Assembly: GCF_018613695.1 (NCBI RefSeq)
Contig: NZ_JAGGPR010000008.1
Span: 273,894 to 337,893 of the forward strand
Direction: 5' to 3'
Origin: Arthrobacter sp. ISL-95
Lineage (GTDB): Bacteria > Actinomycetota > Actinomycetes > Actinomycetales > Micrococcaceae
Length of the DNA stretch: 64,000 nt
The notes under the pieces were generated by a model. It ran no database searches. It was not told the DNA's origin and worked only from the letters and a program-made list of their open reading frames with translations. The position numbers and the translations under genes were made by a program. Of this stretch, positions 1 through 64,000 are shown in pieces (the stretch's first letter is position 1; every line of letters begins with the position of its first letter).

Positions 1-333
1 TCCACTGTGTTGCTGGCGCACCTTGAAACAGTGGACGACGGCGGAGGTTCCGTCAGGACTGTCCGTCGCCTCATCACGCCGCAGCATGACAGCGGAATTC
101 TGCCCGGCACCTCGCAGGGGGCATTGTTCGCAGCGGCGAAGGCCGCAGGGTGGGAGCTCGGTTACGGGCCGCTTGTCCCGCAGGACCTGTTCGATGCCGA
201 CGCCGTGTGGCTCATCTCGAGCATCCGTTTGATCGCTCCCGTGAATCACATCAACGGCAAGGAAATCGGTACACCGGCTGTTCGCAAGCAGCTCACTGCC
301 GAGCTCAACGCATTGTTCGCGGGCATCGAGTAA
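1..333 (+). CDS. Aminotransferase class IV protein, C-terminal part (4-amino-4-deoxychorismate lyase-like)
   Basis: The reading frame is open from the window edge to a TAA at 331-333, so the N-terminus and true start lie outside. The visible 110 residues match the C-terminal half of fold-type IV PLP enzymes. They contain the family motif SGILPGTSQGAL, which binds the cofactor phosphate in this family, and a C-terminal VWLISSIR strand. In this family 4-amino-4-deoxychorismate lyase makes p-aminobenzoate for folate; branched-chain aminotransferases and D-amino-acid transaminases are the alternatives. The short C-terminus and the SS-R motif favour the lyase, but the PLP lysine is not visible, so the exact activity is an inference. 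Confidence 0.75.
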   Translation, partial: STVLLAHLETVDDGGGSVRTVRRLITPQHDSGILPGTSQGALFAAAKAAGWELGYGPLVPQDLFDADAVWLISSIRLIAPVNHINGKEIGTPAVRKQLTAELNALFAGIE

Positions 334-586
334 ATCAGCGGGCTTCGAAAGTTTCGCTTGCGTTGCTCCGCTAGGAACCTAGCAGATGGCAAGTAGAGTA
401 ATCGCTCGAATGACTCAATGATTAGAACTTCTTGCCCTCGGCCGTGAGTGATCTGCGCGTTCAATCGCGTTTCTTAGGCTCCTTGAAATGGACATTCGTC
501 ATGTGATGAATCTTGTACTCGTGTTAGTTGGATCACGTCCGGCTGGTACTACTTCAGACTTTGCTGGCTAACCTCCCGGAGGGAAT
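334..586. other. Intergenic region upstream of the amino-acid permease
   Basis: I see no gene, tRNA or clear terminator in these 253 bases. The AT content is higher than in the flanking genes. The permease promoter should lie here, but I cannot assign -35 and -10 boxes with confidence. A strong ribosome binding site, GGAGGG, sits just before the permease ATG. Confidence 0.4.
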
Positions 587-2041
587 ATGGGACTCAGCTC
601 CCCCACAGAAGCCGAAGCATCGGCAACCGAGGCGCAGTCTCAGACTGACGCCTCTCAAACAGGACTTCGCCGGTCCATGGAGGCCCGGCACCTGGTCATG
701 ATCGCCATGGGCGGCGTCATCGGCTCAGGCCTGTTCGTCAGTTCCGGATACACCATCTCCACTGCCGGGCCCTTGGGTGCGGTCCTCGCCTTCCTCATAG
801 GCGCCGTAGTGGTCTATTTGGTGATGGCATGCCTCGGGGAGCTCGCTGTTGCGTTCCCCGTCTCGGGTGCCTTCCACATTTATGCTGCACGCACCATCGG
901 CCCGGCAACCGGCTTTGCCACCGCCTGGCTCTATTGGCTCTGCTGGGCCGTGGCTCTAGGTTCCGAGTTCACCGCAGCGGGCCTACTCATGCAACGCTGG
1001 TTCCCGGGCGTTGACGTATGGATCTGGTGCTTCGTCTTCGCCACTGCCCTGTTCACCCTGAACGCCATTTCATCGCGCGTCTTTGGTGAATCGGAGTTCT
1101 GGTTCGCGCTCATCAAGGTCGCCGCCGTCGTCGGCCTGATCATCCTGGGCGGCGCCGCCTTGGCAGGATTCCACCCCCTGGCCCCTGGCGAGTTCCCCTC
1201 CTTTGGCGAAAACTTCAACACGCCAGACGGGTTGTTCCCCAACGGTTTTACCGGCGTCTTCGTCACCTGCCTGGCGGTCTTCTACGCCTTCTCGGGTTCC
1301 GAGCTGATCGGGGTTGCCGCCGGTGAGACCGCAAACCCCGGCGCGAACATCCCCAAAGCAATGCGGACCACTGTCATCCGGCTCATGATCTTCTTTGTTG
1401 GTGCGATCGTGGTCATCGCAGCCACCATCCCGTACGAACAAGTCAGCGTGGACGAGAGCCCGTTCGTCACGGTCTTCTCCATGCTGGGTATCCCGTACGC
1501 CGCGGACATCATGAACTTCGTCATCATCACGGCACTGCTTTCCGCCGGAAACTGCGGGCTCTTCTCCTGCGCCCGCATGCTCTTTTCGTTGGCTGATGAA
1601 GGACACGCGCCCAAGGCTTTCCGAAAGTTGACCAAGCGCGGGATCCCCATGGTGGCCCTCTGCGTCAGCATGCTGGGTGGCCTGGCGTCACTGATCAGCA
1701 GTGTGGTGGCCGCGGAAACCGTCTACCTGGTGCTGGTCTCCGTGGCCGGTTTCGCCACCGTTGGTGTGTGGATGTCAATCGTCGCTTCACACTTCATCTA
1801 CCGGCGGACCTTCATCAAAAACGGTGGCGACCTCAGCACGCTGCCGTATAAGGCTCCCCTGTTTCCGCTGGTTCCGATCCTCGCGTTCGCGCTTTGCTTG
1901 GTGTCGCTGATCGGCATCGCGTTCGACCCCAATCAGGTGGCAGCTCTCTTCTTTGGCGTTCCGTTCGTGGGCGCCTGCTACGCCATCTTCTACTTCAAGT
2001 ACGGACGGCGCCGATCGCTCAAGAAGGCAGTGGACGCCTAG
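587..2041 (+). CDS. Amino-acid permease, APC superfamily (AAT-type)
   Basis: This 484-residue protein is a cytoplasmic-membrane amino-acid/proton symporter of the APC superfamily. The N-terminal 35 residues are hydrophilic. The first membrane segment carries the signature MGGVIGSGLFVSSG, the substrate-binding unwound helix of AAT-type permeases such as LysP, AnsP and GabP. About twelve hydrophobic segments follow, which is normal length for the family. The start is well supported by GGAGGG seven bases upstream. It is a monocistronic gene followed by a repeat block. Which amino acid it carries cannot be told from sequence; GABA, lysine, proline or aromatic amino acids are all possible. Confidence 0.88.
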   Translation: MGLSSPTEAEASATEAQSQTDASQTGLRRSMEARHLVMIAMGGVIGSGLFVSSGYTISTAGPLGAVLAFLIGAVVVYLVMACLGELAVAFPVSGAFHIYAARTIGPATGFATAWLYWLCWAVALGSEFTAAGLLMQRWFPGVDVWIWCFVFATALFTLNAISSRVFGESEFWFALIKVAAVVGLIILGGAALAGFHPLAPGEFPSFGENFNTPDGLFPNGFTGVFVTCLAVFYAFSGSELIGVAAGETANPGANIPKAMRTTVIRLMIFFVGAIVVIAATIPYEQVSVDESPFVTVFSMLGIPYAADIMNFVIITALLSAGNCGLFSCARMLFSLADEGHAPKAFRKLTKRGIPMVALCVSMLGGLASLISSVVAAETVYLVLVSVAGFATVGVWMSIVASHFIYRRTFIKNGGDLSTLPYKAPLFPLVPILAFALCLVSLIGIAFDPNQVAALFFGVPFVGACYAIFYFKYGRRRSLKKAVDA

Positions 2042-2051
2042 TCATTACTGG

Positions 2052-2256
2052 GTATGCGGCTTTCTGACCCTCTTTGACTGCAGATCAGCCCTTGGGCAAC
2101 CTTTCCCTGTTGCCCAAGGGCTGACCTCGTCTCAAACAGGGTCAGGAACCATCGCGGGCCGGGCCTCCACCACCCACTTTGGTTTCCAAACCTCCCGACA
2201 CGCCTGCTAGGGGGTGTGTTGGGGAGCTCCCGCCGCCAAAGCAGGTGGTGGCCGCA
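2052..2256. repeat. Composite hairpin repeat, copy 1
   Basis: This is the first of two direct copies, about 205 bp long and offset by 263-264 bases. Its core is a perfect 16-bp stem, TCAGCCCTTGGGCAAC (2085-2100) against its complement (2109-2124), with an 8-base loop. This is wrapped by an outer arm, CTGACCCT...TTTGA against TCAAA...AGGGTCAG. A second structure lies downstream, CCACCAC...CTTTGG (about 2167-2182) against CCAAAG...GTGGTGG (2236-2251), with an inner CTCCCGACAC/GTGTTGGGGAG arm. It may terminate transcription of the permease. Confidence 0.8.
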
Positions 2257-2314
2257 CGGTTGAGCTTTGGGTGAAATTACGACGACGGCACTCGCCTCGC
2301 CTGCCCGCCCCCGG

Positions 2315-2520
2315 GTCTGCGGGTTCCTGACCTTCTTTGGATGCAGGTCAGCCCTTGGGCAACCTTTCCCGGTTGCCCAAGGGCTGATCTCGTCTCAAAC
2401 AGGGTCATGGCCCTTCACGGGCCGGGCCTCCACCACCTACTTTGATTTCCAAACCTCCCCGACACGCCTGCTAGGGGGTGTGTTGGGGAGCTCCCGCCGC
2501 CAAAGTAGGTGGTTGCCGCC
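2315..2520. repeat. Composite hairpin repeat, copy 2
   Basis: This is the second copy of the element at 2052-2256 and carries the same perfect 16-bp stem (2348-2363 against 2372-2387) with an 8-base loop. The second structure is better paired here than in copy 1: CCACCACCTACTTTG pairs with CAAAGTAGGTGGTTG with a single mismatch. Divergence between the copies is concentrated outside the pairing arms. The 58 bases between the copies hold nothing I recognise. Confidence 0.8.
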
Positions 2521-2540
2521 CCCCCTTTAAGCGGTTGAAC

Positions 2541-3023
2541 CTACTTCTTGGCAGCGCGGACCGGGTGCTCACTCAAGATGGACAGCCGGTTGAAGGCGTT
2601 GATCCCAATAGCCGCCATGCAAAGCACGCTGATCTGCTCGTCGCTGTAGTGCTGGCGCGCCTGTTCGAAGAGCTCCGGGCTGGGCCTCGATGAGCTCATG
2701 CGGGTGATCTGTTCCGAAATTTCCATGGCCACCACTTCGGCAGGCTCGAACAACTGCACTTCCTTGTAGACGGCAACGAGGGACAGCCGTTGTTCCGTCT
2801 CGCCATATTTCAGGGCCCGCCGGTGGTGAAGATCCAGGCAGAAGGCGCAACCGTTGATCTGCGAGCACAAGTAGTTGACGAGTTCAAGGGTGCGGCGCGG
2901 GATGCCAAGCCGGTCAGCTTCGTCCACCAACTGCTGCGAATAGTGGCTCAGTGTCGCGTAGAGATCCGGCTGCTGCTTATCCAGATAGCCGGCCAGCCGT
3001 GGTTTTGTTTCCTGTTCAGGCAT
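2541..3023 (-). CDS. AhpD-like carboxymuconolactone decarboxylase family protein
   Basis: The 160-residue protein has the AhpD/CMD fold. Its core motif, NGCAFCLDLHHRRA, contains the CxxC redox pair and the following histidine of alkylhydroperoxidase-like proteins. The flanking segment LVNYLCSQINGC is also typical. Proteins of this family reduce peroxides or act as thiol-disulfide proteins in the cytoplasm. The exact substrate is unknown, and many such single-domain members are unassigned. A small putative membrane ORF ends just upstream at 3033, so the two may be co-transcribed from the cysteine-synthase-like operon. The ATG is 3021-3023. Confidence 0.85.
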   Translation of the reverse strand: MPEQETKPRLAGYLDKQQPDLYATLSHYSQQLVDEADRLGIPRRTLELVNYLCSQINGCAFCLDLHHRRALKYGETEQRLSLVAVYKEVQLFEPAEVVAMEISEQITRMSSSRPSPELFEQARQHYSDEQISVLCMAAIGINAFNRLSILSEHPVRAAKK

Positions 3024-3032
3024 GCTTGGAGC

Positions 3033-3176
3033 CTAGCGCAACGGGGGTTCCTGTCCCCGCTTCAGCTCCTCAATGCGGAGGCGTAAGAAGATGATTGCGA
3101 GCACCAGGGCGTAAATTACCAGAGCCGCGACAGCCACCATCAGCAGGGTGTAGAGAACCCCAACAAGTGAAAACAA
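3033..3176 (-). CDS. Putative small single-pass membrane protein
   Basis: This is a possible 47-residue protein starting at a TTG (3174-3176) with a GGGGG sequence five bases upstream. It has one long hydrophobic stretch (VLYTLLMVAVAALVIYALVL) followed by a charged tail, LRLRIEELKRG, which suggests one membrane helix with a cytoplasmic C-terminus. The frame extends much further upstream through the 32-bp tandem repeat, but that part is probably not coding. It lies directly before the AhpD-like gene on the same strand. I do not recognise the family and the start is uncertain. Confidence 0.4.
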   Translation of the reverse strand: MFSLVGVLYTLLMVAVAALVIYALVLAIIFLRLRIEELKRGQEPPLR

Positions 3177-3245
3177 GAAAACCCCCAATTTCGCGGCAGC
3201 AAGGTGCCGGGCCGGAGCTTCAGATGCTAGCAGCCCTCGAGAAAA

Positions 3246-3361
3246 CCCGAGGGACATGAGAGAGGATCCGCCCCAAACCCGAGGGACATGAGAGAGGATC
3301 CGCCCCAAACCCGAGGGAAGTGAGAGAGGATCCGCCCCAAACCCGAGGGAAGTGAGAGAGG
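3246..3361. repeat. 32-bp tandem repeat, about 3.6 copies
   Basis: The unit begins CCCGAGGGA and includes GAGAGAGGATCCGCCCC. Copies start at 3246, 3278, 3310 and 3342, so the period is exactly 32. The last copy is partial. The first two copies read GGGACATGAG and the last two GGGAAGTGAG. The array lies immediately after the stop codon of the cysteine-synthase-like gene (minus strand). Because 32 is not a multiple of three, it cannot encode a repeated peptide in one frame. Confidence 0.9.
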
Positions 3362-3364
3362 GTT

Positions 3365-4429
3365 CTACTCGCGCGCGGCAGGGGTGTCTGCGGCGAGCCG
3401 GATGCCGTGCTCTGCCAGCCACACCGGGTTGAAGGCCTTGCTCATATAGTTCGTACCGGCGTCGGGCGCTATGGCCACCACCACGGAACCGTGCGGCGCG
3501 GCGCGAGCCACGCGAATGGCCGCAGCTACAGCGAGCCCGGAAGACGGACCGAGCGCGAGCCCTTCCTCATCAAGGAGTCGGTGGACGGTGGTGTAGACCT
3601 CGTCGTTGGGGATGCGCAGGAAACGGTCCACAATTGAGCGGTCGAAGGCTTTGGGCCATTCAGGCTCGGGCCAGGAGTTGCCCACGCCGTCCACCAGGAT
3701 CTCGCCGGGATGGCCCCCGCTGTAGGCGGAGCCGTAGGGGTCGGCGCCAACAACCTCCACATGCCCGCCGGGACGCGCGGCAGCCACCTGCTCCTTCAAG
3801 TACCGGCCATTCCCGCTAATGGTTCCGCCCGTCCCGATGCCCGCAACGAAGTGAGTGACCAAGCCGCCGGTCTGCTCCCAGATCTCGGGCCCGGTGGTTT
3901 CATAGTGCGCCATGGGGTTGGCAGGGTTGTCGAACTGCATCGGCCGCCACGCACCGGGGGTCTCGGAGGTAATACGCGCTGCCACGGCACGGGCGTTCTC
4001 CGGCGATTCCGACGGCGCGTTCCAGTCGGTCAGGATGACGCGGGCGCCATAGCTGTGCAGCGCGGCGAGCTTCTCTTGGGAGATCGTGTCGCCCGTAACC
4101 ACCACTACCGGGTGTCCCGTCAGGTGCCCGATGAGGGCCAGACCAATCCCGGTATTTCCGGACGTGCTTTCCACAATCGTGGCCCCCGGTTTCAGCTCCC
4201 CGGACTTTTCCGCCGCCCGAACCATGCTGAGCGCCGTGCGGTCCTTGATGGAGCCGCCCGGGTTTTCGGACTCGAGCTTGATGTGGATGGTGCTGCCCAG
4301 GCCGCGGCCCAGCGCCTCCAACTTCACCAGTGGCGTGTTCCCCACCTTGTCCAGGACTGAGGCGTCCAGCCCGTCAGGGACGGAATCGGCCGCGTGCACT
4401 CCATGTTTGCGGATTACTGCACTCACCAC
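3365..4429 (-). CDS. PLP-dependent cysteine synthase family enzyme
   Basis: This 354-residue fold-type II PLP enzyme has the hallmarks of the CysK/CysM/cystathionine beta-synthase group. The Schiff-base lysine lies in GGSIKDRTALS (Lys62), the substrate loop is STSGNTG (about 88-94), and the phosphate-binding loop is GTGGTISG (about 196-203). It is longer than CysK (about 310) because of an N-terminal extension of some 25 residues. The family replaces an activated serine side chain with a nucleophile such as sulfide, or does the reverse. The GTG start overlaps the end of the HAL-like gene by seven bases, so translation is coupled. The context suggests it works on a product of the upstream lyase and monooxygenase rather than being the housekeeping cysteine synthase; this is inference. 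Confidence 0.85.
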   Translation of the reverse strand: MVSAVIRKHGVHAADSVPDGLDASVLDKVGNTPLVKLEALGRGLGSTIHIKLESENPGGSIKDRTALSMVRAAEKSGELKPGATIVESTSGNTGIGLALIGHLTGHPVVVVTGDTISQEKLAALHSYGARVILTDWNAPSESPENARAVAARITSETPGAWRPMQFDNPANPMAHYETTGPEIWEQTGGLVTHFVAGIGTGGTISGNGRYLKEQVAAARPGGHVEVVGADPYGSAYSGGHPGEILVDGVGNSWPEPEWPKAFDRSIVDRFLRIPNDEVYTTVHRLLDEEGLALGPSSGLAVAAAIRVARAAPHGSVVVAIAPDAGTNYMSKAFNPVWLAEHGIRLAADTPAARE

Positions 4430-5988
4430 GTCTTCTCCCCTGTCTCCGCAAGCTCCCGGGCAACGGCATCCCGTAACTCCGTCCTCGCCCGCTCCACTAA
4501 GTCCGGCGCTGATGGCCGGTGGGCAAGCACGTCTGCGAGTCGGCCCACCACTAAGCCGGTTCCCTTTCCCAGCGGCTGCGCGGCCCCCGCTTCCAGCAGC
4601 AGGTACGACGCCGTCAGCGCTTCGATCACCAACAGTTTTTCCGCAGCCTCCACCGACTTTTCGAGTTGCTGCAGGGCGAGCGGGGCCAGCGTTGAATGGT
4701 CCTCGACGTCGGCGGAAAGGGTAGGGGCTCCCAGCGTCGCCGGGGCGGCAAGGAACTTGAGCTCGGACAAGAGTCCGGCGGCCGAGTACCAGAGCAGCCC
4801 GGGAAGTTCTTCCTGGGCCAGGCCCTCCCCGGAGGATGCCGACTGCAGATGGCGGGCGCGGATAGCCCGCTGCGGCGGATACAACTTGGCGATGCGACGC
4901 TCACTGGAAATACCAACGTGCGCCAACGCCAGCCGCAGACCCTCAAAAGCAAGGGCCAGCTGCATCGGTTGGAAGTTGCCGCCGGACACCATGTGACCGG
5001 ATTCGACATCAACCAAGGGATTATCACCGCGGCCGTTCAGCTCCACGTCCAAGGCAGAGCCGAGCTGCGTCACGAATGTTCGAAAGGCCCCGTGAGTCTG
5101 CGGTGCGGCCCTAAAGGACAACGGATCCTGAACCGACACTTCGGGGCGAATATCCTCCAGCCACCCGCCGCTCAGCAGGCTACGGACGGCAGCTGCCGAG
5201 TCGCGCTGCCCGTCCACCGCCTTGGCTGCCTGAATTGTCGGCGAAAACGGGCTGAGGTTCCCGCCGCCGTCGTACCTTGCGATCGTCTCCAGCGAGAGGG
5301 AAAGTGCGACGTCGGCCAGCCCGGCCACGTGCTGCAGCCGCAGCAATGCGAGGGTTCCGGCACCTACCGAGTAGGCGTTGGCGCTGACCAGGGCGAGAGC
5401 CTCGCCGGGTGCAAGAACCAGGGGCTGGAGTCCGGCGTCGGCGAGCGCTTTGGCACCGGAGATCAGGGTCCCGTCCGCGCTGAACGCTTCACCCTCCCCG
5501 ATGGCAACGGCGGCGACGGCGGCAAGTTGGGTCAGGTCCGACGAGCCCACCGAACCTTCGCACGGGATGGCTGGAAAGACGCCGCGGTTGAGCATGTCGG
5601 CATAGAACGTAGCGGTCTCGGGGCGCACTCCCGAGCCGCCTCGGCTGAAACCGATCAGCCGGGTGAGCATCACGGCGCGGGCGGCAGCGCGGTCCAGATA
5701 CGAGCCCACCCCGCTGTTGTGATACCTGACCACCTGGACTTGGTAGGCAAGGAGCGAGTTCTCCTCCACAGCCGTATCGCGGCCAGATCCCAACAAGGTG
5801 TTGAGTCCGTACACGCGCTGCCCTGAGGCCGCTGTCTGTTCCACTAGCTCTCTCGACCGCAGCAGCAAAGACAACGCATCCTGGTTCAGCTCCACGTGAA
5901 ACGTAGGCTCCTGAGCAGCAAGTGCAACGTCCGCAGCACGCACGGGAGCTGCGCCAATCACTAACTTCTTCAGATTCCCGGAGACCAT
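4423..5988 (-). CDS. Divergent HAL/PAL-superfamily lyase lacking the MIO tripeptide
   Basis: The 521-residue protein aligns over its whole length with aromatic amino-acid ammonia-lyases. It keeps YGLNT (Tyr60), SDNPL-like GRGDNPLVD, SGGNF and SSERRIAKL. Active HAL/PAL enzymes build their MIO cofactor from Ala-Ser-Gly in GSVGASGDL. Here the region reads GSVGSSDL (145-152), one residue shorter and without the glycine, so MIO cannot form in the usual way. The NGT motif is also absent (VSANAYS, 201-207), and the tyrosine of QDxYSxR is a leucine (QDPLSFR, 287-293). It is therefore unlikely to be a histidine ammonia-lyase, and a different elimination or a non-MIO reaction is more likely. Its ATG overlaps the monooxygenase stop (TAATG) and its end overlaps the next gene. 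Confidence 0.82.
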   Translation of the reverse strand: MVSGNLKKLVIGAAPVRAADVALAAQEPTFHVELNQDALSLLLRSRELVEQTAASGQRVYGLNTLLGSGRDTAVEENSLLAYQVQVVRYHNSGVGSYLDRAAARAVMLTRLIGFSRGGSGVRPETATFYADMLNRGVFPAIPCEGSVGSSDLTQLAAVAAVAIGEGEAFSADGTLISGAKALADAGLQPLVLAPGEALALVSANAYSVGAGTLALLRLQHVAGLADVALSLSLETIARYDGGGNLSPFSPTIQAAKAVDGQRDSAAAVRSLLSGGWLEDIRPEVSVQDPLSFRAAPQTHGAFRTFVTQLGSALDVELNGRGDNPLVDVESGHMVSGGNFQPMQLALAFEGLRLALAHVGISSERRIAKLYPPQRAIRARHLQSASSGEGLAQEELPGLLWYSAAGLLSELKFLAAPATLGAPTLSADVEDHSTLAPLALQQLEKSVEAAEKLLVIEALTASYLLLEAGAAQPLGKGTGLVVGRLADVLAHRPSAPDLVERARTELRDAVARELAETGEKTW

Positions 5989-7316
5989 TAGAAATCCAGG
6001 AGGTTCTGCCGGAACCCGCCGTTGCCGTAACTCTTCCTCAACAGGCCGCGACGCCGCAGTTCGGGCGTGAGCTTGTCCAGCACACTGTGCACGGTGACCG
6101 GGTCCACAAAGCCGGAGAAGAGGAACCCGTCGCCACCCACTTCAGACCCTGTCGATTCCAGGTAGTCGGCAATTTCGCCTGCCGTGCCGATAATCGAGTC
6201 ACCCGCCCCGCCACTGCGTGCCTGGAGGATCTGGCGAAGCGTGGCACCCGGAGGGGCTGCCTTGGCGAAGTGCTCCAACGTGCCTTGGTTGCTGTTGGTG
6301 CTCAACTCGGGCAGCGGAGCGTCGAGATCGAATTGCTTGAAGTCGATCACTGACAGGTAGGAGATGGAGTTCAGTTGGCTGTCGATGTCGCGCTGGGTGA
6401 GTTCCCGCCGCTGAGCTCGCAGTTCCTCGGCCTCGGTTTGGGTACCAACAACGGTAGGCTTCAGGACGAAAAGTACCTTGACGTCGTCCGGGTTGCGTCC
6501 GGCTTTCGCAGCTTCGGCGCGGATCGAGTCCCGGTAGGACTTCATCCCGTCAACGCCACGGGCCAAAGCAATGGCTACGTCAGCATTCCCGCCGGCAAAC
6601 GCCTTTCCCCGGGGAGAGGCACCGGCCTGAACCAGTACAGGTTCCTCAGGCAAAGGCGCTGTGTTCAGCGGACCCCTGACCTTGAAGAAGTCACCCTGGT
6701 GGTTAATGGGGTGCACTTTGCTGTGGTCGGCGAACACTCCTGCGTCAACATCCTCAAGCACGGCGCCAGGTTCCCAACTGCGCCAAAGCCGCCTGACGAC
6801 GTCGACGAATTCCTCAGCCTTCTCGTAACGGAGGTCATGTTCGATCTGCTGGTCCAGCCCGTAGTTCTGGGCGGCGAGGTCGCTGCCCGAGGTGACAACG
6901 TTCCAGCCAAGCTGCCCCTCGGAGAAATGCTGCAGCGTGGCCAGGAGCCGGGCGGCAGTGAAGGGCGGGTAGAAGGAAGCACTGACCGTCGGGACAATCC
7001 CGAGGTGCTCGGTGGCGGAGAGAAGGTAGGGGACCAACGCCAACGGATCATGTTTCGGGGCGAAAGATGCGTGTGCCAGAGACACCTCAGCAGAGCCGCC
7101 GTAGGTGTCCGGAACGGTAAGGGAATCTTCAATGATGAACAGGTCCAACCCGGATCGCTCAAATGCCCGGACGGCTTCCTGGTACAGGGCGGGTTTCTTC
7201 CAGTCGTACCCAAGCCCATAGCCGGGGGTCCCCCACCCCTGGACACCGAAACCGTGGCCAACAAACCATCCAAAGTGCAGCATGGGCTTGAGTGTAGAAC
7301 TGCTTTGTCCGTTCAC
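5988..7316 (-). CDS. LLM-class FMN-dependent monooxygenase, NtaA/SnaA/DszA family
   Basis: The 442-residue protein is a flavin-dependent TIM-barrel monooxygenase that uses FMNH2 supplied by a separate reductase. Family features are HFGWFVGHGFGVQGW near the N-terminus, LGIVPTVSASFYPPF, the LGWNVVTSG strand and the VLVQAGASPRGKAFA motif. Relatives cleave C-N or C-S bonds in nitrilotriacetate, EDTA, dibenzothiophene sulfone and S-succinyl-cysteine (YxeK/CmoJ type). It is the first gene of the overlapping minus-strand operon, and a divergent SulP permease starts 153 bases away. Together with the cysteine-synthase-like gene this favours release of sulfur from an organic compound. The start is a GTG at 7316; an internal ATG at residue 12 lacks a ribosome binding site. 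Confidence 0.85.
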   Translation of the reverse strand: MNGQSSSTLKPMLHFGWFVGHGFGVQGWGTPGYGLGYDWKKPALYQEAVRAFERSGLDLFIIEDSLTVPDTYGGSAEVSLAHASFAPKHDPLALVPYLLSATEHLGIVPTVSASFYPPFTAARLLATLQHFSEGQLGWNVVTSGSDLAAQNYGLDQQIEHDLRYEKAEEFVDVVRRLWRSWEPGAVLEDVDAGVFADHSKVHPINHQGDFFKVRGPLNTAPLPEEPVLVQAGASPRGKAFAGGNADVAIALARGVDGMKSYRDSIRAEAAKAGRNPDDVKVLFVLKPTVVGTQTEAEELRAQRRELTQRDIDSQLNSISYLSVIDFKQFDLDAPLPELSTNSNQGTLEHFAKAAPPGATLRQILQARSGGAGDSIIGTAGEIADYLESTGSEVGGDGFLFSGFVDPVTVHSVLDKLTPELRRRGLLRKSYGNGGFRQNLLDF

Positions 7317-7469
7317 CGCGACCTGATTTCATGCGAAGTTACAGGGGGTCGTACTGGGTCAATTATGCTCCCGGGACGTCACATTTGGGCTGGACTCATA
7401 ACGGCTTGGATGTCCACATACAGCGTTGGCCTTGTTCCGCAAACAACATTGGTCCGGAATGATCGCTGT
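7317..7469. promoter_or_regulatory. Divergent promoter region between the monooxygenase operon and SulP
   Basis: These 153 bases separate two divergent transcription units and must carry both promoters. A short direct repeat, GGGTC (about 7347-7361), is visible but I cannot assign an operator. No riboswitch pattern is apparent. Confidence 0.4.
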
Positions 7470-9170
7470 ATGAGCTCACCCACCCGCACTTCCGCCAAGG
7501 ATCGTCTCTCGGGCGTCTGGGCGCTCAAGGGGTACAAACGTGAATGGCTGCGGCACGACTTCGTGGCGGGTGCTGCACTGTTTGCTCTGCTGGTTCCTGC
7601 CGGCATGGCCTATGCGCAGGCCGCCGGTCTGCCACCTGTCACCGGGCTCTACGCCACGGTGATCCCGTTGCTGGTCTACGCCGTGGTGGGCCCGTCCCGC
7701 ATTCTGGTCCTGGGACCCGACTCATCCCTTGCCCCCATGATCGCCGCAGCTATTGTTCCCCTTGCAGCTGGCAGTAGTGAAAGATCTGTGGCACTCGCCG
7801 GGCTGTTGGCTGTGTTGATCGGGGTGATCATGCTCGCGGGCTCCGCCCTGAAACTCGGTGCCATCACCGGGCTGCTGTCCAAACCCATCAGGCTCGGATA
7901 CCTGAACGGAATCGCATTGCTGGTGGCGTTGTCCCAGCTCCCGGCGTTCCTGGGGATAGAGGCCGACGGCGACATCTGGCAAAAGCTCGCGAACGTCACC
8001 GCCGGGTTACTGGGCAGCGAGGTCAACATCACCGCGCTGTTGCTCGGCATAGGTTCCTTGGCGCTCATCTGGATTCCCAAGCTTCTGAAGTGGAAGGTGC
8101 CCGGCGTATTGCTGGCGGTGGTGGGTTCATGCGTTGTAACGGCTGTTTGGGGCCTGAACGACGACGTCAAGGTCATCGGGGTTTTGCCGCAGGGGCTGCC
8201 GATGCCGGCGCTCGGCGGAATAGGCTGGGCTGACGCTCTTACGTTGCTTCCCGCTGCCGCCGGTATTGCCCTCATGGTCTTCGCAGACACCGGCGTCCTG
8301 TCCCAAACCCTGGCAGCCAAGGAAGGAAAGAAAGTTTCGGGCAACAGGGAGATGGCAGCCCTTGGGGCAGCCAACGCAGCCACCGGCTTGCTGGGCGGAT
8401 TCCCCATCTCCGGCAGTACCTCGCGCACGCCTGTAGCTGTGGACGCCGGCGCCAAATCCCAGATGACCGGGGTGGTTGGTGCGGTGCTGGTTGTGGCTTT
8501 CATGCTGTTGGCTCCCGGAGTTACCGGGTACCTTCCTTCCGCAACCCTGGCCGCCGTCGTCATCGCCGCGGCGATTGCCCTGGCAGACCCCGCCGGTGTT
8601 AAGCGGCTCCTCAGCCTGAGCCGAAGCGAATCCGTGGTGATGTTGGCAGCATTCCTGGGAGTCCTAACCGTAGGTGTGCTGCAGGGAATAGTCGTAGCCA
8701 TAGCCTTGGCACTTCTGGACTTTGTTCGGCGGGCTTGGGATCCGTACCGGACAGAACTCGGAGCCAAGGATGGGCTCCCCGGGTATCACGACCTGGAGAG
8801 GCACCCCGACGGCGAGCGCATCCCCGGACTCCTGATCCTCCGTTTCGATGCACCTCTGTTCTTCGGCAACGGGCAGGTTTTGGCGGCCTTTGTCCGGGAA
8901 CAGTTGGACGAAGCCCCGGAGGAGGCTGCGGACCCGATCACCCACGTCATCCTCGCCGCAGAGCCCATCACCGGGATCGACACCACAGCGCTGGATGACC
9001 TCGTCACGCTGGATGAATGGCTGGCCAGTAAAGGCGTGGGTCTCGTGTTCGCCGAACTGAAGGGACCTGTCAAGGACAAATTGATCCGTCTGGGCACGGC
9101 CGCCCGTTTTACGCCGGACCACTTCTTCCCCACAGTTGGCGCCGCAGTGCGCGCGCTGCGAAACGAATAA
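7470..9170 (+). CDS. SulP-family anion (sulfate-type) permease with STAS domain
   Basis: The 566-residue membrane protein has the SLC26/SulP fold. It shows the opening motif of SulP proteins (HDFVAGAALFALLVPAGMAYAQ), the LPPVTGLYATVIP segment and PISGSTSRTPVAVDAGAKSQ. About 12-14 membrane segments occupy residues 25-430. A cytoplasmic STAS domain follows (about 440-560) with the GIDTTALDDL loop. These carriers import sulfate, bicarbonate or other anions. The neighbourhood (cysteine-synthase-like, rhodanese and metZ genes) supports sulfate. An open frame continues about 1.1 kb upstream, antisense to the monooxygenase, but homology begins only after the ATG at 7470, so that one is chosen. Confidence 0.88.
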   Translation: MSSPTRTSAKDRLSGVWALKGYKREWLRHDFVAGAALFALLVPAGMAYAQAAGLPPVTGLYATVIPLLVYAVVGPSRILVLGPDSSLAPMIAAAIVPLAAGSSERSVALAGLLAVLIGVIMLAGSALKLGAITGLLSKPIRLGYLNGIALLVALSQLPAFLGIEADGDIWQKLANVTAGLLGSEVNITALLLGIGSLALIWIPKLLKWKVPGVLLAVVGSCVVTAVWGLNDDVKVIGVLPQGLPMPALGGIGWADALTLLPAAAGIALMVFADTGVLSQTLAAKEGKKVSGNREMAALGAANAATGLLGGFPISGSTSRTPVAVDAGAKSQMTGVVGAVLVVAFMLLAPGVTGYLPSATLAAVVIAAAIALADPAGVKRLLSLSRSESVVMLAAFLGVLTVGVLQGIVVAIALALLDFVRRAWDPYRTELGAKDGLPGYHDLERHPDGERIPGLLILRFDAPLFFGNGQVLAAFVREQLDEAPEEAADPITHVILAAEPITGIDTTALDDLVTLDEWLASKGVGLVFAELKGPVKDKLIRLGTAARFTPDHFFPTVGAAVRALRNE

Positions 9171-9256
9171 GGGAAGCAGCCGCCGATTACGCAACATGAC
9201 GACCGGACAATACCCCGCAAGTGCAGTCCGAGGCCCGTGGATGTTACGTTTTTCTT

Positions 9257-9366
9257 GAGTAATGAGCACCAGCGCACAGCCCTGACTTGCTGGTCGGCAA
9301 CCCTCTCTCCGGCGGGGTGCCTCAGGTGACTACTCGGCGTATCGACAACTCGAACTGCAAGCGTGA
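9257..9366 (+). promoter_or_regulatory. SAM-IV-type riboswitch upstream of DUF1737-rhodanese-metZ
   Basis: The leader matches what I know of actinobacterial SAM-IV aptamers: ATGAGCACCAGCG, then TTGCTGGTCGGCAACCCTC, then GGCGGGGTGCCTCAGGTGA. Closing stem P1 is GAGTA (9257-9261) with TACTC (9331-9335), and P2 is ACCAGC (9268-9273) with GCTGGT (9289-9294). SAM-IV aptamers bind S-adenosylmethionine and shut off methionine and sulfur genes. Its position 17 bases before the first gene of an operon ending in metZ fits that role. The 3' pseudoknot part (about 9336-9366) is less certain. Confidence 0.82.
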
Positions 9367-9382
9367 CTGAGGAGCACCAGCT

Positions 9383-9646
9383 ATGCCTGAACCCACTGAA
9401 GAAAAACTTTCCTATCGCCTGATTACAGGCCCGGATACCCGTGATTTCTGCGAGCGGATCCACAACGCCCTCGCCGAGGGCTACGTGCTCCACGGCAGCC
9501 CTGCAGCCACTTTCAACGGTACAGACGTCATTGTTGCCCAAGCAGTCGTACTCCCCGCGGCTATCGCCAATGCCGATGCCGCCGTTGCGACTGCAGTGGA
9601 CCAGCTTGAGAACTACGACGACGAAGCATTCGAGGGCCACGCATGA
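9383..9646 (+). CDS. DUF1737 domain protein
   Basis: This small soluble 87-residue protein has the DUF1737 pattern: YRLITGPDTRDFCERI, then GYVLHGSPAATFNG, then VIVAQAVVLP. The function of the family is unknown. The sequence GAGGAGC provides the ribosome binding site. It overlaps the rhodanese gene by four bases (ATGA) and is the first gene after the SAM-IV riboswitch, so it should be expressed with metZ when SAM is low. A role in sulfur transfer or in regulating metZ is possible, but this is only an inference from position. Confidence 0.85.
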   Translation: MPEPTEEKLSYRLITGPDTRDFCERIHNALAEGYVLHGSPAATFNGTDVIVAQAVVLPAAIANADAAVATAVDQLENYDDEAFEGHA

Positions 9647-10053
9647 GCTACGCAGGTGACCTGACCCCGAAGGATGCGTGGGCCAAGCTTGAAGCGGGTG
9701 CCATCCTGGTGGACGTCCGCACCGAGGGCGAGTGGGCCCACATCGGCATCCCGGACACCAAAGCCACGGAGAACGATCCCCTGTTCATTCAGTGGAACCT
9801 CGCCGGCGGCATCCCCAACTCCCGTTTCATCGAGGATTTGCGACAGCAGGCCCCCGAGGACGACAGCGTCGAGCTGGTGTTCCTCTGCCGTTCCGGTCAG
9901 CGCTCCATCTCCGCCGCTATCGCCGCAACGCAGGCCGGCTTCACTGCCTACAACGTCCTGGAGGGCTTTGAAGGAGAACCGGACCGCTACGGCGAGCGCA
10001 CCGTCAACGGCTGGAAGAACCGTGGCCTGCCGACGAATTTGGGGACCGAGTAA
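9643..10053 (+). CDS. Single-domain rhodanese (sulfurtransferase)
   Basis: The 136-residue cytoplasmic protein has one rhodanese domain. It has ILVDVRTEGEWAHIG near the N-terminus and the catalytic loop LCRSGQRS, with the persulfide-forming Cys82. Rhodaneses carry sulfane sulfur as a cysteine persulfide. It overlaps DUF1737 by four bases and abuts metZ (TAA then ATG), so the three are translated together. Known O-succinylhomoserine sulfhydrylases use sulfide directly, so the rhodanese may supply sulfur to MetZ; this is inference. Confidence 0.88.
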   Translation: MSYAGDLTPKDAWAKLEAGAILVDVRTEGEWAHIGIPDTKATENDPLFIQWNLAGGIPNSRFIEDLRQQAPEDDSVELVFLCRSGQRSISAAIAATQAGFTAYNVLEGFEGEPDRYGERTVNGWKNRGLPTNLGTE

Positions 10054-11262
10054 ATGACCTTCAATCCCGACGCCGCCGGCTGGAGCCCTGATACCCAGGC
10101 CGTCCGCGGTGGTCTTGACCGTACTAATTTTCAGGAAACCTCCGAACCCGTTTTCCTGAACTCCGGCTTCGTCTACGAATCCGCCGCTGCTGCCGAGCGC
10201 GCTTTCACAGGTGAGGACGAACGTTTCGTCTACTCCCGCTACGGCAACCCGTCCGTCGCAACGTTCCAGGAGCGGCTGCGCCTGCTCGAAGGAACCGAAG
10301 CGTGCTTTGCGACGGCGTCAGGTATGTCCGCGGTCTTCACTGCTTTGGGTGCCCTGCTGGCTGCCGGCGACCGCGTGGTTGCTGCCCGTTCCCTGTTCGG
10401 CTCCTGCTTTGTGATCCTTAATGAGATCCTGCCGCGGTGGGGCGTGCACACGGTCTTCGTGGATGGCCCGGATTTGGAGCAGTGGGCTGCCGCGCTTTCG
10501 GAGCCCACTACCGCGGTCTTCTTCGAGTCTCCGTCCAACCCCATGCAGGAGATCGTGGACATCGGCGCGGTCAGCGAACTGGCGCATGCCGCCGGGGCGA
10601 CTGTGGTGGTGGACAACGTCTTTGCCACACCCCTGCTGCAACGCTGCGGTGAGCTGGGTGCCGACGTGATTGTGTACTCCGGCACCAAGCACATTGACGG
10701 CCAGGGACGCGTCCTTGGCGGTGCCATCCTGGGCACCAAGGAATTCATCGATGGCCCGGTCAAGCAGCTTATGCGGCACACCGGTCCTTCGTTGTCCGCG
10801 TTCAATGCCTGGGTGCTGACCAAGGGCTTGGAGACCATGGGACTGCGTGTGAACCACAGCTCGGCATCCGCGTTGAAGATCGCAGAGTGGCTCGAGCAGC
10901 AGCCCGCCATCAGCTGGGTCAAGTACCCGCTGCTGAAGTCTCACCCGCAGTACGAGCTAGCAGCGAAGCAGATGAAGGCGGGCGGCACCGTGCTGACATT
11001 TGAGCTATCTCCTTCGGCCGGGCGTTCAGCCAAAGAGGCTGCGTTTGCCTTGCTCGATGGCCTCCGTGTCATTGACATCTCCAACAACTTGGGCGACTCC
11101 AAGTCCCTCATCACCCACCCTGCCACCACCACCCACCGGGCTATGGGACCGGAGGGGCGGGCGGCGATCGGGCTTTCCGATGGTGTTGTCCGCTTGTCCG
11201 TAGGGCTTGAAGACGTGGACGACCTCATCTTGGATCTGGAGAAGGCCCTCAAACAGGTCTAA
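10054..11262 (+). CDS. metZ: O-succinylhomoserine sulfhydrylase
   Basis: The 402-residue PLP enzyme belongs to the Cys/Met-metabolism family and makes homocysteine directly from O-succinylhomoserine (or the acetyl ester) and sulfide. Recognisable features are TQAVRGGLDRTNFQETSEP, FVYSRYGNPSV, CFATASGMSAVF and the PLP-lysine motif YSGTKHIDGQGR (about Lys212). Length and the HIDGQGR signature are typical of MetZ rather than MetB or MetC. It is the last gene of the riboswitch-controlled operon. The choice of acyl donor cannot be decided by eye. Confidence 0.9.
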   Translation: MTFNPDAAGWSPDTQAVRGGLDRTNFQETSEPVFLNSGFVYESAAAAERAFTGEDERFVYSRYGNPSVATFQERLRLLEGTEACFATASGMSAVFTALGALLAAGDRVVAARSLFGSCFVILNEILPRWGVHTVFVDGPDLEQWAAALSEPTTAVFFESPSNPMQEIVDIGAVSELAHAAGATVVVDNVFATPLLQRCGELGADVIVYSGTKHIDGQGRVLGGAILGTKEFIDGPVKQLMRHTGPSLSAFNAWVLTKGLETMGLRVNHSSASALKIAEWLEQQPAISWVKYPLLKSHPQYELAAKQMKAGGTVLTFELSPSAGRSAKEAAFALLDGLRVIDISNNLGDSKSLITHPATTTHRAMGPEGRAAIGLSDGVVRLSVGLEDVDDLILDLEKALKQV

Positions 11263-11333
11263 CCCCGCTGCCACGAGCGGGAACCATCCCGTTTCCAAGG
11301 GACGCTTCACGGCCCTCAACCGTTTCGCAACCG

Positions 11334-11377
11334 TTTCCGCCATCCGCACCAGAGGTAGCTGGCGCGGATGGCGGAAA
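11334..11377. terminator. Hairpin between convergent metZ and the HTH-MurA gene
   Basis: A perfect 14-bp stem, TTTCCGCCATCCGC (11334-11347) with its complement (11364-11377), closes a 16-base loop. There is no run of T after it. It lies between two convergent genes and probably ends transcription of one or both. Confidence 0.55.
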
Positions 11378-11449
11378 TCGGAGCATCAAAAGGTGCGAAG
11401 GGGCGCGGCGGGCGTGGCCGGCACGCGCCACCCTCCCGCAACTCCTGCG

Positions 11450-12973
11450 TCAGTCTTGGAAGTACTCGATCTTCGCACCTATGGTGTTCAGTCGCTCCGC
11501 AAGGTCCTCATAGCCGCGCTCGATCACGTAGATGTTGCGCAGCTCGGAGGTTCCCCTGGCAGCCAACATGGCCAGGAGCAGGCAGGCCGCGGGACGCAGA
11601 GCGGGTGGGCAGCCAATCTCTGCAGCACGCCATTTAGTGGGACCGTTGACGTAGATCCGGTGCGGATCCAGCAACTGCACCTGGGCGCCCAGCTTGTTGA
11701 GTTCCGTCAAGTAAATGGCACGATTCTCGTAAACCCAGTCGTGGATCATGGTCTGGCCCTCGGCGTTGCCCGCGATCACTGCAAAGAACGGCAGGTTGTC
11801 GATGTTCAGCCCAGGGAACGGCATGGGGTGGATCTTGTCCTGCGGGGCGTGGAGTTCCGAAGGCTTGGTAGTGACGTCTACCAACCGGGTGCGCCCGTTG
11901 CGCGCCATGTACTCGCCGGAAACCTCGAGGTTCTGACCCATCTGCTCCAGGGTGGCGAGTTCAATTTCCATGAACTCGATGGGAACCCTGCGGATGGTGA
12001 CCTCTGAGTTGGTCACAATGCCGGCGGTGATCAGGCTCATGGCCTCAATGGGGTCTTCAGACGGGAAGTACTCAATGTCCACATCAATGGCGGACCGTCC
12101 CGTGATCTTCAGCGTGGTGGTTCCTACACCGTCGATCTCCACACCGAGGCCCTGCAAGTAAAAGCAAAGGTCCTGCACCATGTAGTTGGGGCTGGCGTTC
12201 CGGATGATGGTGGTGCCCTCGCGGTGGGCGGCCGCCATGATGGCATTCTCCGTTACGGTGTCGCCGCGTTCGGTCAGCACGAAGGAGCGATTGAGATCAT
12301 CGGCGGGAGGTGCAGTCACGGAGTAGAAGCCGGACTTCGCCTCTACCTCAAGGCCGAACTGGCGGAGCGCCTGCATGTGAGGCTCCACCGTGCGCGTTCC
12401 GAGGTCACAGCCACCGGCGTAGGGAAGAAGGTATTCACTGGTTTCGTCCAGGAGCGGACCCAGCAGCATGATGACGCTACGGGTTCGACGGGCGGCGTCC
12501 ACGTCCATGGACTCAAGATCCAGGACCTCGGGGCGACGTATGCGGAGGTCGCTGCCGTTGAGCCAGGTACATTCCACGCCGATGGAGGTCAGGACCTCAA
12601 CTATCCTGTTGACTTCCTCGATCCGGGCCAGCCGGCGCAGGGTGGTGGTGCCACGGTTGATGAGGCTCGCACACAGGAGAGCCACGCCGGCGTTCTTACT
12701 GCTGTTCACGTCCACTTCGCCGGAGAGGGTCCGGCCGCCCTCCACACGGAGGTGGGTCATCTGCGGCTTGCCCACTTTGACGATGGAGCGCCCAAAAATG
12801 GCTTCGAGGCGCTCAATCATCCGGAGGCTGAGATTTTGTTTGCCCTGTTCCATCCGGGCGATTGCGCTCTGGCTGGTTCCCAGTTCAGTAGCCAGCTGCC
12901 CCTGCGTCCAGCCTTTTTCCCCACGGGCATCGCGGAGAAGTTGGCCTACATGTTCGGCGGTAGGTTGCGTCAT
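11450..12973 (-). CDS. XRE-type HTH fused to a MurA-like enolpyruvyl transferase
   Basis: The first 60 residues form an XRE helix-turn-helix (GWTQGQLATELGTSQSAIARME). The rest (about 75-507) is an EPSP-synthase/MurA fold. MurA-type residues are present: SSKNAGVALLC (Lys93-Asn94 of the UDP-sugar site), and AGGCDLGTRTVEPH with the PEP-binding cysteine and arginine. The region around the E. coli catalytic aspartate differs (FPGLNIDNLP instead of FPTDMQ). MurA adds enolpyruvate to UDP-GlcNAc in peptidoglycan synthesis. Actinobacteria often carry this HTH-fused paralogue besides the housekeeping enzyme; whether it is active is unclear. I prefer the ATG at 12971-12973 over a TTG six bases upstream. 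Confidence 0.83.
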   Translation of the reverse strand: MTQPTAEHVGQLLRDARGEKGWTQGQLATELGTSQSAIARMEQGKQNLSLRMIERLEAIFGRSIVKVGKPQMTHLRVEGGRTLSGEVDVNSSKNAGVALLCASLINRGTTTLRRLARIEEVNRIVEVLTSIGVECTWLNGSDLRIRRPEVLDLESMDVDAARRTRSVIMLLGPLLDETSEYLLPYAGGCDLGTRTVEPHMQALRQFGLEVEAKSGFYSVTAPPADDLNRSFVLTERGDTVTENAIMAAAHREGTTIIRNASPNYMVQDLCFYLQGLGVEIDGVGTTTLKITGRSAIDVDIEYFPSEDPIEAMSLITAGIVTNSEVTIRRVPIEFMEIELATLEQMGQNLEVSGEYMARNGRTRLVDVTTKPSELHAPQDKIHPMPFPGLNIDNLPFFAVIAGNAEGQTMIHDWVYENRAIYLTELNKLGAQVQLLDPHRIYVNGPTKWRAAEIGCPPALRPAACLLLAMLAARGTSELRNIYVIERGYEDLAERLNTIGAKIEYFQD

Positions 12974-13184
12974 AACCAAAAAATATCACAAGTGAGTTAG
13001 AACTGGCGAGCAGATTACCGATTCAGCGGTCCACGTCACACAATACCCGTCCTGTGCGATATAGCGCACAACCTCGGCCGCTTGCCTTGGGCGAACGCTT
13101 TCCCCAATATTTTCAGGGGCAGAGCTCCCCATTGTGCCTCAACGAGGGTTGGCGAAGGATGTATGGGAAAGCTCAGGGGGAAAT

Positions 13185-14147
13185 ATGCCTTTCTACGGCG
13201 CCGACGTCGATCAACTCAAAGCACTATCAAAAACCCTTGCCAGCGGGGCTTCGCTGCTGACCAACCGCGCCCGGGAGCTTGACTCCTTGATCGCACAGGG
13301 CGGCTTTTGGCAGGGGCAGGATTCCAAACGATTCGCCTCCGATTGGCAGGGCCGTCTACGGCCGTTGCTTGAACGGACCTCGCGAGGATTGGAAGAAGCA
13401 TCCAAGTCCGTGCTTACCAACGCAGACGAGCAGTCGAACGCGTCTACCGAGGGTTCTGGGGGCAGCTCAGGGAACGGCAGCGGGAACCACTCAGGCAACC
13501 CGGCAGTCGACGCCACCACCAAGGCCACCGACCCCACCCAGCCCACACCCCAGGAGATCCTGGACCAGTACCAAGTCAGTGACGCGGAGACTACCAACTG
13601 GCCGGGCGACTGGGATCCGCTGCGATTCGTGGTGGACCAGAAGGTAGTGACAGAGAAGGAAGCGGAACTCTTGAACGGCCTGGGACCATTTGAGCTGAAC
13701 GCCTTCAAGGGCATTCACGACGACGCTTTCAGTGTTGCCGATGAGCGCTTCCCCAGCGAAGATCGCAACGATGACCAGAATGACGCCTTCCGCCACGCCT
13801 ACTGGAACGCCCTCATGGTGAAGGAGTTCGGCGCGGACTGGGCCGAGGACTACGCCACCGCCCACGAACAGCTCCCCGGAAATCCGGCTCCACGTGAAGC
13901 AATGGATCTGTACAACAATGAAGTTGGACGCAACGTGGCCATCGCCAATCCGGACGCCAGTGCTGAGGAGCTTGCAGACTTGATCGAGGAAGCCGTCAAT
14001 AGCGGAGACACAGTTGTGGTGGGGCCTGACCTTGTGCCGCACCCATCAAACCAGGTCCCCGCTGACCAGACCGGCGACGCCGGCAATGCCGAGCCCGCCC
14101 CTGGTGAAGATCCAGAGTTCAATGACGAGTCCAGGACTACTTCATGA
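13185..14147 (+). CDS. WXG100-like N-terminus with C-terminal DUF6973-like domain
   Basis: The 320-residue protein starts at the ATG preceded by AGGGGGAA. Residues 1-80 form two helices around FWQG (42-44), the WXG turn of ESX/type VII secretion substrates. A Ser/Gly/Asn linker follows (82-120). Residues 130-270 carry the conserved pattern NDAFRHAYWNALM (199-211), a His-Glu at 227-228 and MDLYNNEVGR (240-249), which I associate with DUF6973. The architecture resembles secreted polymorphic effectors. The last codons overlap a lipoprotein gene by four bases. No T7SS machinery is visible here. Export and toxicity are inference. Confidence 0.75.
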   Translation: MPFYGADVDQLKALSKTLASGASLLTNRARELDSLIAQGGFWQGQDSKRFASDWQGRLRPLLERTSRGLEEASKSVLTNADEQSNASTEGSGGSSGNGSGNHSGNPAVDATTKATDPTQPTPQEILDQYQVSDAETTNWPGDWDPLRFVVDQKVVTEKEAELLNGLGPFELNAFKGIHDDAFSVADERFPSEDRNDDQNDAFRHAYWNALMVKEFGADWAEDYATAHEQLPGNPAPREAMDLYNNEVGRNVAIANPDASAEELADLIEEAVNSGDTVVVGPDLVPHPSNQVPADQTGDAGNAEPAPGEDPEFNDESRTTS

Positions 14148-14623
14148 GTCTTCCTGCGACCACTAATTTACGACGCCGCCCCAAGTCTTCAGCGCTTCGC
14201 GTCACCATCAACACCTTGCTCACCTTAGCTCTGGCCTGCGCCTTGGCCGCTTGTTCCCTCGGAGGATCCGCCATGCCCGAAACGAACGATCACCTCAACA
14301 ATCAGGTCCTGGAGTCTGCCAGGAACGGCACGGCGCTCAAGCTGGCCGATGCCACGGACTTTGACTGGGACCAGGCAGGTTTCGTCACGTCCGGAACCCC
14401 GGCCAAGGACATCGAGGAAACCTTTGGGGAACCCCTCACCAAGGAGAGCCGCTACACGGCTTCACCGGCTCTCTTCGTCTTCCTGAAAGACGGGAAAGTA
14501 ACCAAAGCGGTCCGCATTGTCCCGGACGCCTTCTCCGGGGCTGACGCCAGGAAGAAGTACGGCCGGGACGTGGTGCTCACTCCGCCGGAGGGGCAGAAGG
14601 GCTTCCTTAACTGGCGGGAGTAA
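14144..14623 (+). CDS. Lipoprotein, possible partner of the WXG100-like protein
   Basis: The 159-residue protein has a lipoprotein signal: basic N-region (RRRPKSS), hydrophobic core (INTLLTLALACAL) and lipobox LAAC with Cys37. The mature part is small and contains DFDWDQAGFV and FVFLKDGKVTKAVRI, resembling small outer-leaflet lipoproteins of the BLIP/SmpA-like type only loosely. The ATG overlaps the preceding gene (ATGA), so it should be made together with it. In secreted-toxin loci such coupled lipoproteins often serve as immunity proteins; this is a hypothesis. No close family is recognised. Confidence 0.78.
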   Translation: MSLPATTNLRRRPKSSALRVTINTLLTLALACALAACSLGGSAMPETNDHLNNQVLESARNGTALKLADATDFDWDQAGFVTSGTPAKDIEETFGEPLTKESRYTASPALFVFLKDGKVTKAVRIVPDAFSGADARKKYGRDVVLTPPEGQKGFLNWRE

Positions 14624-14634
14624 CCCGCCAATCG

Positions 14635-15369
14635 TTAGGCCCGCCAGTACCCCAACGCATCAATCCGGTGCTTATCCAGGCCGAGTTCTTTCCTCAGGTG
14701 CTTGACGATTGCCCGCGTACTTGATGCTTCGCAGGCGATCCAGAAGAAGTCGCTCCCAACCGAGACCGTGTTTGCCGTGAGCGCAGCGCAGACTGCCTCC
14801 ACCAGCGCGGCACCGTCGCGTTTACGCGGAATCCAGGTGACGACGTCGGAATCGGAGGTACGCACCTCAAGCGAGGGGTCGGCGTCGTGCTGGTATTCAA
14901 GCCAGGCCGTCACGGGAGCCGCGTTTGCAGCATCACGCTGCCGCTCGTCAAGCAGCGAGTTGATGGCAGGAATGGAAGCGGGATCGCCCACTACCCAGAT
15001 CCGGCGCGGGGCGGGCTGTGGGAAAGCGAAGGAGCTGCCTTGGACGGTGGCATCGATCGAGTCGCCGGGCTGCACTGAGCGTGCCCAATCCGCAGCAACG
15101 CCGTTGTGCATGGCGAAGTCCATGCTGAACGTGCCGTCCGCAGGTGATGCGTTGACCAAGGTGTAGGCGCGTTGGTGGGCCTTCCCGGAATCGTTGAACC
15201 AGAGCCGGATCCACATGGTGGGATGCAGTCCGCTGCGATCCAGGAGTCCGCCGTCCCGCACGTGCACGCGGAGGAAGTCCGGGGTGATCTCTTCACTCCC
15301 CGTAACCTCCAGAGTGAAGTCCTTGGCGCCCATGACTTTGAGGACGACGCCTTCCCAATTGCGCTTCAA
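14635..15369 (-). CDS. Siderophore-interacting protein (FAD-dependent ferric reductase)
   Basis: The 244-residue protein has the SIP/ViuB architecture. An N-terminal FAD-binding barrel includes RAYTLVNASPADGTFSMDF, and a C-terminal SIP domain begins with RRIWVVGDPASIPAI. These cytoplasmic enzymes reduce imported ferric siderophores to release iron. I take TTG at 15367-15369 as the start because AAGGAG lies six bases upstream; a GTG five codons earlier overlaps that site. A strong IdeR/DtxR box at 15431-15449 is upstream, so expression should rise when iron is low. Confidence 0.88.
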   Translation of the reverse strand: MKRNWEGVVLKVMGAKDFTLEVTGSEEITPDFLRVHVRDGGLLDRSGLHPTMWIRLWFNDSGKAHQRAYTLVNASPADGTFSMDFAMHNGVAADWARSVQPGDSIDATVQGSSFAFPQPAPRRIWVVGDPASIPAINSLLDERQRDAANAAPVTAWLEYQHDADPSLEVRTSDSDVVTWIPRKRDGAALVEAVCAALTANTVSVGSDFFWIACEASSTRAIVKHLRKELGLDKHRIDALGYWRA

Positions 15370-15430
15370 GCAACACTCCTTCACGAATGTCCACGATTTG
15401 TGAACGCGGCCAAAGCCATTTATCTTGAGC

Positions 15431-15449
15431 TTAAGTAAGCCTAACCTAA
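15431..15449. promoter_or_regulatory. IdeR/DtxR-type iron box
   Basis: The 19-mer TTAAGTAAGCCTAACCTAA matches the consensus TWAGGTWAGSCTWACCTWA at 18 of 19 positions. It lies in the divergent region between the siderophore-interacting protein and the penicillin-acylase-family gene, 21 bases before the ATG of the latter. Iron-loaded DtxR-family repressors bind such sites, so both genes are probably repressed by iron. Confidence 0.82.
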
Positions 15450-15470
15450 CCTCGAAAGCGGCCAGAGATT

Positions 15471-17591
15471 ATGACGCCTGCCCCGACGCACCATGCCGCC
15501 CCGGCAGGCGGCTCCGGAACGTACCGGGATCAGTGGGGAATCCCGCAATTATGGGCCGATTCAGCCGATGAACTGGCCTTTTTGCAAGGGATGAACGCGG
15601 CCACAGACCGCTCCTGGCAGATCGAGTTGGAGCGATGGCGATCGGAAGGCCGCACGGCCGAGATCCTGGGTGCCGAAGCCGTACTCTGGGACCGTTTTGC
15701 CCGGCAAGCGCGGCTGGATGACACCGCGCGTCGCTGCTTTGAGAACCTCGACGCCGGCACTCAACGCTGGTGCGGACAGTACGTGGCAGGCGTCAACCAG
15801 GCGTTGACGGGCGGCAATCGGGGCGGACCCGAGTTTGAAGAATCCGGTTGCGAACCCGAGCCATGGAATCCGTGGACCCCGCTCGGCGTCTTCCTGGTGC
15901 ATCACATCCTCTTCTCCACGTTCCCCAACAAGCTGTTCAGGGCCCACGTGGCACGGACACTCGGCGACGACGCCGTGAACTTGTTCAGCATCGAAGCGCC
16001 CGTTTGGTCAGGCAGCAACGCGTGGGCCGCCCACGGCTCCACCACCGTCAGCGGCCTGCCACTGATTGCCGGCGACCCCCACCGCCTCATGGAACTTCCC
16101 GGCGTTTACCAGCAGATAAGACTGGCCTGCCCCGAGTTCGACGCGATCGGATTCGCGTTCCCCGGTGTTCCCGGCCTCCCCCATTTCGCCCACACCGGCA
16201 CCACCGCCTGGGCCATCACCAACGCCATGGCCGACTACCAGGACCTCTTCGTCGAGGAGTTGCGCCGGGTCAGCGATTTCGCCGGTGAGCGCATCGAGGC
16301 GCGCGGAGCGGAAGGCTGGGAACCCGTCGTCGTGAGTTCCGAAACCATCACCGTCCGCGGCGGTGAAGTGGTGTCCGTTGAGATTGTTGAAACCGCGCGC
16401 GGTCCGGTCATCTCTGAAACGCCCGACGGCGGCGCGCTGAGTTTGCGTTTCCCGGCCAGGGTTGAAGGGCGGCTGGGTTTCGAGGCCCTCCTGCCGTTGC
16501 TGCGAAGCCGGAGCGTTTCCGAGGTGGAAGCCGCGTTCGATGCGTGGGTGGAACCCGTCAACAGTGTGCTGGCCGCGGACGTTTCCGGGTCCGTCCGGCA
16601 TTTCGTTGCCGGGTTGGTACCCCAGCGGAATCCGGCCAACCGGCGATTGCCCGCTCCAGCTTTCTCCGTCCGCCACGAGTGGGAGGGACAGTACGTGGTC
16701 CTGCCCCGCACCGAGGTCAAGCAGTTTGCCGTGAGCGCAAACGACCGCCAAGCAGGCGGCGGTGATGCCGTAGCCATGGAGTTCGCGCCCGCGCACCGTG
16801 CCCTGCGGATCAGGGAGCTACTGGAATTGGCTCCCAAGCATCTGTCCGTGGACACCATGCAGGCCATCCATATGGACACCTTGCTGGGCCCGTGGCCGTT
16901 GTTCCGCTCTGTGCTCTCCGGCCTGGACGCCGAGGACCTGTCCAGGGAAGCCAAGGAGCTGCGTTCGCTGTTGTTGACATGGGCTGGCCTGATGGATGCA
17001 GGCAGCCACCAAGCCGCTGTCTTTGCAGCCTGGCGTGGTGCCATCGTCCAGCGCCTGGCACGGCATTCCGCGATGGCTCCCCTGAATGAGCCCACCGGGT
17101 ACTCGCCATTATTCGGGCCGTGGTTGTCCGTTGAATCCCGCATTGGCTTCGCCTTGGAGACCCTGCTGGTTCGTGGCTCCGAACTTGGCATCAGCGTAGG
17201 AGTGGAAGCTGCCGCAGCGCTTGAAGACGTCGCGTTGGAAGAGTCCATGCTGAACGGCGCGTCCTGGGGTGACCGGCATAAGCTTCTGGCCGTTCACGTC
17301 CTGCCCCGACCGCTGGCGTCATCGGCGCCCACTGCTGACCTCAGCGGGGACACCGGCTGTGTTCTGTGCACCGAGAGCCTCCCTGGCGTAGAAGACCGAA
17401 GCTTCCGTGGCCCCGTAGCCCGTTACGTCTGGGACCTGGCTGATCGGCGCAACAGCCGTTGGATCGTGCCTTTCGGCGCTTCCAGCACTCCGGGCCACCA
17501 ACACTTCTCCGATCAGCTCCCGCTCTGGGCCGAGGGGCAACTCGTCCCGGTGGTCACTAACTGGCCTGAGCTGACCAAAGACAATCCCTGA
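15471..17591 (+). CDS. Penicillin acylase family (Ntn-hydrolase) protein
   Basis: The 706-residue protein has the two-part layout of the S45 family. An alpha region (about 15-180) with YRDQWGIPQLWADSADELAF is followed by the self-cleavage site in VWSGSNAWAAHGS, where the serine becomes the N-terminal nucleophile of the beta chain. LIAGDPHRLMELPGVYQQ and TGTTAWAITNAMADYQDLF follow, as in cephalosporin and quorum-lactone acylases. No signal peptide is visible, unlike most periplasmic members, so it may act in the cytoplasm. The iron box 21 bases upstream and the siderophore-type neighbours suggest an amide substrate linked to siderophores, as PvdQ has in Pseudomonas. That link is inference. Confidence 0.83.
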   Translation: MTPAPTHHAAPAGGSGTYRDQWGIPQLWADSADELAFLQGMNAATDRSWQIELERWRSEGRTAEILGAEAVLWDRFARQARLDDTARRCFENLDAGTQRWCGQYVAGVNQALTGGNRGGPEFEESGCEPEPWNPWTPLGVFLVHHILFSTFPNKLFRAHVARTLGDDAVNLFSIEAPVWSGSNAWAAHGSTTVSGLPLIAGDPHRLMELPGVYQQIRLACPEFDAIGFAFPGVPGLPHFAHTGTTAWAITNAMADYQDLFVEELRRVSDFAGERIEARGAEGWEPVVVSSETITVRGGEVVSVEIVETARGPVISETPDGGALSLRFPARVEGRLGFEALLPLLRSRSVSEVEAAFDAWVEPVNSVLAADVSGSVRHFVAGLVPQRNPANRRLPAPAFSVRHEWEGQYVVLPRTEVKQFAVSANDRQAGGGDAVAMEFAPAHRALRIRELLELAPKHLSVDTMQAIHMDTLLGPWPLFRSVLSGLDAEDLSREAKELRSLLLTWAGLMDAGSHQAAVFAAWRGAIVQRLARHSAMAPLNEPTGYSPLFGPWLSVESRIGFALETLLVRGSELGISVGVEAAAALEDVALEESMLNGASWGDRHKLLAVHVLPRPLASSAPTADLSGDTGCVLCTESLPGVEDRSFRGPVARYVWDLADRRNSRWIVPFGASSTPGHQHFSDQLPLWAEGQLVPVVTNWPELTKDNP

Positions 17592-17659
17592 CCTGACCCG
17601 TTCCCCGCACTGCTCCAGCATTACTCCCGCATCAGACCCCATCAGCCCCGAAGGAAGCC

Positions 17660-18259
17660 ATGACCACCACCACCCAGGACTTCTCTGTCCGTACCACCAT
17701 CTACTCCGAAGACCTCGACGGATGGGGTGCGCTGCGACTTGTCCCGCTGGTTCCCGCTGAGGACATCGACCTCATCTTCGAATGGGTCACCCAGCCTCGT
17801 GCCAAGTTTTGGGGAATGACGGAGAACTCCAGGGAAGAAGTTCAAGGGATTTACGAATTCCTTGACTCGTTGGAGACCCACCACACGTTCCTGGCTCTGC
17901 TGGATGGCGAGCCGCTGGCCCTCTTCCAGACCTACGAGCCACTGCACGATCCCGTGGGGGAGGCCTACCCCGCCCGCGAGGCGGACATCGGCATGCACCT
18001 GCTCCTGGCCCCCGCCACACGGCCCATTCCGCATTTCACCCCGCGGCTGGGCACATCCCTGATCAAGTACATGTTCTCCTTGCCCGGGAAGGACCGGATT
18101 GTGGTGGAGCCGGACTCCCGCAATGCCAAGGCACTCCGCCGTCTGGAAGCGACGTGCTTTGAGCTTGGTCCCATCATTCAGCTCGCTGAGAAGGAAGCCC
18201 AGTTGGGGTTCCTGACGCGCGCAGGCTTCGATGAGATCCAGGAGCAGCAGTCACCGTAG
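17660..18259 (+). CDS. IucB/MbtK-like GNAT acyltransferase
   Basis: The 199-residue protein resembles the siderophore acyltransferases IucB, AlcB and MbtK, which acylate hydroxylamines or lysines. Typical points are LIFEWVTQPRAKFWGM, the FQTYEPLHDPVGEAYP segment and the C-terminal RIVVEPDSRNAKALRRLEA, which corresponds to the acyl-CoA site in this family. It follows the penicillin-acylase-family gene by 68 bases on the same strand and is probably co-transcribed. No siderophore synthetase is present in the window, so it may serve a pathway encoded elsewhere. Confidence 0.8.
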   Translation: MTTTTQDFSVRTTIYSEDLDGWGALRLVPLVPAEDIDLIFEWVTQPRAKFWGMTENSREEVQGIYEFLDSLETHHTFLALLDGEPLALFQTYEPLHDPVGEAYPAREADIGMHLLLAPATRPIPHFTPRLGTSLIKYMFSLPGKDRIVVEPDSRNAKALRRLEATCFELGPIIQLAEKEAQLGFLTRAGFDEIQEQQSP

Positions 18260-18270
18260 CCACCTCTGAA

Positions 18271-18314
18271 AAGCGAAGTGCCGCCGGCGCCCCCAACATG
18301 CCGGTGGCACGCTT
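18271..18314. terminator. Bidirectional hairpin between the acyltransferase and ykoC-like gene
   Basis: The arms AAGCG..GTGCCGCCGGC and GCCGGTGGCACGCTT pair with one G-T and a small bulge. The hairpin lies between two convergent genes. Confidence 0.5.
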
Positions 18315-18343
18315 GGTGCCCAGCTCGCCAGCGCCCTACAGCG

Positions 18344-19138
18344 CTAGCGCCAGACGAAGCTCCAGGTTCCCGCTCCCACGGCCGTCAACACCGCAGCTGC
18401 TGCGATGACAAGTCCGCCGAGGACCACCCACACGTCCAGCATCGAGTATGTGGATTCACGTGCCCACGTCCGTTGTCCGCCGCCGAAACCGCGCGCTTCC
18501 ATGGTCACTGCCAGCCGGGAAGCCCTCCTCACGGCCTGAACCAAGAGACCGAAGCTCTGGCCCAGCGTGGCTTTCAGCCGTTGGAACGGGCTGCCTTGGG
18601 AACCCACTCCGCGCGCACGGCGGGCCATGCCGATAGTCTGCCACTCCTCAGCCATAAGCCCCACCAGCCTCATCGCGGCGAGGGAGCCCAGGACAAACCG
18701 GTGCGGCAGCTTTGCCTTCTGCGCCAAGGCATCAGCCAAGTCGGTGGGATCGGTGCAGGTCATCAGCAAAATGGCCGGCAACGCAATCGCCAAACCGCGC
18801 AGCATGAAACCGAGCCCCAGCTCAAGGGAACCTTCGCTGATGGACCAGAGTCCAACGTCGAGCAGTACAGCGCCACTGTCCGCGGCCACAATCGCAGTGC
18901 TCCAGCCGCCGAACGCTGCCGCGATAATCAGGGGCCAGGCCCGCTGCCACAGAAGCCTCAGCGTGAGGCCGGCCAGAGGGAAGAGCGCCAGTTCCGCAAG
19001 GAGCGCTGTGGAGGCCGAGACCCAGTCGATGGACAGGGCCAGCACCAGGGAAATAAGGAAGACGGACACGAACTTAACCAAAGGGTTGGCTTTGGTCAGG
19101 AGTGCATGGTTTCCGCGAATATTGAGCGCATCCCTCAT
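18344..19138 (-). CDS. ykoC: ECF transporter transmembrane component (YkoC/EcfT)
   Basis: The 264-residue integral membrane protein has about five membrane segments and the coupling helix motifs ARRARGVG and TMEARGFGGG, the paired Ala-Arg-Gly signatures of EcfT/CbiQ. These motifs connect the ATPases to the substrate-binding S component. It overlaps the ATPase gene by four bases and is the last gene of a TPP-riboswitch operon. It should form the energising module for import of a thiamin precursor. Confidence 0.87.
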   Translation of the reverse strand: MRDALNIRGNHALLTKANPLVKFVSVFLISLVLALSIDWVSASTALLAELALFPLAGLTLRLLWQRAWPLIIAAAFGGWSTAIVAADSGAVLLDVGLWSISEGSLELGLGFMLRGLAIALPAILLMTCTDPTDLADALAQKAKLPHRFVLGSLAAMRLVGLMAEEWQTIGMARRARGVGSQGSPFQRLKATLGQSFGLLVQAVRRASRLAVTMEARGFGGGQRTWARESTYSMLDVWVVLGGLVIAAAAVLTAVGAGTWSFVWR

Positions 19139-20715
19139 GCTGCACCGGCTTCCTGGTGCGTGGCTTCACCCTGTTGGACGGGGCCGAGCCGCAGTTCCGT
19201 TCCGCCGAGTACGGCACTGAATTCCTGATCGTGGGTCACCGAGACCACCGCGGTTCCGGCGTCCAGCAACTCTGAAAGGAACGACGCCAATTCCGCCCAG
19301 GTATTGGCGTCCTGGCCGAACGTTGGCTCGTCAAGGACAAGCACTTTCGGGTGAGCCGCGAGCACTGTGGCTACCGAAAGCCGCCGCTTCTCCCCGCCGG
19401 ACAACGTGTACGGGTTGGCATCCACCAGATGCGTCAGCCGCAACCGCTCCAGCAGTTCGTCCACTCGGTCCTCGCCATGGCCCAAATGCTTGGGACCAAA
19501 CATGAGCTCATCCATGACGTTGCCTGTAACGAACTGGTGCTCAGGTTCCTGGAACACCGTGCCGATGCGGGAAATCAACTGCTCGGCTTTCCACTTGTAC
19601 GGGTCAATGCCAGCGCCCTTGGAAAGGTCGACGGCGGCACTCACCTTGCCGTCCACCGGCGCTAGAAGGCCAGCCAACGTGAGCGCGAAAGTGGACTTGC
19701 CGGCACCGTTCGGGCCCGTGATGGTCAGTGCCTGGCCGGCCCTGACCTGTGCACTGATGCCCGTTTGAACCGGCACGGGAGGGATGGTCTTGAAGCCCTT
19801 GCGTCGTGGCTTTTCCCGGGAAACGGCTAGGTCCTGCGCCGCGAGGAGGAGCTGCGCGGTGTGGGGCTCGTTCCGCCGTTCGCGGGTTGCCGGGACGTAC
19901 CCCGGCACCCAGACGCCGGCTGACATCAGCATGGTGCGGGCTTCTGAAAGAACCTGATCCGGCGGCCCGTCCAAGAGCACGCCACCCGTTCCCGAGCCGC
20001 CAGTACCCGGCGCCGCCGAGCCCGGCTGCAGGACCACGATCCGGTCCACAAGGTCCTTCCACACGGACACGCGGTGTTCCACCACAACAAGCGTGGCGCC
20101 GGTCTTGTCCAGACACCGGCCTACCGCGTCACGGACCTCCAGCACCCCTGCCGGATCCAGGTTGGCTGTTGGTTCGTCCAGCAGGATCAGACCGGGTTGC
20201 ATCGCCAAAATACCGGCCAGTGCAAGGCGCTGTTTCTGGCCTCCGGAGAGTGCCGCCGTCGGGTGATCCAACGCCAGACCGCCGCCGGCAGCGGTACGCA
20301 ACCCGACGTCGTCGAGCGCTTCATGGACACGCGACCAAATTTCATCCCGGGGCACGGCAAGGTTCTCGGCGCCAAAGGCAACATCGTCCCCAACCCGGGA
20401 CAAGACCACCTGCGTTTCGGGGTCCTGCTGCATCAATCCTGCGCAGCCAAGGTGCTCACGGGGCGCGACGCCGTCAATCAGCAGCGAGCCGGTCTCATCC
20501 GAGTCGTCTTCCTCATCCCCCAGCACCCCGGCGAGGGCATGCAGGAGCGTGGACTTGCCGGCACCGGAAGGGCCCAGCAGCAGCACACGCTCCCCCGGTT
20601 CAATCCGAAGATCGAGGCCCTGAACGGCGGCTTGGGCCCGGCCGGCATGCCGCCACCCCCAGCCGTCGGCTGAGATGGCAGCGGGCCGCACCATGCCGCT
20701 TTGCGTGGCCGACAT
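19135..20715 (-). CDS. ykoD: Tandem ABC ATPase of an ECF thiamin-precursor transporter (YkoD)
   Basis: The 526-residue protein joins two ABC ATPase domains. Domain 1 has Walker A GPSGAGKST, signature LSGGQKQRLAL and Walker B LILLDEPTANLD. Domain 2 (from about 300) has GPNGAGKST, LSGGEKRRLSV and VLVLDEPTFGQD. This fused two-domain form is characteristic of YkoD. The ATG at 20713-20715 overlaps the stop of the S-component gene (TGATG). An open frame extends 60 codons upstream inside that gene but carries no homology. Confidence 0.88.
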   Translation of the reverse strand: MSATQSGMVRPAAISADGWGWRHAGRAQAAVQGLDLRIEPGERVLLLGPSGAGKSTLLHALAGVLGDEEDDSDETGSLLIDGVAPREHLGCAGLMQQDPETQVVLSRVGDDVAFGAENLAVPRDEIWSRVHEALDDVGLRTAAGGGLALDHPTAALSGGQKQRLALAGILAMQPGLILLDEPTANLDPAGVLEVRDAVGRCLDKTGATLVVVEHRVSVWKDLVDRIVVLQPGSAAPGTGGSGTGGVLLDGPPDQVLSEARTMLMSAGVWVPGYVPATRERRNEPHTAQLLLAAQDLAVSREKPRRKGFKTIPPVPVQTGISAQVRAGQALTITGPNGAGKSTFALTLAGLLAPVDGKVSAAVDLSKGAGIDPYKWKAEQLISRIGTVFQEPEHQFVTGNVMDELMFGPKHLGHGEDRVDELLERLRLTHLVDANPYTLSGGEKRRLSVATVLAAHPKVLVLDEPTFGQDANTWAELASFLSELLDAGTAVVSVTHDQEFSAVLGGTELRLGPVQQGEATHQEAGAA

Positions 20716-21335
20716 CAGTTGAAGACTGGCTCCGAAGCGGCCTTGCGGGAGGCGAAGGAGCTCAGTACACCGGTCTTGGCCAGGCCTCGCGTCGCAACCC
20801 AGGAGATGGCACCCGCGATGATCGCGCCGGAAATCGTGGTGAAGGTGATGTACGCCAGCTTGTCCACGGCTTCGTAGGCGATGTTCCAGCCCCACGGCAG
20901 GAAGGAGTCGTTCAAGCCGCAGAAGAGCCCCGCACCGGCGCCCGCGAGGAACGCCGTGGGCAGGTTGAACTTCTTGTACCGGAAGGCGGCAAAGATGAGC
21001 TCGGCGCCCAGACCCTGCAGAATGCCGGAGATGAGCACGGTAGTGCCGTACTGCGAACCCATGATCAGTTCGCCCGTGGCTGCCACAGCTTCACAGAACA
21101 GTGCGGCACCCGGCTTGCGGATAATAAGCATGCCCAGGACCGCCGGGATCATCCAGCCGCCGGCGATCAGGCCGGTGAGCGGCGGATACGTCGCATTCAT
21201 GGGGATGGACACCAGCGCCGCGCCCTGGGACCATGCCCAGAAAATCACGCCGCCGGCAATGGCGATCAAAGCCGCCACAACAATGTCTACAACACGCCAG
21301 TTATAACTGGTCTTCTTCACGTTTACCGTGGTCAT
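20715..21335 (-). CDS. ykoE: ECF transporter S component (YkoE, hydroxymethylpyrimidine/thiamin type)
   Basis: The 206-residue membrane protein has about six hydrophobic segments. It has YkoE features such as MNATYPPLTGLIAGGWMIPA, GELIMGSQYGTTVLISGILQG and GAGLFCGLNDSFLPWGWN. S components bind the vitamin or precursor outside the cell. The start is set by AGGAGG seven bases upstream of the ATG at 21333-21335. A TPP riboswitch in the leader makes hydroxymethylpyrimidine or thiamin the likely substrate. Confidence 0.88.
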   Translation of the reverse strand: MTTVNVKKTSYNWRVVDIVVAALIAIAGGVIFWAWSQGAALVSIPMNATYPPLTGLIAGGWMIPAVLGMLIIRKPGAALFCEAVAATGELIMGSQYGTTVLISGILQGLGAELIFAAFRYKKFNLPTAFLAGAGAGLFCGLNDSFLPWGWNIAYEAVDKLAYITFTTISGAIIAGAISWVATRGLAKTGVLSSFASRKAASEPVFN

Positions 21336-21423
21336 TTTCTGCCTCCTGAGGTTACAGGAGGGGAAAGTGCTCCCCGGAATCCAAGTGGCCTGCGCCATCC
21401 GGATCCGGACACTCTGAGAAGCT

Positions 21424-21541
21424 CGACTCCCTTGCGCCGGTACTAACCGGATCAGGTTCGAGGGTCTGCGGCTGTCCGCACTCTCAGCGCCCTCGCGTCT
21501 CCTGCATCTCTGCAGAGTCCGACGGCGGCGCTCCCCTGTCG
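21424..21541 (-). promoter_or_regulatory. TPP riboswitch (THI box)
   Basis: Read on the minus strand, the leader contains AGGGGAGCGCC, then GGGCGCTGAGAGTGCGG, then GACCCTCGAACCTGATC, then GGTTAGTACCGGCG and AAGGGAGTCG. These are the conserved blocks of the thiamin-pyrophosphate aptamer, with P1 formed by CGAC (21538-21541) and GTCG (21424-21427). The P3 arm carries an extra helix (about 21495-21525). It precedes ykoE by 89 bases and should switch off the ykoEDC operon when thiamin pyrophosphate is plentiful. Confidence 0.93.
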
Positions 21542-21778
21542 TTATCAAATCTGCCCTGATGGGCTGGTTCAGTTTACACCTCAGTCTGCGGCGGGTGCTG
21601 GTCCGTTGCCGGCATGCGGTCACAATCGGCCGTGGTGGTGTGCGTTGCGTGGCGCCCGTGTGCGTTGCGAGGCCTGCTCTACGCCCTCCACCCCCGTTTT
21701 GCCACGCTCACCAGGCCCCACAACCAGAACCTGAGAGAATGAACCAGCAGACTTCACCGCGGCAAAGGGGCACATTTC
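21542..21778. other. Divergent intergenic region between ykoE leader and NUDIX gene
   Basis: Both promoters should lie here. A short direct repeat, GTGTGCGTTGCG, occurs twice (about 21638 and 21658), 20 bases apart. I see no gene. Confidence 0.4.
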
Positions 21779-22456
21779 ATGACAGACCTTCCCACCACTG
21801 ACATCACTGTGCCCCAACCACGTTTAGCCGCCAGCGTCATCCTGCTCCGTGATGCCTCGGACGGGCTCGAAGCCTTCGTCCAGCACAGGGTCAGCACCAT
21901 GGACTTCGCTGCCGGCATGGTGGTCTTCCCGGGAGGACGCGTGGACTCCACGGACGGGTCCGGGTGGGACTACCCCGAGGAGCTGCTTGAACGTCACGCG
22001 GCAGACTGGAACCAGAGCTCCATCGGCGCGGAGCCGGGCAAAGCAGCGAGAAACGCCGGGACAATCCTCACTGCAGCCATCCGCGAGGTCCAGGAAGAGG
22101 CCGGGCTCACCATCGAGGCCTCCCACCTCCGCCCGTGGGCCAACTGGATCACCCCAACAGACATGCCCAAGCGCTTCGACACCTACTTCTACATTGCCAA
22201 GCCCTCTCCGGGAGCTACTCCCCAACACCAAACCACTGAGGCCTGGCAATCACTGTGGATGCCCGTGGCAGAGATTCTTGCAGCGGAAGCGGCCGGCTCT
22301 TTGAAGCTGATGCCTCCCACGTATTACCTGCTCAAGGAGATTGCCGGGTTCCGAACAGTAGACGAAGTTTGGTTGACCCAACACCACGTTGTTCCTGTAC
22401 TGGCGCCGGTTGGTTCCATGGCTGCGTTCCTCAAGGAGCGGGAAAACCGCCGCTAA
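21779..22456 (+). CDS. NUDIX hydrolase
   Basis: The 225-residue protein has a NUDIX fold. The Nudix box is split by an insertion of roughly 45 residues: FPGGRVDS comes first and the catalytic helix AAIREVQEEAGL follows much later. This interrupted box is seen in NUDT19/RP2-like and coenzyme-A-type NUDIX proteins. Metal-binding glutamates of REVQEEAGL are intact, so it should hydrolyse a nucleoside diphosphate derivative. The substrate cannot be named. The start has GGGGCAC upstream, a weak ribosome site. Confidence 0.85.
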   Translation: MTDLPTTDITVPQPRLAASVILLRDASDGLEAFVQHRVSTMDFAAGMVVFPGGRVDSTDGSGWDYPEELLERHAADWNQSSIGAEPGKAARNAGTILTAAIREVQEEAGLTIEASHLRPWANWITPTDMPKRFDTYFYIAKPSPGATPQHQTTEAWQSLWMPVAEILAAEAAGSLKLMPPTYYLLKEIAGFRTVDEVWLTQHHVVPVLAPVGSMAAFLKERENRR

Positions 22457-22491
22457 CGCTTGAGCAGACCTTAGCCAGCTAGGCTGGGAGC

Positions 22492-22752
22492 ATGAATCTC
22501 TTCTTCAAGCTGATCGGTGCCGGAGTGAGCCTCGGAGCAGGCTTTGTGGGCACCAAACTCGTCAACAAGGGCTGGGAAAAGGCCACGGGCAACAAGCCAC
22601 CCCTGGGTAATGACGACATGGAGGCCAGCCTGCGTTCGGCATTGACCTTCGCACTGATCTCCGCTTTCGTCAGCACGCTTATTCAGGTTCTGGCGAGCCG
22701 CGGCACCCAGCGTGCCATCTCGCGCTTCGCCAAGAGCCACGACATCGTCTAG
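22492..22752 (+). CDS. DUF4235 small membrane protein
   Basis: The 86-residue protein has two hydrophobic segments (LFFKLIGAGVSLGAGFVGTK and SALTFALISAFVSTLIQVLA) joined by a polar linker with KGWEKATG, matching the actinobacterial DUF4235 family. It is probably an inner-membrane protein of unknown function. It lies 35 bases after the NUDIX gene and ends before a strong bidirectional hairpin. Confidence 0.83.
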   Translation: MNLFFKLIGAGVSLGAGFVGTKLVNKGWEKATGNKPPLGNDDMEASLRSALTFALISAFVSTLIQVLASRGTQRAISRFAKSHDIV

Positions 22753-22765
22753 GCATCCGCCGAAG

Positions 22766-22835
22766 AAGCAACGCCGGAGTCACTTCTGGCCCATTCCGAT
22801 TGGGTTTAGGGGCCAGAAGTGACCCCGCGTTGCTT
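22766..22835. terminator. Composite bidirectional hairpin
   Basis: The inner stem is GTCACTTCTGGCCC (22779-22792) with its complement (about 22810-22823). The outer stem is AAGCAACGC (22766-22774) with GCGTTGCTT (22827-22835). It separates convergent DUF4235 and mnhG genes, and its right edge touches the mnhG stop. Confidence 0.8.
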
Positions 22836-23224
22836 TAACGTTCCGACGGTTCCTGGCCGGCAGCCGCCCTTTGGACCACGGCCTCCAGTTCATCCTTGGT
22901 GAGCTTCTCGCGGTGTCCATGCTTGGTGCGGTAGGCGGAGCGGCCAACCATGTGGGCGGACACGGGTGCTGTGAGAAGCTGGAAAATCCAAGCCACCAAC
23001 AGAACCGGCCACACCCACCAGGTCCGCATCTGGAGTCCTATCGCGGCCAGCATGAGGAACAACCCCAGGACCTGCGGCTTGGTGGCTGCGTGCATGCGGC
23101 TCATGAGGTCCGGAAATCTCAACAAGCCAATGGCTGCGCCAAGGGACATTAGCGCCCCCACCACCAGGAATACTGCGGTGACAGCATCGATCACGGCATC
23201 AAGGCCGGCGGCGTCAGGACTCAT
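22835..23224 (-). CDS. mnhG: Mrp Na+/H+ antiporter subunit G
   Basis: The 129-residue membrane protein has three hydrophobic segments and the MnhG motif LGAAIGLLRFPDLMSRMHAATKPQVLG. MnhG is one of the small subunits of the multi-subunit Mrp antiporter, which exchanges Na+ for H+ across the cytoplasmic membrane. Here it has a hydrophilic C-terminal tail of about 30 residues. It is the last gene of the operon and overlaps mnhF by eleven bases. Confidence 0.92.
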   Translation of the reverse strand: MSPDAAGLDAVIDAVTAVFLVVGALMSLGAAIGLLRFPDLMSRMHAATKPQVLGLFLMLAAIGLQMRTWWVWPVLLVAWIFQLLTAPVSAHMVGRSAYRTKHGHREKLTKDELEAVVQRAAAGQEPSER

Positions 23225-23492
23225 TGCTCTGTTCCCTCCGCTCGGCGACGAACCGGGCTACAGTCACCGAGCCAATGAACCCGATCACCGCCAGGGCTAC
23301 CAGCAGCATCAGGTTGTTCAGATGCTTGTTTAAAGCCATGTCGATTGCCAGGGCGGCACCCAGGATGGCGAGCAGTACATCCGATGCCAGAACACGATCC
23401 AGAAGGGACGGACCGATCGCGATTCGGACAATCGCACCAGCGGCGGCCAGACTGAGGATCACGGCGGTAACCACCAGGACTACTTCCTTCAC
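23214..23492 (-). CDS. mnhF: Mrp Na+/H+ antiporter subunit F
   Basis: The 92-residue protein has three membrane segments and the MnhF pattern RIAIGPSLLDRVLASDVL. It is a small structural subunit of the Mrp complex. Its start overlaps mnhE by four bases (ATGA) and its end overlaps mnhG. Confidence 0.92.
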   Translation of the reverse strand: MKEVVLVVTAVILSLAAAGAIVRIAIGPSLLDRVLASDVLLAILGAALAIDMALNKHLNNLMLLVALAVIGFIGSVTVARFVAERREQSNES

Positions 23493-24055
23493 AGCGCAGC
23501 CCCTTCCAGCCCCGGACGTTGTTCGGCTTTGAGTGCCTCGACTTCTTCGCGTGTACCCATAATGCGGATCAGTCCTGCTTCAATGTGTTGGGTTTCCTGA
23601 CGAATTTTGTCGATGTCCGCCTCTTCATAAATGTTGAGTGCGTGCAGATACAGCGTGGAAGTGGAGCGGTCCACCTCCACCACCAAGGAGCCTGGGATCA
23701 GCGAGATTACATGACCGGTAGCGGTCACCATGAGGTCGGAATGGCTCCGCAACGGAACGGCGACGACGGCGCTGCGAACCTTGGGTCCTTTGGCTACTGC
23801 CAGATACAGCACCAGGAAGCTCGCTGCCACCACTTTGGCGAGGAACATCAAGGCAAAAGGTATGGCGCGCAGGATGTTGAACCTGCCGCTGAGCTCCACG
23901 GGCGGAAGGTAGAAGAACTTGGCCACGAGCACGGCAATCAGGGCACCGAACAGGAGGTTGCCCGGACTGAAGTCCCGCCACAACGCACCCCACACAATCA
24001 CCAACCAGATGAGCAGTGGCAGTTCAGTGCGGAACGAGATCGGTTTACGGCTCAT
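23489..24055 (-). CDS. mnhE: Mrp Na+/H+ antiporter subunit E
   Basis: The 188-residue protein has two N-terminal membrane segments and a cytoplasmic domain with VTATGHVISLIPGSLVVEVD and LYLHALNIYEEADI, typical of MnhE. It sits between mnhD (six-base gap) and mnhF (four-base overlap) in the usual gene order. Confidence 0.92.
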   Translation of the reverse strand: MSRKPISFRTELPLLIWLVIVWGALWRDFSPGNLLFGALIAVLVAKFFYLPPVELSGRFNILRAIPFALMFLAKVVAASFLVLYLAVAKGPKVRSAVVAVPLRSHSDLMVTATGHVISLIPGSLVVEVDRSTSTLYLHALNIYEEADIDKIRQETQHIEAGLIRIMGTREEVEALKAEQRPGLEGAAL

Positions 24056-24061
24056 TTGGCA

Positions 24062-25666
24062 TCACCCGTCCCGCGCATCATCCGTTGGGGTTTGATCGTT
24101 CTGCGTTTCATCAGGCTGTGCCAGTGGCGGCACCACAACTGAATCTCCCAGTACCGAGTGAATGTATGCCGAACGGTCCAACATGATTCCGGCGGAGCCG
24201 TCAGCAACCTTGAACAGCGGGCCCGCGAAGACCGTCAGGGCAACGCCGAACACCACTAGTCCAGCCGTGGACCCCACCATGGTCCGCGGAAGCACTCCCA
24301 CGTTTCCAGGAGTCTTCAGCACGGGGTCCGGATACTCAGCGTCTTCCGGCTTGCGCCAGAACGCCCTGTTCCAGACGCGGGCGATTGCCAGCAGGGTCAG
24401 CAGGCTGGTCACCACGCCACCTACCACAAGCACGATCGCCAGCGGCGTTCCCAACTCCACACCGGCTTGCAACAGCCCCAGTTTTCCCAGGAACCCGGAG
24501 AACGGTGGAATGCCTGCCAAGTTCATTGCGGGAATGAAGAACAGCAAAGCCAACAGCGGTGAAAGCTTCGCCAAGCCACCCAAACGGTCGATGGAGGAGC
24601 TTCCACCACGCCGCTCTATGAGGCCAGTGACCAGGAACAAGCTGGTCTGGACGGTGATGTGGTGGGCCACGTAGAAGACTGCGGCGCCCAGCCCGGCCAC
24701 GGAGCTCATGGCCAGGCCAAACACCATGTAGCCGATATGGCTCACCAACGTAAAGGAGAGGAGACGTTTGATATCGCTCTGGGCGAGGGCACCCAGAATT
24801 CCGACAATCATGGTCAGTAACGCCACCACCATTAGAGGGACGTTGAGGGTGTCACCCGGGAACAGGAGTGTTTCCGTGCGGACCATTGCGTAGACACCCA
24901 CCTTGGTCAGCAAGCCCGCGAACACGGCCGTCACTGGGGCGGGGGCGGTGGGATAAGAGTCCGGAAGCCAGAAGGACAAGGGGAAGACAGCCGCCTTGAT
25001 GCCGAACGCCACCAGCAGCATCACGTGCAGGAGGTTCTGGGTGCCTTGATCCAGTTCCGCCAACTTGATGGCCAGGTCCGCCATGGTGATGGTTCCGGTG
25101 GCCCCGTAGATCATGGCAATCGCAATGAGGAACAGCACCGACGACACCACGGAAACCACCACATATGTGACACCAGCACGGATACGCGGACCCGTTCCGC
25201 CCAGCGTCATCAACACGTAGCTTGCCGTCAGCAGGATCTCGAAACCGACGTAGAGGTTGAAGAGGTCACCGGTGAGGAACGCGTTGGACACACCTGCCAC
25301 CAGGATTAGATACGTGGGGTGGAAGATCGAGACCGGGGCTTCCTGATCGCCGTCGGCCATACCCTGGCCCGTTGCGTAGATCAACACCGCAAGGCTCACC
25401 ACGGTGGAGACCACCAGCATGAGCGAGGAGAACTGGTCCACCACCAGGACCACGCCCCACGGCGGCAGCCATCCACCCAAAGTGACTGAGGTGGTGCCCC
25501 CGTCCCAGACGGAGATCAGGAGCAGGCATTCGAGCAGGAGTGTCGCACTAAGAATGCCAATGCTGACTACCCGCTGGGCGGTGTGGTGGCGGATCAGCAG
25601 GAACGCCAGAGCAGCACCCAGAATTGGCAGAAGGACAGCTAGCGGCGACAGGTTTGCGAGATTCAC
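24062..25666 (-). CDS. mnhD: Mrp Na+/H+ antiporter subunit D
   Basis: The 534-residue protein is a NuoN/NuoM-like proton-translocating subunit with about 14 membrane helices. Seen are FSSLMLVVSTVVSLAV, the ion-path segment VAFGIKAAVFPLSFWLPDSY with its lysine, and SHIGYMVFGLAMSS. MnhD and MnhA form the ion-conducting core. The C-terminal 40 residues are hydrophilic and acidic. It overlaps mnhC by four bases. Confidence 0.93.
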   Translation of the reverse strand: MNLANLSPLAVLLPILGAALAFLLIRHHTAQRVVSIGILSATLLLECLLLISVWDGGTTSVTLGGWLPPWGVVLVVDQFSSLMLVVSTVVSLAVLIYATGQGMADGDQEAPVSIFHPTYLILVAGVSNAFLTGDLFNLYVGFEILLTASYVLMTLGGTGPRIRAGVTYVVVSVVSSVLFLIAIAMIYGATGTITMADLAIKLAELDQGTQNLLHVMLLVAFGIKAAVFPLSFWLPDSYPTAPAPVTAVFAGLLTKVGVYAMVRTETLLFPGDTLNVPLMVVALLTMIVGILGALAQSDIKRLLSFTLVSHIGYMVFGLAMSSVAGLGAAVFYVAHHITVQTSLFLVTGLIERRGGSSSIDRLGGLAKLSPLLALLFFIPAMNLAGIPPFSGFLGKLGLLQAGVELGTPLAIVLVVGGVVTSLLTLLAIARVWNRAFWRKPEDAEYPDPVLKTPGNVGVLPRTMVGSTAGLVVFGVALTVFAGPLFKVADGSAGIMLDRSAYIHSVLGDSVVVPPLAQPDETQNDQTPTDDARDG

Positions 25667-26163
25667 GCGCTGCCTCCTTCCTGGGTTGTTGCCGTGTTGG
25701 GGGTCTCCGTGGCGTCCTGTTTTTCGGGGTTCGCCGGGCCTGCGGGGGTGACCGCGAACTCGGAGGTTTCCAGCGGGACAATGGCATCGTCCTCGGCATC
25801 AAAGCTCGGCGTCTTGGCCACGCGCACGTCTTCGAGGTCATCCTGGATCTCGTCCTGACGGGCCAGGACCCAGGTGCGGTAGATGATGCCCAGCATGAAG
25901 GCCGTCACGGCGAAGGAAATGACGATCGACGTCAGGATTAGTGCCTGCGGGAGCGGATCGTTGTACGTTTCCGGGTTCGTTTCCTTGCTGAACAGCGGAG
26001 CAAGGCCTGCATACCCTCCGGTGCTCAGGATGAGGATGTTGGTGGCATTGGCCAGCAACATCAATCCCAAGAGCACGCGCGTAAGGCTGCGTTCCAGGAT
26101 CAGGTAGATGCCGCAGGCGTACAGCACGCCCATGACGATCAACAGGGTCAGGTTGATGCTCAT
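25663..26163 (-). CDS. mnhC: Mrp Na+/H+ antiporter subunit C
   Basis: The protein is NuoK-like with three membrane segments; GIYLILERSLTRVLLGLMLL and LPQALILTSIVISFAVTAF are typical. At 166 residues it is longer than most MnhC (about 113) because of an acidic, proline-rich C-terminal tail from residue 110. It overlaps both mnhA/B and mnhD by four bases. Confidence 0.92.
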   Translation of the reverse strand: MSINLTLLIVMGVLYACGIYLILERSLTRVLLGLMLLANATNILILSTGGYAGLAPLFSKETNPETYNDPLPQALILTSIVISFAVTAFMLGIIYRTWVLARQDEIQDDLEDVRVAKTPSFDAEDDAIVPLETSEFAVTPAGPANPEKQDATETPNTATTQEGGSA

Positions 26164-29100
26164 GGGTTAACCTTCCCGAGCGCAGCGGACTCGGCGGCCT
26201 CGTGGGCCAGCTCAGGATGTTCGGCGGCATCTTCCTCCGCAAGCGGCGCGCCTTTACCTTCAAAGTGCTCGTCGATTTCAGCACCGAGGCTCCGGAGGAC
26301 GTCGAGCGCCAACCCCACAACGACGATGTACACGCCGATGTCGAAGATCGTGGACGTGACGAACTTGACGTCACCAAAGACCGGTAGCCAGAACTCGATG
26401 ATTGCGCTCTGGAACACCTGCCCCCCGAGGAACAGCGGGACCACACCGGAGGCTGCCGCCGTCGCAAGTCCCGTCCCTAAAAGCGTGCCGGCACTGATGG
26501 TGGCGGCCTCACTCAACTCGAACCGGCCCCCGGCGAGGTAGCGGATGGTGAGGGCGAGTCCGGCGGTGAGACCGCCTGCGAACCCACCGCCCGGCAGGTT
26601 ATGTCCGGCCAGGAGGAGATAGATGGAGAAGACGATCATCGAGTGGAAGATCAGCCTGGTCACCACCTCAAAGATGATGGAGCGTCGCTCCGGCGCAAGC
26701 GTCCGTCCCGCCACCAACCACGCGTCGCGGGTGACATCGGTGAACTTCTTGGCAACGGCCAGCGTGGCGCCGTCGCGCGAATCGCGGTCGACGCCGGTGC
26801 GACGCCCCACGCTGCCTTCCGGCACGGCCTCCGAAGTCTTGATGCGGTCGCCGCGGCTGCGGACGAATATCAGGCTGGCAACGCCTGTGGCCGCAATCGC
26901 CAACACGGAGATCTCGCCGAATGTGTCCCAGGCTCGGATGTCCACGAGGGTCACGTTGACGACGTTCAGACCACCGCCGCCTTCGTAGGCCAATCGGGGG
27001 AAATCAAGCGAAATGGGAGTGGCCACGCGGGCGCCCATGGCGTAGATTGCCACGAAGATCATGGTGATTCCGAACGCCGCCCCGATGATCACGCGGATCA
27101 CCCGGAGTCGGCCGCCGGTCCTGTCCCTAAGCTCTGCGGGCAGGCTGCGCATTGCCAGCACGAACGCCACCAGCACAATGGTTTCCACCAGCATTTGGGT
27201 CAGGGCGAGGTCCGGGGCGCCCTGCAAGGCGAACATCAGTGCGATTCCATAGCCGGTCACGGACACCATCAGAACGGCAAGGAAGCGCTTGTTGGCGCGG
27301 ACGGCGGCCAGCGCACCCACTACGATGCCAGCTCCAGCCACCAACTGCAGGGGGGAGTTCGGGTCGATGAAGTACATACCGTCCGGCAGGGGCTTGTTCG
27401 CCACAATCAACGCCGTCAAAGGGACCGCGAAGGCAACCGTGAGGATCACCGCAAGGTAGAAGTACAGGGAACCACGCTGTGTGCGGCCGGTGACCCAGAC
27501 AGCAACGTCGTCCAGGGCGCCGATGGTGTTCTGGTAGGCCCTGTCGCCATCCACCCAGTCCGGAACCAGGCTTTGCGCCCTCGAAACGAGGTTTCTCCAA
27601 TAAAACATCGCGAAACCGGCCGCGAACGTCAGCGCAGTCAGGCCCAACGCCGGCGTGACACCGTGCCACAGAGCCAGATGTCCGGCGTCGACCGCGTCTG
27701 GACGATCGGCAAACAACGCCGCGTAAGGCTGGATCCATGTGTCTACGGGGGCCGGCCAAAGACCGATACCGATGGTGAGCATGCTCAGGATGGCCGGGGC
27801 GGCAAGGAACGCGGGCTTAATCGGTTTGAAAGGTGTCGGTTCAACACCCGGCTTAACGGCAAACGCGCCCCACATGAAGCGGACGCTGTAGGCGAAGGTG
27901 AGGATGGAACCGATGACCAGCCCAATCAGGATCCAGATGCCCCATGCCGGAGCATGATCTCCGGTGCCGTAGTGGACGAATGCCTCCAAAACCGACTCTT
28001 TGGCCACGAAACCAGCCAGCGGCGGCACGCCGGCCATGGACGCGGCGGCAACGCCGGCAACTACTCCGAGCGCCCGCGAAGAACGGAAAACTCCGGATAA
28101 TTTGCGGATGTCGCGTGTGCCGGATTGGTGGTCGATGATACCCACCACCAGGAACAATGCCGCTTTGAAGAGGCCGTGGGCCAGCAGCAACCCCAGCCCT
28201 GCGAGTGCAGCATCCGGCCGCCCCAGACCCACCACCATGGTGAGGAACCCGAGCTGGCTGACGGTTCCGTAAGCAAGGATGAGCTTGATGTCGGTTTGGC
28301 GAAGCGCACGGTAGCCACCAACCAGCATGGTGGCCAGGCCCAACCCCAGAACCATCGGAAGCCAGAACTCCGACGTCGAAAAGCCCGGAGCAAGGCGCGC
28401 CACAATGTAGATACCGGCTTTGACCATCGCCGCCGCGTGCAAATACGCGCTGACAGGCGTGGGAGCTGCCATAGCGCCCGGCAGCCAGAAATGGAACGGG
28501 ACAAGCGCCGATTTGGTCACCGCGCCAGCCAGAACAAGTACGACGGCGGCAGCCACCGCTCCTTGCATTGGTCCGCTCATGAGCGTCCCGGCTTGGTCCA
28601 AAATCTCTGAAATCCGGTATGTTCCTGCAGCTTGGCCCAAGATGATGAGGCCCACGAGCATGGCCAACCCACCAGCGGTGGTGACCATGAGAGCCTGAAG
28701 CGCCGAACGGCGTGCAGCCAAACGGGTGCGCGCGTATCCGATCAGCAGATAGGACAGGATGGTGGTGAGCTCCCAGAAGATGAACAGCATCAGCAAGTCA
28801 TCGGAGGTCACCAAACCGAACATTGCGCCGGCAAAGGCGAGGAGTTGAGCTCCGAATCCGCCGAGGTCCGCGTCCTTGTTCTTGAAGTAACGGGCGCAAT
28901 AAACCAACACCAAAGATCCAACGCCGAGGATCAGGAGTGACATCACCCAAGCCAAGGGATCCATGCGGAAAGCGAGTTCAAGCTTAAGGGTGGGGATCCA
29001 TGGAAGGATCTCTTCCATGGCTCCACCGGAATATGCAGCCTCGTACTGGAAGAGCAGCCAGATGAAGGCGCCTGCGGGTACCGCCGCGAGGGCGTAGAAC

Positions 29101-29177
29101 GCGTTTCTGCCGAGTTTGCTGAAGATCAAGGGCGCCACAGTTGCCGCTACAAAGGTGATGGCGAGAACTGTGATCAC
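26160..29177 (-). CDS. mnhA: Mrp Na+/H+ antiporter fused subunits A and B
   Basis: The 1005-residue membrane protein begins with a NuoL-like antiporter module (about 1-500), including FWELTTILSYLLIGYARTR and VPFHFWLPGAMAAPTPVSAY. A DUF4040/MnhB-like segment follows (about 590-690, QGAPDLALTQMLVETIVLV), then an MnhB domain (about 830-960, GHNLPGGGFAGGLTAG). The A/B fusion is common in actinobacteria and replaces separate subunits. It is the first gene of the A-C-D-E-F-G operon, which provides sodium export, alkaline pH tolerance and membrane energisation. Confidence 0.93.
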   Translation of the reverse strand: MITVLAITFVAATVAPLIFSKLGRNAFYALAAVPAGAFIWLLFQYEAAYSGGAMEEILPWIPTLKLELAFRMDPLAWVMSLLILGVGSLVLVYCARYFKNKDADLGGFGAQLLAFAGAMFGLVTSDDLLMLFIFWELTTILSYLLIGYARTRLAARRSALQALMVTTAGGLAMLVGLIILGQAAGTYRISEILDQAGTLMSGPMQGAVAAAVVLVLAGAVTKSALVPFHFWLPGAMAAPTPVSAYLHAAAMVKAGIYIVARLAPGFSTSEFWLPMVLGLGLATMLVGGYRALRQTDIKLILAYGTVSQLGFLTMVVGLGRPDAALAGLGLLLAHGLFKAALFLVVGIIDHQSGTRDIRKLSGVFRSSRALGVVAGVAAASMAGVPPLAGFVAKESVLEAFVHYGTGDHAPAWGIWILIGLVIGSILTFAYSVRFMWGAFAVKPGVEPTPFKPIKPAFLAAPAILSMLTIGIGLWPAPVDTWIQPYAALFADRPDAVDAGHLALWHGVTPALGLTALTFAAGFAMFYWRNLVSRAQSLVPDWVDGDRAYQNTIGALDDVAVWVTGRTQRGSLYFYLAVILTVAFAVPLTALIVANKPLPDGMYFIDPNSPLQLVAGAGIVVGALAAVRANKRFLAVLMVSVTGYGIALMFALQGAPDLALTQMLVETIVLVAFVLAMRSLPAELRDRTGGRLRVIRVIIGAAFGITMIFVAIYAMGARVATPISLDFPRLAYEGGGGLNVVNVTLVDIRAWDTFGEISVLAIAATGVASLIFVRSRGDRIKTSEAVPEGSVGRRTGVDRDSRDGATLAVAKKFTDVTRDAWLVAGRTLAPERRSIIFEVVTRLIFHSMIVFSIYLLLAGHNLPGGGFAGGLTAGLALTIRYLAGGRFELSEAATISAGTLLGTGLATAAASGVVPLFLGGQVFQSAIIEFWLPVFGDVKFVTSTIFDIGVYIVVVGLALDVLRSLGAEIDEHFEGKGAPLAEEDAAEHPELAHEAAESAALGKVNP

Positions 29178-29379
29178 TGTTATCTCCGCAAAGTCAGGAA
29201 CATATTGTCAAAAGTTGGAGCAGGCGGTTATTCGTTGGGTTCGGTTTACCCAGTTTATCAAGGCAGACTGACTGTTTTGGGCATCGGACCCCGTCTGCGC
29301 GCATGGCTTAAAGCCGCGTTCTCCACATACCGGTCTGTCATACCCCCACCACCTTCCGCGCCCCTATAGCATTCAAGTT
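29178..29379. other. Divergent intergenic region between the Mrp operon and an MFS gene
   Basis: About 200 bases, relatively AT-rich near 29185-29270. It must carry both divergent promoters. I see no operator or RNA element. Confidence 0.4.
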
Positions 29380-30783
29380 ATGAACGCGGCCGCAGTTCCC
29401 GAAGCCTCCCACCCAACGTCCGAGCTTGCCTCGGGACCCGTGGCCTCCAAAAAGGCGCAAATACTCGCTTGGGCCTCTTGGGACTGGGGCTCGGCGGCCT
29501 TCCAGGCAGTCATGACCACCTTTGTTTTCACCGTCTACTTGACGTCCAATGCCTTCGGCGGGGAGGACGCTGCCTCGGCAGCCCTCGGTGCCGCCCTGGC
29601 TATTGCAGGCCTGGCCATTGCCCTACTAGCTCCCGTCACCGGCCAGCGCTCCGACGCCGGAGGGCGCCGCAAGCTATGGCTTGGCGTCAACACCGCCGCC
29701 ACTGCCGTCCTTACCGCGCTGTGCTTCTTCGTTTTCCCACAGCCCGAATTCCTGCTCCTCGGCGTCTGCCTGATAGCACTCGGCAACGTCTTCTTCGAGT
29801 TTGCAGGCGTGAACTACAACGCCATGCTGGCCCAGATCTCAACCCCAAAGAACATTGGCAGGGTTAGCGGCTTTGGCTGGGCCATGGGGTATCTCGGAGG
29901 AATCGTGGCGCTCCTCCTTGTCCTGCAGCTGTTTGTCCAGCCCTCCTTTGACTGGTTCGGCTCATCCACACAGGACTCCCTTAACATCCGCCTCGTTGCC
30001 ATCTTTTCCGCCCTGTGGTTCTTCATCTTTGCCCTGCCCGTGATGTTCGCCGTTCCGGAAGTATCCGTGAAGAAAGACACGGCGTCCTCAGGTTTCGTGG
30101 GCTCCTACAAACTGCTGTTCCGCCGCATCGGGGCGATCTACAAAACCAGTCCCCACACCATCTACTTCCTACTGTCCAGCGCAATTTTCCGCGACGGCCT
30201 TGCGGCCGTGTTCACCTTCGGCGGCGTCATCGCCGCCGGTACCTTCGGCTTCGAACTCAAGGACGTCATCTTCTTCGCTATCTTCGGCAACGTAGTAGCG
30301 GCTGTCGGTGCCATCTTCGGAGGGTTCCTGGACGACAGGATCGGGCCCAAGTCCGTCATCATCCTCTCCTTGGTTGGCCTCCTGGTCGCCGGCACAGCCA
30401 TCCTGGTTCTCGGCAACGGCGACTACTTCTTCTTCGGAAATGATTGGCCCGGGACCGCCACGTTCTGGGTCTTCGGCCTGTTGCTCTGCTTGTTTGTGGG
30501 ACCGGCCCAATCGTCTTCGCGGGCCTATCTGGCAAGGCTCGCCCCCGCTGGTGAATCCGGAGAACTCTTTGGGCTTTACGCCACAACGGGCCGGGCAGTC
30601 AGCTTCCTCGCCCCCACGCTCTTCACCCTGTGCATCACCATCGCCTCGCCGCTAGTCGCAGAAGGTGAAGCCCAACGCTGGGGCATCCTGGGAATCATGG
30701 TGGTGCTACTTGCAGGCCTCTTGGTGATCCTGCCTGTGAAGCCACCAACCAAGGTGGAAATAGCTGTGGTCCCTGAGCGTTAA
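29380..30783 (+). CDS. MFS transporter, Atg22/UMF1-like
   Basis: The 467-residue protein has about 12 membrane helices and the UMF1/Atg22 signatures ASWDWGSAAFQAVMTTFVF, PVTGQRSDAGGRRKLWLG and GFGWAMGYLGGIVALLL. Bacterial members are putative exporters of unknown substrate; yeast Atg22 releases amino acids from the vacuole. The ATG has no clear ribosome binding site. It is monocistronic or reads into the downstream antiporter pair. Confidence 0.85.
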   Translation: MNAAAVPEASHPTSELASGPVASKKAQILAWASWDWGSAAFQAVMTTFVFTVYLTSNAFGGEDAASAALGAALAIAGLAIALLAPVTGQRSDAGGRRKLWLGVNTAATAVLTALCFFVFPQPEFLLLGVCLIALGNVFFEFAGVNYNAMLAQISTPKNIGRVSGFGWAMGYLGGIVALLLVLQLFVQPSFDWFGSSTQDSLNIRLVAIFSALWFFIFALPVMFAVPEVSVKKDTASSGFVGSYKLLFRRIGAIYKTSPHTIYFLLSSAIFRDGLAAVFTFGGVIAAGTFGFELKDVIFFAIFGNVVAAVGAIFGGFLDDRIGPKSVIILSLVGLLVAGTAILVLGNGDYFFFGNDWPGTATFWVFGLLLCLFVGPAQSSSRAYLARLAPAGESGELFGLYATTGRAVSFLAPTLFTLCITIASPLVAEGEAQRWGILGIMVVLLAGLLVILPVKPPTKVEIAVVPER

Positions 30784-30847
30784 CTACATTGGACTGGCTG
30801 AGCATGAACGCCGTACCAGACCCGTACAACAGAGTTAGGGTGGAGCT

Positions 30848-31330
30848 ATGAACGTGGATGAGACTGAACTCCCGGGCCTCGGGATCCGCAAGGATTTCGT
30901 CACGGCCTCGGGCCGTCGCATCGGTGTGGTGGAACTTCGTGAGGGTGAGACAGAACTTTTCGTGTCCACCTGGGACGATCCTGACACCTGCCAGGCATCC
31001 ATCCCGTTGACAGCCGATGAAGCGTCCACACTGGGGAACCTCCTGGGCGGCCAACACATTGCCATGCGCTTGGCCGAGGAACACCGGGAGATACCGGGCA
31101 TCGTCACTCGCCAGTTCTCCATTACACCTGAATCGCCCTTCGCCAACCAGCCCATGGGGAAGGCACAGATCCGCACACGCAGCGGTGTGTCCATCGTGGC
31201 GATCATGCGCGAAGGCGAGGTGGTCCCGTCGCCGGCTCCCGACGTCGTACTTCACACCGGCGATTTGCTCGTAGCGGTCGGCACGCAGGAAGGTCTTGAC
31301 TCGGCAGCCGACATCCTCCGCAACGGCTGA
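30848..31330 (+). CDS. KhtT-like regulatory subunit with RCK_C domain
   Basis: The 160-residue cytoplasmic protein has a small N-terminal domain and a C-terminal TrkA_C/RCK_C domain (about 75-158) with VSIVAIMREGEVVPSPAPD and LHTGDLLVAVGTQEGL. Such proteins (KhtT, CpaA-like) sense pH or cyclic dinucleotides and gate the paired antiporter. It has GGTGGAG upstream of the ATG and is followed six bases later by the antiporter gene. Confidence 0.87.
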   Translation: MNVDETELPGLGIRKDFVTASGRRIGVVELREGETELFVSTWDDPDTCQASIPLTADEASTLGNLLGGQHIAMRLAEEHREIPGIVTRQFSITPESPFANQPMGKAQIRTRSGVSIVAIMREGEVVPSPAPDVVLHTGDLLVAVGTQEGLDSAADILRNG

Positions 31331-31336
31331 CCGGAA

Positions 31337-32536
31337 ATGGATCCGCTCGCATTAGCCCTCGTTGAACTGGGGGCCGTCGTCTTCTGCCTCGGTCTCCTTG
31401 CTCGACTAGCGGGCCGCATAGGCATGTCCCCCATACCTCTCTACTTGGTGGGGGGCCTGGCTTTCGGAGCCGGCGGGTTCGTCAAGCTCGATGGAATGCA
31501 CGAGTTCGCTCATCTCTCGGGAGAAATCGGCGTCATCCTCCTGCTGCTTATGCTCGGACTGGAATATACGGCCTCGGAGCTCGTCACGGGCCTTCGCCGA
31601 TCATGGCAGGCCGGTGTCATGGATTTTGTCCTCAACTTCCTTCCGGGCGCGGGATTGGCCGTTCTTCTGGGTTGGGGACTAGTGGGTGCAATCGTCATGG
31701 GTGGCGTCACCTACATCTCGTCGTCCGGCATCGCCGCCAAGGTGATTACCGACCTCGGCCGTATCGGTAACCGCGAGACTCCCGTTGTGCTTTCCATCCT
31801 GGTTTTTGAAGACCTCGCCATGGCCATCTACCTCCCCATCCTCACCGCCATCCTTGCCGGTGTGGGGTTCCTGGGCGGACTGCAAACTGTGGGAATTGCC
31901 CTTGCCGTGGTCACGGTGGTGTTGGTCATTGCGCTCAAGCACGGCCACCGAGTCTCGCAAGCGGTGCACAGCGAGAACTCGGAAGTCTTCCTCCTCAATG
32001 TGCTTGGCCTCGCACTACTCGTGGCGGGCATTGCATCCGCCCTCCAAGTGTCGGCCGCAGTTGGGGCCTTCATGTTGGGCATCGCCATCTCCGGCGCGAC
32101 GGCACACAACGCCACCAGGATCCTCGAACCATTGCGGGATCTCTTTGCTGCGATCTTCTTCGTTGCGTTCGGGCTCAACACGGACCCCACGTCCATTCCG
32201 CCGGTCCTTGGATGGGCTCTGGTGCTGGCGGTTGTCACCGCCGCAACCAAAATGCTCACTGGAATATGGGCCGCCAAGCGCGCCGGCATCGCTGTGCCGG
32301 GCCGCTTCCGCGCAGGCGCTGCGTTGATCGCCCGTGGTGAGTTCTCCATTGTCATCGCGGGCCTGGCTGTTGCTTCCGGCGCAGTTCCCGACGAACTCGC
32401 CGCTCTCGCTACCGCCTACGTACTCATCATGGCTATCCTCGGTCCACTTGCATCCCGCTTCGTGGAGCCGGTAGTCAAGGCCATCCGAAAGGCTCCGGGA
32501 GCCGCACCCCGGACGCCTGAGCGCGCCCCCGCGTAG
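31337..32536 (+). CDS. CPA2-family cation/proton antiporter (KhtU-like)
   Basis: The 399-residue protein has about 12 membrane helices. CPA2 signatures are LLLLMLGLEYTASEL, VTYISSSGIAAKVITDLG and the acidic pair LVFEDLAMAIYLPIL. Relatives exchange K+ or Na+ for protons. Pairing with the RCK_C gene directly upstream points to a K+/H+ (KhtTU-type) system. There is no RCK domain in the protein itself; the separate upstream gene supplies it. Confidence 0.88.
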   Translation: MDPLALALVELGAVVFCLGLLARLAGRIGMSPIPLYLVGGLAFGAGGFVKLDGMHEFAHLSGEIGVILLLLMLGLEYTASELVTGLRRSWQAGVMDFVLNFLPGAGLAVLLGWGLVGAIVMGGVTYISSSGIAAKVITDLGRIGNRETPVVLSILVFEDLAMAIYLPILTAILAGVGFLGGLQTVGIALAVVTVVLVIALKHGHRVSQAVHSENSEVFLLNVLGLALLVAGIASALQVSAAVGAFMLGIAISGATAHNATRILEPLRDLFAAIFFVAFGLNTDPTSIPPVLGWALVLAVVTAATKMLTGIWAAKRAGIAVPGRFRAGAALIARGEFSIVIAGLAVASGAVPDELAALATAYVLIMAILGPLASRFVEPVVKAIRKAPGAAPRTPERAPA

Positions 32537-32571
32537 CAAGCCCGCCATCCACCCACAGACGCCACCCCCGC

Positions 32572-32627
32572 CGAGGGGCGAGATCTCAGCCCAAAGACCT
32601 ACCCAAACGGCGAGAGCTAACCCCTCG
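32572..32627. repeat. Palindromic repeat unit 1 (left of DUF559 gene)
   Basis: The unit runs from CGAGGGGCGAGATCTC to GAGAGCTAACCCCTCG. Arms pair as an imperfect palindrome. Unit 2 at 32672 is almost identical. Confidence 0.8.
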
Positions 32628-32671
32628 AGGCCCACCCGCCACGCACACACCACGCCCACACACCACCCCGC

Positions 32672-32728
32672 CGAGGGGCGAGATCTCAACCCAAAGACCT
32701 ACCCAAAGCGCCGACAGCTAACCCCTCG
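32672..32728. repeat. Palindromic repeat unit 2 (contains the DUF559 stop codon)
   Basis: This is the same element as unit 1, 100 bases further on. The TAG stop codon of the minus-strand DUF559 gene (32718-32720) lies inside the right arm, so the gene's last codons come from the repeat. Confidence 0.8.
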
Positions 32729-33659
32729 AGGCCCACCCGCCACGGATAAGGGCTTCCTCGATGCGGCGAACAACGCCGTCGTAGCCTCGCTCCCGGACCT
32801 GCTCCGCCGTGATGACGATCGAGATCCAGCCGTTTGCCGCCAGCAAAGCCTCCCGCCGAATGTCGGACTCCTTCTGCGCGGCGCTGAGGTGATGGCCGCC
32901 GTCGTAATTGATAGCGACTTTGAACTCCGGGAAGGCGAGGTCGGGCCACACCAGCTCGCGGCCGGAGGGGTCGCACACCACGTAACTCAGTATTGGTTCG
33001 GGCAGGAAAGCGCGGCCCATGGCGAGACGCAGCTTGGGCTCAGGTACTGAATCTGACCCAATCCGTGCCAATTCCAATGCTTCGCGGGCCTTCCGAATAC
33101 CTCTTGTGCCGACGTGTCGTTCAACTTGAGCTCTCAAATCCTCCAGCGAGCAAAGGGGAGTCCGATTGTGTCCGAAGCTCCTGGTCTGGCTACAGATGAA
33201 ATGGTCCGCGGCCGCGACCAGATCGTCGAATGGCAGCACTGCGGCAAGATCAAGCCAAGTCCTCGCGGCGCTGGTTACCGGAATGCCATCAACGGAGCCG
33301 ACGTCTGCCGAAGTGAGAATCATCCGGTGCCCGCGGACTCCCCGGCGTTGTGGTCGAAAGGTTCCGTCCATACGAGTCAGATGTACTAAGAAATCCTGCT
33401 GCGCATCCCAAGGCAATGGACATCCCCACAGGATCGCGGCCGTCTCGCGGCAACAAACAGTCCCTTCGCTTATATGCGCGAGGAGTCGGGCCGTGTGTGC
33501 AGGGTCCTGTTCCCGACCCCAAGGTACCCGGATTCCCCTGCTGGCGACGTGAAGGTCGCTGTTCCATGCCCGATGGTCTGGCAGACCCGCGGCACGTTGC
33601 TCTGCAAGCGAAAATGATCGGCCGTCGAGCTCGATCGGAAGCGGTGAAGGAATCCTCAT
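32718..33659 (-). CDS. DUF559 endonuclease-like protein with AbiEi-like N-terminal part
   Basis: The 313-residue protein ends in a DUF559/very-short-patch-repair-like domain. Visible features are ELVWPDLAFPEFKVAINYDGG, with the D...E-K arrangement of PD-(D/E)xK-like nucleases, then REALLAANGWISIVITAEQV. The N-terminal part (about 1-170) resembles AbiEi-type proteins, with GVRGHRMILTSADV and TSAARTWLDLAAVLP. Such proteins are frequent single genes in actinobacteria; role unknown, defence or DNA repair proposed. I chose ATG at 33657-33659; a GTG at 33704 is possible. Four repeat units bracket the gene. Confidence 0.78.
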   Translation of the reverse strand: MRIPSPLPIELDGRSFSLAEQRAAGLPDHRAWNSDLHVASRGIRVPWGREQDPAHTARLLAHISEGTVCCRETAAILWGCPLPWDAQQDFLVHLTRMDGTFRPQRRGVRGHRMILTSADVGSVDGIPVTSAARTWLDLAAVLPFDDLVAAADHFICSQTRSFGHNRTPLCSLEDLRAQVERHVGTRGIRKAREALELARIGSDSVPEPKLRLAMGRAFLPEPILSYVVCDPSGRELVWPDLAFPEFKVAINYDGGHHLSAAQKESDIRREALLAANGWISIVITAEQVRERGYDGVVRRIEEALIRGGWASRG

Positions 33660-33739
33660 CAGCCATTGTTGGCATGGCTGAGAATGGCTCGAGAGGTTAC
33701 CCACAGTGTGGAGGACTAGTGGGGACCATCCGCGCCCAT

Positions 33740-33796
33740 CGAGGGGCGGGATCTCAACCCAAAGAAACCCCCAAAGTGCCGAGAACTAACCCCTCG
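33740..33796. repeat. Palindromic repeat unit 3 (right of DUF559 gene)
   Basis: Same family as units 1 and 2 and in the same orientation, from CGAGGGGCGGGATCTC to GAGAACTAACCCCTCG, with a slightly different centre (AAAGAAACCCCCAAAG). Confidence 0.8.
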
Positions 33797-33832
33797 ACAC
33801 CAAGCACCCAACCGAATCACAACCAACCCCCT

Positions 33833-33889
33833 CGAGGGGCGGGATCTCAACCCAAAGAAACCCCCAAAGTGCCGAGAGCTAACTCCTCG
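33833..33889. repeat. Palindromic repeat unit 4
   Basis: Near-identical to unit 3. It ends GAGAGCTAACTCCTCG, a few bases before the end of the dcd gene. Confidence 0.8.
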
Positions 33890-33916
33890 GCAACAAGGCA
33901 ACCAAGGGAGAAGACG

Positions 33917-34492
33917 TTAGATGGACGTCCGGTGGAAGTTCTGGTGGCTGCGGCTCGCGGTGGGTCCACGCTGGCCTTGGTAACGGTTGCCGTATTCACC
34001 TGAACCGTAGGGGTGCTCCGCTGAGGACGTCAGCCGGAAGAAGCACAGCTGGCCGATCTTCATGCCCGGCCACAGTTTGATGGGCAACGTGGCAACGTTG
34101 GAGAGCTCCAAGGTCACGTGACCAGAGAAGCCGGGGTCAATGAAGCCTGCCGTGGAGTGTGTCAACAGCCCTAGGCGACCCAGGGATGACTTCCCCTCGA
34201 GACGCGCAGCGATGTCGTCGGCCAGACTGACAGTTTCGTACGTGGAGCCAAGCACGAATTCTCCCGGGTGAAGGATGAACGGCTCGTCGCCCTCCACTTC
34301 CACCAACCGGGTCAGTTCCGGCTGTTCCTCGGCGGGGTCGATGTGGGCGTATTTATGGTTGTCGAAGAGCCGGAAAAACCGGTCAATCCGCACGTCCACG
34401 GAGGACGGCTGAACCATCGCGGGGTCGTACGGTTCAAGAACAATCCGTTGGGAGTCTATTTCGGCACGAATATCGCGGTCAGAGATCAGCAC
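33917..34492 (-). CDS. dcd: dCTP deaminase, probably bifunctional with dUTPase
   Basis: The 191-residue enzyme converts dCTP to dUTP, or directly to dUMP, in pyrimidine deoxynucleotide synthesis. Conserved points are [11 protein letters not shown] at the N-terminus, [31 protein letters not shown] with the catalytic region, and the C-terminal [12 protein letters not shown]. The sequence is very like mycobacterial Dcd, which is bifunctional. The GTG at 34490-34492 gives the family's N-terminus; a long open frame upstream runs antisense through the CAP gene and is not used. Confidence 0.93.
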
Positions 34493-34601
34493 AGCATCAA
34501 AAATACCCCATGCATTGTCCGCGCCGCCCCATGGGACTATAGTTCCCGGACATGTAGAACCGCGCCCGTACTTGGGGGCAACGAGCATTCGCGGGGTAAT
34601 T

Positions 34602-36632
34602 GTGAGAAAAATGGCTGCGCCGGCCGCTATTGTGCTGGCCTGCGCGCTGGCTCTCGGGGTGGCTGCCTCCAGCCAAATTCTTCCGTCAACGGAGACTGTC
34701 CCCGGCCCCTCCGTCACTTCTTCCGCCGCTGTCCCGTCAGGACTGACGGCACCGAAGGAAACCACGACGGCGGACCCCGCACCTTCCGCCCCGCTCCCCG
34801 CGGCCGGCAGTGAATCCCAACCGACCACCGCGCCCGTCCCCGGTCCCGGGGCTTCGGAGCCGGCACCAGGTGTCACGACGGAGACCGGCTCAGATAGCGG
34901 ACCCGTCGCGGTGGATCCCGTCTTTGAAACGCCACCTCCCGTGCCCAATATCGGGCCCTCGTGGGGTCCGGACAACCCTTCGGACCCGGGCACCTCCGGA
35001 CCGCCTGCTACGGAACCGACTCCACAAGGGACCGCTGGAGCAGTCCCGAGTGAAGCCCCGCCGACGGCCCCGGCCGCTGGACCAAACCCATCAGATTTAC
35101 CCACCGACCCGGCTTCCCCAAGCGAAACCGCCTCACCATCTCCGCCGGCACCAGCCGAATCGACGGCGAGCACGCCACCAACTGAAACCGCCACACCAAC
35201 CCCGACGGCGCCATCTCAGACGGCATCATCCGAACCGGCGCCATCCGAACCCGCCGCAACCCCGCCACCCACGGCGGCCTCAGATCCGGCCCCTTCTCCA
35301 ACGACCACCACGCCCTTCCCGGGAAAGAGCCCCAGCGGCGACGTGAATCCGGAGAACGGCGCCCTGGCCCTCCTCCCTGACAGCAACGCGGCAGCAATCC
35401 TGACGGTGTTCAACGCGATCAACAGCTACCGTGCGTCGCTTGGCTTGGCCCCGGTGAAGTACCACGCAACGGTGGCCAGTCTGGCCCAGGATTGGTCCAA
35501 CAACATCGCAACGCGTGAGGTGATCCAGCACCGCGCCAATTTCTGGACAGATCCCCGGGCACTCAATCCGAACAACGGTGCGGGTGAGGTCATAGCCGTC
35601 CGCTGGGACCGGGACGCGGCGCAGCTGGTGGAGTGGTGGAAAGGCTCCCCGGGTCATGATGCCCTTCTGCGTGATCCCCGGTTCAACGTCATGGGCATCG
35701 GCATCACGTACACGGACGGTAATTGGCAGACCACCCCCAACCGCTACACACTCTGGGGGGTGGTGAATTTCTTCGGCTACACGACTTTGCCGGCAGGGAC
35801 CACTACGAGCCCTGGCGGCACGGTCCCACCACCAACGGATCCTGTGGCTGTCTGCGAACCGGGCAGCAAGCACCAACCGCCCACCCTCAACCTGAGCGCG
35901 GCATCGATCAGCAGCCCAGCGGATATCGTATCGATCGCCGGTGACGGTTCCGTGGTGGCCTACCCCTCGTGGGGTGGCGGCCGGTATGGCGGTGGCAAGA
36001 GGATCGGACTCGGGTTTACCGGGCTGAAAGACCTCTTCATTACGGACTGGGACCGTGACGGCGTGTTTGACCTGATCTCCCAAAGGCTTGACGGGGCCCT
36101 CCTTGTGTATCCCGGTCTTCAAGCCGGCGGATTCAAGGATCCCGTTGCGCTTGGCCAGGGCTGGGGGACGCTGAACATTGCCGTGGGCACCTGGTGTGCG
36201 AACAACCGGCTCCCCCAGATAGTTGCCATGGACGCGGGCGGAAACCTGTATCTCTACAAGAACGCCGGCCTTGCTTACATTCGGTCACAGGCAGCGATCG
36301 GTACGGGCTTCCCAGCGATCAAGCTCAGCATGGTGGATTACAACGCCGACGGTTTCCAGGACCTGCTCACCACGGAAGCCAACGGCACCCTCCGTTTGTA
36401 TCGTGGCAGCGGGCTGGGCACGCCCAAACAGGAATCACGTCCGGTAGTGGGTGCGGAGTGGACCGATTACACGGGGTTGCGGGCACTGCGCGGGGTAACA
36501 GGTCCGGACTCCACGGGCATTGCCGGGCTGGATCGCAACGGGGTTGTTGAGTATTGGGATCTCAACACCGGGCGGCTCACTACTCCGGTGACCATCGGCA
36601 TCGGCTGGGGCGGGCTGAAGTTCGCCCAATAG
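34602..36632 (+). CDS. Secreted CAP-domain protein with Pro/Ser/Thr linker and FG-GAP-like domain
   Basis: The 676-residue exported protein starts at a GTG with GGGG upstream. A signal peptide ([21 protein letters not shown]) is followed by a low-complexity linker rich in Pro, Thr, Ser and Ala (about 25-250). The CAP/SCP domain covers about 264-390 ([43 protein letters not shown]). The rest (about 430-676) consists of FG-GAP/VCBS-like repeats, e.g. [14 protein letters not shown] and [15 protein letters not shown]. The same C-terminal domain ends the VanY protein at 37364. Function is probably at the cell surface; the CAP activity is not defined. Confidence 0.86.
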
Positions 36633-36702
36633 AACGCAGGCCTAAAGCCCAACCCGGGTGCCGGCGTCGTACGCCAACACCGGTGACTAGCAACAGCCGC
36701 GA

Positions 36703-37146
36703 CTAATCGTTCGAGTGGGCTTCGATGGCAACCTTGAGCTGTTCCAACTGCGCTACTTCGCCCTCCAGGGCCTTCTGGATAATGCCGTTCATGAGCTTGC
36801 GCAGGCCCTTCGGATGGTATTCGAGGGCGAACCGGAGGCGGGTGGTGTTGCCTTCGGTGCTGAGGTAGAAGCCCCCGGTGGGCCGTGCCGGTCCGGTCAC
36901 CACGGCGTAGCGGACTTCGGCTCCGGGACGGGCTTCGGTGATCCTGAAGTCGGCGGCGACGGGACGGCCGCCGGGGCCGGTAACCGTCTGTTGGTAGAGG
37001 GCACCTTTTTGGCCGCGGACGCCGGACCGAAGCGCGATACTGCGCACTCCCGAACGCCACAGGGAGTTGTTCATCCCGTCCATGAGGAATCCGTAAACGG
37101 TCATGGCGTCCCTGCTAATCACCACTTCGTTGGCTGCGAATGCCAT
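36703..37146 (-). CDS. SRPBCC/polyketide-cyclase-like protein
   Basis: The 147-residue protein has the START-like fold pattern: an N-terminal AANEVVISRDAMTVYGFLMDG, then a series of beta strands (TVTGPGGRPVAADFRITEA, TRLRFALEYHP), and a long C-terminal helix LRKLMNGIIQKALEGEVAQL. Such proteins bind hydrophobic ligands; the ligand is unknown. The ATG at 37144-37146 has AGAGG upstream and fits the domain better than a start 34 codons earlier. Confidence 0.8.
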   Translation of the reverse strand: MAFAANEVVISRDAMTVYGFLMDGMNNSLWRSGVRSIALRSGVRGQKGALYQQTVTGPGGRPVAADFRITEARPGAEVRYAVVTGPARPTGGFYLSTEGNTTRLRFALEYHPKGLRKLMNGIIQKALEGEVAQLEQLKVAIEAHSND

Positions 37147-37363
37147 GGGAACCTCTTTCGGCGTACGGTCGATTATTCGTAGCCCGGTTCCCCATACGCT
37201 GCAGCTAACACCTTCAGAATAGTCAGCGGCGGGGTGTCCGCGACACAAGACGGCCGAGCCTTGACCGAATGGTTATCTGCCATTTTTTCGAGGCACTGCT
37301 GACAGGCGACCGCGAGCCGGGTAGAGTGCCTGCGGCTGGCTACAAGCAAATTGGGGGGGCGTT

Positions 37364-38863
37364 ATGCGAGGGAAAGATCATTCGGGTTCCGTGAGGAACG
37401 CACGACGACGACTGGCAGCGTGCGCTGCGATCCTCAGTCTGGCGGTAGCTGGCGGGGTCATGGCCGGGTCCCCTGCCACGGCCGCACCTGCCGCCGCAGT
37501 ACAGGCAGCAGTACAAGCCGCCGTACCCACCGCAGCGAATCCGCTCCCGAGCGTCGACCCTGTGGGCGACCCCGCGAACTTCTCAGTCCTGGTCAACAAG
37601 TCCCGGCCCTTAAATCCTGTGAGCTACGCTCCCGGCGACTTGGTCGATGCCCGCGGCTCCGGCCAGTATTTGCGGGCCGAGGCTGCGGCTTGGCTCAATG
37701 GTTTGTTCCAAGGTGCGGCTGATGCCGGCACGGGCGGGCTTGCGGTGGTGAGCGGCTACCGTTCCTACGCGCAGCAGCAGCAGGTTTATTCCTATTACGT
37801 CAGCATCTACGGCAAGGCCCAGGCGGATCTTATTTCTGCACGCCCGGGACACAGCGAGCATCAGACCGGTTTGGCCGTGGATGTGGGTAACGCCAACGGT
37901 TCGTGCGGGCTCAGCACCTGTTTCGGGGATACGGCTGCCGGCATCTGGGTGGCTGCGAATGCCCACAAATACGGTTTCATTGTCCGGTACCCCAACGGCT
38001 ATACGAACATCACGGGCTACAGCTACGAGCCGTGGCACCTGCGTTACGTCGGTGTTGATCTGGCTACCGATATGAAACGCCGGGGCTTCCCCACTATGGA
38101 GCAGTACTTCGCGGGCAACCCTACCGCGTATGCGAGCATCACCTCCGGCGCGGATTTGGTGGCTGCTGACTCGTCCGGCCGGCTCCTCCGGTATCCCGCC
38201 CATGGCGGTGGCGGCTATGGCGTTCCCACGATGATCGGCTCCAACTGGCATGGTTTGAAGCAGGCGTTTGTAGTGGACTGGGACGCCGATGGTGTCTACG
38301 ACATTTTGGCGCAATGGGATAACGGCACTTTGGGTCTGTTCAAGGGTTGGCCTGGCGGTGCTTTCTCCACCCAGATCGTGGTGGGAACGGGTGACTGGGA
38401 CAAGATGACCATCACTGTAGGCAAATGGTCCGCCGCGCAGGGGTACCCGGGAATCGTGGGCTATTTACCTGATGGCGGGCTGCGCTACTACCCCAACACC
38501 TCGGGCAGGGCGCTGACCTACCGGGTGGACATTGGAAGCGGCTGGGCGGGAATGGGCCTGACCATGGCCGACTGGAATGCCGACGGCGCCAACGACATCC
38601 TGGCAACCACAACCTCCGGGCACCTGCTCAGCTACCCCGGCAACGGCGGCGGAGGCTTCGCAGGCCTTCCCGCCACCATTGGTTCCGGCTGGGGCACCAT
38701 GAAGGCGCTGGTTCCGAGCTTCGGTTTGTCGGGTCCAGGCACGCGCGGCGTCACTGCCCAGACCGTGGACGGACTACTCGTCGATTACGCCCTGGGTGCC
38801 GGATTCTGGGGTACTCAGCGCCAGGTGGGCAACGGCTGGAATGGGATGAAGTTGTTCAAATAG
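37364..38863 (+). CDS. Secreted VanY-type D,D-carboxypeptidase with FG-GAP-like domain
   Basis: The 499-residue protein has a signal peptide (about 1-41, ending SPATAAPA), a short Ala/Val linker and a VanY M15B peptidase domain (about 85-245). Zinc and catalytic motifs are SGYRSYAQQQ, GHSEHQTGLAVDVG (SxHxxGxAxD) and EPWHLRYVG (ExxH type). It should trim the last D-Ala of peptidoglycan stems. Residues 255-499 are FG-GAP/VCBS-like repeats such as VDWDADGVYDILAQW and ADWNADGANDILATT, ending GNGWNGMKLFK. The domain is the same as in the CAP protein, suggesting a shared surface-anchoring module. GGGGGGG lies six bases before the ATG. Confidence 0.88.
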   Translation: MRGKDHSGSVRNARRRLAACAAILSLAVAGGVMAGSPATAAPAAAVQAAVQAAVPTAANPLPSVDPVGDPANFSVLVNKSRPLNPVSYAPGDLVDARGSGQYLRAEAAAWLNGLFQGAADAGTGGLAVVSGYRSYAQQQQVYSYYVSIYGKAQADLISARPGHSEHQTGLAVDVGNANGSCGLSTCFGDTAAGIWVAANAHKYGFIVRYPNGYTNITGYSYEPWHLRYVGVDLATDMKRRGFPTMEQYFAGNPTAYASITSGADLVAADSSGRLLRYPAHGGGGYGVPTMIGSNWHGLKQAFVVDWDADGVYDILAQWDNGTLGLFKGWPGGAFSTQIVVGTGDWDKMTITVGKWSAAQGYPGIVGYLPDGGLRYYPNTSGRALTYRVDIGSGWAGMGLTMADWNADGANDILATTTSGHLLSYPGNGGGGFAGLPATIGSGWGTMKALVPSFGLSGPGTRGVTAQTVDGLLVDYALGAGFWGTQRQVGNGWNGMKLFK

Positions 38864-38951
38864 AGCCAAGGCGGCAAGCGGTGCGCCGGTCATGAGGAGT
38901 CCTTCAACTGCGCTAAGCTAGGACTCGCTCGGGGGATTTTTCCCGGGCAAC

Positions 38952-39025
38952 GCGGGCGTAGCTCAATGGTAGAGCGCTAGCTTCCCAAGCTCGATACGCG
39001 GGTTCGATTCCCGTCGCCCGCTCCA
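38952..39025 (+). tRNA. tRNA-Gly (anticodon CCC)
   Basis: The 74-base gene encodes its own CCA. The acceptor stem is GCGGGCG/CGCCCGC, the D arm GCTC...GAGC, and the T arm GCGGG TTCGATT CCCGT. The anticodon loop TTCCCAA gives anticodon CCC (38984-38986), which reads GGG. One mismatch occurs in the anticodon stem (T28 with C42), and the G-T pair 49-65 is present. A terminator follows directly. Confidence 0.93.
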
Positions 39026-39029
39026 AGAA

Positions 39030-39060
39030 AACCCCGGATCCAGCGATCCGGGGTTTCTTT
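39030..39060 (+). terminator. Rho-independent terminator after tRNA-Gly
   Basis: The stem ACCCCGGATC (39031-39040) pairs perfectly with GATCCGGGGT (39045-39054) around a 4-base loop and is followed by TTCTTT. Confidence 0.93.
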
Positions 39061-39194
39061 GTCTCAGTACTGAACGCCCGGCCCCCACACGCACAAACAG
39101 CCCAGCCCCCTCGTGACTCCGACCACAACACATTCCGGGGAGGTGTATCGTCAGGAGTCAGGAGCCATCGCGGCTCCGCTCTAAGGGAGCCATC

Positions 39195-39329
39195 ATGGGC
39201 GACAAATCACCGCGCCAAACTGCATCGAAGAAATCCAGCAAATCCATCAAGGAAAAACGGGCGGATAAGCGGGCTTCCGAGTCTTCCGCTACTGAGGCTG
39301 CAAAGCCTTCCACCGGCAACAAGAAGTGA
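39195..39329 (+). CDS. Small lysine-rich protein (44 residues)
   Basis: The protein reads MGDKSPRQTASKK... and is about 25 percent lysine with many Ser and Ala, probably disordered and possibly nucleic-acid or membrane-surface binding. GGGAG stands before the ATG. The stop codon TGA overlaps the GTG start of the next gene (GTGA), so the two genes are translationally coupled. I do not recognise a family. Such lysine-rich microproteins recur in Arthrobacter-type genomes, in my recollection. Confidence 0.65.
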   Translation: MGDKSPRQTASKKSSKSIKEKRADKRASESSATEAAKPSTGNKK

Positions 39330-40483
39330 CCGCACCAACCGGCCAGCTGAGCGTTGGCGTCCTCGCTTCCTCGCTGAAGCCCAATGAGCGCCGTCTGCCG
39401 ATCCACCCGCAGCATTTGGAGCGCATAGCTCCTGAAGTTCGCAGCCAACTTCGCTTTGAGCACGGCTACGGAGAGCGGTTTGGTGTCCCGGACAGCAAAC
39501 TTGAGTCTTTGGTGGGTGGGCTCGGGACCCGCGAGGAATTGATCGCCAACAGCGACGTCATCCTCCTCCCCAAGCCGCAGGCACAGGATTTGGCTGAACT
39601 CCGTGACGGTCAAACGTTGTGGGGCTGGCCGCACTGTGTGCAGGACCGGGCCATCACTCAGCTGGCAATCGACAAGAAGCTCACGCTCATCGCCTTCGAG
39701 GCCATGAATCACTGGGCCGGAGACGGCGGCTTCGGCCTGCATGTCTTCCACAAGAACAACGAACTCGCCGGATACTGCTCCGTGCTGCATGCCTTGGCAC
39801 TCACGGGTTCCACGGGCGATTACGGCCGCCGGCTCAGCGCCGTCGTCATTGGCTTCGGTGCCACGGCCCGCGGTGCTGTCACGGCCCTTAATGCCCATGG
39901 CATCCACGACGTCCAGGTCCTGACCAACCGGGGCGTCGCCGCCGTCGGGTCTCCGATCCACTCCGTGCGGATTGTGCAGTTCGACCATGACAGCAAGGCG
40001 CCGTTCCTCAGCGAGGTCATCACGGACAAGGGGCGCAAGCCCTTGGCGCCGTTCCTGGCCGCGGCGGACATCGTGGTGAACTGCACCTTGCAGGACCCGA
40101 ACGCCCCGCTGACATACCTTCGCACTGAGGACCTGACGGAATTTCAGCCGGACAGCCTGATTGTGGATGTGTCCTGCGACGAAGGGATGGGCTTCAGCTG
40201 GGCGCGGACCACCACGTTCGACGAGCCCATGTTCCGCGTGGGCGGGCACGTCAATTACTACGCCGTGGACCACAGTCCGTCGTACCTTTGGAACTCTGCC
40301 AGCTGGGAAATCAGCGAGGCCTTGCTTCCGTTCCTGGACATCGTGACGGCGGGACCGGACGGCTGGGATGCCAACGAGACTGTCTCCCGCGCAATCGAAA
40401 TCCGCGATGGCGTGATTCGCAATCCGGACGTCCTGGAGTTCCAGGGACGCTCAGCGGAATACCCTCACCTGCCCGCGGCCTAG
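39326..40483 (+). CDS. N5-(carboxyethyl)ornithine synthase-like dehydrogenase
   Basis: The 385-residue protein belongs to the alanine dehydrogenase/saccharopine-type NAD(P) family and resembles lactococcal N5-(carboxyethyl)ornithine synthase. That enzyme condenses ornithine with pyruvate reductively. Features are SLKPNERRLPIHPQHL at the N-terminus, the EHGYGERFGVPD loop, VVIGFGATARGAVTAL as the nucleotide-binding glycine loop, and VGGHVNYYAVDHSPSYLWN. It is longer than the lactococcal enzyme (about 313), so the substrate may differ. GTG start overlaps the small lysine-rich gene; a strong terminator follows. Confidence 0.75.
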   Translation: MTAPTGQLSVGVLASSLKPNERRLPIHPQHLERIAPEVRSQLRFEHGYGERFGVPDSKLESLVGGLGTREELIANSDVILLPKPQAQDLAELRDGQTLWGWPHCVQDRAITQLAIDKKLTLIAFEAMNHWAGDGGFGLHVFHKNNELAGYCSVLHALALTGSTGDYGRRLSAVVIGFGATARGAVTALNAHGIHDVQVLTNRGVAAVGSPIHSVRIVQFDHDSKAPFLSEVITDKGRKPLAPFLAAADIVVNCTLQDPNAPLTYLRTEDLTEFQPDSLIVDVSCDEGMGFSWARTTTFDEPMFRVGGHVNYYAVDHSPSYLWNSASWEISEALLPFLDIVTAGPDGWDANETVSRAIEIRDGVIRNPDVLEFQGRSAEYPHLPAA

Positions 40484-40510
40484 TTCACGGCAAACAACGC
40501 TGGAAACAAT

Positions 40511-40540
40511 GAAGCGCCCCCGGTACACCGGGGGCGCTTC
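40511..40540. terminator. Bidirectional terminator hairpin
   Basis: GAAGCGCCCCCGG pairs perfectly with CCGGGGGCGCTTC around a 4-base TACA loop. It separates convergent genes. Confidence 0.88.
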
Positions 40541-40546
40541 AACCGT

Positions 40547-41932
40547 TCAGGCCGTTTGCGGTTCCTGCACGATCCGCAGCACCCGCCGCCGATCCCGCAG
40601 GTCCACTTTGATGTGCAGGGAAGACTTTCGGGCCAGTACGACGGCGACAACCACCGCGGCGATGGCCGGCACACCACCGGAGATCAGGACGGCCAGGTGG
40701 GGACCGAGGTGTTCGGCAAGCCAACCCATCATGGGACCGCCGATTGCCTGCCCACCGATCAGCACTACCAGGTACAAGCTCATGACGCGGCCGCGGATGC
40801 TCATGTTGGAGCTGGTCTGCACCATTTGGTTGGCCGCGGTGAGGAACAAGAGGCACCAGAATCCGGCCAGGACCATGGTGACGCTGAACCACACCATGGA
40901 TGGCATCAGAGACGACACACAGAGCATCAGGCCATACAGCCCGGCGGAGGTCACCACAGACCGCAACCGCAGCTGACGACGGCGGGTGGACGCCACCGCG
41001 CCGGTCAGCGCACCGAGCGCAACCATGGCGTTCAGCAGGCCGTAGCCTCCGGCACCGGCGTCGTACACGTGGTCCGCAAACGCGGCCAGCAGCACCGGCA
41101 GGCTCATGGCGAAAACTGCCACGAAGCCGGCCATCAGCCACGGCCAGTAGATGGTGGGCTTGCTCAGCGCGTAGTTGAGGCCTTCGCGCAACATTCCCTT
41201 CTTGCGGGGAGTCGGCTGGCTGAGGTGCAGCTGGTCTTTGCGCAGGATCAGCAGCATAGCGACAGTGGAGCAACATGCCACCGCATTCGCGGCGAAAGCC
41301 CAACCGGCACCCACTGCGGTGAGCAGCACGCCGGCCAAGGCGGGACCGATCAGTCCGCCGAGCTGGAACGTTGTGGAGTTCACGCTGATGGCGTTCCGCA
41401 GGTACTTGGGGCCGACGAGCTCGTTGACGAACACTTGCCGGGCCGGCTGGTCAAGAACGGTCACAAACCCCAGGACCAGGGCGATGACGTACACGTGCCA
41501 GACTTCAACGCGCTGGCTCAGGGAGAGCGCCGCCAACACCGCGGCCAGCACGGCCGCCGCAGATTGGCAGATGATGAGGATCTTTCGCTTGGCGAAACGG
41601 TCGGCAATCATGCCGCCCCACGGGCCAAGGAAAAGTGAAGGCATGAACTGCAACGCCACAGTAATTCCGACGGCGGTGACGGAACCGGACAGTTGGAGCA
41701 CCATCCAGTCCTGAGCGATGCGCTGCATCCAGATCGCGATCACGGCGATGAAGTGGCCTATCGCGAAGATCCTGAAGTTGGGGACCTTCAGGGAGATGAA
41801 GGTATGCCGCCAGGGCAGCTTCTCACTCACGACGGCGAGTGGCTGGGTGACGGTGTCCGCTGGCTGAGGTGCGGACAGGGAATCGATGACGGGCTGGCTG
41901 ACGTTTGCCGCTGAAGGCGGTGGGGGTGCCAA
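40547..41932 (-). CDS. MFS transporter (TMS/EntS-like)
   Basis: The 461-residue membrane protein has about 12 helices with the MFS loop GMIADRFAKRKILIICQ and LVLGFVTVLDQPARQVFVNELV, which marks the EntS/MFS_3 group of drug and siderophore exporters. It starts at a TTG, with a hydrophilic N-terminus of about 45 residues. It is divergent from a LysR regulator 166 bases away, which probably controls it. The substrate is unknown. Confidence 0.83.
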   Translation of the reverse strand: MAPPPPSAANVSQPVIDSLSAPQPADTVTQPLAVVSEKLPWRHTFISLKVPNFRIFAIGHFIAVIAIWMQRIAQDWMVLQLSGSVTAVGITVALQFMPSLFLGPWGGMIADRFAKRKILIICQSAAAVLAAVLAALSLSQRVEVWHVYVIALVLGFVTVLDQPARQVFVNELVGPKYLRNAISVNSTTFQLGGLIGPALAGVLLTAVGAGWAFAANAVACCSTVAMLLILRKDQLHLSQPTPRKKGMLREGLNYALSKPTIYWPWLMAGFVAVFAMSLPVLLAAFADHVYDAGAGGYGLLNAMVALGALTGAVASTRRRQLRLRSVVTSAGLYGLMLCVSSLMPSMVWFSVTMVLAGFWCLLFLTAANQMVQTSSNMSIRGRVMSLYLVVLIGGQAIGGPMMGWLAEHLGPHLAVLISGGVPAIAAVVVAVVLARKSSLHIKVDLRDRRRVLRIVQEPQTA

Positions 41933-42024
41933 AGGTAGTCCTCGGATGGAGAGTTTCGGTGGGATGCGTTTAACGCTAGGGTTGCCAGCAGCAATTATGG
42001 AAGCGTATTGCGCCTATAACTAGC

Positions 42025-42039
42025 ATTGCGGAATGCAAT
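42025..42039. promoter_or_regulatory. Putative LysR-type operator
   Basis: The inverted repeat ATTGC-N5-GCAAT has the T-N11-A spacing of LysR-type binding sites. It lies between the divergent MFS and LysR genes. Confidence 0.5.
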
Positions 42040-42098
42040 GAGTCCTTTTCATCGGCGCAGTACTCCGGCCCGGCGTTGACCTGCGCTTTAGGAGTTCC

Positions 42099-42953
42099 GT
42101 GTTCGAACCTGTCCAGCTCCGTTCCTTTTTGGCCGTCGCGGAAACGCTGAGTTTCACAAAGGCTGCAGAGCGTCTTGGGCTCGCGCAGCCCACAGTCAGC
42201 CAGCATGTCCGCAAGCTTGAAGCTTCGGCCAAAAGGGTGCTGGTTGCCCGCGATACGCGCGAGGTCCGGCTCACCGACAACGGCGACGCCATGGCCGGTT
42301 TTGCCCGCAACATCCTTGCCGCCCACGACTCCGCTGCCCGCTACTTTTCGGGTTCGGCCATGCGCGGGCGCCTCCGATTCGGAACCGCCGACGACCTTGC
42401 TATCACCGGCCTGCCCAGGATCCTCCGCGAGTTCCGGCAGTTGTACCCGCAGATCAACTTGGAGCTCACGGTCAGCCAAAGCGACCAGCTCTACAAACGC
42501 CTCAATGCCGGGCAATTGGACCTGGTGTTCGTGAAATGGGTGGCTGGCGCCAAGGAGGGCACGGTGGTCCGGCACGACAACTTCGCGTGGGTGGGCGTAG
42601 AACAGACCGTACTGGAACCCGGGGCCCCGGTCCCGCTCATCGCCTACCCCGCACCGAGCCTGAGCCGGAAGCTGGCTATCGATGCCCTGGAAGCCGAAGG
42701 CCGGACCTGGCGGATCACCTGCAGCACCAAGCAGATCAGCGGAGTACTCGCCGCCGTGCGCGCCGGCATTGGAGTTGCCGTAATGCCGGCATCGCTGGTT
42801 CCGGAGGACCTCAAGGTCATTACGCAGAGGTTCGGATTGCCACCGGTGGGCGATGTCGATTTCACGCTCATCCGCAACCCATTGGCCAACGCTGAAGTGA
42901 TCGACGCCCTCACGCAGGCCATCATGGGCAGGACGCTAAGTAAGTCGAACTAG
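42099..42953 (+). CDS. LysR-family transcriptional regulator
   Basis: The 284-residue protein has the LysR helix-turn-helix (LRSFLAVAETLSFTKAAERL, LAQPTVSQHVRKLE) and an effector-binding domain from about residue 90. The GTG start at 42099 has GGAG four bases upstream. It is divergent from the MFS gene, whose expression it probably controls. The effector cannot be predicted. Confidence 0.88.
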   Translation: MFEPVQLRSFLAVAETLSFTKAAERLGLAQPTVSQHVRKLEASAKRVLVARDTREVRLTDNGDAMAGFARNILAAHDSAARYFSGSAMRGRLRFGTADDLAITGLPRILREFRQLYPQINLELTVSQSDQLYKRLNAGQLDLVFVKWVAGAKEGTVVRHDNFAWVGVEQTVLEPGAPVPLIAYPAPSLSRKLAIDALEAEGRTWRITCSTKQISGVLAAVRAGIGVAVMPASLVPEDLKVITQRFGLPPVGDVDFTLIRNPLANAEVIDALTQAIMGRTLSKSN

Positions 42954-42978
42954 CCGGCAGGCGTAGTACGCTCACCGA

Positions 42979-43578
42979 ATGATTCACGCCAAGCTCACCC
43001 AGCCGTCTGCCAGCTTCCATGCCTCGTGGCTGGAAAGTTACGACGAATGGGGAACCCTGGACCAAGACGGTTCTGCAGCCTTTGTGGCTGCGAGGTACCA
43101 CCTGGATCTTCGCGACAACAGCGACTTCGCCGAATGGGTTCAGGTGCTGCACCAGATGGCCAAGGACGACTTTCAACCTCCTGAAGGTTTGGCCAACCAG
43201 AGCACCATCTGGGTGGTTCGGGACGATGCATATTTGGGCGCCGTCAGCCTCAGGCACTCCTTGATAAATGAATACTTGACCGAGGTGGGTGGTCACATTG
43301 GCTACGGAATACGGCCAAGCGCAAGGGGTCACGGCCTCGCCAAATTCGCGCTGAACGGGGCCTTGAAAGAAGCGCGTGCACTCGGAATGGAACGGGTGAT
43401 GGTCACTTGCAAGCAGCCCAACGTGGCATCCGCCCGCACCATCGAAGCCTGTGGCGGCACTCTCGAAAGCGTTCGCCCTCCAGAGAGCTTCGCCCCGGAT
43501 TTGGGCGTCACTGAACCAATCCGCCGTTATTGGATAGATCTGCAGGGTACAGATGTGCTCGGTCATGGTCATCGCTGA
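42979..43578 (+). CDS. GNAT family N-acetyltransferase
   Basis: The 199-residue protein has the GNAT fold with the acetyl-CoA motif GYGIRPSARGHGLAKFAL and the following helix AREALGM-like ARALGMERVMVTC, then NVASARTIEACGG. It resembles GCN5-type acetyltransferases related to RimJ. The substrate is unknown. It lies 25 bases after the LysR gene and ends immediately before the repeat array. Confidence 0.85.
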   Translation: MIHAKLTQPSASFHASWLESYDEWGTLDQDGSAAFVAARYHLDLRDNSDFAEWVQVLHQMAKDDFQPPEGLANQSTIWVVRDDAYLGAVSLRHSLINEYLTEVGGHIGYGIRPSARGHGLAKFALNGALKEARALGMERVMVTCKQPNVASARTIEACGGTLESVRPPESFAPDLGVTEPIRRYWIDLQGTDVLGHGHR

Positions 43579-43591
43579 CTGGGCACGTACG

Positions 43592-44545
43592 CCGCACCCT
43601 TTTACGCCGTTTGCACCCGTAACCTCTGGTGCGCACGGCGGGAACGGGTGCGGTGTTAGCGCGTAAGGGGTGCGCACAGCGGAAACAGGTGCGGTGTTAG
43701 TGCGTGAGGGGTGCGCACGGCGGGAGCAGGTGCGCCGCGCGTGCTGACCACACCCACCCCGGCCACCCCGAACTTGGCAGCGGTTCCCCCTGCCGCACCC
43801 TTTTACGCCATTTGCACCCGTAACCTCTGGTGCGCACGGCGGGAACGGGTGCGGTGTTAGCGCGTAAGGGGTGCGCACGGCGGAAACGGGTGCCGTGCCC
43901 GTGCTGACCACACCCACCCCGGCCACCCCAAACTCGGCAGCAGCTCCCCCTGCCGCACCCTTTTACGCCGTTTGCACCCGTAACCTCTGGTGCGCACGGC
44001 GGGAACGGGTGCGGTGTTAGGGCGTGAGGGGTGCGCACAGCGGGAACAGGTGCGCCGCGCGTGCTGAGCACACCCACCCCGGCCACCCCAAACTCGGCAG
44101 CAGCTCCCCCTACCGCACCCTTTTACGCCATTTGCACCCGTAACCTCTGGTGCGCACGGCGGGAACGGGTGCTGTGTTAGCGCGTAAAGGGTGCGCACAG
44201 CGGAAACGGGTGCTGTGTTAGCGCGTAAAGGGTGCGCACAGCGGAAACGGGTGCTGTGTTAGCGCGTAAAGGGTGCGCACGGCGGGAACGGGTGCCGTGC
44301 CCGTGCTGACCGCACCCACCCCGGCCACCCCGAACTCGGCAGCAGCTCCCCCTGCCGCACCCTTTTACGCCGTTTGCACACGTAACCTCTGGTGCGCAGG
44401 GTGGGAACGTGTGCGGTGTTAGCGCGTAAAGGGTGCGCACGGCGGGAACGGGTGCGGTGTTAGTGCGAGAGGGGTGCGCACGGCGGGAACGGGTGCGGTG
44501 TTAGTGCGAGAGGGGTGCGCACGGCGGGAACGGGTGCGCGGATGT
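43592..44545. repeat. Nested repeat array of about 950 bp
   Basis: This gap holds no gene. A long unit begins CACCCTTTTACGCC at 43595, 43796, 43956, 44116 and 44358 (spacings 201, 160, 160, 242). Between them a 41-bp unit is repeated, GTGCGCACAGCGGAAACGGG... with starts at 44191, 44232 and 44273. The motif GTGCGCAC is itself a palindrome. GCACCCGT and ACGGGTGC form local stems, and CACCCTTTTACGC can pair with GCGTAAGGGGTG. Minus-strand open frames through it encode only repeat-derived peptides. Confidence 0.93.
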
Positions 44546-44570
44546 GTTCAGTAGGCGATACACCCTTACC

Positions 44571-44586
44571 GGGTAAGCGCATTCCC
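44571..44586. promoter_or_regulatory. LacI-type operator upstream of the sugar isomerase gene
   Basis: GGGTAAGCGCATTCCC matches the two operators at 47269 and 47319 (consensus GGGAAWGCGCTTTCCC). It lies nine bases before the start of the gene at 44595, so binding would block its transcription or initiation. Confidence 0.75.
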
Positions 44587-44594
44587 GCTATCCT

Positions 44595-45374
44595 GTGAAG
44601 ATGATCGACCTCACCACGCTGGCTGACCTCACGCCGGGCATTTGTTCAGTCACTCTCCGCTCGAAAGGGATTGAAGAGGTGGTCCACATTTCCTCGAATG
44701 CGGGCCTGGCCGGCATCGAGTGGGGCACCGATGTTCACGTCAGCGATGCCGATTCAGCCCAGCACGCCAAGAATGCAACAGCAGCGGCCGGGCTCAGTGT
44801 CCTATCGCTCGGCTCGTACTACCGTTGCGGTGTGTTCGGAGACTTCGGACGGGTGCTGGACATCGCCACAGCGCTTGGTGCGCCCAGGATCCGAGTATGG
44901 GCCGGGGAACGTGGCTCCGCCGAAGCCACTGAAGATCACTGGGACGCGGTGGTCGAAGACACTCGGCGCATTGCCGATCTGGCAGCCGAACGCGGGGTGG
45001 CCATCGCTTTTGAGTACCACGGCAACACCCTCACCGACTCCCCCGCGACCACGCTCAACTTACTGAACCGGGTGAATCACTCCAATGTGGGCACGTACTG
45101 GCAGCCCGCCGTCGGACTTTCAGACCAGCAGGCGCTGGACTCGCTCCACCAGGTCCTGCCGCATGTAGTGGGCGTGCATTGTTTCTCGTGGGGGCCGGAA
45201 GCCGAGCGCTTCCCGCTGCGGAATCGGAAGCTGCTGTGGCAGACCGTTACGGACGTCCTCCGCGGCAACGGCAAGGACATGGACATCATGCTGGAATTTG
45301 TCCAGGACGACCTTCCGGACAATGTGCTCAACGACGCCACTTTCCTGCACACCATCACGTTGGGCGAGGACTAA
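44595..45374 (+). CDS. Sugar phosphate isomerase/epimerase (AP-endonuclease-type TIM barrel)
   Basis: The 259-residue protein is a xylose-isomerase-like TIM barrel. Metal-site residues appear in GLAGIEWGTDVHV, IAFEYHGNTLTDSP, VGTYWQPAV and VGVHCFSWGPE, with a final Glu in DIMLEFVQ. Such enzymes epimerise or isomerise keto-sugars. A GTG start at 44595 and an ATG at 44601 are both possible. A LacI-type operator just upstream links it to the cluster at 46.2-50.6 kb, although an esterase and the repressor gene lie between. Confidence 0.83.
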   Translation: MKMIDLTTLADLTPGICSVTLRSKGIEEVVHISSNAGLAGIEWGTDVHVSDADSAQHAKNATAAAGLSVLSLGSYYRCGVFGDFGRVLDIATALGAPRIRVWAGERGSAEATEDHWDAVVEDTRRIADLAAERGVAIAFEYHGNTLTDSPATTLNLLNRVNHSNVGTYWQPAVGLSDQQALDSLHQVLPHVVGVHCFSWGPEAERFPLRNRKLLWQTVTDVLRGNGKDMDIMLEFVQDDLPDNVLNDATFLHTITLGED

Positions 45375-45395
45375 CGCCCCCTTACGCAGCGCGGG

Positions 45396-46166
45396 TTACG
45401 CAGTCCAGCCCATCCGCCGAAGCCACGCGGCGCAGAGCCCGGTCCATTGCTCGGCGCCGGGTGTTCCGGAGGCCAAACCAATCCCGTGAATTCCGCTCGG
45501 GAAAACGTGAAGCTCCACCGGAACACCGGCCCCGCTCAGCGCGCCTGCGTACGCGAGGCTGTGGCTGACGGGGACTGATTGATCATCGGCGGTGTGCCAC
45601 AGGAACGCGGGCGGCGTGGATGAGGTGACGTGAAGTTCCGTTGACAGCCCTCGCAGGACGTCAGGCGCGGCGCCCATTCCGGCGAGATTGTCCACGGACC
45701 CCTGATGAACGGAATCCACGAAGGAAATTACCGGGTAACAGAGGATGCTGAGGTCCGGCACGGCACCGGAAACGTCCAACGCAGGATCGCCGCTGGCCAC
45801 CTGCACGGACAAGGTGGCCGCAAGATGCCCACCGGCAGAGAACCCGAGGACCCCCACCCGATCCGGATCAACGTTCAATCCGTGATCGCCATCCCGGATC
45901 CACAGCATTGCCTGCTTCGCATCCAGCAACGGGGCCGGGTGCTGATCCGGCGCCACCCGGTAGCGCAGCACAAAAGCGTGGATCCCCAGCGAGGCGAGCC
46001 ATTCAGCCACAGGCTCGGCTTCGTGATCTGTCGTTTTCGCGTAGCCGCCGCCGGGAAGGACCAGGACGGCTGGCGCTGACTCGGCTGAGTGCCCACCATT
46101 GCTGGAAACCCCGACGGCGGGAATCACCGTGAGCGCCCGGGGCGCTTCAACCGTCGCGGCGGTCAT
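45396..46166 (-). CDS. Alpha/beta hydrolase (acetyl-esterase-like)
   Basis: The 256-residue serine hydrolase has the oxyanion loop VLPGGGYAKT, nucleophile elbow GFSAGGH (Ser110), acid residue in HTADDQSVP (about Asp194/195) and histidine in SGIHGIGL (His227). The pattern is that of BD-FAE or acetylxylan-esterase-like enzymes (COG0657 type), which deacetylate sugars. It overlaps the LacI gene by four bases (ATGA) and is therefore co-expressed with the repressor. A role in removing acyl groups from the cluster's sugar is inferred. Confidence 0.83.
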   Translation of the reverse strand: MTAATVEAPRALTVIPAVGVSSNGGHSAESAPAVLVLPGGGYAKTTDHEAEPVAEWLASLGIHAFVLRYRVAPDQHPAPLLDAKQAMLWIRDGDHGLNVDPDRVGVLGFSAGGHLAATLSVQVASGDPALDVSGAVPDLSILCYPVISFVDSVHQGSVDNLAGMGAAPDVLRGLSTELHVTSSTPPAFLWHTADDQSVPVSHSLAYAGALSGAGVPVELHVFPSGIHGIGLASGTPGAEQWTGLCAAWLRRMGWTA

Positions 46167-47200
46167 ACCTGCGATTCCACCGGGGTTTCAGTGCTGCGGC
46201 GTAGCTTGACCGCCCCGCTGACAGGAGGGGTGTCAGGATCCCCGGCAGCGAGACGGCCAATGTCCTCGAGGGGCAAATGCACCGTGGACAGGGCCGGCCG
46301 GAAGTCACGCAGGGTCTCAATATCGTCAAAACCGGCAATGGTGGCATCCCGGGGAATCCATACGCCTTCGGGTCGGAGCGCGGCGGTAACACCAATGGCC
46401 ATGACGTCGTTTACGGCAAAGATGCAGAGTCGTTCTTTGGAGGCCTTGATCCGATCGGCGAGCGCGAGTCCGGCGTCGTATCCTCCCGCACGGTTGAAGC
46501 CGGTGCGGATGATTTCCGCTGCGGGCCTGCCGGCGTCGGTGAGTCCTCGCTGAAAACCGCGCACACGGTCGTCGGAGGTGTAGAGCCCTTCGGGGCCGGC
46601 AACGATCAGGAACTCGCCGTGGTGAGTAGCGGCTAGTTCGGCGGCGAGGCCGGCAGCGAGTTCCTCGTTAGGGACCTTCACCACGTGGTAGCCCTCGGTG
46701 GTGGACGCGCCAACCACCGGGTGTCCCACTACGCCCACGTGCCCTCCGTTACGGCAATAGCGGTCCAATTCTGCGGCGAGTTCGGTGTTGCCTTGCTTGT
46801 CCTGGGCACGGACGGAGCGCGAGCCGGCGATCACGATGGAGTCGGCACGGCGGGCGGCGAACGCAGCTACTGCTTCTTTTTCGTCATGCGGGGCGCCGGA
46901 TGTGCTGGCCAGCAGGACCATACGGTTTTGCTGACGGGCTGCTTCCTGGACTCCGCGGGCGATGGCTGAGAAATAGGGGTCGGCAATGTCGTGGACAATG
47001 AGGCCGATCAATCCTGAGCTCGATTTCGCCAAGGCCTGCGCCTGCGCGTTGGGGACGTAACCGAGCTTTTCGGCGGCGTCGCGAACGCGTCCTGCGATGT
47101 CCTCAGCCGGTTTACGCGATGAGCCGTTGAGGACCCGGGATGCCGTGGCCAGGGAGACCCCGGCTAGACGGGCAACTTCACTCAGTGTGCTGGCGGCCAC
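46163..47200 (-). CDS. LacI-family repressor of the sugar cluster
   Basis: The 345-residue protein has a LacI helix-turn-helix (TLSEVARLAGVSLATASRVLNG) and a periplasmic-binding-protein-like effector domain (LIGLIVHDIADPYFSAIARG, AVNDVMAIGVTAAL, ATIAGFDDIETL). The GTG start at 47198-47200 has GGAGG five bases upstream; the long open frame further upstream is not used. Two operators lie between it and the divergent Gfo/Idh gene and a third precedes the isomerase at 44595, so it probably controls all three units and itself. Confidence 0.88.
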   Translation of the reverse strand: MAASTLSEVARLAGVSLATASRVLNGSSRKPAEDIAGRVRDAAEKLGYVPNAQAQALAKSSSGLIGLIVHDIADPYFSAIARGVQEAARQQNRMVLLASTSGAPHDEKEAVAAFAARRADSIVIAGSRSVRAQDKQGNTELAAELDRYCRNGGHVGVVGHPVVGASTTEGYHVVKVPNEELAAGLAAELAATHHGEFLIVAGPEGLYTSDDRVRGFQRGLTDAGRPAAEIIRTGFNRAGGYDAGLALADRIKASKERLCIFAVNDVMAIGVTAALRPEGVWIPRDATIAGFDDIETLRDFRPALSTVHLPLEDIGRLAAGDPDTPPVSGAVKLRRSTETPVESQV

Positions 47201-47268
47201 GGGGCCCTCCTTTTCTGCAAGCGTCGGGACTGGCGCTAAGGAAATTATGGCAGTCTTTCGCGAACTTC

Positions 47269-47284
47269 GGGAAAGCGCTTGCCA
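47269..47284. promoter_or_regulatory. LacI-type operator 1
   Basis: GGGAAAGCGCTTGCCA, in the divergent promoter region, 69 bases from the LacI start codon. Confidence 0.75.
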
Positions 47285-47318
47285 ATCCGGCGCGTCATGG
47301 TGCATGATCGATTGCAAC

Positions 47319-47334
47319 GGGAATGCGCTTTCCC
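47319..47334. promoter_or_regulatory. LacI-type operator 2
   Basis: GGGAATGCGCTTTCCC, a palindrome with one mismatch, 61 bases before the Gfo/Idh ATG. The centre-to-centre distance to operator 1 is 50 bases, close to five helical turns, so both can be bound on one face. Confidence 0.8.
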
Positions 47335-47394
47335 ACATGAACTGCAAGCACCGGCATCCGCTGAGCGACCGGCACCCAAGGCACTGGAGAAAAC

Positions 47395-48564
47395 ATGGGC
47401 TACGAAACAAAGACGATCCGCATCGCCATGAACGGCATCACCGGACGCATGGGCTACCGCCAGCACTTGCTGCGGTCCATCCTGCCCATCCGCGATGCCG
47501 GGGGCTTCACCCTGGAAGACGGCACCAAGGTTCAGGTTGAGCCGATCCTCGTTGGCCGCAACGAAGCCAAGATCCGCGAACTGGCCGAGCTCCACAAGGT
47601 TTCCGAATGGACCACGGACCTCGACGCCGTGATCGCCGATCCCACCGTGGACATCATCTTTGACGCTTCCATGACCAGCCTTCGCGCCGCCACGTTGAAG
47701 AAGGCAATGCGCGCCGGCAAGCACATCTTCACCGAGAAGCCCACGGCCGAGACCCTCGAAGAGGCAATTGAGCTGGCACAGATCGGCAAGGAAGCCGGCG
47801 TCACTGCAGGCGTTGTGCATGACAAGCTCTACCTCCCCGGCCTGGTCAAGCTCCGCCGCCTGGTGGACGAAGGCTTCTTCGGCCGCATCCTCTCCATCCG
47901 TGGCGAATTCGGCTACTGGGTCTTCGAAGGCGACGTCCAAGCTGCTCAGCGTCCGTCCTGGAACTACCGCAAGGAAGACGGCGGCGGAATGACCACGGAC
48001 ATGTTCTGCCACTGGAACTACGTCCTTGAAGGCATCATCGGCAAGGTCAAGAGCGTCAACGCCAAGACCGCCACGCACATCCCCGCACGTTGGGACGAGG
48101 CCGGCAAGGAATACAAGGCCACCGCAGACGACGCTTCCTACGGCATCTTCGAACTCGAAACCCCGGGCGGCGACGACGTCATCGGCCAGATCAATTCCTC
48201 CTGGGCCGTTCGCGTCTACCGCGACGAACTGGTTGAGTTCCAGATCGACGGCACGCACGGTTCCGCCGTCGCCGGTTTGAACAAGTGCGTTGCGCAGCAG
48301 CGCGCCCACACCCCCAAGCCCGTCTGGAACCCGGACCTGCCCGTCACCGAATCGTTCCGCAGTCAGTGGCAGGAAGTTCCCGCCAACGCTGAACTGGACA
48401 ACGGCTTCAAGCTGCAGTGGGAAGAATTTCTGCGCGACGTCGTTGCCGGCCGCGAGCACCGCTTCGGCCTGCTCTCCGCAGCACGCGGCGTGCAGCTGGC
48501 CGAACTCGGCCTGCAGTCCTCCGCCGAGCGCCGCACCATCGACATCCCGGAGATCACCCTCTAA
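47395..48564 (+). CDS. Gfo/Idh/MocA-family sugar oxidoreductase
   Basis: The 389-residue NAD(P)-dependent dehydrogenase has an N-terminal Rossmann fold (about 7-140; IRIAMNGITGRMGYR, IIFDASMTS, the catalytic-lysine motif HIFTEKPTAE) and a C-terminal substrate domain with NYRKEDGGGMTTDMFCHWNYVLE. It oxidises a sugar or inositol hydroxyl. It overlaps the DUF993 gene by one base (TAATG) and starts a three-gene operon controlled by the LacI operators. The substrate is unknown. Confidence 0.88.
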   Translation: MGYETKTIRIAMNGITGRMGYRQHLLRSILPIRDAGGFTLEDGTKVQVEPILVGRNEAKIRELAELHKVSEWTTDLDAVIADPTVDIIFDASMTSLRAATLKKAMRAGKHIFTEKPTAETLEEAIELAQIGKEAGVTAGVVHDKLYLPGLVKLRRLVDEGFFGRILSIRGEFGYWVFEGDVQAAQRPSWNYRKEDGGGMTTDMFCHWNYVLEGIIGKVKSVNAKTATHIPARWDEAGKEYKATADDASYGIFELETPGGDDVIGQINSSWAVRVYRDELVEFQIDGTHGSAVAGLNKCVAQQRAHTPKPVWNPDLPVTESFRSQWQEVPANAELDNGFKLQWEEFLRDVVAGREHRFGLLSAARGVQLAELGLQSSAERRTIDIPEITL

Positions 48565-49778
48565 TGACGTCACTGATTCTTCCCACCAACGACGGCGGCA
48601 CCCGCGAGTACCGCCTTCAGGCAGCCACATCGTGGGCCAAACCAACCGCTCCTTTGACGGCCCGCCGCGCCTACGCCGCAGCCCACGTCATCCCTGAGGT
48701 CGCCGCGGACAACACGCCCGGCGCACCGGCCCAGCTCGACTGGGACGCCACGCTGGCCTACCGGCACGAGCTGTGGTCCTACGGCCTGGGCGTTGCTGAT
48801 GCCATGGACACCGCCCAGCGCGGCATGGGCCTGGACTGGGCAGCCACGCAGCAGCTCATCAAGCGCACCGGCGCAGAAGCTGCCTCCGTTGTTTCGGCAG
48901 GCAACGCCGCCGTTACCGGCAAGTCCGTCCGCGACCTCGTGTCGTGCGGCGCAGGCACCGATCAGTTGGACATCGCCGCGCTCCCCGAGGGTGCAGCGGG
49001 CATCCGGGCTGTCATCGACGCCTACCGCGAGCAGATCGCCGTCGTCAGCGAGGCCGGACCCAAGGTCATCCTCATGGCATCCCGCGCCCTGGCCAAGGTT
49101 GCCAACGGTGCCGACGACTACCTGCACGTCTACTCGACGCTCCTGCAGGAAGTTGACCAGCCCGTCATCCTGCATTGGCTTGGCACTATGTTCGACCCCG
49201 CCCTGGCCGGATACTGGGGCTCCGACGACGTCTCAGTTGCCACCGAAACGTTCCTCAGCCTGATCCGCGAGCACTCGGACAAAGTTGACGGCGTGAAGGT
49301 TTCGCTGCTGGATGCATCGCATGAGGTTGCTCTCCGCGCCAACCTTCCGGAAGGCGTCCGCCTCTACACCGGCGACGACTTCAACTACCCGGAACTGATC
49401 GACGGCGACGCCACCCACCACTCGGACGCCCTGCTGGGCATCTTCGCTGCCATCTACCCGGCCGCTTCGGTTGCCTTGCAGAAGTACGACGCCGGGCAAG
49501 GTGCCGAGGGTCGCGCAGTCCTGGACTCCACCCGTGAGCTCGGAAAGCACATCTTCAGTGCACCCACGTTCTACTACAAGACCGGCATCGCCTTCATGTC
49601 CTGGCTCAACGGCAAGCAGCCCGGTTTCCAAATGGTAGGCGGCCTGCACTCGGGCCGTTCGGTCCTCCACCTGGCCAAGACCTTCGAACTGGCAGACCAA
49701 GCCGGTTTGCTGAAGGATCCGTCGCTGGCCGCGTTCCGGATGTCCGACTTCCTGCGGATCAACGGGGTGGGCGCATGA
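48564..49778 (+). CDS. DUF993 dihydrodipicolinate-synthase-like protein
   Basis: The 404-residue protein is a TIM-barrel enzyme of the DUF993 family, related to class I aldolases such as DapA. Visible are AYRHELWSYGLGVADAMD, VILHWLGTMFDPALAGYWG and DGVKVSLLDASHE, the lysine of which could be a Schiff-base residue. It overlaps the flanking genes by one and four bases. In this setting it could cleave a keto-sugar acid; this is inference and the family activity is unknown to me. Confidence 0.82.
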   Translation: MTSLILPTNDGGTREYRLQAATSWAKPTAPLTARRAYAAAHVIPEVAADNTPGAPAQLDWDATLAYRHELWSYGLGVADAMDTAQRGMGLDWAATQQLIKRTGAEAASVVSAGNAAVTGKSVRDLVSCGAGTDQLDIAALPEGAAGIRAVIDAYREQIAVVSEAGPKVILMASRALAKVANGADDYLHVYSTLLQEVDQPVILHWLGTMFDPALAGYWGSDDVSVATETFLSLIREHSDKVDGVKVSLLDASHEVALRANLPEGVRLYTGDDFNYPELIDGDATHHSDALLGIFAAIYPAASVALQKYDAGQGAEGRAVLDSTRELGKHIFSAPTFYYKTGIAFMSWLNGKQPGFQMVGGLHSGRSVLHLAKTFELADQAGLLKDPSLAAFRMSDFLRINGVGA

Positions 49779-50617
49779 GCCCGGATTTCTCACGGCTGTC
49801 ACTGAACAGCGCCACCACCAAGAAGTGGACGCTCGCCGAAGCCGTTGATGGTTGCGCCCGCGCCGGCATCCCCGCGATCGGGCCGTGGCGTGACCGCGTG
49901 GCCGAGGCCGGACTGGATAAAGCAGCCAAGCTCATCAAGGATGCTGGCCTGAGGGTTTCCTCGCTCTGCCGCGGAGGTTTCCTCACGGCGGCAGATCCGG
50001 AGGGACAGGCCGCAGCACTGGCCGACAACTTCGAAGCCGTCCGTGAAGCAGTAGCCCTGGACACGCAGGAACTGTTCCTGGTGGTTGGCGGGCTCGCTCC
50101 AGGTGAGAAGGACGTTGTGGCAGCACGCCAGCGCGTCGCTGATCGTCTTGAGGAACTTGTGCCCTTTGCCTCAGAAAACGGCGTCCGCTTGGTGCTGGAG
50201 CCCCTGCACCCGATGTACGCTGCCGACCGCGCGCTGATCTCCACCCTTGGCCAGGCACTCGATCTTGCCGCGCCCTACGACGCAAAGGCTGTGGGCGTCG
50301 CCGTCGATACCTTCCACGTCTGGTGGGATCCGGAACTGAAGGCGCAGATCGAACGTGCCGGGCGCGAAAACCGCATTGCCTCCTACCAGGTATGCGACTT
50401 CAACCTGCCGATCGCTGCGGACGCGCTGTTGTCCCGCGGCATGATGGGCGACGGCGTCATCGACTTCGCAACGATCGGCACCTGGGTCAGGGACACCGGA
50501 TACACGGGCGACATCGAAGTTGAAATCTTCAATCAGGAAATCTGGGATGCCGATGGTGACACCGTCCTGGAAACCATGAAGCAGCGCTACGCGGAGCTTG
50601 TTCTCCCGTTCGCATAA
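49775..50617 (+). CDS. Sugar phosphate isomerase/epimerase (TIM barrel)
   Basis: The 280-residue protein has an AP-endonuclease-2-like barrel. Metal residues are in NGVRLVLEPLHPMY, GVAVDTFHVWWDP and GDIEVEIFNQEIWD, with YQVCDFNLPI between them. It is distinct from the 44595 protein but belongs to the same superfamily. It is the last gene of the operon with Gfo/Idh and DUF993 and overlaps the latter by four bases. A step converting a 3-keto or 2-keto sugar is plausible. Confidence 0.87.
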   Translation: MSPDFSRLSLNSATTKKWTLAEAVDGCARAGIPAIGPWRDRVAEAGLDKAAKLIKDAGLRVSSLCRGGFLTAADPEGQAAALADNFEAVREAVALDTQELFLVVGGLAPGEKDVVAARQRVADRLEELVPFASENGVRLVLEPLHPMYAADRALISTLGQALDLAAPYDAKAVGVAVDTFHVWWDPELKAQIERAGRENRIASYQVCDFNLPIAADALLSRGMMGDGVIDFATIGTWVRDTGYTGDIEVEIFNQEIWDADGDTVLETMKQRYAELVLPFA

Positions 50618-50623
50618 CAACGT

Positions 50624-50714
50624 GATCCTCTCGCGGATGCCCTAAGCTCCGCGGGAGGATCGCTCCAAGAACCAGCGGGTTCCTGCCAAGGTCACGGCAG
50701 GGGCCCGCTTTTTG
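50624..50714 (+). terminator. Two successive hairpins after the sugar operon
   Basis: The first stem is GATCCTCTCGCGGA (50624-50637) with TCCGCGGGAGGATC (50648-50661). The second is AGCGGGTTCCTGCC (about 50674) with GGCAGGGGCCCGCT, followed by TTTTT (about 50709-50713), a good intrinsic terminator. Confidence 0.8.
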
Positions 50715-50868
50715 GTGCCCGGCTTTGTGTCTGCTGTGAGTCACGGAACGGGCAGGTGAGATAAAAGGTACACAGCGGAAACATTGCGTCGATGGGAGGA
50801 AACAATGCCCACCTACGCTGGTTTTACCTGGACAGAGACGTCCACGAAACCACCGAAAGGACACCACC

Positions 50869-51042
50869 ATGATGCTCTTGAAGACACTCAGCTTCTTCCT
50901 CGATGCCAGCGGCAGCCAGAGCGGCCCCTCCGGCGAATCCAACCCGAAGCACTCCCCCGCCATTGCCACCGAGCGTCTGACATCCAGCGCTTGGGAGGGC
51001 TGGTGGGATGACGCCGATCAAGGCTTTCCCGCCGAGGCCTGA
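50869..51042 (+). CDS. Small protein of 57 residues
   Basis: The frame starts MMLLKTLSFFLDASG and ends DDADQGFPAEA; AAGGA is nine bases upstream of the ATG. Composition (Ser, Pro, Trp, acidic end) looks like a real but unrecognised small protein. A different frame starting at 50804 with a very strong GGAGG site overlaps it (68 residues, ending at 51011) and could be a leader peptide. Only one of the two needs to be real. Confidence 0.45.
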   Translation: MMLLKTLSFFLDASGSQSGPSGESNPKHSPAIATERLTSSAWEGWWDDADQGFPAEA

Positions 51043-51046
51043 GCTT

Positions 51047-51293
51047 TCAGCCCGCCACGAGCCCGCCCCAAGACCACTCGGTGAGGCGCAGCCCGGCAGG
51101 GACGTCGTCAGCTGAACGCTCATAGCGCGCCATGGTGTTCGTAGTAACCCAAGCGAAGTAATCATGCAGGACTGTGCGGAGCGGATCATCCACCACGCCC
51201 ACGTCCGTTAGCGCTTGGTCAAAGCACCCGATCGCCCGTGGCCAGCGCCAGGAAAAAGTCCGCACCGCCCGCCGCCTCGTACACCGTTTGCAT
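51047..51293 (-). pseudogene. Decayed truncated-globin gene (internal deletion and frameshift)
   Basis: The C-terminal 60 codons read in one frame as CFDQALTDVGVVDD...VLHDYFAWVTTNTMARYERS...ADDVPAGLRLTEWSWGG, which matches the end of actinobacterial truncated-hemoglobin-like globins. The ATG at 51291-51293 reads MQTVYEAAGGADFFLALATG, which matches the globin N-terminus, but in another frame that stops soon after. About 60 central codons, including the heme-binding histidine region, are missing. The gene is therefore broken. It is convergent with the small ORF at 50869. Confidence 0.72.
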
Positions 51294-51351
51294 GGTGAAA
51301 CCATGACATGAGTGCGGCCGGACGGGAAGTGAAAGTTGAGGCTGGGCGAAT

Positions 51352-51561
51352 TCAGGATGCTCGCGCAGCGAGCTGTACCTTGGCCTTCGGCAACCCGATA
51401 AAGGTGACCGAGCCGCCGTCGTGCCCTTTCAGTTCCAGCGTGATGTTTCGCGATCCCTCTTGGGACTCCACTGAGTTGACTTGGAAAACCTCACCGCTGA
51501 TCCGGACGTTGTCGCCACCCTTGATGGCTTTGAGCTTCTTCTGTTGCACATCAGTGCGCAT
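51352..51561 (-). CDS. Small conserved hypothetical protein
   Basis: The 69-residue protein (MRTDVQQKKLKAIKGGDNVR...) is rich in predicted beta strands (DNVRISGEVFQVN, NITLELKGHDGGSVTFIG), suggesting a small barrel. It starts at an ATG nine bases after GGAG; a GTG at 51576 overlapping the YihY stop is an alternative. It follows the YihY gene and is probably co-transcribed. Function unknown. Confidence 0.65.
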   Translation of the reverse strand: MRTDVQQKKLKAIKGGDNVRISGEVFQVNSVESQEGSRNITLELKGHDGGSVTFIGLPKAKVQLAARAS

Positions 51562-51575
51562 TTCAGGAGTCTCCA

Positions 51576-52655
51576 CTATTTGTTCTTTTTCGGTTCATCA
51601 CCGTGGGTTTCGCGGATCTCTTCACCGTCCCGAATGACTTGGTCTTCCTTTTCCTGCATCTTGTCGCTCTTCTTGGTATCCCGCGGCGGCAGCTGGATGC
51701 TTTCTTCGGCTTCAATACCGCCTTGCAGCTGGCGGCCGCGCTCCATCTCGGCGTCGAATTCCGCACCGAACAACAAGGACATGTTCAGGATCCAGAGCCA
51801 CAGCAACATGATGATCACGCCGGCCAGGGCACCGTAGGTCTTGTTGTAGTTGCTGAAGTTTGCCACGTAGAACCCGAAGCCCAGCGATGCGATGGCGAAG
51901 ATCACCAGCGCGATCAGGGAGCCCATGCTCATCCAACGGAACTTGGGCTGCTTCACGTTGGGCGTGAAGTAGTACAGCACCGCAATGATGACGATGACTA
52001 CCAGAATGAGGACCGGCCACTTGGCAATGTTCCAGACGGTCAGGAACGTTTCCGACAAACCGATGGCACCACCGATGGCTTCCGCCACCGGGCCGCTCAG
52101 GACCAGCATGGCTGCGGCGAGCGCAGCACCCACGACGGCGACGACGGTGACGGCGAGCATGGTGCCCCGCAGCTTGATGAAGCCACGGCCCTCGTCCACT
52201 TCGTACACGCGGTTCATGGCGCGGCTGAACGCGGTGACGTAGCCGGAGGCTGACCACAGCGCCACCACAATGCCGAAGAACAATGCGAAGCCCGCCGCAT
52301 TGGATTTGGTCAGTTCCTCGATGGGCTGCCGCAGGGTGTCAACGCCAGGACCTGGCGCGAACTGCTGGGCGATATCCAGCAGTGCGGACGTGGTTTTCCC
52401 CGCGTCCCCAAAGATTCCCAACAGGGAGACCAACGCCAGGAGTGCTGGGAAGAGGGCGAGGACCCCATAGTAGGTAAGACCAGCTGCGGCGTCCGGGCAC
52501 TGATCCTTAGTGAACTCCCGCAGCGTCCGTTTGGCGATGTACATCCATGTGGGCTTGACGAGATCGTTGGGACTGTCCGGCTTGCGGGAGTCTTCCGGGG
52601 AAGGAGCGGTCTGCGCCTTGGCTGTGCTGGTGTGGGCTGAGTCTTGTGTGGTCAT
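51576..52655 (-). CDS. YihY/BrkB-family membrane protein
   Basis: The 359-residue protein has a hydrophilic N-terminus (about 1-50) and six membrane segments. YihY features include CPDAAAGLTYYGVLALFPALLAL, ALWSASGYVTAFSRAMNRVY and GALAGVIIMLLWLWILNMSLLFGAEFDAE. The C-terminal 45 residues are highly charged. The family's function is unknown; it was once called RNase BN. ATG at 52653-52655 is preferred over an upstream TTG. Confidence 0.85.
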   Translation of the reverse strand: MTTQDSAHTSTAKAQTAPSPEDSRKPDSPNDLVKPTWMYIAKRTLREFTKDQCPDAAAGLTYYGVLALFPALLALVSLLGIFGDAGKTTSALLDIAQQFAPGPGVDTLRQPIEELTKSNAAGFALFFGIVVALWSASGYVTAFSRAMNRVYEVDEGRGFIKLRGTMLAVTVVAVVGAALAAAMLVLSGPVAEAIGGAIGLSETFLTVWNIAKWPVLILVVIVIIAVLYYFTPNVKQPKFRWMSMGSLIALVIFAIASLGFGFYVANFSNYNKTYGALAGVIIMLLWLWILNMSLLFGAEFDAEMERGRQLQGGIEAEESIQLPPRDTKKSDKMQEKEDQVIRDGEEIRETHGDEPKKNK

Positions 52656-52793
52656 GGGGCACTCGTCCGTTGGGGTAGTTTGCGCGAACAACTGACCCAT
52701 CAATAGTAAGCATCCTGATGATTCATTCGGAAGAACCCACGCCGATTTATCGCCTACGGCCCCGAAAGATTATGGCGGATCCAAGCTCCCCGA

Positions 52794-53999
52794 TCAGGCC
52801 AGTTTGCTGGCCAGCAGGAACTCGAACGGCGACTCAATCACGGACCGGATCACCTGGCCCGCAGCGCCGAGAAGCGTTCCCGAGTGCTCCAGGGCGGAAA
52901 CTGTCAGGTTATCCGGATCCAGCAGACCCGGAGCGTATCGCTCCAGGCTACTCATCAGTGCCGGTTTGAGCCATTCCGCCAGAACGGCAAAGTGCCCGCC
53001 GAGGACGACGGCCTCAATATCCATCAACCGGGCAGAAGAGGCAAGCGCGACGCCCAAGTACCTCCCGGCGTCATGAACTGCCCGAGTAGCCTGCGGCTCC
53101 CGGGCAGCCAAGGCCGCCAGCAGCAGTTCAGTGCGTACGCCGAGCGAGCCATCCGGAATCCGCGCAGCCTCAAAAATAGCTTCCTGGCCGGCAAAGGTTT
53201 CCAGGCACCCCGCCCCGCCGCAGGAACAGGCAGGACCGTCCGGGTGGACAACAATGTGGCCGAGTTCGCCCGCAGATCCGCCTGGCCCGGTGTAGAGCTC
53301 GGAGCCAATAATGACGCCGCCGCCCACGCCCACCTCGCCTGAAACATAGAGGAAGTCGGGTTGTCCCTTGCCATACCAAAGCTCTCCGAGTGCGGCACTG
53401 TTTGCCTCATTGGATAACCTGACGCCAAGCGGCGCGCCTTCCAGCAGGGACCGCGGTTTCAGTTCCTCGTGTTCCCAGTGGAGGTTGGGAGCGGACAGGA
53501 CAAGGTTGCGCTGCTCATCCACGAGACCCGGCACCGCTAACCCGCCGCCCAGGATTGAGATGTCCGCTGCGGCCGCGGCAGCGACGGCTTCGGCAGCAAG
53601 GCCACCCAGGCGTTCCATAACCTTGTGGGGCGCGAGCCCCCGGTTGCGCGATTCGACTGTTGAGTGGAAGCGGAGGTTTCCCCCCAGGTCCACGAGGCCG
53701 ACGGCCAAGTAGTCCACGTTGATCTCCATGCCCACTACGCCGCGACGCGAGCTCAGTTCCAAACCCTGGCCGGGGCGACCCCGCTCTCCGTCGCGGTACA
53801 GGCCCACTTCGGAGACCAGCCCGGACTCCACAAGATCAGCCACCAGGCTGGACACCGCGGCCTTGGTGAGCCCTGTTCCCGCAGCCAATTGCGCACGGCT
53901 GGGCTTGGCATCCCCGGTCCGCGCAATGGAGTCCATCACCAGGGAAAGATTCCGACGGCGGACGTCCCCTACGCGCCCGGGCGCGGCTTGCTCATTCAC
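52794..53999 (-). CDS. ROK-family regulator, probable xylose repressor (XylR-like)
   Basis: The 401-residue protein has an N-terminal winged helix (AKPSRAQLAAGTGLTKAAVSS) followed by a ROK sugar-kinase-like domain. The ROK zinc site is intact: GELGHIVVHP, then CSCGGAGCLE. GVVGMEINVDYLAVGLVDLGG marks the nucleotide region. The GTG start at 53999 is supported by AGGAGG ten bases upstream. It is divergent from xylA and so probably represses the xylose genes until a sugar is bound. Confidence 0.87.
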   Translation of the reverse strand: MNEQAAPGRVGDVRRRNLSLVMDSIARTGDAKPSRAQLAAGTGLTKAAVSSLVADLVESGLVSEVGLYRDGERGRPGQGLELSSRRGVVGMEINVDYLAVGLVDLGGNLRFHSTVESRNRGLAPHKVMERLGGLAAEAVAAAAAADISILGGGLAVPGLVDEQRNLVLSAPNLHWEHEELKPRSLLEGAPLGVRLSNEANSAALGELWYGKGQPDFLYVSGEVGVGGGVIIGSELYTGPGGSAGELGHIVVHPDGPACSCGGAGCLETFAGQEAIFEAARIPDGSLGVRTELLLAALAAREPQATRAVHDAGRYLGVALASSARLMDIEAVVLGGHFAVLAEWLKPALMSSLERYAPGLLDPDNLTVSALEHSGTLLGAAGQVIRSVIESPFEFLLASKLA

Positions 54000-54072
54000 T
54001 GGCGTGGGACCTCCTTGCGGATTCGAATAATTTCTTCCGGCTTCCATTGACCATGATCCATCATCCCCCATA

Positions 54073-54091
54073 TAGTTCAGATTGAAAACTA
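54073..54091. promoter_or_regulatory. Possible XylR operator between the ROK gene and xylA
   Basis: TAGTTCAGATTGAAAACTA is an imperfect palindrome: TAGTT...AACTA outside, TTCA-GAT-TGAA inside. It lies in the divergent promoter region of the ROK regulator and xylA. Confidence 0.5.
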
Positions 54092-54143
54092 ATTGGAATG
54101 CACTTCTTCAAGTCCTTCCCCAGTGCTTTGCAAAGGAGCAAAA

Positions 54144-55331
54144 ATGACCCCGCAGCCCACCCCGCAGGACCGCTTCACCTTTGGCCTCTGGACTGTCGGC
54201 TGGACCGGCGCCGATCCCTTCGGCGTAGCCACGCGTCCGGCGTTGGATCCTGTAGAAGCAGTTCACAAGCTCGCTGAGCTTGGCGCTTACGGGATCACGT
54301 TCCATGACAACGACCTCATTCCTTTCGATGCCACGGCCTCCGAGCGTGACCTCATCCTGAAGAACTTCAAGGCAGCCTTGGCCGAGACCGGCCTGAAGAC
54401 GCCCATGGTTACCACCAACCTGTTCAGCCACCCCGTGTTCAAGGACGGCGGATTCACCTCGAATGATCGCTCCATCCGCCGCTTTGCCCTGAGCAAGATC
54501 CTCCGGAACATCGATCTCGCCGCTGAACTGGGTGCCGAGACCTTCGTAATGTGGGGCGGCCGTGAAGGCAGCGAATACGACGGTTCCAAGGACCTCTCGG
54601 CAGCGCTGGACCGCATGAAGGAAGGCGTGGACACCGCAGCCGGGTACATCAAGGAAAAGGGCTACGGCCTCCGGATCGCCCTGGAACCCAAGCCGAACGA
54701 ACCCCGCGGCGACATCTTCCTGCCCACCGTCGGCCACGGCTTGGCCTTCATTGCGCAGCTCGAACACGGCGACATCGTGGGCCTCAACCCGGAAACCGGC
54801 CACGAGCAGATGGCCGGGCTGAACTTCACGCACGGCATTGCCCAGGCACTGTGGGCGGGCAAGCTCTTCCACATCGACCTCAATGGTCAGCGCGGCATCA
54901 AGTACGACCAAGACCTCGTTTTCGGCCACGGAGACCTCACCAGCGCCTTCTTCACCGTGGACCTGCTGGAGAACGGCTTCCCCAATGGCGGCCCCACGTA
55001 CGATGGTCCGCGCCACTTCGACTACAAGCCGTCCCGCACCGATGGTTATGACGGCGTGTGGGAATCTGCCACGTCCAACATGTCCATGTATCTCTTGCTG
55101 AAGGAACGCGCTTTGGCTTTCCGTGCAGACCCGGACGTCCAGGAAGCACTCGCCACCTCAGGCGTGTTCGAACTCGGCGAGTCAACGCTGAACGCCGGAG
55201 AGACCACTGCGGACTTGCTGGCTGACGCAACCGCTTACGAGACGTTCGACGCCGACAAGGCCGCCGAGCGCTCGTTCGCCTTCGTCCGCCTTAACCAGCT
55301 GGCTATCGAGCACCTTCTCGGCGCCCGCTAG
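54144..55331 (+). CDS. xylA: Xylose isomerase
   Basis: The 395-residue enzyme converts D-xylose to D-xylulose in the cytoplasm. The family signatures are complete: [10 protein letters not shown] with the catalytic His and Asp, [26 protein letters not shown] with metal ligand Glu and Lys, [14 protein letters not shown], and HIDLNGQRG with the Asp/Lys pair. Length and sequence match the group II/actinobacterial enzymes used as glucose isomerases. GCAAAGGAGC precedes the ATG at 54144. Confidence 0.96.
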
Positions 55332-55348
55332 GTCACTTCACCCACCGC

Positions 55349-55392
55349 AACCCCGTCGCCGGGCGCAAGAGATTCCTTTCGGGGTTTCCTTG
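55349..55392 (+). terminator. Possible hairpin between xylA and xylB
   Basis: AACCCCG and CGGGGTT can pair with a long spacer and are followed by TCCTTGT. A role as a partial terminator or processing site is only tentative. Confidence 0.3.
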
Positions 55393-55427
55393 TCAGCCCG
55401 GCGGCGGTCCCCCTAAGGAACACAAAC

Positions 55428-56873
55428 ATGCCTCTCGTAGCCGGGATCGACAGCTCCACCCAGTCCTGCAAAGTTGTCATCCGGGATTCAGTTACCGGCG
55501 CGTTGGTGCGTCAGGGCCGAGCGTCCCACCCTGAGGGGACGGAAGTCCATCCGGAGCACTGGTGGTCTGCCCTGCAGGAAGCGATTGCACAGGCCGGCGG
55601 CTTGGAAGACGTCGACGCCGTGTCGGTCGGCGGCCAGCAGCACGGCATGGTGTGCCTTGACGAATCCGGAGACGTCGTCCGCCCGGCCCTGTTGTGGAAC
55701 GACACCCGCTCTGCCCCGGACGCTGAGGAGCTGATCCTCGAAGCCGGCCATGGCGACGCCGCCGCCGGAGCGTCCTACTGGGCGTCAAACACCGGAACCG
55801 TGCCCGTCGCGTCGTTGACTGCCACCAAGCTCCGATGGTTGGCACGGAACGAACCCGCGAACGCCCAACGGACTGCAGCCCTGTGCCTACCCCACGATTG
55901 GCTGTCCTGGCGCCTGGCCGGACACGGACCCGGCAGTGGACCGGCTTCTTTGGACCTCCTCCGCACAGACCGCTCGGATGCTTCCGGTACGGGCTACTTC
56001 TCGTCCTCCAGCGGCGAATACCTGCCGGAGGTCCTCAAAGACACCCTTGGCCACGTCCCAGTACTGCCGGTCGTCGTCGGCCCCTTGGAAACTGCGGGTA
56101 AGACACCGGGCGGGGCACTGATCGGCCCGGGTGCGGGCGACAACGCTGCAGCAGGGCTGGGCGTGAGTGCCGCCGTCGGGGACGTCGTCATGTCAATTGG
56201 AACGTCAGGGACGGTCTTCGCGGTTTCGGATGTTCCGGCGATGGACGCCAGCGGGCTCGTGGCTGGCTTCGCGGACGCTACCGGCAACTACCTGCCGTTG
56301 GCCTGCACACTCAACGCGACCCGAATCTTCGAGGCCACAGCTGCACTGCTCGGCGTAACCCTTGCGGAACTCGGCAACTTGGCCCTGTCCGCTCCGGAAG
56401 GCGCCCAAGGGCTGACCCTCGTCCCGTATTTCGAGGGCGAACGGACCCCAAATCTGCCGGACGCCACCGGTTCCCTCCACGGCATCACGGTTTCCAACTA
56501 CACTCCAGCCAACATGGCACGGGCCGCCGTAGAGGGCGTGCTGTGTTCCCTGGCCGACGGACTTGCTGCTTTGCAGGCACAGGGCGTCTCCGCCCGGCGC
56601 ATCATCCTGGTGGGCGGCGGTGCGCAATCGGAGGCGGTCCAGCAGATCGCGGCTGCAGCCTTTGGTGTGCCGGTGTTCGTCCCCGAACCCGGAGAATACG
56701 TGGCGGACGGCGCGGCCCGGCAAGCCGCAGGCATTCTCACAGGAAAACTGCCCTCATGGTCTCTTGAGGGAACCGTGGTTCACCACCGAACTGACGCCGG
56801 GAACCCCGAGTTCCTTACTCCGGAGTTCCTGACAAGGTACCGCTATTACGCCGCCAAGGTGGCCAAAGGCTGA
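55428..56873 (+). CDS. xylB: Xylulokinase
   Basis: The 481-residue FGGY-family kinase phosphorylates D-xylulose to xylulose-5-phosphate, which enters the pentose phosphate pathway. It has [15 protein letters not shown] as the first phosphate-binding motif, [15 protein letters not shown], the catalytic aspartate in [13 protein letters not shown] and a C-terminal ATP site, [15 protein letters not shown]. It follows xylA by 96 bases in the same direction. Confidence 0.93.
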
Positions 56874-56903
56874 TCGCCGTTGCGGGTGCTCTATCGTGAC
56901 AGG

Positions 56904-57926
56904 GTGAGCACTGAACAATCCGCATCCACCCGGCCTCCCGTGATGGAGGACGTTGCCCGCGTGGCAGGTGTCTCCCACCAGACCGTCTCCCGGGTCCTGA
57001 ACAACCACCCCAACGTGAGTTCCAAGACCCGCGAGCGCGTGGAACAGGCCATCACTGAACTGGGGTACCGCCGGAACACCGCCGCCCGAAGCCTGGTCAC
57101 TCGGCGTTCCCAGACCATTGGCGTGCTCGGCAGCGAGATGGCACAGTACGGGCCGTCCCACACGCTCCTCGGGGTTCAACAGGCAGCACGGGATGCGGGC
57201 TACTTCGTGAGCGTCGCCGGGCTGCGGGAAGTAACGCCTGAAACCATCAAGGACGCCATGGCGCACTTCATGGACCAAGGCGTAGACGGCATCGTAGTAA
57301 CTGTGCCCCACCCGGGGACTTTTGATGTCCTCAAAGACATCACTGCTCAAGTGCCGCTGGTTGCTGTTGGATCCATCGGCGATGAACACCTCACCGGCGC
57401 CACGGTTGACCAGCGGCAGGGTGCCCGACTCGCCGTCGAGCATCTTTTGGAACTTGGGCACCAGCGGATCGGGCACCTGTCCGGACCCGCCGATTGGATT
57501 GATACCGCTGCCCGGATCGAAGGTTGGCGGGACGCGCTGGGCGAGGCCGGGGTTGACCCGGAGACCCTTATCGAGGGCGACTGGAGTGCCGAATGCGGGT
57601 ACCGGGAAGGCTTGAAAATCGCCGCCGAACGCTCCGTGACAGCCCTGTTCGTCGCCAATGATCAGATGGCCCTGGGCGTCCTCCGGGCATTTCATGAAGT
57701 TGGCGTCCAGGTGCCGGAGGACATCAGCGTAGTGGGCTTTGACGACCAACCGGAATCGGCATACTTCATACCGCCGCTGACCACGGTGGCGCAGGACTTC
57801 GAGGAACTCGGCCGGCGCTGCATCGGCTTGCTCTTGGATCGGCTGGAAAGCGGCTCTACCGGCACGCCTGCCACGGTGGCGCCGCGGCTGGTTATCCGAT
57901 CCACCACGGCTACCGCCGCCAGCTAG
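56904..57926 (+). CDS. LacI-family regulator in the xylose/arabinose region
   Basis: The 340-residue protein has a LacI helix-turn-helix (PVMEDVARVAGVSHQTVSRVLNN) and a sugar-binding domain (QTIGVLGSEM, LFVANDQMALGVL, ISVVGFDDQPESAYF). It probably starts at the GTG at 56904; a TTG at 56880 is possible. It follows xylB by about 30 bases and precedes the arabinose operon, whose promoter carries a LacI-type operator. It may control arabinose genes, xylose genes or both. Confidence 0.86.
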   Translation: MSTEQSASTRPPVMEDVARVAGVSHQTVSRVLNNHPNVSSKTRERVEQAITELGYRRNTAARSLVTRRSQTIGVLGSEMAQYGPSHTLLGVQQAARDAGYFVSVAGLREVTPETIKDAMAHFMDQGVDGIVVTVPHPGTFDVLKDITAQVPLVAVGSIGDEHLTGATVDQRQGARLAVEHLLELGHQRIGHLSGPADWIDTAARIEGWRDALGEAGVDPETLIEGDWSAECGYREGLKIAAERSVTALFVANDQMALGVLRAFHEVGVQVPEDISVVGFDDQPESAYFIPPLTTVAQDFEELGRRCIGLLLDRLESGSTGTPATVAPRLVIRSTTATAAS

Positions 57927-58163
57927 CCTAAGCCTCACTACTGAACTTAACCGGGGAACAGCAGACACTCTTATGCGGCCCCCAATAAGGCATTAGCTGT
58001 CCCCTACTTGGGTGGGCCTGCGGTTGGCCCCTTCATAAGTACCAGTTCCACGCGGTCTCCTCTTGACATCAAAGTTGTGAGCGCTAACAATTGCATCAGA
58101 CCTTCTTCAGTTTTCCACCCCGACCCCCGGCAATGAGGCCTTGGCCAGCCGGATGGAGACCCC
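57927..58163 (+). promoter_or_regulatory. araB promoter with overlapping LacI-type operator
   Basis: A -35 TTGACA (58063-58068) is followed at 17 bases by AACAAT (58086-58091). The operator TTGTGAGCGCTAACAA (58075-58090) is a near-perfect palindrome with a single mismatch per arm and overlaps the spacer and -10 box, so a bound repressor would block RNA polymerase. The rest of the gap holds no gene. Confidence 0.7.
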
Positions 58164-59897
58164 ATGAATACCTCTGAAAACATCCCGCTCGATGAGCAGT
58201 TCGTCATTGGCGTGGACTATGGCACTTTGTCCGGCCGCGCCGTCGTGGTGCGCGTATCTGACGGCGCAGAGATCGGCAGCGGCGTCTTCGAATACCCGCA
58301 CGCAGTGGTCTCGGATCGTCTCCCCGGCTCCGGCCAGCGACTCCCGGCCGACTGGGCCCTTCAGGTGCCCAACGACTACCGCGACGTCCTGCGCAATGCT
58401 GTACCGGCCGCCGTCGCCGATGCCGGAATCAACCCGGATTGTGTGGTGGGCATCGCTACTGACTTCACCGCGTGCACCATGGTTCCAACTACGGCTGATG
58501 GCACGCCGCTGAACGAGCTGGAACGCTTCTCGGACCGGCCACACGCTTTCGTCAAGCTGTGGCGTCATCACGCAGCCCAGCCGCAGGCGGACCGCATCAA
58601 CAAGCTTGCCGAAGAACGCGGCGAGTCCTGGCTTCCCCGTTACGGTGGCCTGATCTCCTCTGAATGGGAATTCGCCAAGGGGCTGCAACTCCTCGAAGAG
58701 GATCCGGAAGTCTACGGCGCCATGGATCACTGGGTCGAGGCCGCGGACTGGATCGTCTGGCAGCTCTGCGGCAGCTATGTCCGCAACGCGTGCACAGCCG
58801 GCTACAAAGGCATCTACCAGGACGGGAAGTACCCGTCCGAGGACTTCCTGGCAGCGCTTAACCCGGAGTTCAAGGGCTTCGTGTCCGAGAAGCTGGAACA
58901 CACCATCGGCCGTTTGGGCGACGCTGCCGGCTACCTCACCGAGGAAGCCGCGGCGTGGACCGGGCTTCCCGCAGGGATCGCCGTAGCAGTGGGCAACGTT
59001 GATGCCCACGTCAGCGCACCTGCCGCAAAAGCTGTTGAACCCGGACAGCTCGTGGCCATCATGGGCACGTCCACCTGCCACGTCATGAACGGCGACGTCC
59101 TCCGTGAAGTCCCCGGCATGTGCGGAGTAGTGGACGGCGGCATCGTGGATGGGCTTTGGGGTTACGAAGCAGGCCAGTCCGGGGTGGGCGACATCTTCGG
59201 TTGGTTCACCAAGAACGGCGTACCACCGGAGTACCACCAAGCCGCCAAAGACAAGGGCTTGGGTATCCACGAATACCTCACCGAACTCGCGGAGAAGCAA
59301 GCAATCGGCGAGCACGGACTGATCGCCCTGGACTGGCACTCCGGCAACCGCTCAGTGCTGGTGGACCACGAGCTTTCCGGCGTGGTGGTGGGCCAGACCT
59401 TGGCCACCAAACCTGAGGACACGTACCGGGCACTGCTGGAAGCCACGGCCTTCGGAACCCGCACCATCGTTGACGCGTTCCGCGACTCCGGTGTTCCGGT
59501 CAAGGAATTCATCGTGGCCGGCGGGCTGCTGAAGAACAAGTTCCTGATGCAGGTCTACGCCGACATCACCGGCCTGCCGCTCTCCACGATCGGATCCGAA
59601 CAGGGTCCTGCGCTGGGCTCCGCAATCCATGCAGCCGTGGCGGCCGGGAAGTACAAGGACATCCGCGAAGCCGCAGCGTCCATGGCAGCAGCTCCCGGCG
59701 CCGTCTACACCCCCATCCCCGAAAACGTGGCCGCCTACGAGGTCCTCTTCCAGGAATACAAAGCTCTGCACGACTACTTCGGCCGGGGCACCAACAACGT
59801 CATGCACCGCCTCAAGGCCATTCAACGGGCAGCGATTCAAGGCTCAGGACAGGGCTCAGCTACCCAGCCCAGCGCCCTGGAAGGAGCCTCAGCATGA
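58164..59897 (+). CDS. araB: L-ribulokinase
   Basis: The 577-residue FGGY kinase phosphorylates L-ribulose. It has GVDYGTLSGRAVVVRVSDGA at the N-terminus, a LWRHHAAQPQADRIN segment typical of AraB, AVGNVDAHVSAPA and the catalytic-lobe motif MGTSTCHVM, and FIVAGGLLKNKFLMQ at the C-terminus. It is the first gene of the ara operon and overlaps araD by four bases. GGAG precedes the ATG. Confidence 0.95.
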   Translation: MNTSENIPLDEQFVIGVDYGTLSGRAVVVRVSDGAEIGSGVFEYPHAVVSDRLPGSGQRLPADWALQVPNDYRDVLRNAVPAAVADAGINPDCVVGIATDFTACTMVPTTADGTPLNELERFSDRPHAFVKLWRHHAAQPQADRINKLAEERGESWLPRYGGLISSEWEFAKGLQLLEEDPEVYGAMDHWVEAADWIVWQLCGSYVRNACTAGYKGIYQDGKYPSEDFLAALNPEFKGFVSEKLEHTIGRLGDAAGYLTEEAAAWTGLPAGIAVAVGNVDAHVSAPAAKAVEPGQLVAIMGTSTCHVMNGDVLREVPGMCGVVDGGIVDGLWGYEAGQSGVGDIFGWFTKNGVPPEYHQAAKDKGLGIHEYLTELAEKQAIGEHGLIALDWHSGNRSVLVDHELSGVVVGQTLATKPEDTYRALLEATAFGTRTIVDAFRDSGVPVKEFIVAGGLLKNKFLMQVYADITGLPLSTIGSEQGPALGSAIHAAVAAGKYKDIREAAASMAAAPGAVYTPIPENVAAYEVLFQEYKALHDYFGRGTNNVMHRLKAIQRAAIQGSGQGSATQPSALEGASA

Positions 59898-60601
59898 GCG
59901 CGCTCCTGGAGTCCATTGCCAAAGTCCGCAAGGACGTCTGCGACCTTCACGCCGAACTGACCCGCTATGAACTGGTGGTGTGGACCGCAGGCAACGTCTC
60001 GGGCCGTATCCCCGTGCACGATCTCATGGTGATCAAGCCGTCAGGCGTTTCCTACGATGACCTCACACCCGATCTCATGGTGGTCACTGACCTTTATGGC
60101 ACACCTGTGCGGGGAATGAACACCGGCAGTGCAGGCACCGTGGACTGGGGCAACCCGGACCTCTCGCCGTCTTCTGATACGGCCGCGCACGCCTACGTCT
60201 ACCGGCACATGCCCGAGGTTGGCGGCGTGGTCCACACGCACTCAACGTACGCCACGGCCTGGGCTGCACGCGGTGAAGCAATCCCGTGCGTACTCACCAT
60301 GATGGGCGACGAATTCGGCGGATCGATTCCCGTGGGACCGTTCGCGCTGATCGGCGACGACTCCATCGGCCAGGGCATTGTGGAGACGCTCAAGAACTCC
60401 AACTCCCCCGCTGTGCTGATGCAGAACCACGGCCCCTTCACTATCGGCAAGTCCGCCCGTGAGGCCGTCAAAGCCGCAGTGATGTGCGAGGAAGTGGCCA
60501 GGACGGTCCATATTTCCCGGCAACTGGGCGAGCCGCTGCCCATTGATCAGGACAAGATCGATTCCCTCTACAACCGATACCAGAACGTTTACGGCCGCTA
60601 A
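59894..60601 (+). CDS. araD: L-ribulose-5-phosphate 4-epimerase
   Basis: The 235-residue class II aldolase-like enzyme converts L-ribulose-5-phosphate to D-xylulose-5-phosphate. Zinc ligands are in VVHTHSTYATAWAA (two His) and QNHGPFTIG (His). GNVSGRIPVHDLMVIKPSGV is the phosphate-binding region. It overlaps araB by four bases. Confidence 0.95.
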   Translation: MSALLESIAKVRKDVCDLHAELTRYELVVWTAGNVSGRIPVHDLMVIKPSGVSYDDLTPDLMVVTDLYGTPVRGMNTGSAGTVDWGNPDLSPSSDTAAHAYVYRHMPEVGGVVHTHSTYATAWAARGEAIPCVLTMMGDEFGGSIPVGPFALIGDDSIGQGIVETLKNSNSPAVLMQNHGPFTIGKSAREAVKAAVMCEEVARTVHISRQLGEPLPIDQDKIDSLYNRYQNVYGR

Positions 60602-60673
60602 CGCGGACAACCAGGCCGCTGCTGCGGACAACCAGAAGCCACTCGAAACTCAAAAGCACCCAGGAGCCACGAA

Positions 60674-62194
60674 ATGCCCAGCGCAAACAACACTTCCCTC
60701 GAACAATACGAGGTCTGGTTCCTTACCGGCAGCCAGCACCTCTACGGGGAGGACGTCCTCAAGCAGGTGGCCGCGCAGTCACAGGAGATTGCCAACGCGC
60801 TCAACGCCAGCAGCGATGTTCCAGTCAAGCTCGTGTGGAAGCCGGTCCTCACCGATTCCGATGCCATCCGCCGCACCGCGCTGGAAGCGAACGCCGATGA
60901 CTCCGTGATCGGCGTGACCGCCTGGATGCACACGTTCAGCCCGGCCAAAATGTGGATCCAGGGCCTGGACGCCTTGCGCAAGCCCCTGCTTCACCTGCAC
61001 ACGCAAGCCAACAGGGACCTGCCGTGGGCTGACATCGATTTCGATTTCATGAACCTCAACCAGGCAGCCCACGGTGACCGGGAGTTTGGATACATCCAGT
61101 CGCGGCTCGGCGTGCCACGGAAGACCGTCGTCGGGCATGTCAGTAACCCTGAGGTTGCCCGGCAGGTGGGCGCCTGGCAGCGCGCCTCGGCCGGCTGGGC
61201 GGCGATCCGTACCCTGAAGCTGACCCGTTTCGGCGACAACATGCGCAACGTCGCCGTCACGGAAGGTGACAAGACCGAAGCTGAGCTTCGCTTCGGCGTC
61301 TCGGTCAACACGTGGTCCGTCAATGAGCTTGCGGACGCTGTCCACGCAACCGCAGAGTCCGACGTCGACGCCTTGGTTGCCGAGTACGAGCGCCTTTATG
61401 AGGTGGCTGACGAGCTAAAGGCCGACGGCGCCCGCCACGAGTCGCTGCGGTACAGCGCCAAGATCGAACTGGGTCTCCGCAGCTTCCTTGAAGCCAACGG
61501 ATCCGCGGCATTCACGACGTCCTTCGAGGATTTGGGCGCCCTGCGTCAGCTGCCGGGCATGGCCGTCCAGCGCCTGATGGCCGACGGGTACGGCTTTGGC
61601 GCCGAGGGCGACTGGAAGACCGCCATCCTGGTCCGCGCCGCCAAGGTCATGGGCGGCGACCTGCCCGGTGGTGCGTCGCTCATGGAGGACTACACGTACC
61701 ATCTGGAGCCGGGGAGCGAGAAGATCCTGGGCGCGCACATGCTGGAGGTTTGCCCGTCGCTGACCGCCAAGAAGCCGCGCGTAGAGATTCACCCGCTGGG
61801 CATTGGCGGCAAGGAAGACCCCGTCCGCATGGTGTTCGATACCGACGCCGGCCCCGGCATTGTGGTAGCGCTGTCCGATATGCGCGATCGGTTCCGCCTG
61901 GTGGCGAACGTGGTGGACGTCGTGGACCTCGACCAGCCACTCCCGAACCTGCCGGTTGCCCGCGCGCTCTGGGAACCGAAGCCCAACTTCGCTACCTCCG
62001 CCGCCGCGTGGCTCACCGCCGGCGCAGCTCACCACACGGTATTGTCCACGCAGGTGGGCCTGGACGTGTTCGAGGATTTCGCCGAAATCGCCAAAACGGA
62101 ACTCCTTACCATTGACGAAGGCACCACCATCAAACAGTTTAAGAAGGAACTCAACTGGAACGCCGCCTACTACAAGTTGGCCGGCGGCCTGTGA
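60674..62194 (+). CDS. araA: L-arabinose isomerase
   Basis: The 506-residue enzyme converts L-arabinose to L-ribulose. Typical elements are [16 protein letters not shown] at the N-terminus, [29 protein letters not shown] with a catalytic Glu, and [20 protein letters not shown] with the second Glu and metal-binding His residues. It lies 72 bases after araD with its own ribosome binding site and overlaps the epimerase gene by four bases. Confidence 0.96.
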
Positions 62195-63102
62195 GCACGG
62201 AATTCACGCTGAGCGCGGGCGGTTACACAGCAGTTGTGACCGCCCGCGCGGCCGCGCTGCGCGTTCTGCAGTATGAGGGCCGGGATCTCGTTGTTCCATT
62301 TCCGGAGGGTGGTCCCATCCCGGACTACCGCGGCGTCATTGCCGCGCCGTGGCCCAACAGGATCGCGGACGGCACGTACAGTTTCGACGGCGTCGAGCAC
62401 CAGGTGCCGATCAACGAACCTGAGCGGGCAACTGCCTTGCACGGGCTCGCCTTCGCGCTCGACTGGGCGGTGAAAGAGTCCGACGCCGGCGCGCTTACCT
62501 TGACGTGCACGGTGGGGCCCACCGCGGGATACCCGTTCGTGCTTGAGCTTTCGGCCCGGTTCACGCTGGATAAGGCCGGTCTGCACACCTCCATCACTGC
62601 CCGGAACGCCGCTGATGTCGCCGCTCCCTACGGAGTGTGCCCGCACCCGTACCTCGTGGCCGGCTCGTCGCCGCTGGACGAATGGGTTCTCGAGTTTGAC
62701 GCCGACTCTTTCCTGGACGTCACGCCGGACCGGCTACTGCCCGTTGGCGTTGTTCCCGTGGACGGCCACGCTTTCGACTTCCGTTCCGCGCGCGCCATCG
62801 GCAGCACCGAGATCGATCACGCCTTTACGGGAATAGCGTTCGACGGCGGTCTGGCGCGGTTGTCGCTGCGCGACCCGGCGGGCACCGGCGTCGGGACGTC
62901 CGGGGTAGGGATGTCGTGGGACGAAAGCTGCCCGTGGCTGCAAATCCACACGGCCGACAAGCCAGCGCCGATCCCCAGCCGGATCGGCCTTGCCGTGGAG
63001 CCCATGACCTGCCCGCCGGACGCCTTCAACAGCGGCACGGACCTGATCCGGCTGGAACCGGGCGCCCAGCACACGGCGTCCTGGAGCATCTACGCCCTGT
63101 AG
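62191..63102 (+). CDS. Aldose 1-epimerase family protein
   Basis: The 303-residue protein has the galactose-mutarotase fold. Key positions are ALHGLAF (His), [17 protein letters not shown] (catalytic His and binding Asp) and [16 protein letters not shown] (catalytic Glu). It interconverts alpha and beta anomers of aldoses; placed at the end of the ara operon it probably acts on L-arabinose. GTG start overlaps the araA stop (GTGA). Confidence 0.9.
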
Positions 63103-63103
63103 C

Positions 63104-63173
63104 CACCCAACTAAGTAGCAGTTAAGCGCGTTTTGACCACTCAAAACGCGCTTAACTGCGACTCAGTTGGGTG
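63104..63173. terminator. Composite bidirectional hairpin after the ara operon
   Basis: The inner stem is a perfect 19-bp pair, GCAGTTAAGCGCGTTTTGA (63118-63136) with its complement (63141-63159), loop CCAC. The outer stem is CACCCAACT (63104-63112) with AGTTGGGTG (63165-63173). It separates two convergent genes. Confidence 0.85.
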
Positions 63174-63182
63174 CGCGGGGAC

Positions 63183-64000
63183 TTAACTGCCAGCGCCCGC
63201 AGTGCTTTGGCGGACCACCAGTTCGGGCGTGAACACCACGGACCGGTGCTTGGTTCCGCCGCTCTCCTGTTCCTCCGCGAGCAACTCGATGGCGGTCCGG
63301 CCCAAGGCCTCGGTGGGCTGGCGGATGGAGGACAAGGGGACTACGGCGGAGATGGCGAAGTCGATGTCGTCATAGCCGATCAGCGCGATGTCCTCGGGAA
63401 TCCGAACCGTCCGCAACATGGTCAGCGACTGCATGACACCCAGCGCCAGGAGGTCGTTGGAGCAGAACACCGCTTCAGGCCGAAGCTCCGGGGCACGTTC
63501 CACCAAGCTGTTACCCACCTGCCGTCCGGCCAGCACGGTCTGACCGGCGGAGTCCAGAACTTCAACACTGGCATCCGACACTTCGGCCACAGCACGCTGC
63601 GCGCCCTTGAGTCGGCTGGCCACCTGGCGAATGGAGGGCGTACCAACAAAGGCCAGACGACGGCGGCCCAGGTCCAGCACGTGCTTGGCGGCCAGGTACC
63701 CGCCTTCCTCGTCATCCACGGAGACTGAGCTGCAGCGATCGGTGTCCGCGAGTTCGTCCACCAGGACGGTGGGCACACCGCGTTCGCGGAGGGTATCGAT
63801 CCGCTCCGCCACATTGCCTACGGGAGAGATCAGCAGGCCCTGGACGCGCTGCTCTTGGAAAAGGTCCATGTAGTGGGCTTCGCGCGAGGCATCTTGCCCG
63901 CTGTCCCCCACCAGTACGACGCTGCCCAGGGCCGTTGCCGCATCTTCCGCCGCGCGAGCCACGGAGGAGAAGAAGGGGTTCCCAACGTCCAGCACGATCA
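63183..64000 (-). CDS. LacI-family regulator, N-terminus cut by the window edge
   Basis: About 272 residues of the effector domain are visible, ending at 63183. Typical parts are VGNPFFSSVARAAEDAA, QGLLISPVGN, VSVDDEEGGYLAAKHVL, VFCSNDLLALGVMQSL and IALIGYDDIDFA. The helix-turn-helix lies beyond position 64000. It is convergent with the ara operon; which genes it controls is not visible here. Confidence 0.9.
   Translation of the reverse strand, partial: IVLDVGNPFFSSVARAAEDAATALGSVVLVGDSGQDASREAHYMDLFQEQRVQGLLISPVGNVAERIDTLRERGVPTVLVDELADTDRCSSVSVDDEEGGYLAAKHVLDLGRRRLAFVGTPSIRQVASRLKGAQRAVAEVSDASVEVLDSAGQTVLAGRQVGNSLVERAPELRPEAVFCSNDLLALGVMQSLTMLRTVRIPEDIALIGYDDIDFAISAVVPLSSIRQPTEALGRTAIELLAEEQESGGTKHRSVVFTPELVVRQSTAGAGS

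Follow-up and report, generated by a model that had tools for sequence, protein, structure and literature searches.

A nested intergenic repeat array of Arthrobacter sp. ISL-95 appears to be a tandem expansion of an old, clade-specific palindromic element

The window analysed here, a 64-kb stretch (64,000 nucleotides) of the genome of Arthrobacter sp. ISL-95, contains a nested tandem array of about 950 bp (43592-44540), with periods of 160 and 41 bp, between the gene of a GNAT acetyltransferase and that of a xylose-isomerase-like TIM barrel protein. The array consists of five long units, each opening with a 60-bp imperfect palindrome (the core), after which one to three additional copies of the right arm follow at a step of 41 bp, with 15 right arms in total; a 59-bp linker closes units 1 to 4. 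The isomerase gene has a leader of its own, separate from the repeated element, and a second, single copy of the palindrome lies elsewhere in the window. These features, with the basis of the calls in parentheses, are as follows:

42979..43578, + strand: left neighbour, GNAT acetyltransferase gene
43592..44540, + strand: whole nested array, five long units and 15 right arms (repeat and motif searches)
43593..43652, + strand: unit 1 core, with left arm, GTAACC centre and first right arm (PWM, 91.9 bits; CM)
43669..43734, + strand: unit 1 extra right arms, at 43669 and 43710 (motif search)
43794..43853, + strand: unit 2 palindromic core (PWM, CM)
43870..43894, + strand: unit 2 extra right arm (motif search)
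43954..44013, + strand: unit 3 palindromic core (PWM, CM)
44030..44054, + strand: unit 3 extra right arm (motif search)
44114..44173, + strand: unit 4 palindromic core (PWM, CM)
44190..44296, + strand: unit 4 extra right arms, at 44190, 44231 and 44272 (motif search)
44356..44415, + strand: unit 5 palindromic core (PWM, CM)
44432..44538, + strand: unit 5 extra right arms, at 44432, 44473 and 44514 (motif search)
44553..44600, + strand: isomerase leader with the CTTACCGGGTAAG dyad, separate from the element (sequence)
44601..45374, + strand: right neighbour, xylose-isomerase-like TIM barrel gene
11326..11385, - strand: second, single palindrome copy, between a Cys/Met-metabolism PLP enzyme gene and an HTH/EPSP-synthase-like gene

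The nested organization, which the original prediction had described with periods of about 160 and 41 bp, was borne out by TRF (period 160 at 43669-44213; period 41 at 43628-43734, 44149-44299 and 44391-44538) and by the counts of GGTGCGCACNGCGGNAAC, which, with up to three mismatches, occurs 15 times within 43628-44531 and twice in the rest of the window, vs. a mean of 2.07 and a maximum of 10 in 100 shuffles. Of the GGTGCG hexamers in the 64-kb window, 24 out of 54 fall within the array, where the intact GGTGCG boxes of the right arms are spaced alternately by 19 and 22 bp; GTGCGCAC occurs 14 times. The statement that forward and inverse motifs are found in every long unit holds for CACCCTTTTACGC, present once in each of the five, but not for GCGTAAGGGGTG, which is found unchanged just in units 1 and 2 and elsewhere reads GCGTAAAGGGTG, GCGTGAGGGGTG or GCGAGAGGGGTG. 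The large hairpins that had been proposed can indeed form, as the first 60-nt core folds stably as RNA of either strand (-36.6 kcal/mol, z -6.2, for the + strand; -33.8 kcal/mol, z -4.3, for the - strand). The array is also better read as non-coding, as had been supposed, because neither 160 nor 41 is divisible by 3 and the longest minus-strand open reading frame across it continues antisense through the GNAT gene. Another tandem repeat of the window (3243-3361; 32 bp, 3.7 copies, 97% matches) is unlike the array in sequence, and Rfam models scored above threshold in the window for a SAM-IV riboswitch (9258-9369), a TPP riboswitch (21411-21547, minus strand) and a tRNA (38952-39022).

The element itself is a 60-bp palindrome of the form CGCACC..CGCC..GCACC-CGTAACCTCT-GGTGCG..GGCG..GGGTGCG, to which additional right arms are often appended in 41-bp steps. 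The left side carries two CGCACC-type boxes, the middle GTAACC and the right side at least two GGTGCG boxes, with a CGCC/GGCG box within each arm; the box spacing of 19 and 22 bp corresponds to approximately two helical turns. A search of the genome for the repeat unit, run with the 163-bp unit and with the CM of the core, found it dispersed: the DNA query matched at 42 places, and 74 CM matches on the two strands (E<=0.1) correspond to 38 copies at 16 sites. Within the genus, at least 29 of 206 genomes carry the element (CM matches, E<=1e-6), while the DNA unit as query gave matches in 4 of 59 genomes, the own genome among them. An exact 15-base scan yielded at least 14 Arthrobacter or Paenarthrobacter records among the 80 stretches listed, with all 19 matches in these records within the palindrome; among the matches listed, carriers include P. 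nitroguajacolicus LG01, P. nicotinovorans SSBW5 and Arthrobacter sp. 9V, and the matches in the remaining stretches, from other groups, are taken as chance 15-mers. In a midpoint-rooted ftsH tree of 35 genomes, 23 placed carriers (of the 29) fall into one clade of 24 (support 100/99), the one further row of which is G060; one genome, G089, has 10 matches only. The alignment used to characterize the element (A1) comprises 45 of 59 matches, the 14 others being omitted as off-register or reverse, as near-duplicates or as the two weakest. Matches in 7 of 149 genomes of other genera of the family (L338-L344) are near-perfect 60-bp palindromes that were not counted as members because their PWM scores were -5.8 to 5.4 in six of the seven inspected and 28.9 in L341; most of them have no sequence similarity to the element, and long palindromes may be common in these bacteria. 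Among the titles and abstract openings listed from the literature, searched in part for Arthrobacter or Paenarthrobacter repeats, a scope that leaves aside supplements and subscription journals, no description of the element was found. The available text of PMC12306157 has a table of REP counts that includes Arthrobacter livingstonensis and may cover repeats of this sort, and that of PMC3733652 does not mention Arthrobacter.

The element occupies the same positions in different species. When flanking proteins were compared, requiring at least one linking neighbour gene and the same relative orientation, 18 element sites proved common to two or more of five genomes (G000, G023, G061, G089, G151), among them the window site at 11326-11385, which is shared with G023 and G151; just one of the 15 locus groups in the five genomes is private, to the own genome. 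The site-genome cells are filled in 63 of 90 cases. Copies below 35 bits do not enter this count, nor do the private site L197 and a 61-base copy of the own genome, at C1:139078, that escaped the ungapped matrix; the other 27 cells may still contain decayed copies, and multi-copy sites are represented by their most similar pair. Absence from all relatives, named in advance as pointing to a neutral minisatellite, is thus not what was observed. At the isomerase site, the GNAT gene is followed by the element, then by the leader dyad and the isomerase gene, in the window as in G008. In G023 the element, the leader and the isomerase gene are present, and the GNAT frame beside the element (L203) apparently has an internal deletion, as judged by eye; since the element is kept there, it would have outlived the GNAT gene. 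The isomerase is 90% (G023) and 79% (G008) identical to the protein of the window. A comparison between species gives five units in the window, two in G061 and one each in G023, G151 and G008; the expansion is local, the site itself old. The CTTACCGGGTAAG dyad of the leader has identical letters in G023 and altered ones in G008, and is possibly the isomerase's own operator. The array does lie directly upstream of this leader, as first noted, but its nearness to the operator looks incidental because other shared sites adjoin other genes, in all gene arrangements.

The surroundings of the sites are diverse. Among 64 site clusters of the five genomes, a count that excludes those read from the window itself and relies on a crude gene caller based on codon usage, 63 are intergenic: the flanking genes are codirectional at 28, convergent at 18 and divergent at 17, while the remaining cluster falls within a questionable gene call. 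This is near the 2:1:1 ratio that is assumed for random placement. Several sites lie 14-50 bp past a stop codon or between convergent genes, and the annotated neighbours have unrelated functions. G000, G061, G089, G023 and G151 carry the copy after hpt, which also scores in G113, G182, G132 and G092; by eye, it is decayed or altered in G063, G088 (where it still looks palindromic) and G163, and G060 has another, LacI-like gene at that place. Because of these decayed or altered copies, and because G089 retains only its few matches, the element seems to be partly dispensable. Before ftsH, a minus-oriented copy is found in 10 of 18 carriers, all without an hpt end within 1.5 kb, and in none of the eight clade genomes where hpt lies at a distance of about 1.2 kb. 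In the five genomes with called genes, the hpt-ftsH interval has an AbiEi-like gene between two inverted copies, with a Pfam AbiEi_4 score of 21.5 bits, below the cut-off of 25; this gene was dropped as a candidate mobilizer, as annotated neighbours at other sites are unrelated. Across the orthologous intervals (L021 1528-4953 and its counterparts), the content is a lipoprotein-like or AbiEi-like gene (Pfam and by eye) or a LacI-like gene (G060 and G068; by eye). A different palindrome near ftsH in G078 was discarded as a repeat family at the sensitivity of the search, in which six genomes yielded the palindrome itself and one 30-base partial match in G072.

Sequence comparison of orthologous copies separates the boxes from the rest of the element. 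Divergence is 0.099 in box columns and 0.283 in spacer columns, and is lower in boxes at 17 of the 18 sites; the box columns were picked from A1, which holds the own, G008, G023 and G033 copies, so that the test is not fully independent of the column choice. A detection bias does not account for the contrast, because simulated even mutation at 0.283 lets 3.4% of copies pass the threshold and leaves the survivors at 0.168 (box) and 0.222 (spacer). RNA-type covariation is absent: 74.6% of cells are paired in 45 sequences vs. 77.2% in shuffled columns (covariation score 0.080 vs. 0.106), the Watson-Crick fraction of 100 unique copies is 0.687 vs. 0.697 when shuffled, and RNAalifold found no base pair in which both partners had changed (covariation term 0.07). 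Constrained boxes, together with the lack of covariation in the paired columns, suggest that the element is recognized as duplex DNA and not as RNA; symmetric protein contacts on duplex DNA would leave such a pattern.

These observations bear directly on the three options first raised for the array, namely a structural RNA, a protein binding array and a fast-evolving minisatellite. A structural RNA fits poorly, with no covariation and no Rfam match at the gathering threshold in the array, and was rejected as the main reading, given that pairing is no better than in shuffled columns. A hairpin acting at the RNA level in both directions, as a terminator, a stabilizer of mRNA 3' ends or a transcription insulator, would accord with the stable fold of either strand, with the sites just past stop codons or between convergent genes and with the mismatched cells of the GTAACC strand, of which 166 are G-T and 87 A-C, a skew that may point to pairing of this strand as RNA. 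It is nevertheless decidedly unlikely: the 17 sites between divergent genes need no terminator, covariation is lacking, the letters of boxes and loop are conserved rather than pairing alone, and by eye the cores in the window have no following T-run. Operators of a transcription factor whose regulon would be the neighbouring genes are highly unlikely, although inverted and direct boxes at helical spacing, and an array directly upstream of the isomerase leader, are what such a factor might use; 18 of the 64 sites lie between convergent genes, the annotated neighbours are unrelated in function and the dyad that belongs to the isomerase is distinct from the element. The minisatellite option captures the copy number, five units here and one or two in four other genomes, but not the age of the unit, which is found at the same positions in relatives; a purely neutral, functionless minisatellite, at odds with a unit common to species at 18 sites and with constrained boxes, is the least probable reading of all. 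A protein binding array is the best-fitting of the three, judging from the sequence patterns.

A mobile origin has to be weighed as well. The element could be the fixed relic of a REP/MITE-like palindromic mobile element that spread before the radiation of the clade, its mobilizing enzyme being gone or unrecognized and the box pattern representing an old transposase site. Such a relic would be dispersed, intergenic and palindromic, as the element is, and partly inverted pairs surround optional genes (hpt-ftsH). This explanation is a contender but an unlikely one, since only one of the 15 locus groups is private and a relic should decay evenly, yet the boxes are kept. Mobilization by a Y1/RAYT transposase (PF01797) was rejected, this family being found in none of 10 genomes while controls were positive in 5 of 14; a phage or plasmid origin was likewise rejected, as blastn against plasmid and phage collections gave no match and viral contigs no exact 21-base match, and both results also speak against a relic. 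In the available text of PMC2817692, REPs are intergenic palindromes with cognate transposases. The element resembles REP/BIME sequences in being intergenic, palindromic, dispersed and partly arranged in composite arrays, but differs in size (a 60-bp core vs. 20-40 bp in the available text of PMC3733652), in number (38 copies in its own genome vs. usually more than 100), in its ends (centre GTAACC and ends CGCACC/GGTGCG, without a GTAG-type end), in lacking, in the 10 genomes, the RAYT genes with which they go (number and RAYT association from the available text of PMC2817692) and in having positions common to several species. Intergenic location agrees with REP/BIME, whereas size, GTAG-type end and RAYT transposase do not, and the element is assigned neither to this group nor to SlmA- or Noc-type sites.

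The distribution along the chromosome offers a further lead. In the four genomes in which dnaA was located (G061, G151, G023, G089), the matches at E<=1e-6 are confined to the origin side, and the stretches devoid of them, 39-52% of the chromosome, have their centres near the terminus; five further genomes have a similar layout, provided that their sequences too begin at dnaA. After neighbours are merged, gap size is non-significant (P 0.14-0.45), and size and centring together give P 0.008-0.028 per genome, for genomes that share ancestry. G151 has one degenerate copy (39 bits, E 3.9e-6) close to its terminus, downstream of a ribosomal-protein-S1-like gene (L289 2827-2886; C1:2282827). Poor synteny was dismissed as the cause of the gap, as gene turnover alone is insufficient: G061 and G151 are collinear over 77% of the sequence near the terminus and 83% on the origin side (290 and 380 kb, judged comparable), the gap size itself being non-significant. 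The origin-side bias is statistically weak and serves as a lead only.

Taken on sequence evidence, the array appears to have arisen by tandem expansion from an intergenic DNA element that is old, clade-specific and conserved in position, and the preferred reading, to which we would give close to but not quite an even chance, is that this element is a multi-box binding site of a putative, perhaps architectural, protein, with neutral turnover of copy number. Such a sequence-specific DNA-binding protein would read the boxes along one face of the DNA, build a multi-protomer complex at each site and help to organize the chromosome through these sites. Several points weigh against this reading: the G-T excess on the GTAACC strand, the altered but still palindromic-looking copy of G088, the partial dispensability of the element, the column choice behind the contrast of boxes and spacers, and the weakness of the origin-side bias, with its degenerate terminus copy in G151. 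In the 41-bp and 160-bp expansions, which are probably neutral for the most part, boxes would be gained or lost through slippage or unequal exchange. Iteron and transposon-end arrays likewise repeat one box, in direct and inverted orientation, at a spacing of about two turns, but the sites of the element are dispersed on the chromosome, and no replication-initiator or transposase family was found among 20 proteins scanned, four of which had no family match at all. Sites of SlmA (SBS) and Noc (NBS) are, in the available texts of PMC4117426 and PMC4726725, palindromic, present in tens of copies and commoner on the origin side; the NBS has a 14-bp palindromic consensus (PMC4726725, available text), whereas the sites of the element are long and multi-box, with an origin-side bias of little statistical weight. 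The likeness is one of distribution only and is unproven. By this analogy, one may imagine an actinobacterial chromosome-organizing system, improbable as a whole, in which the putative protein would load on two-turn-spaced GGTGCG boxes at approximately 16 fixed, origin-side sites and couple the nucleoid to segregation or division, Noc/SlmA-like in function with site and protein unrelated, and in which array expansion would tune local loading.

What looked like a junk repeat thus turns out to belong to a family of conserved DNA sites whose boxes follow a grammar and whose species range is defined, which should allow the putative binding protein to be fished for. If the element is a relic, palindromic repeats would have been kept in place across species without a recognized transposase; if it is architectural, it would represent a new chromosome-site system in Actinobacteria.
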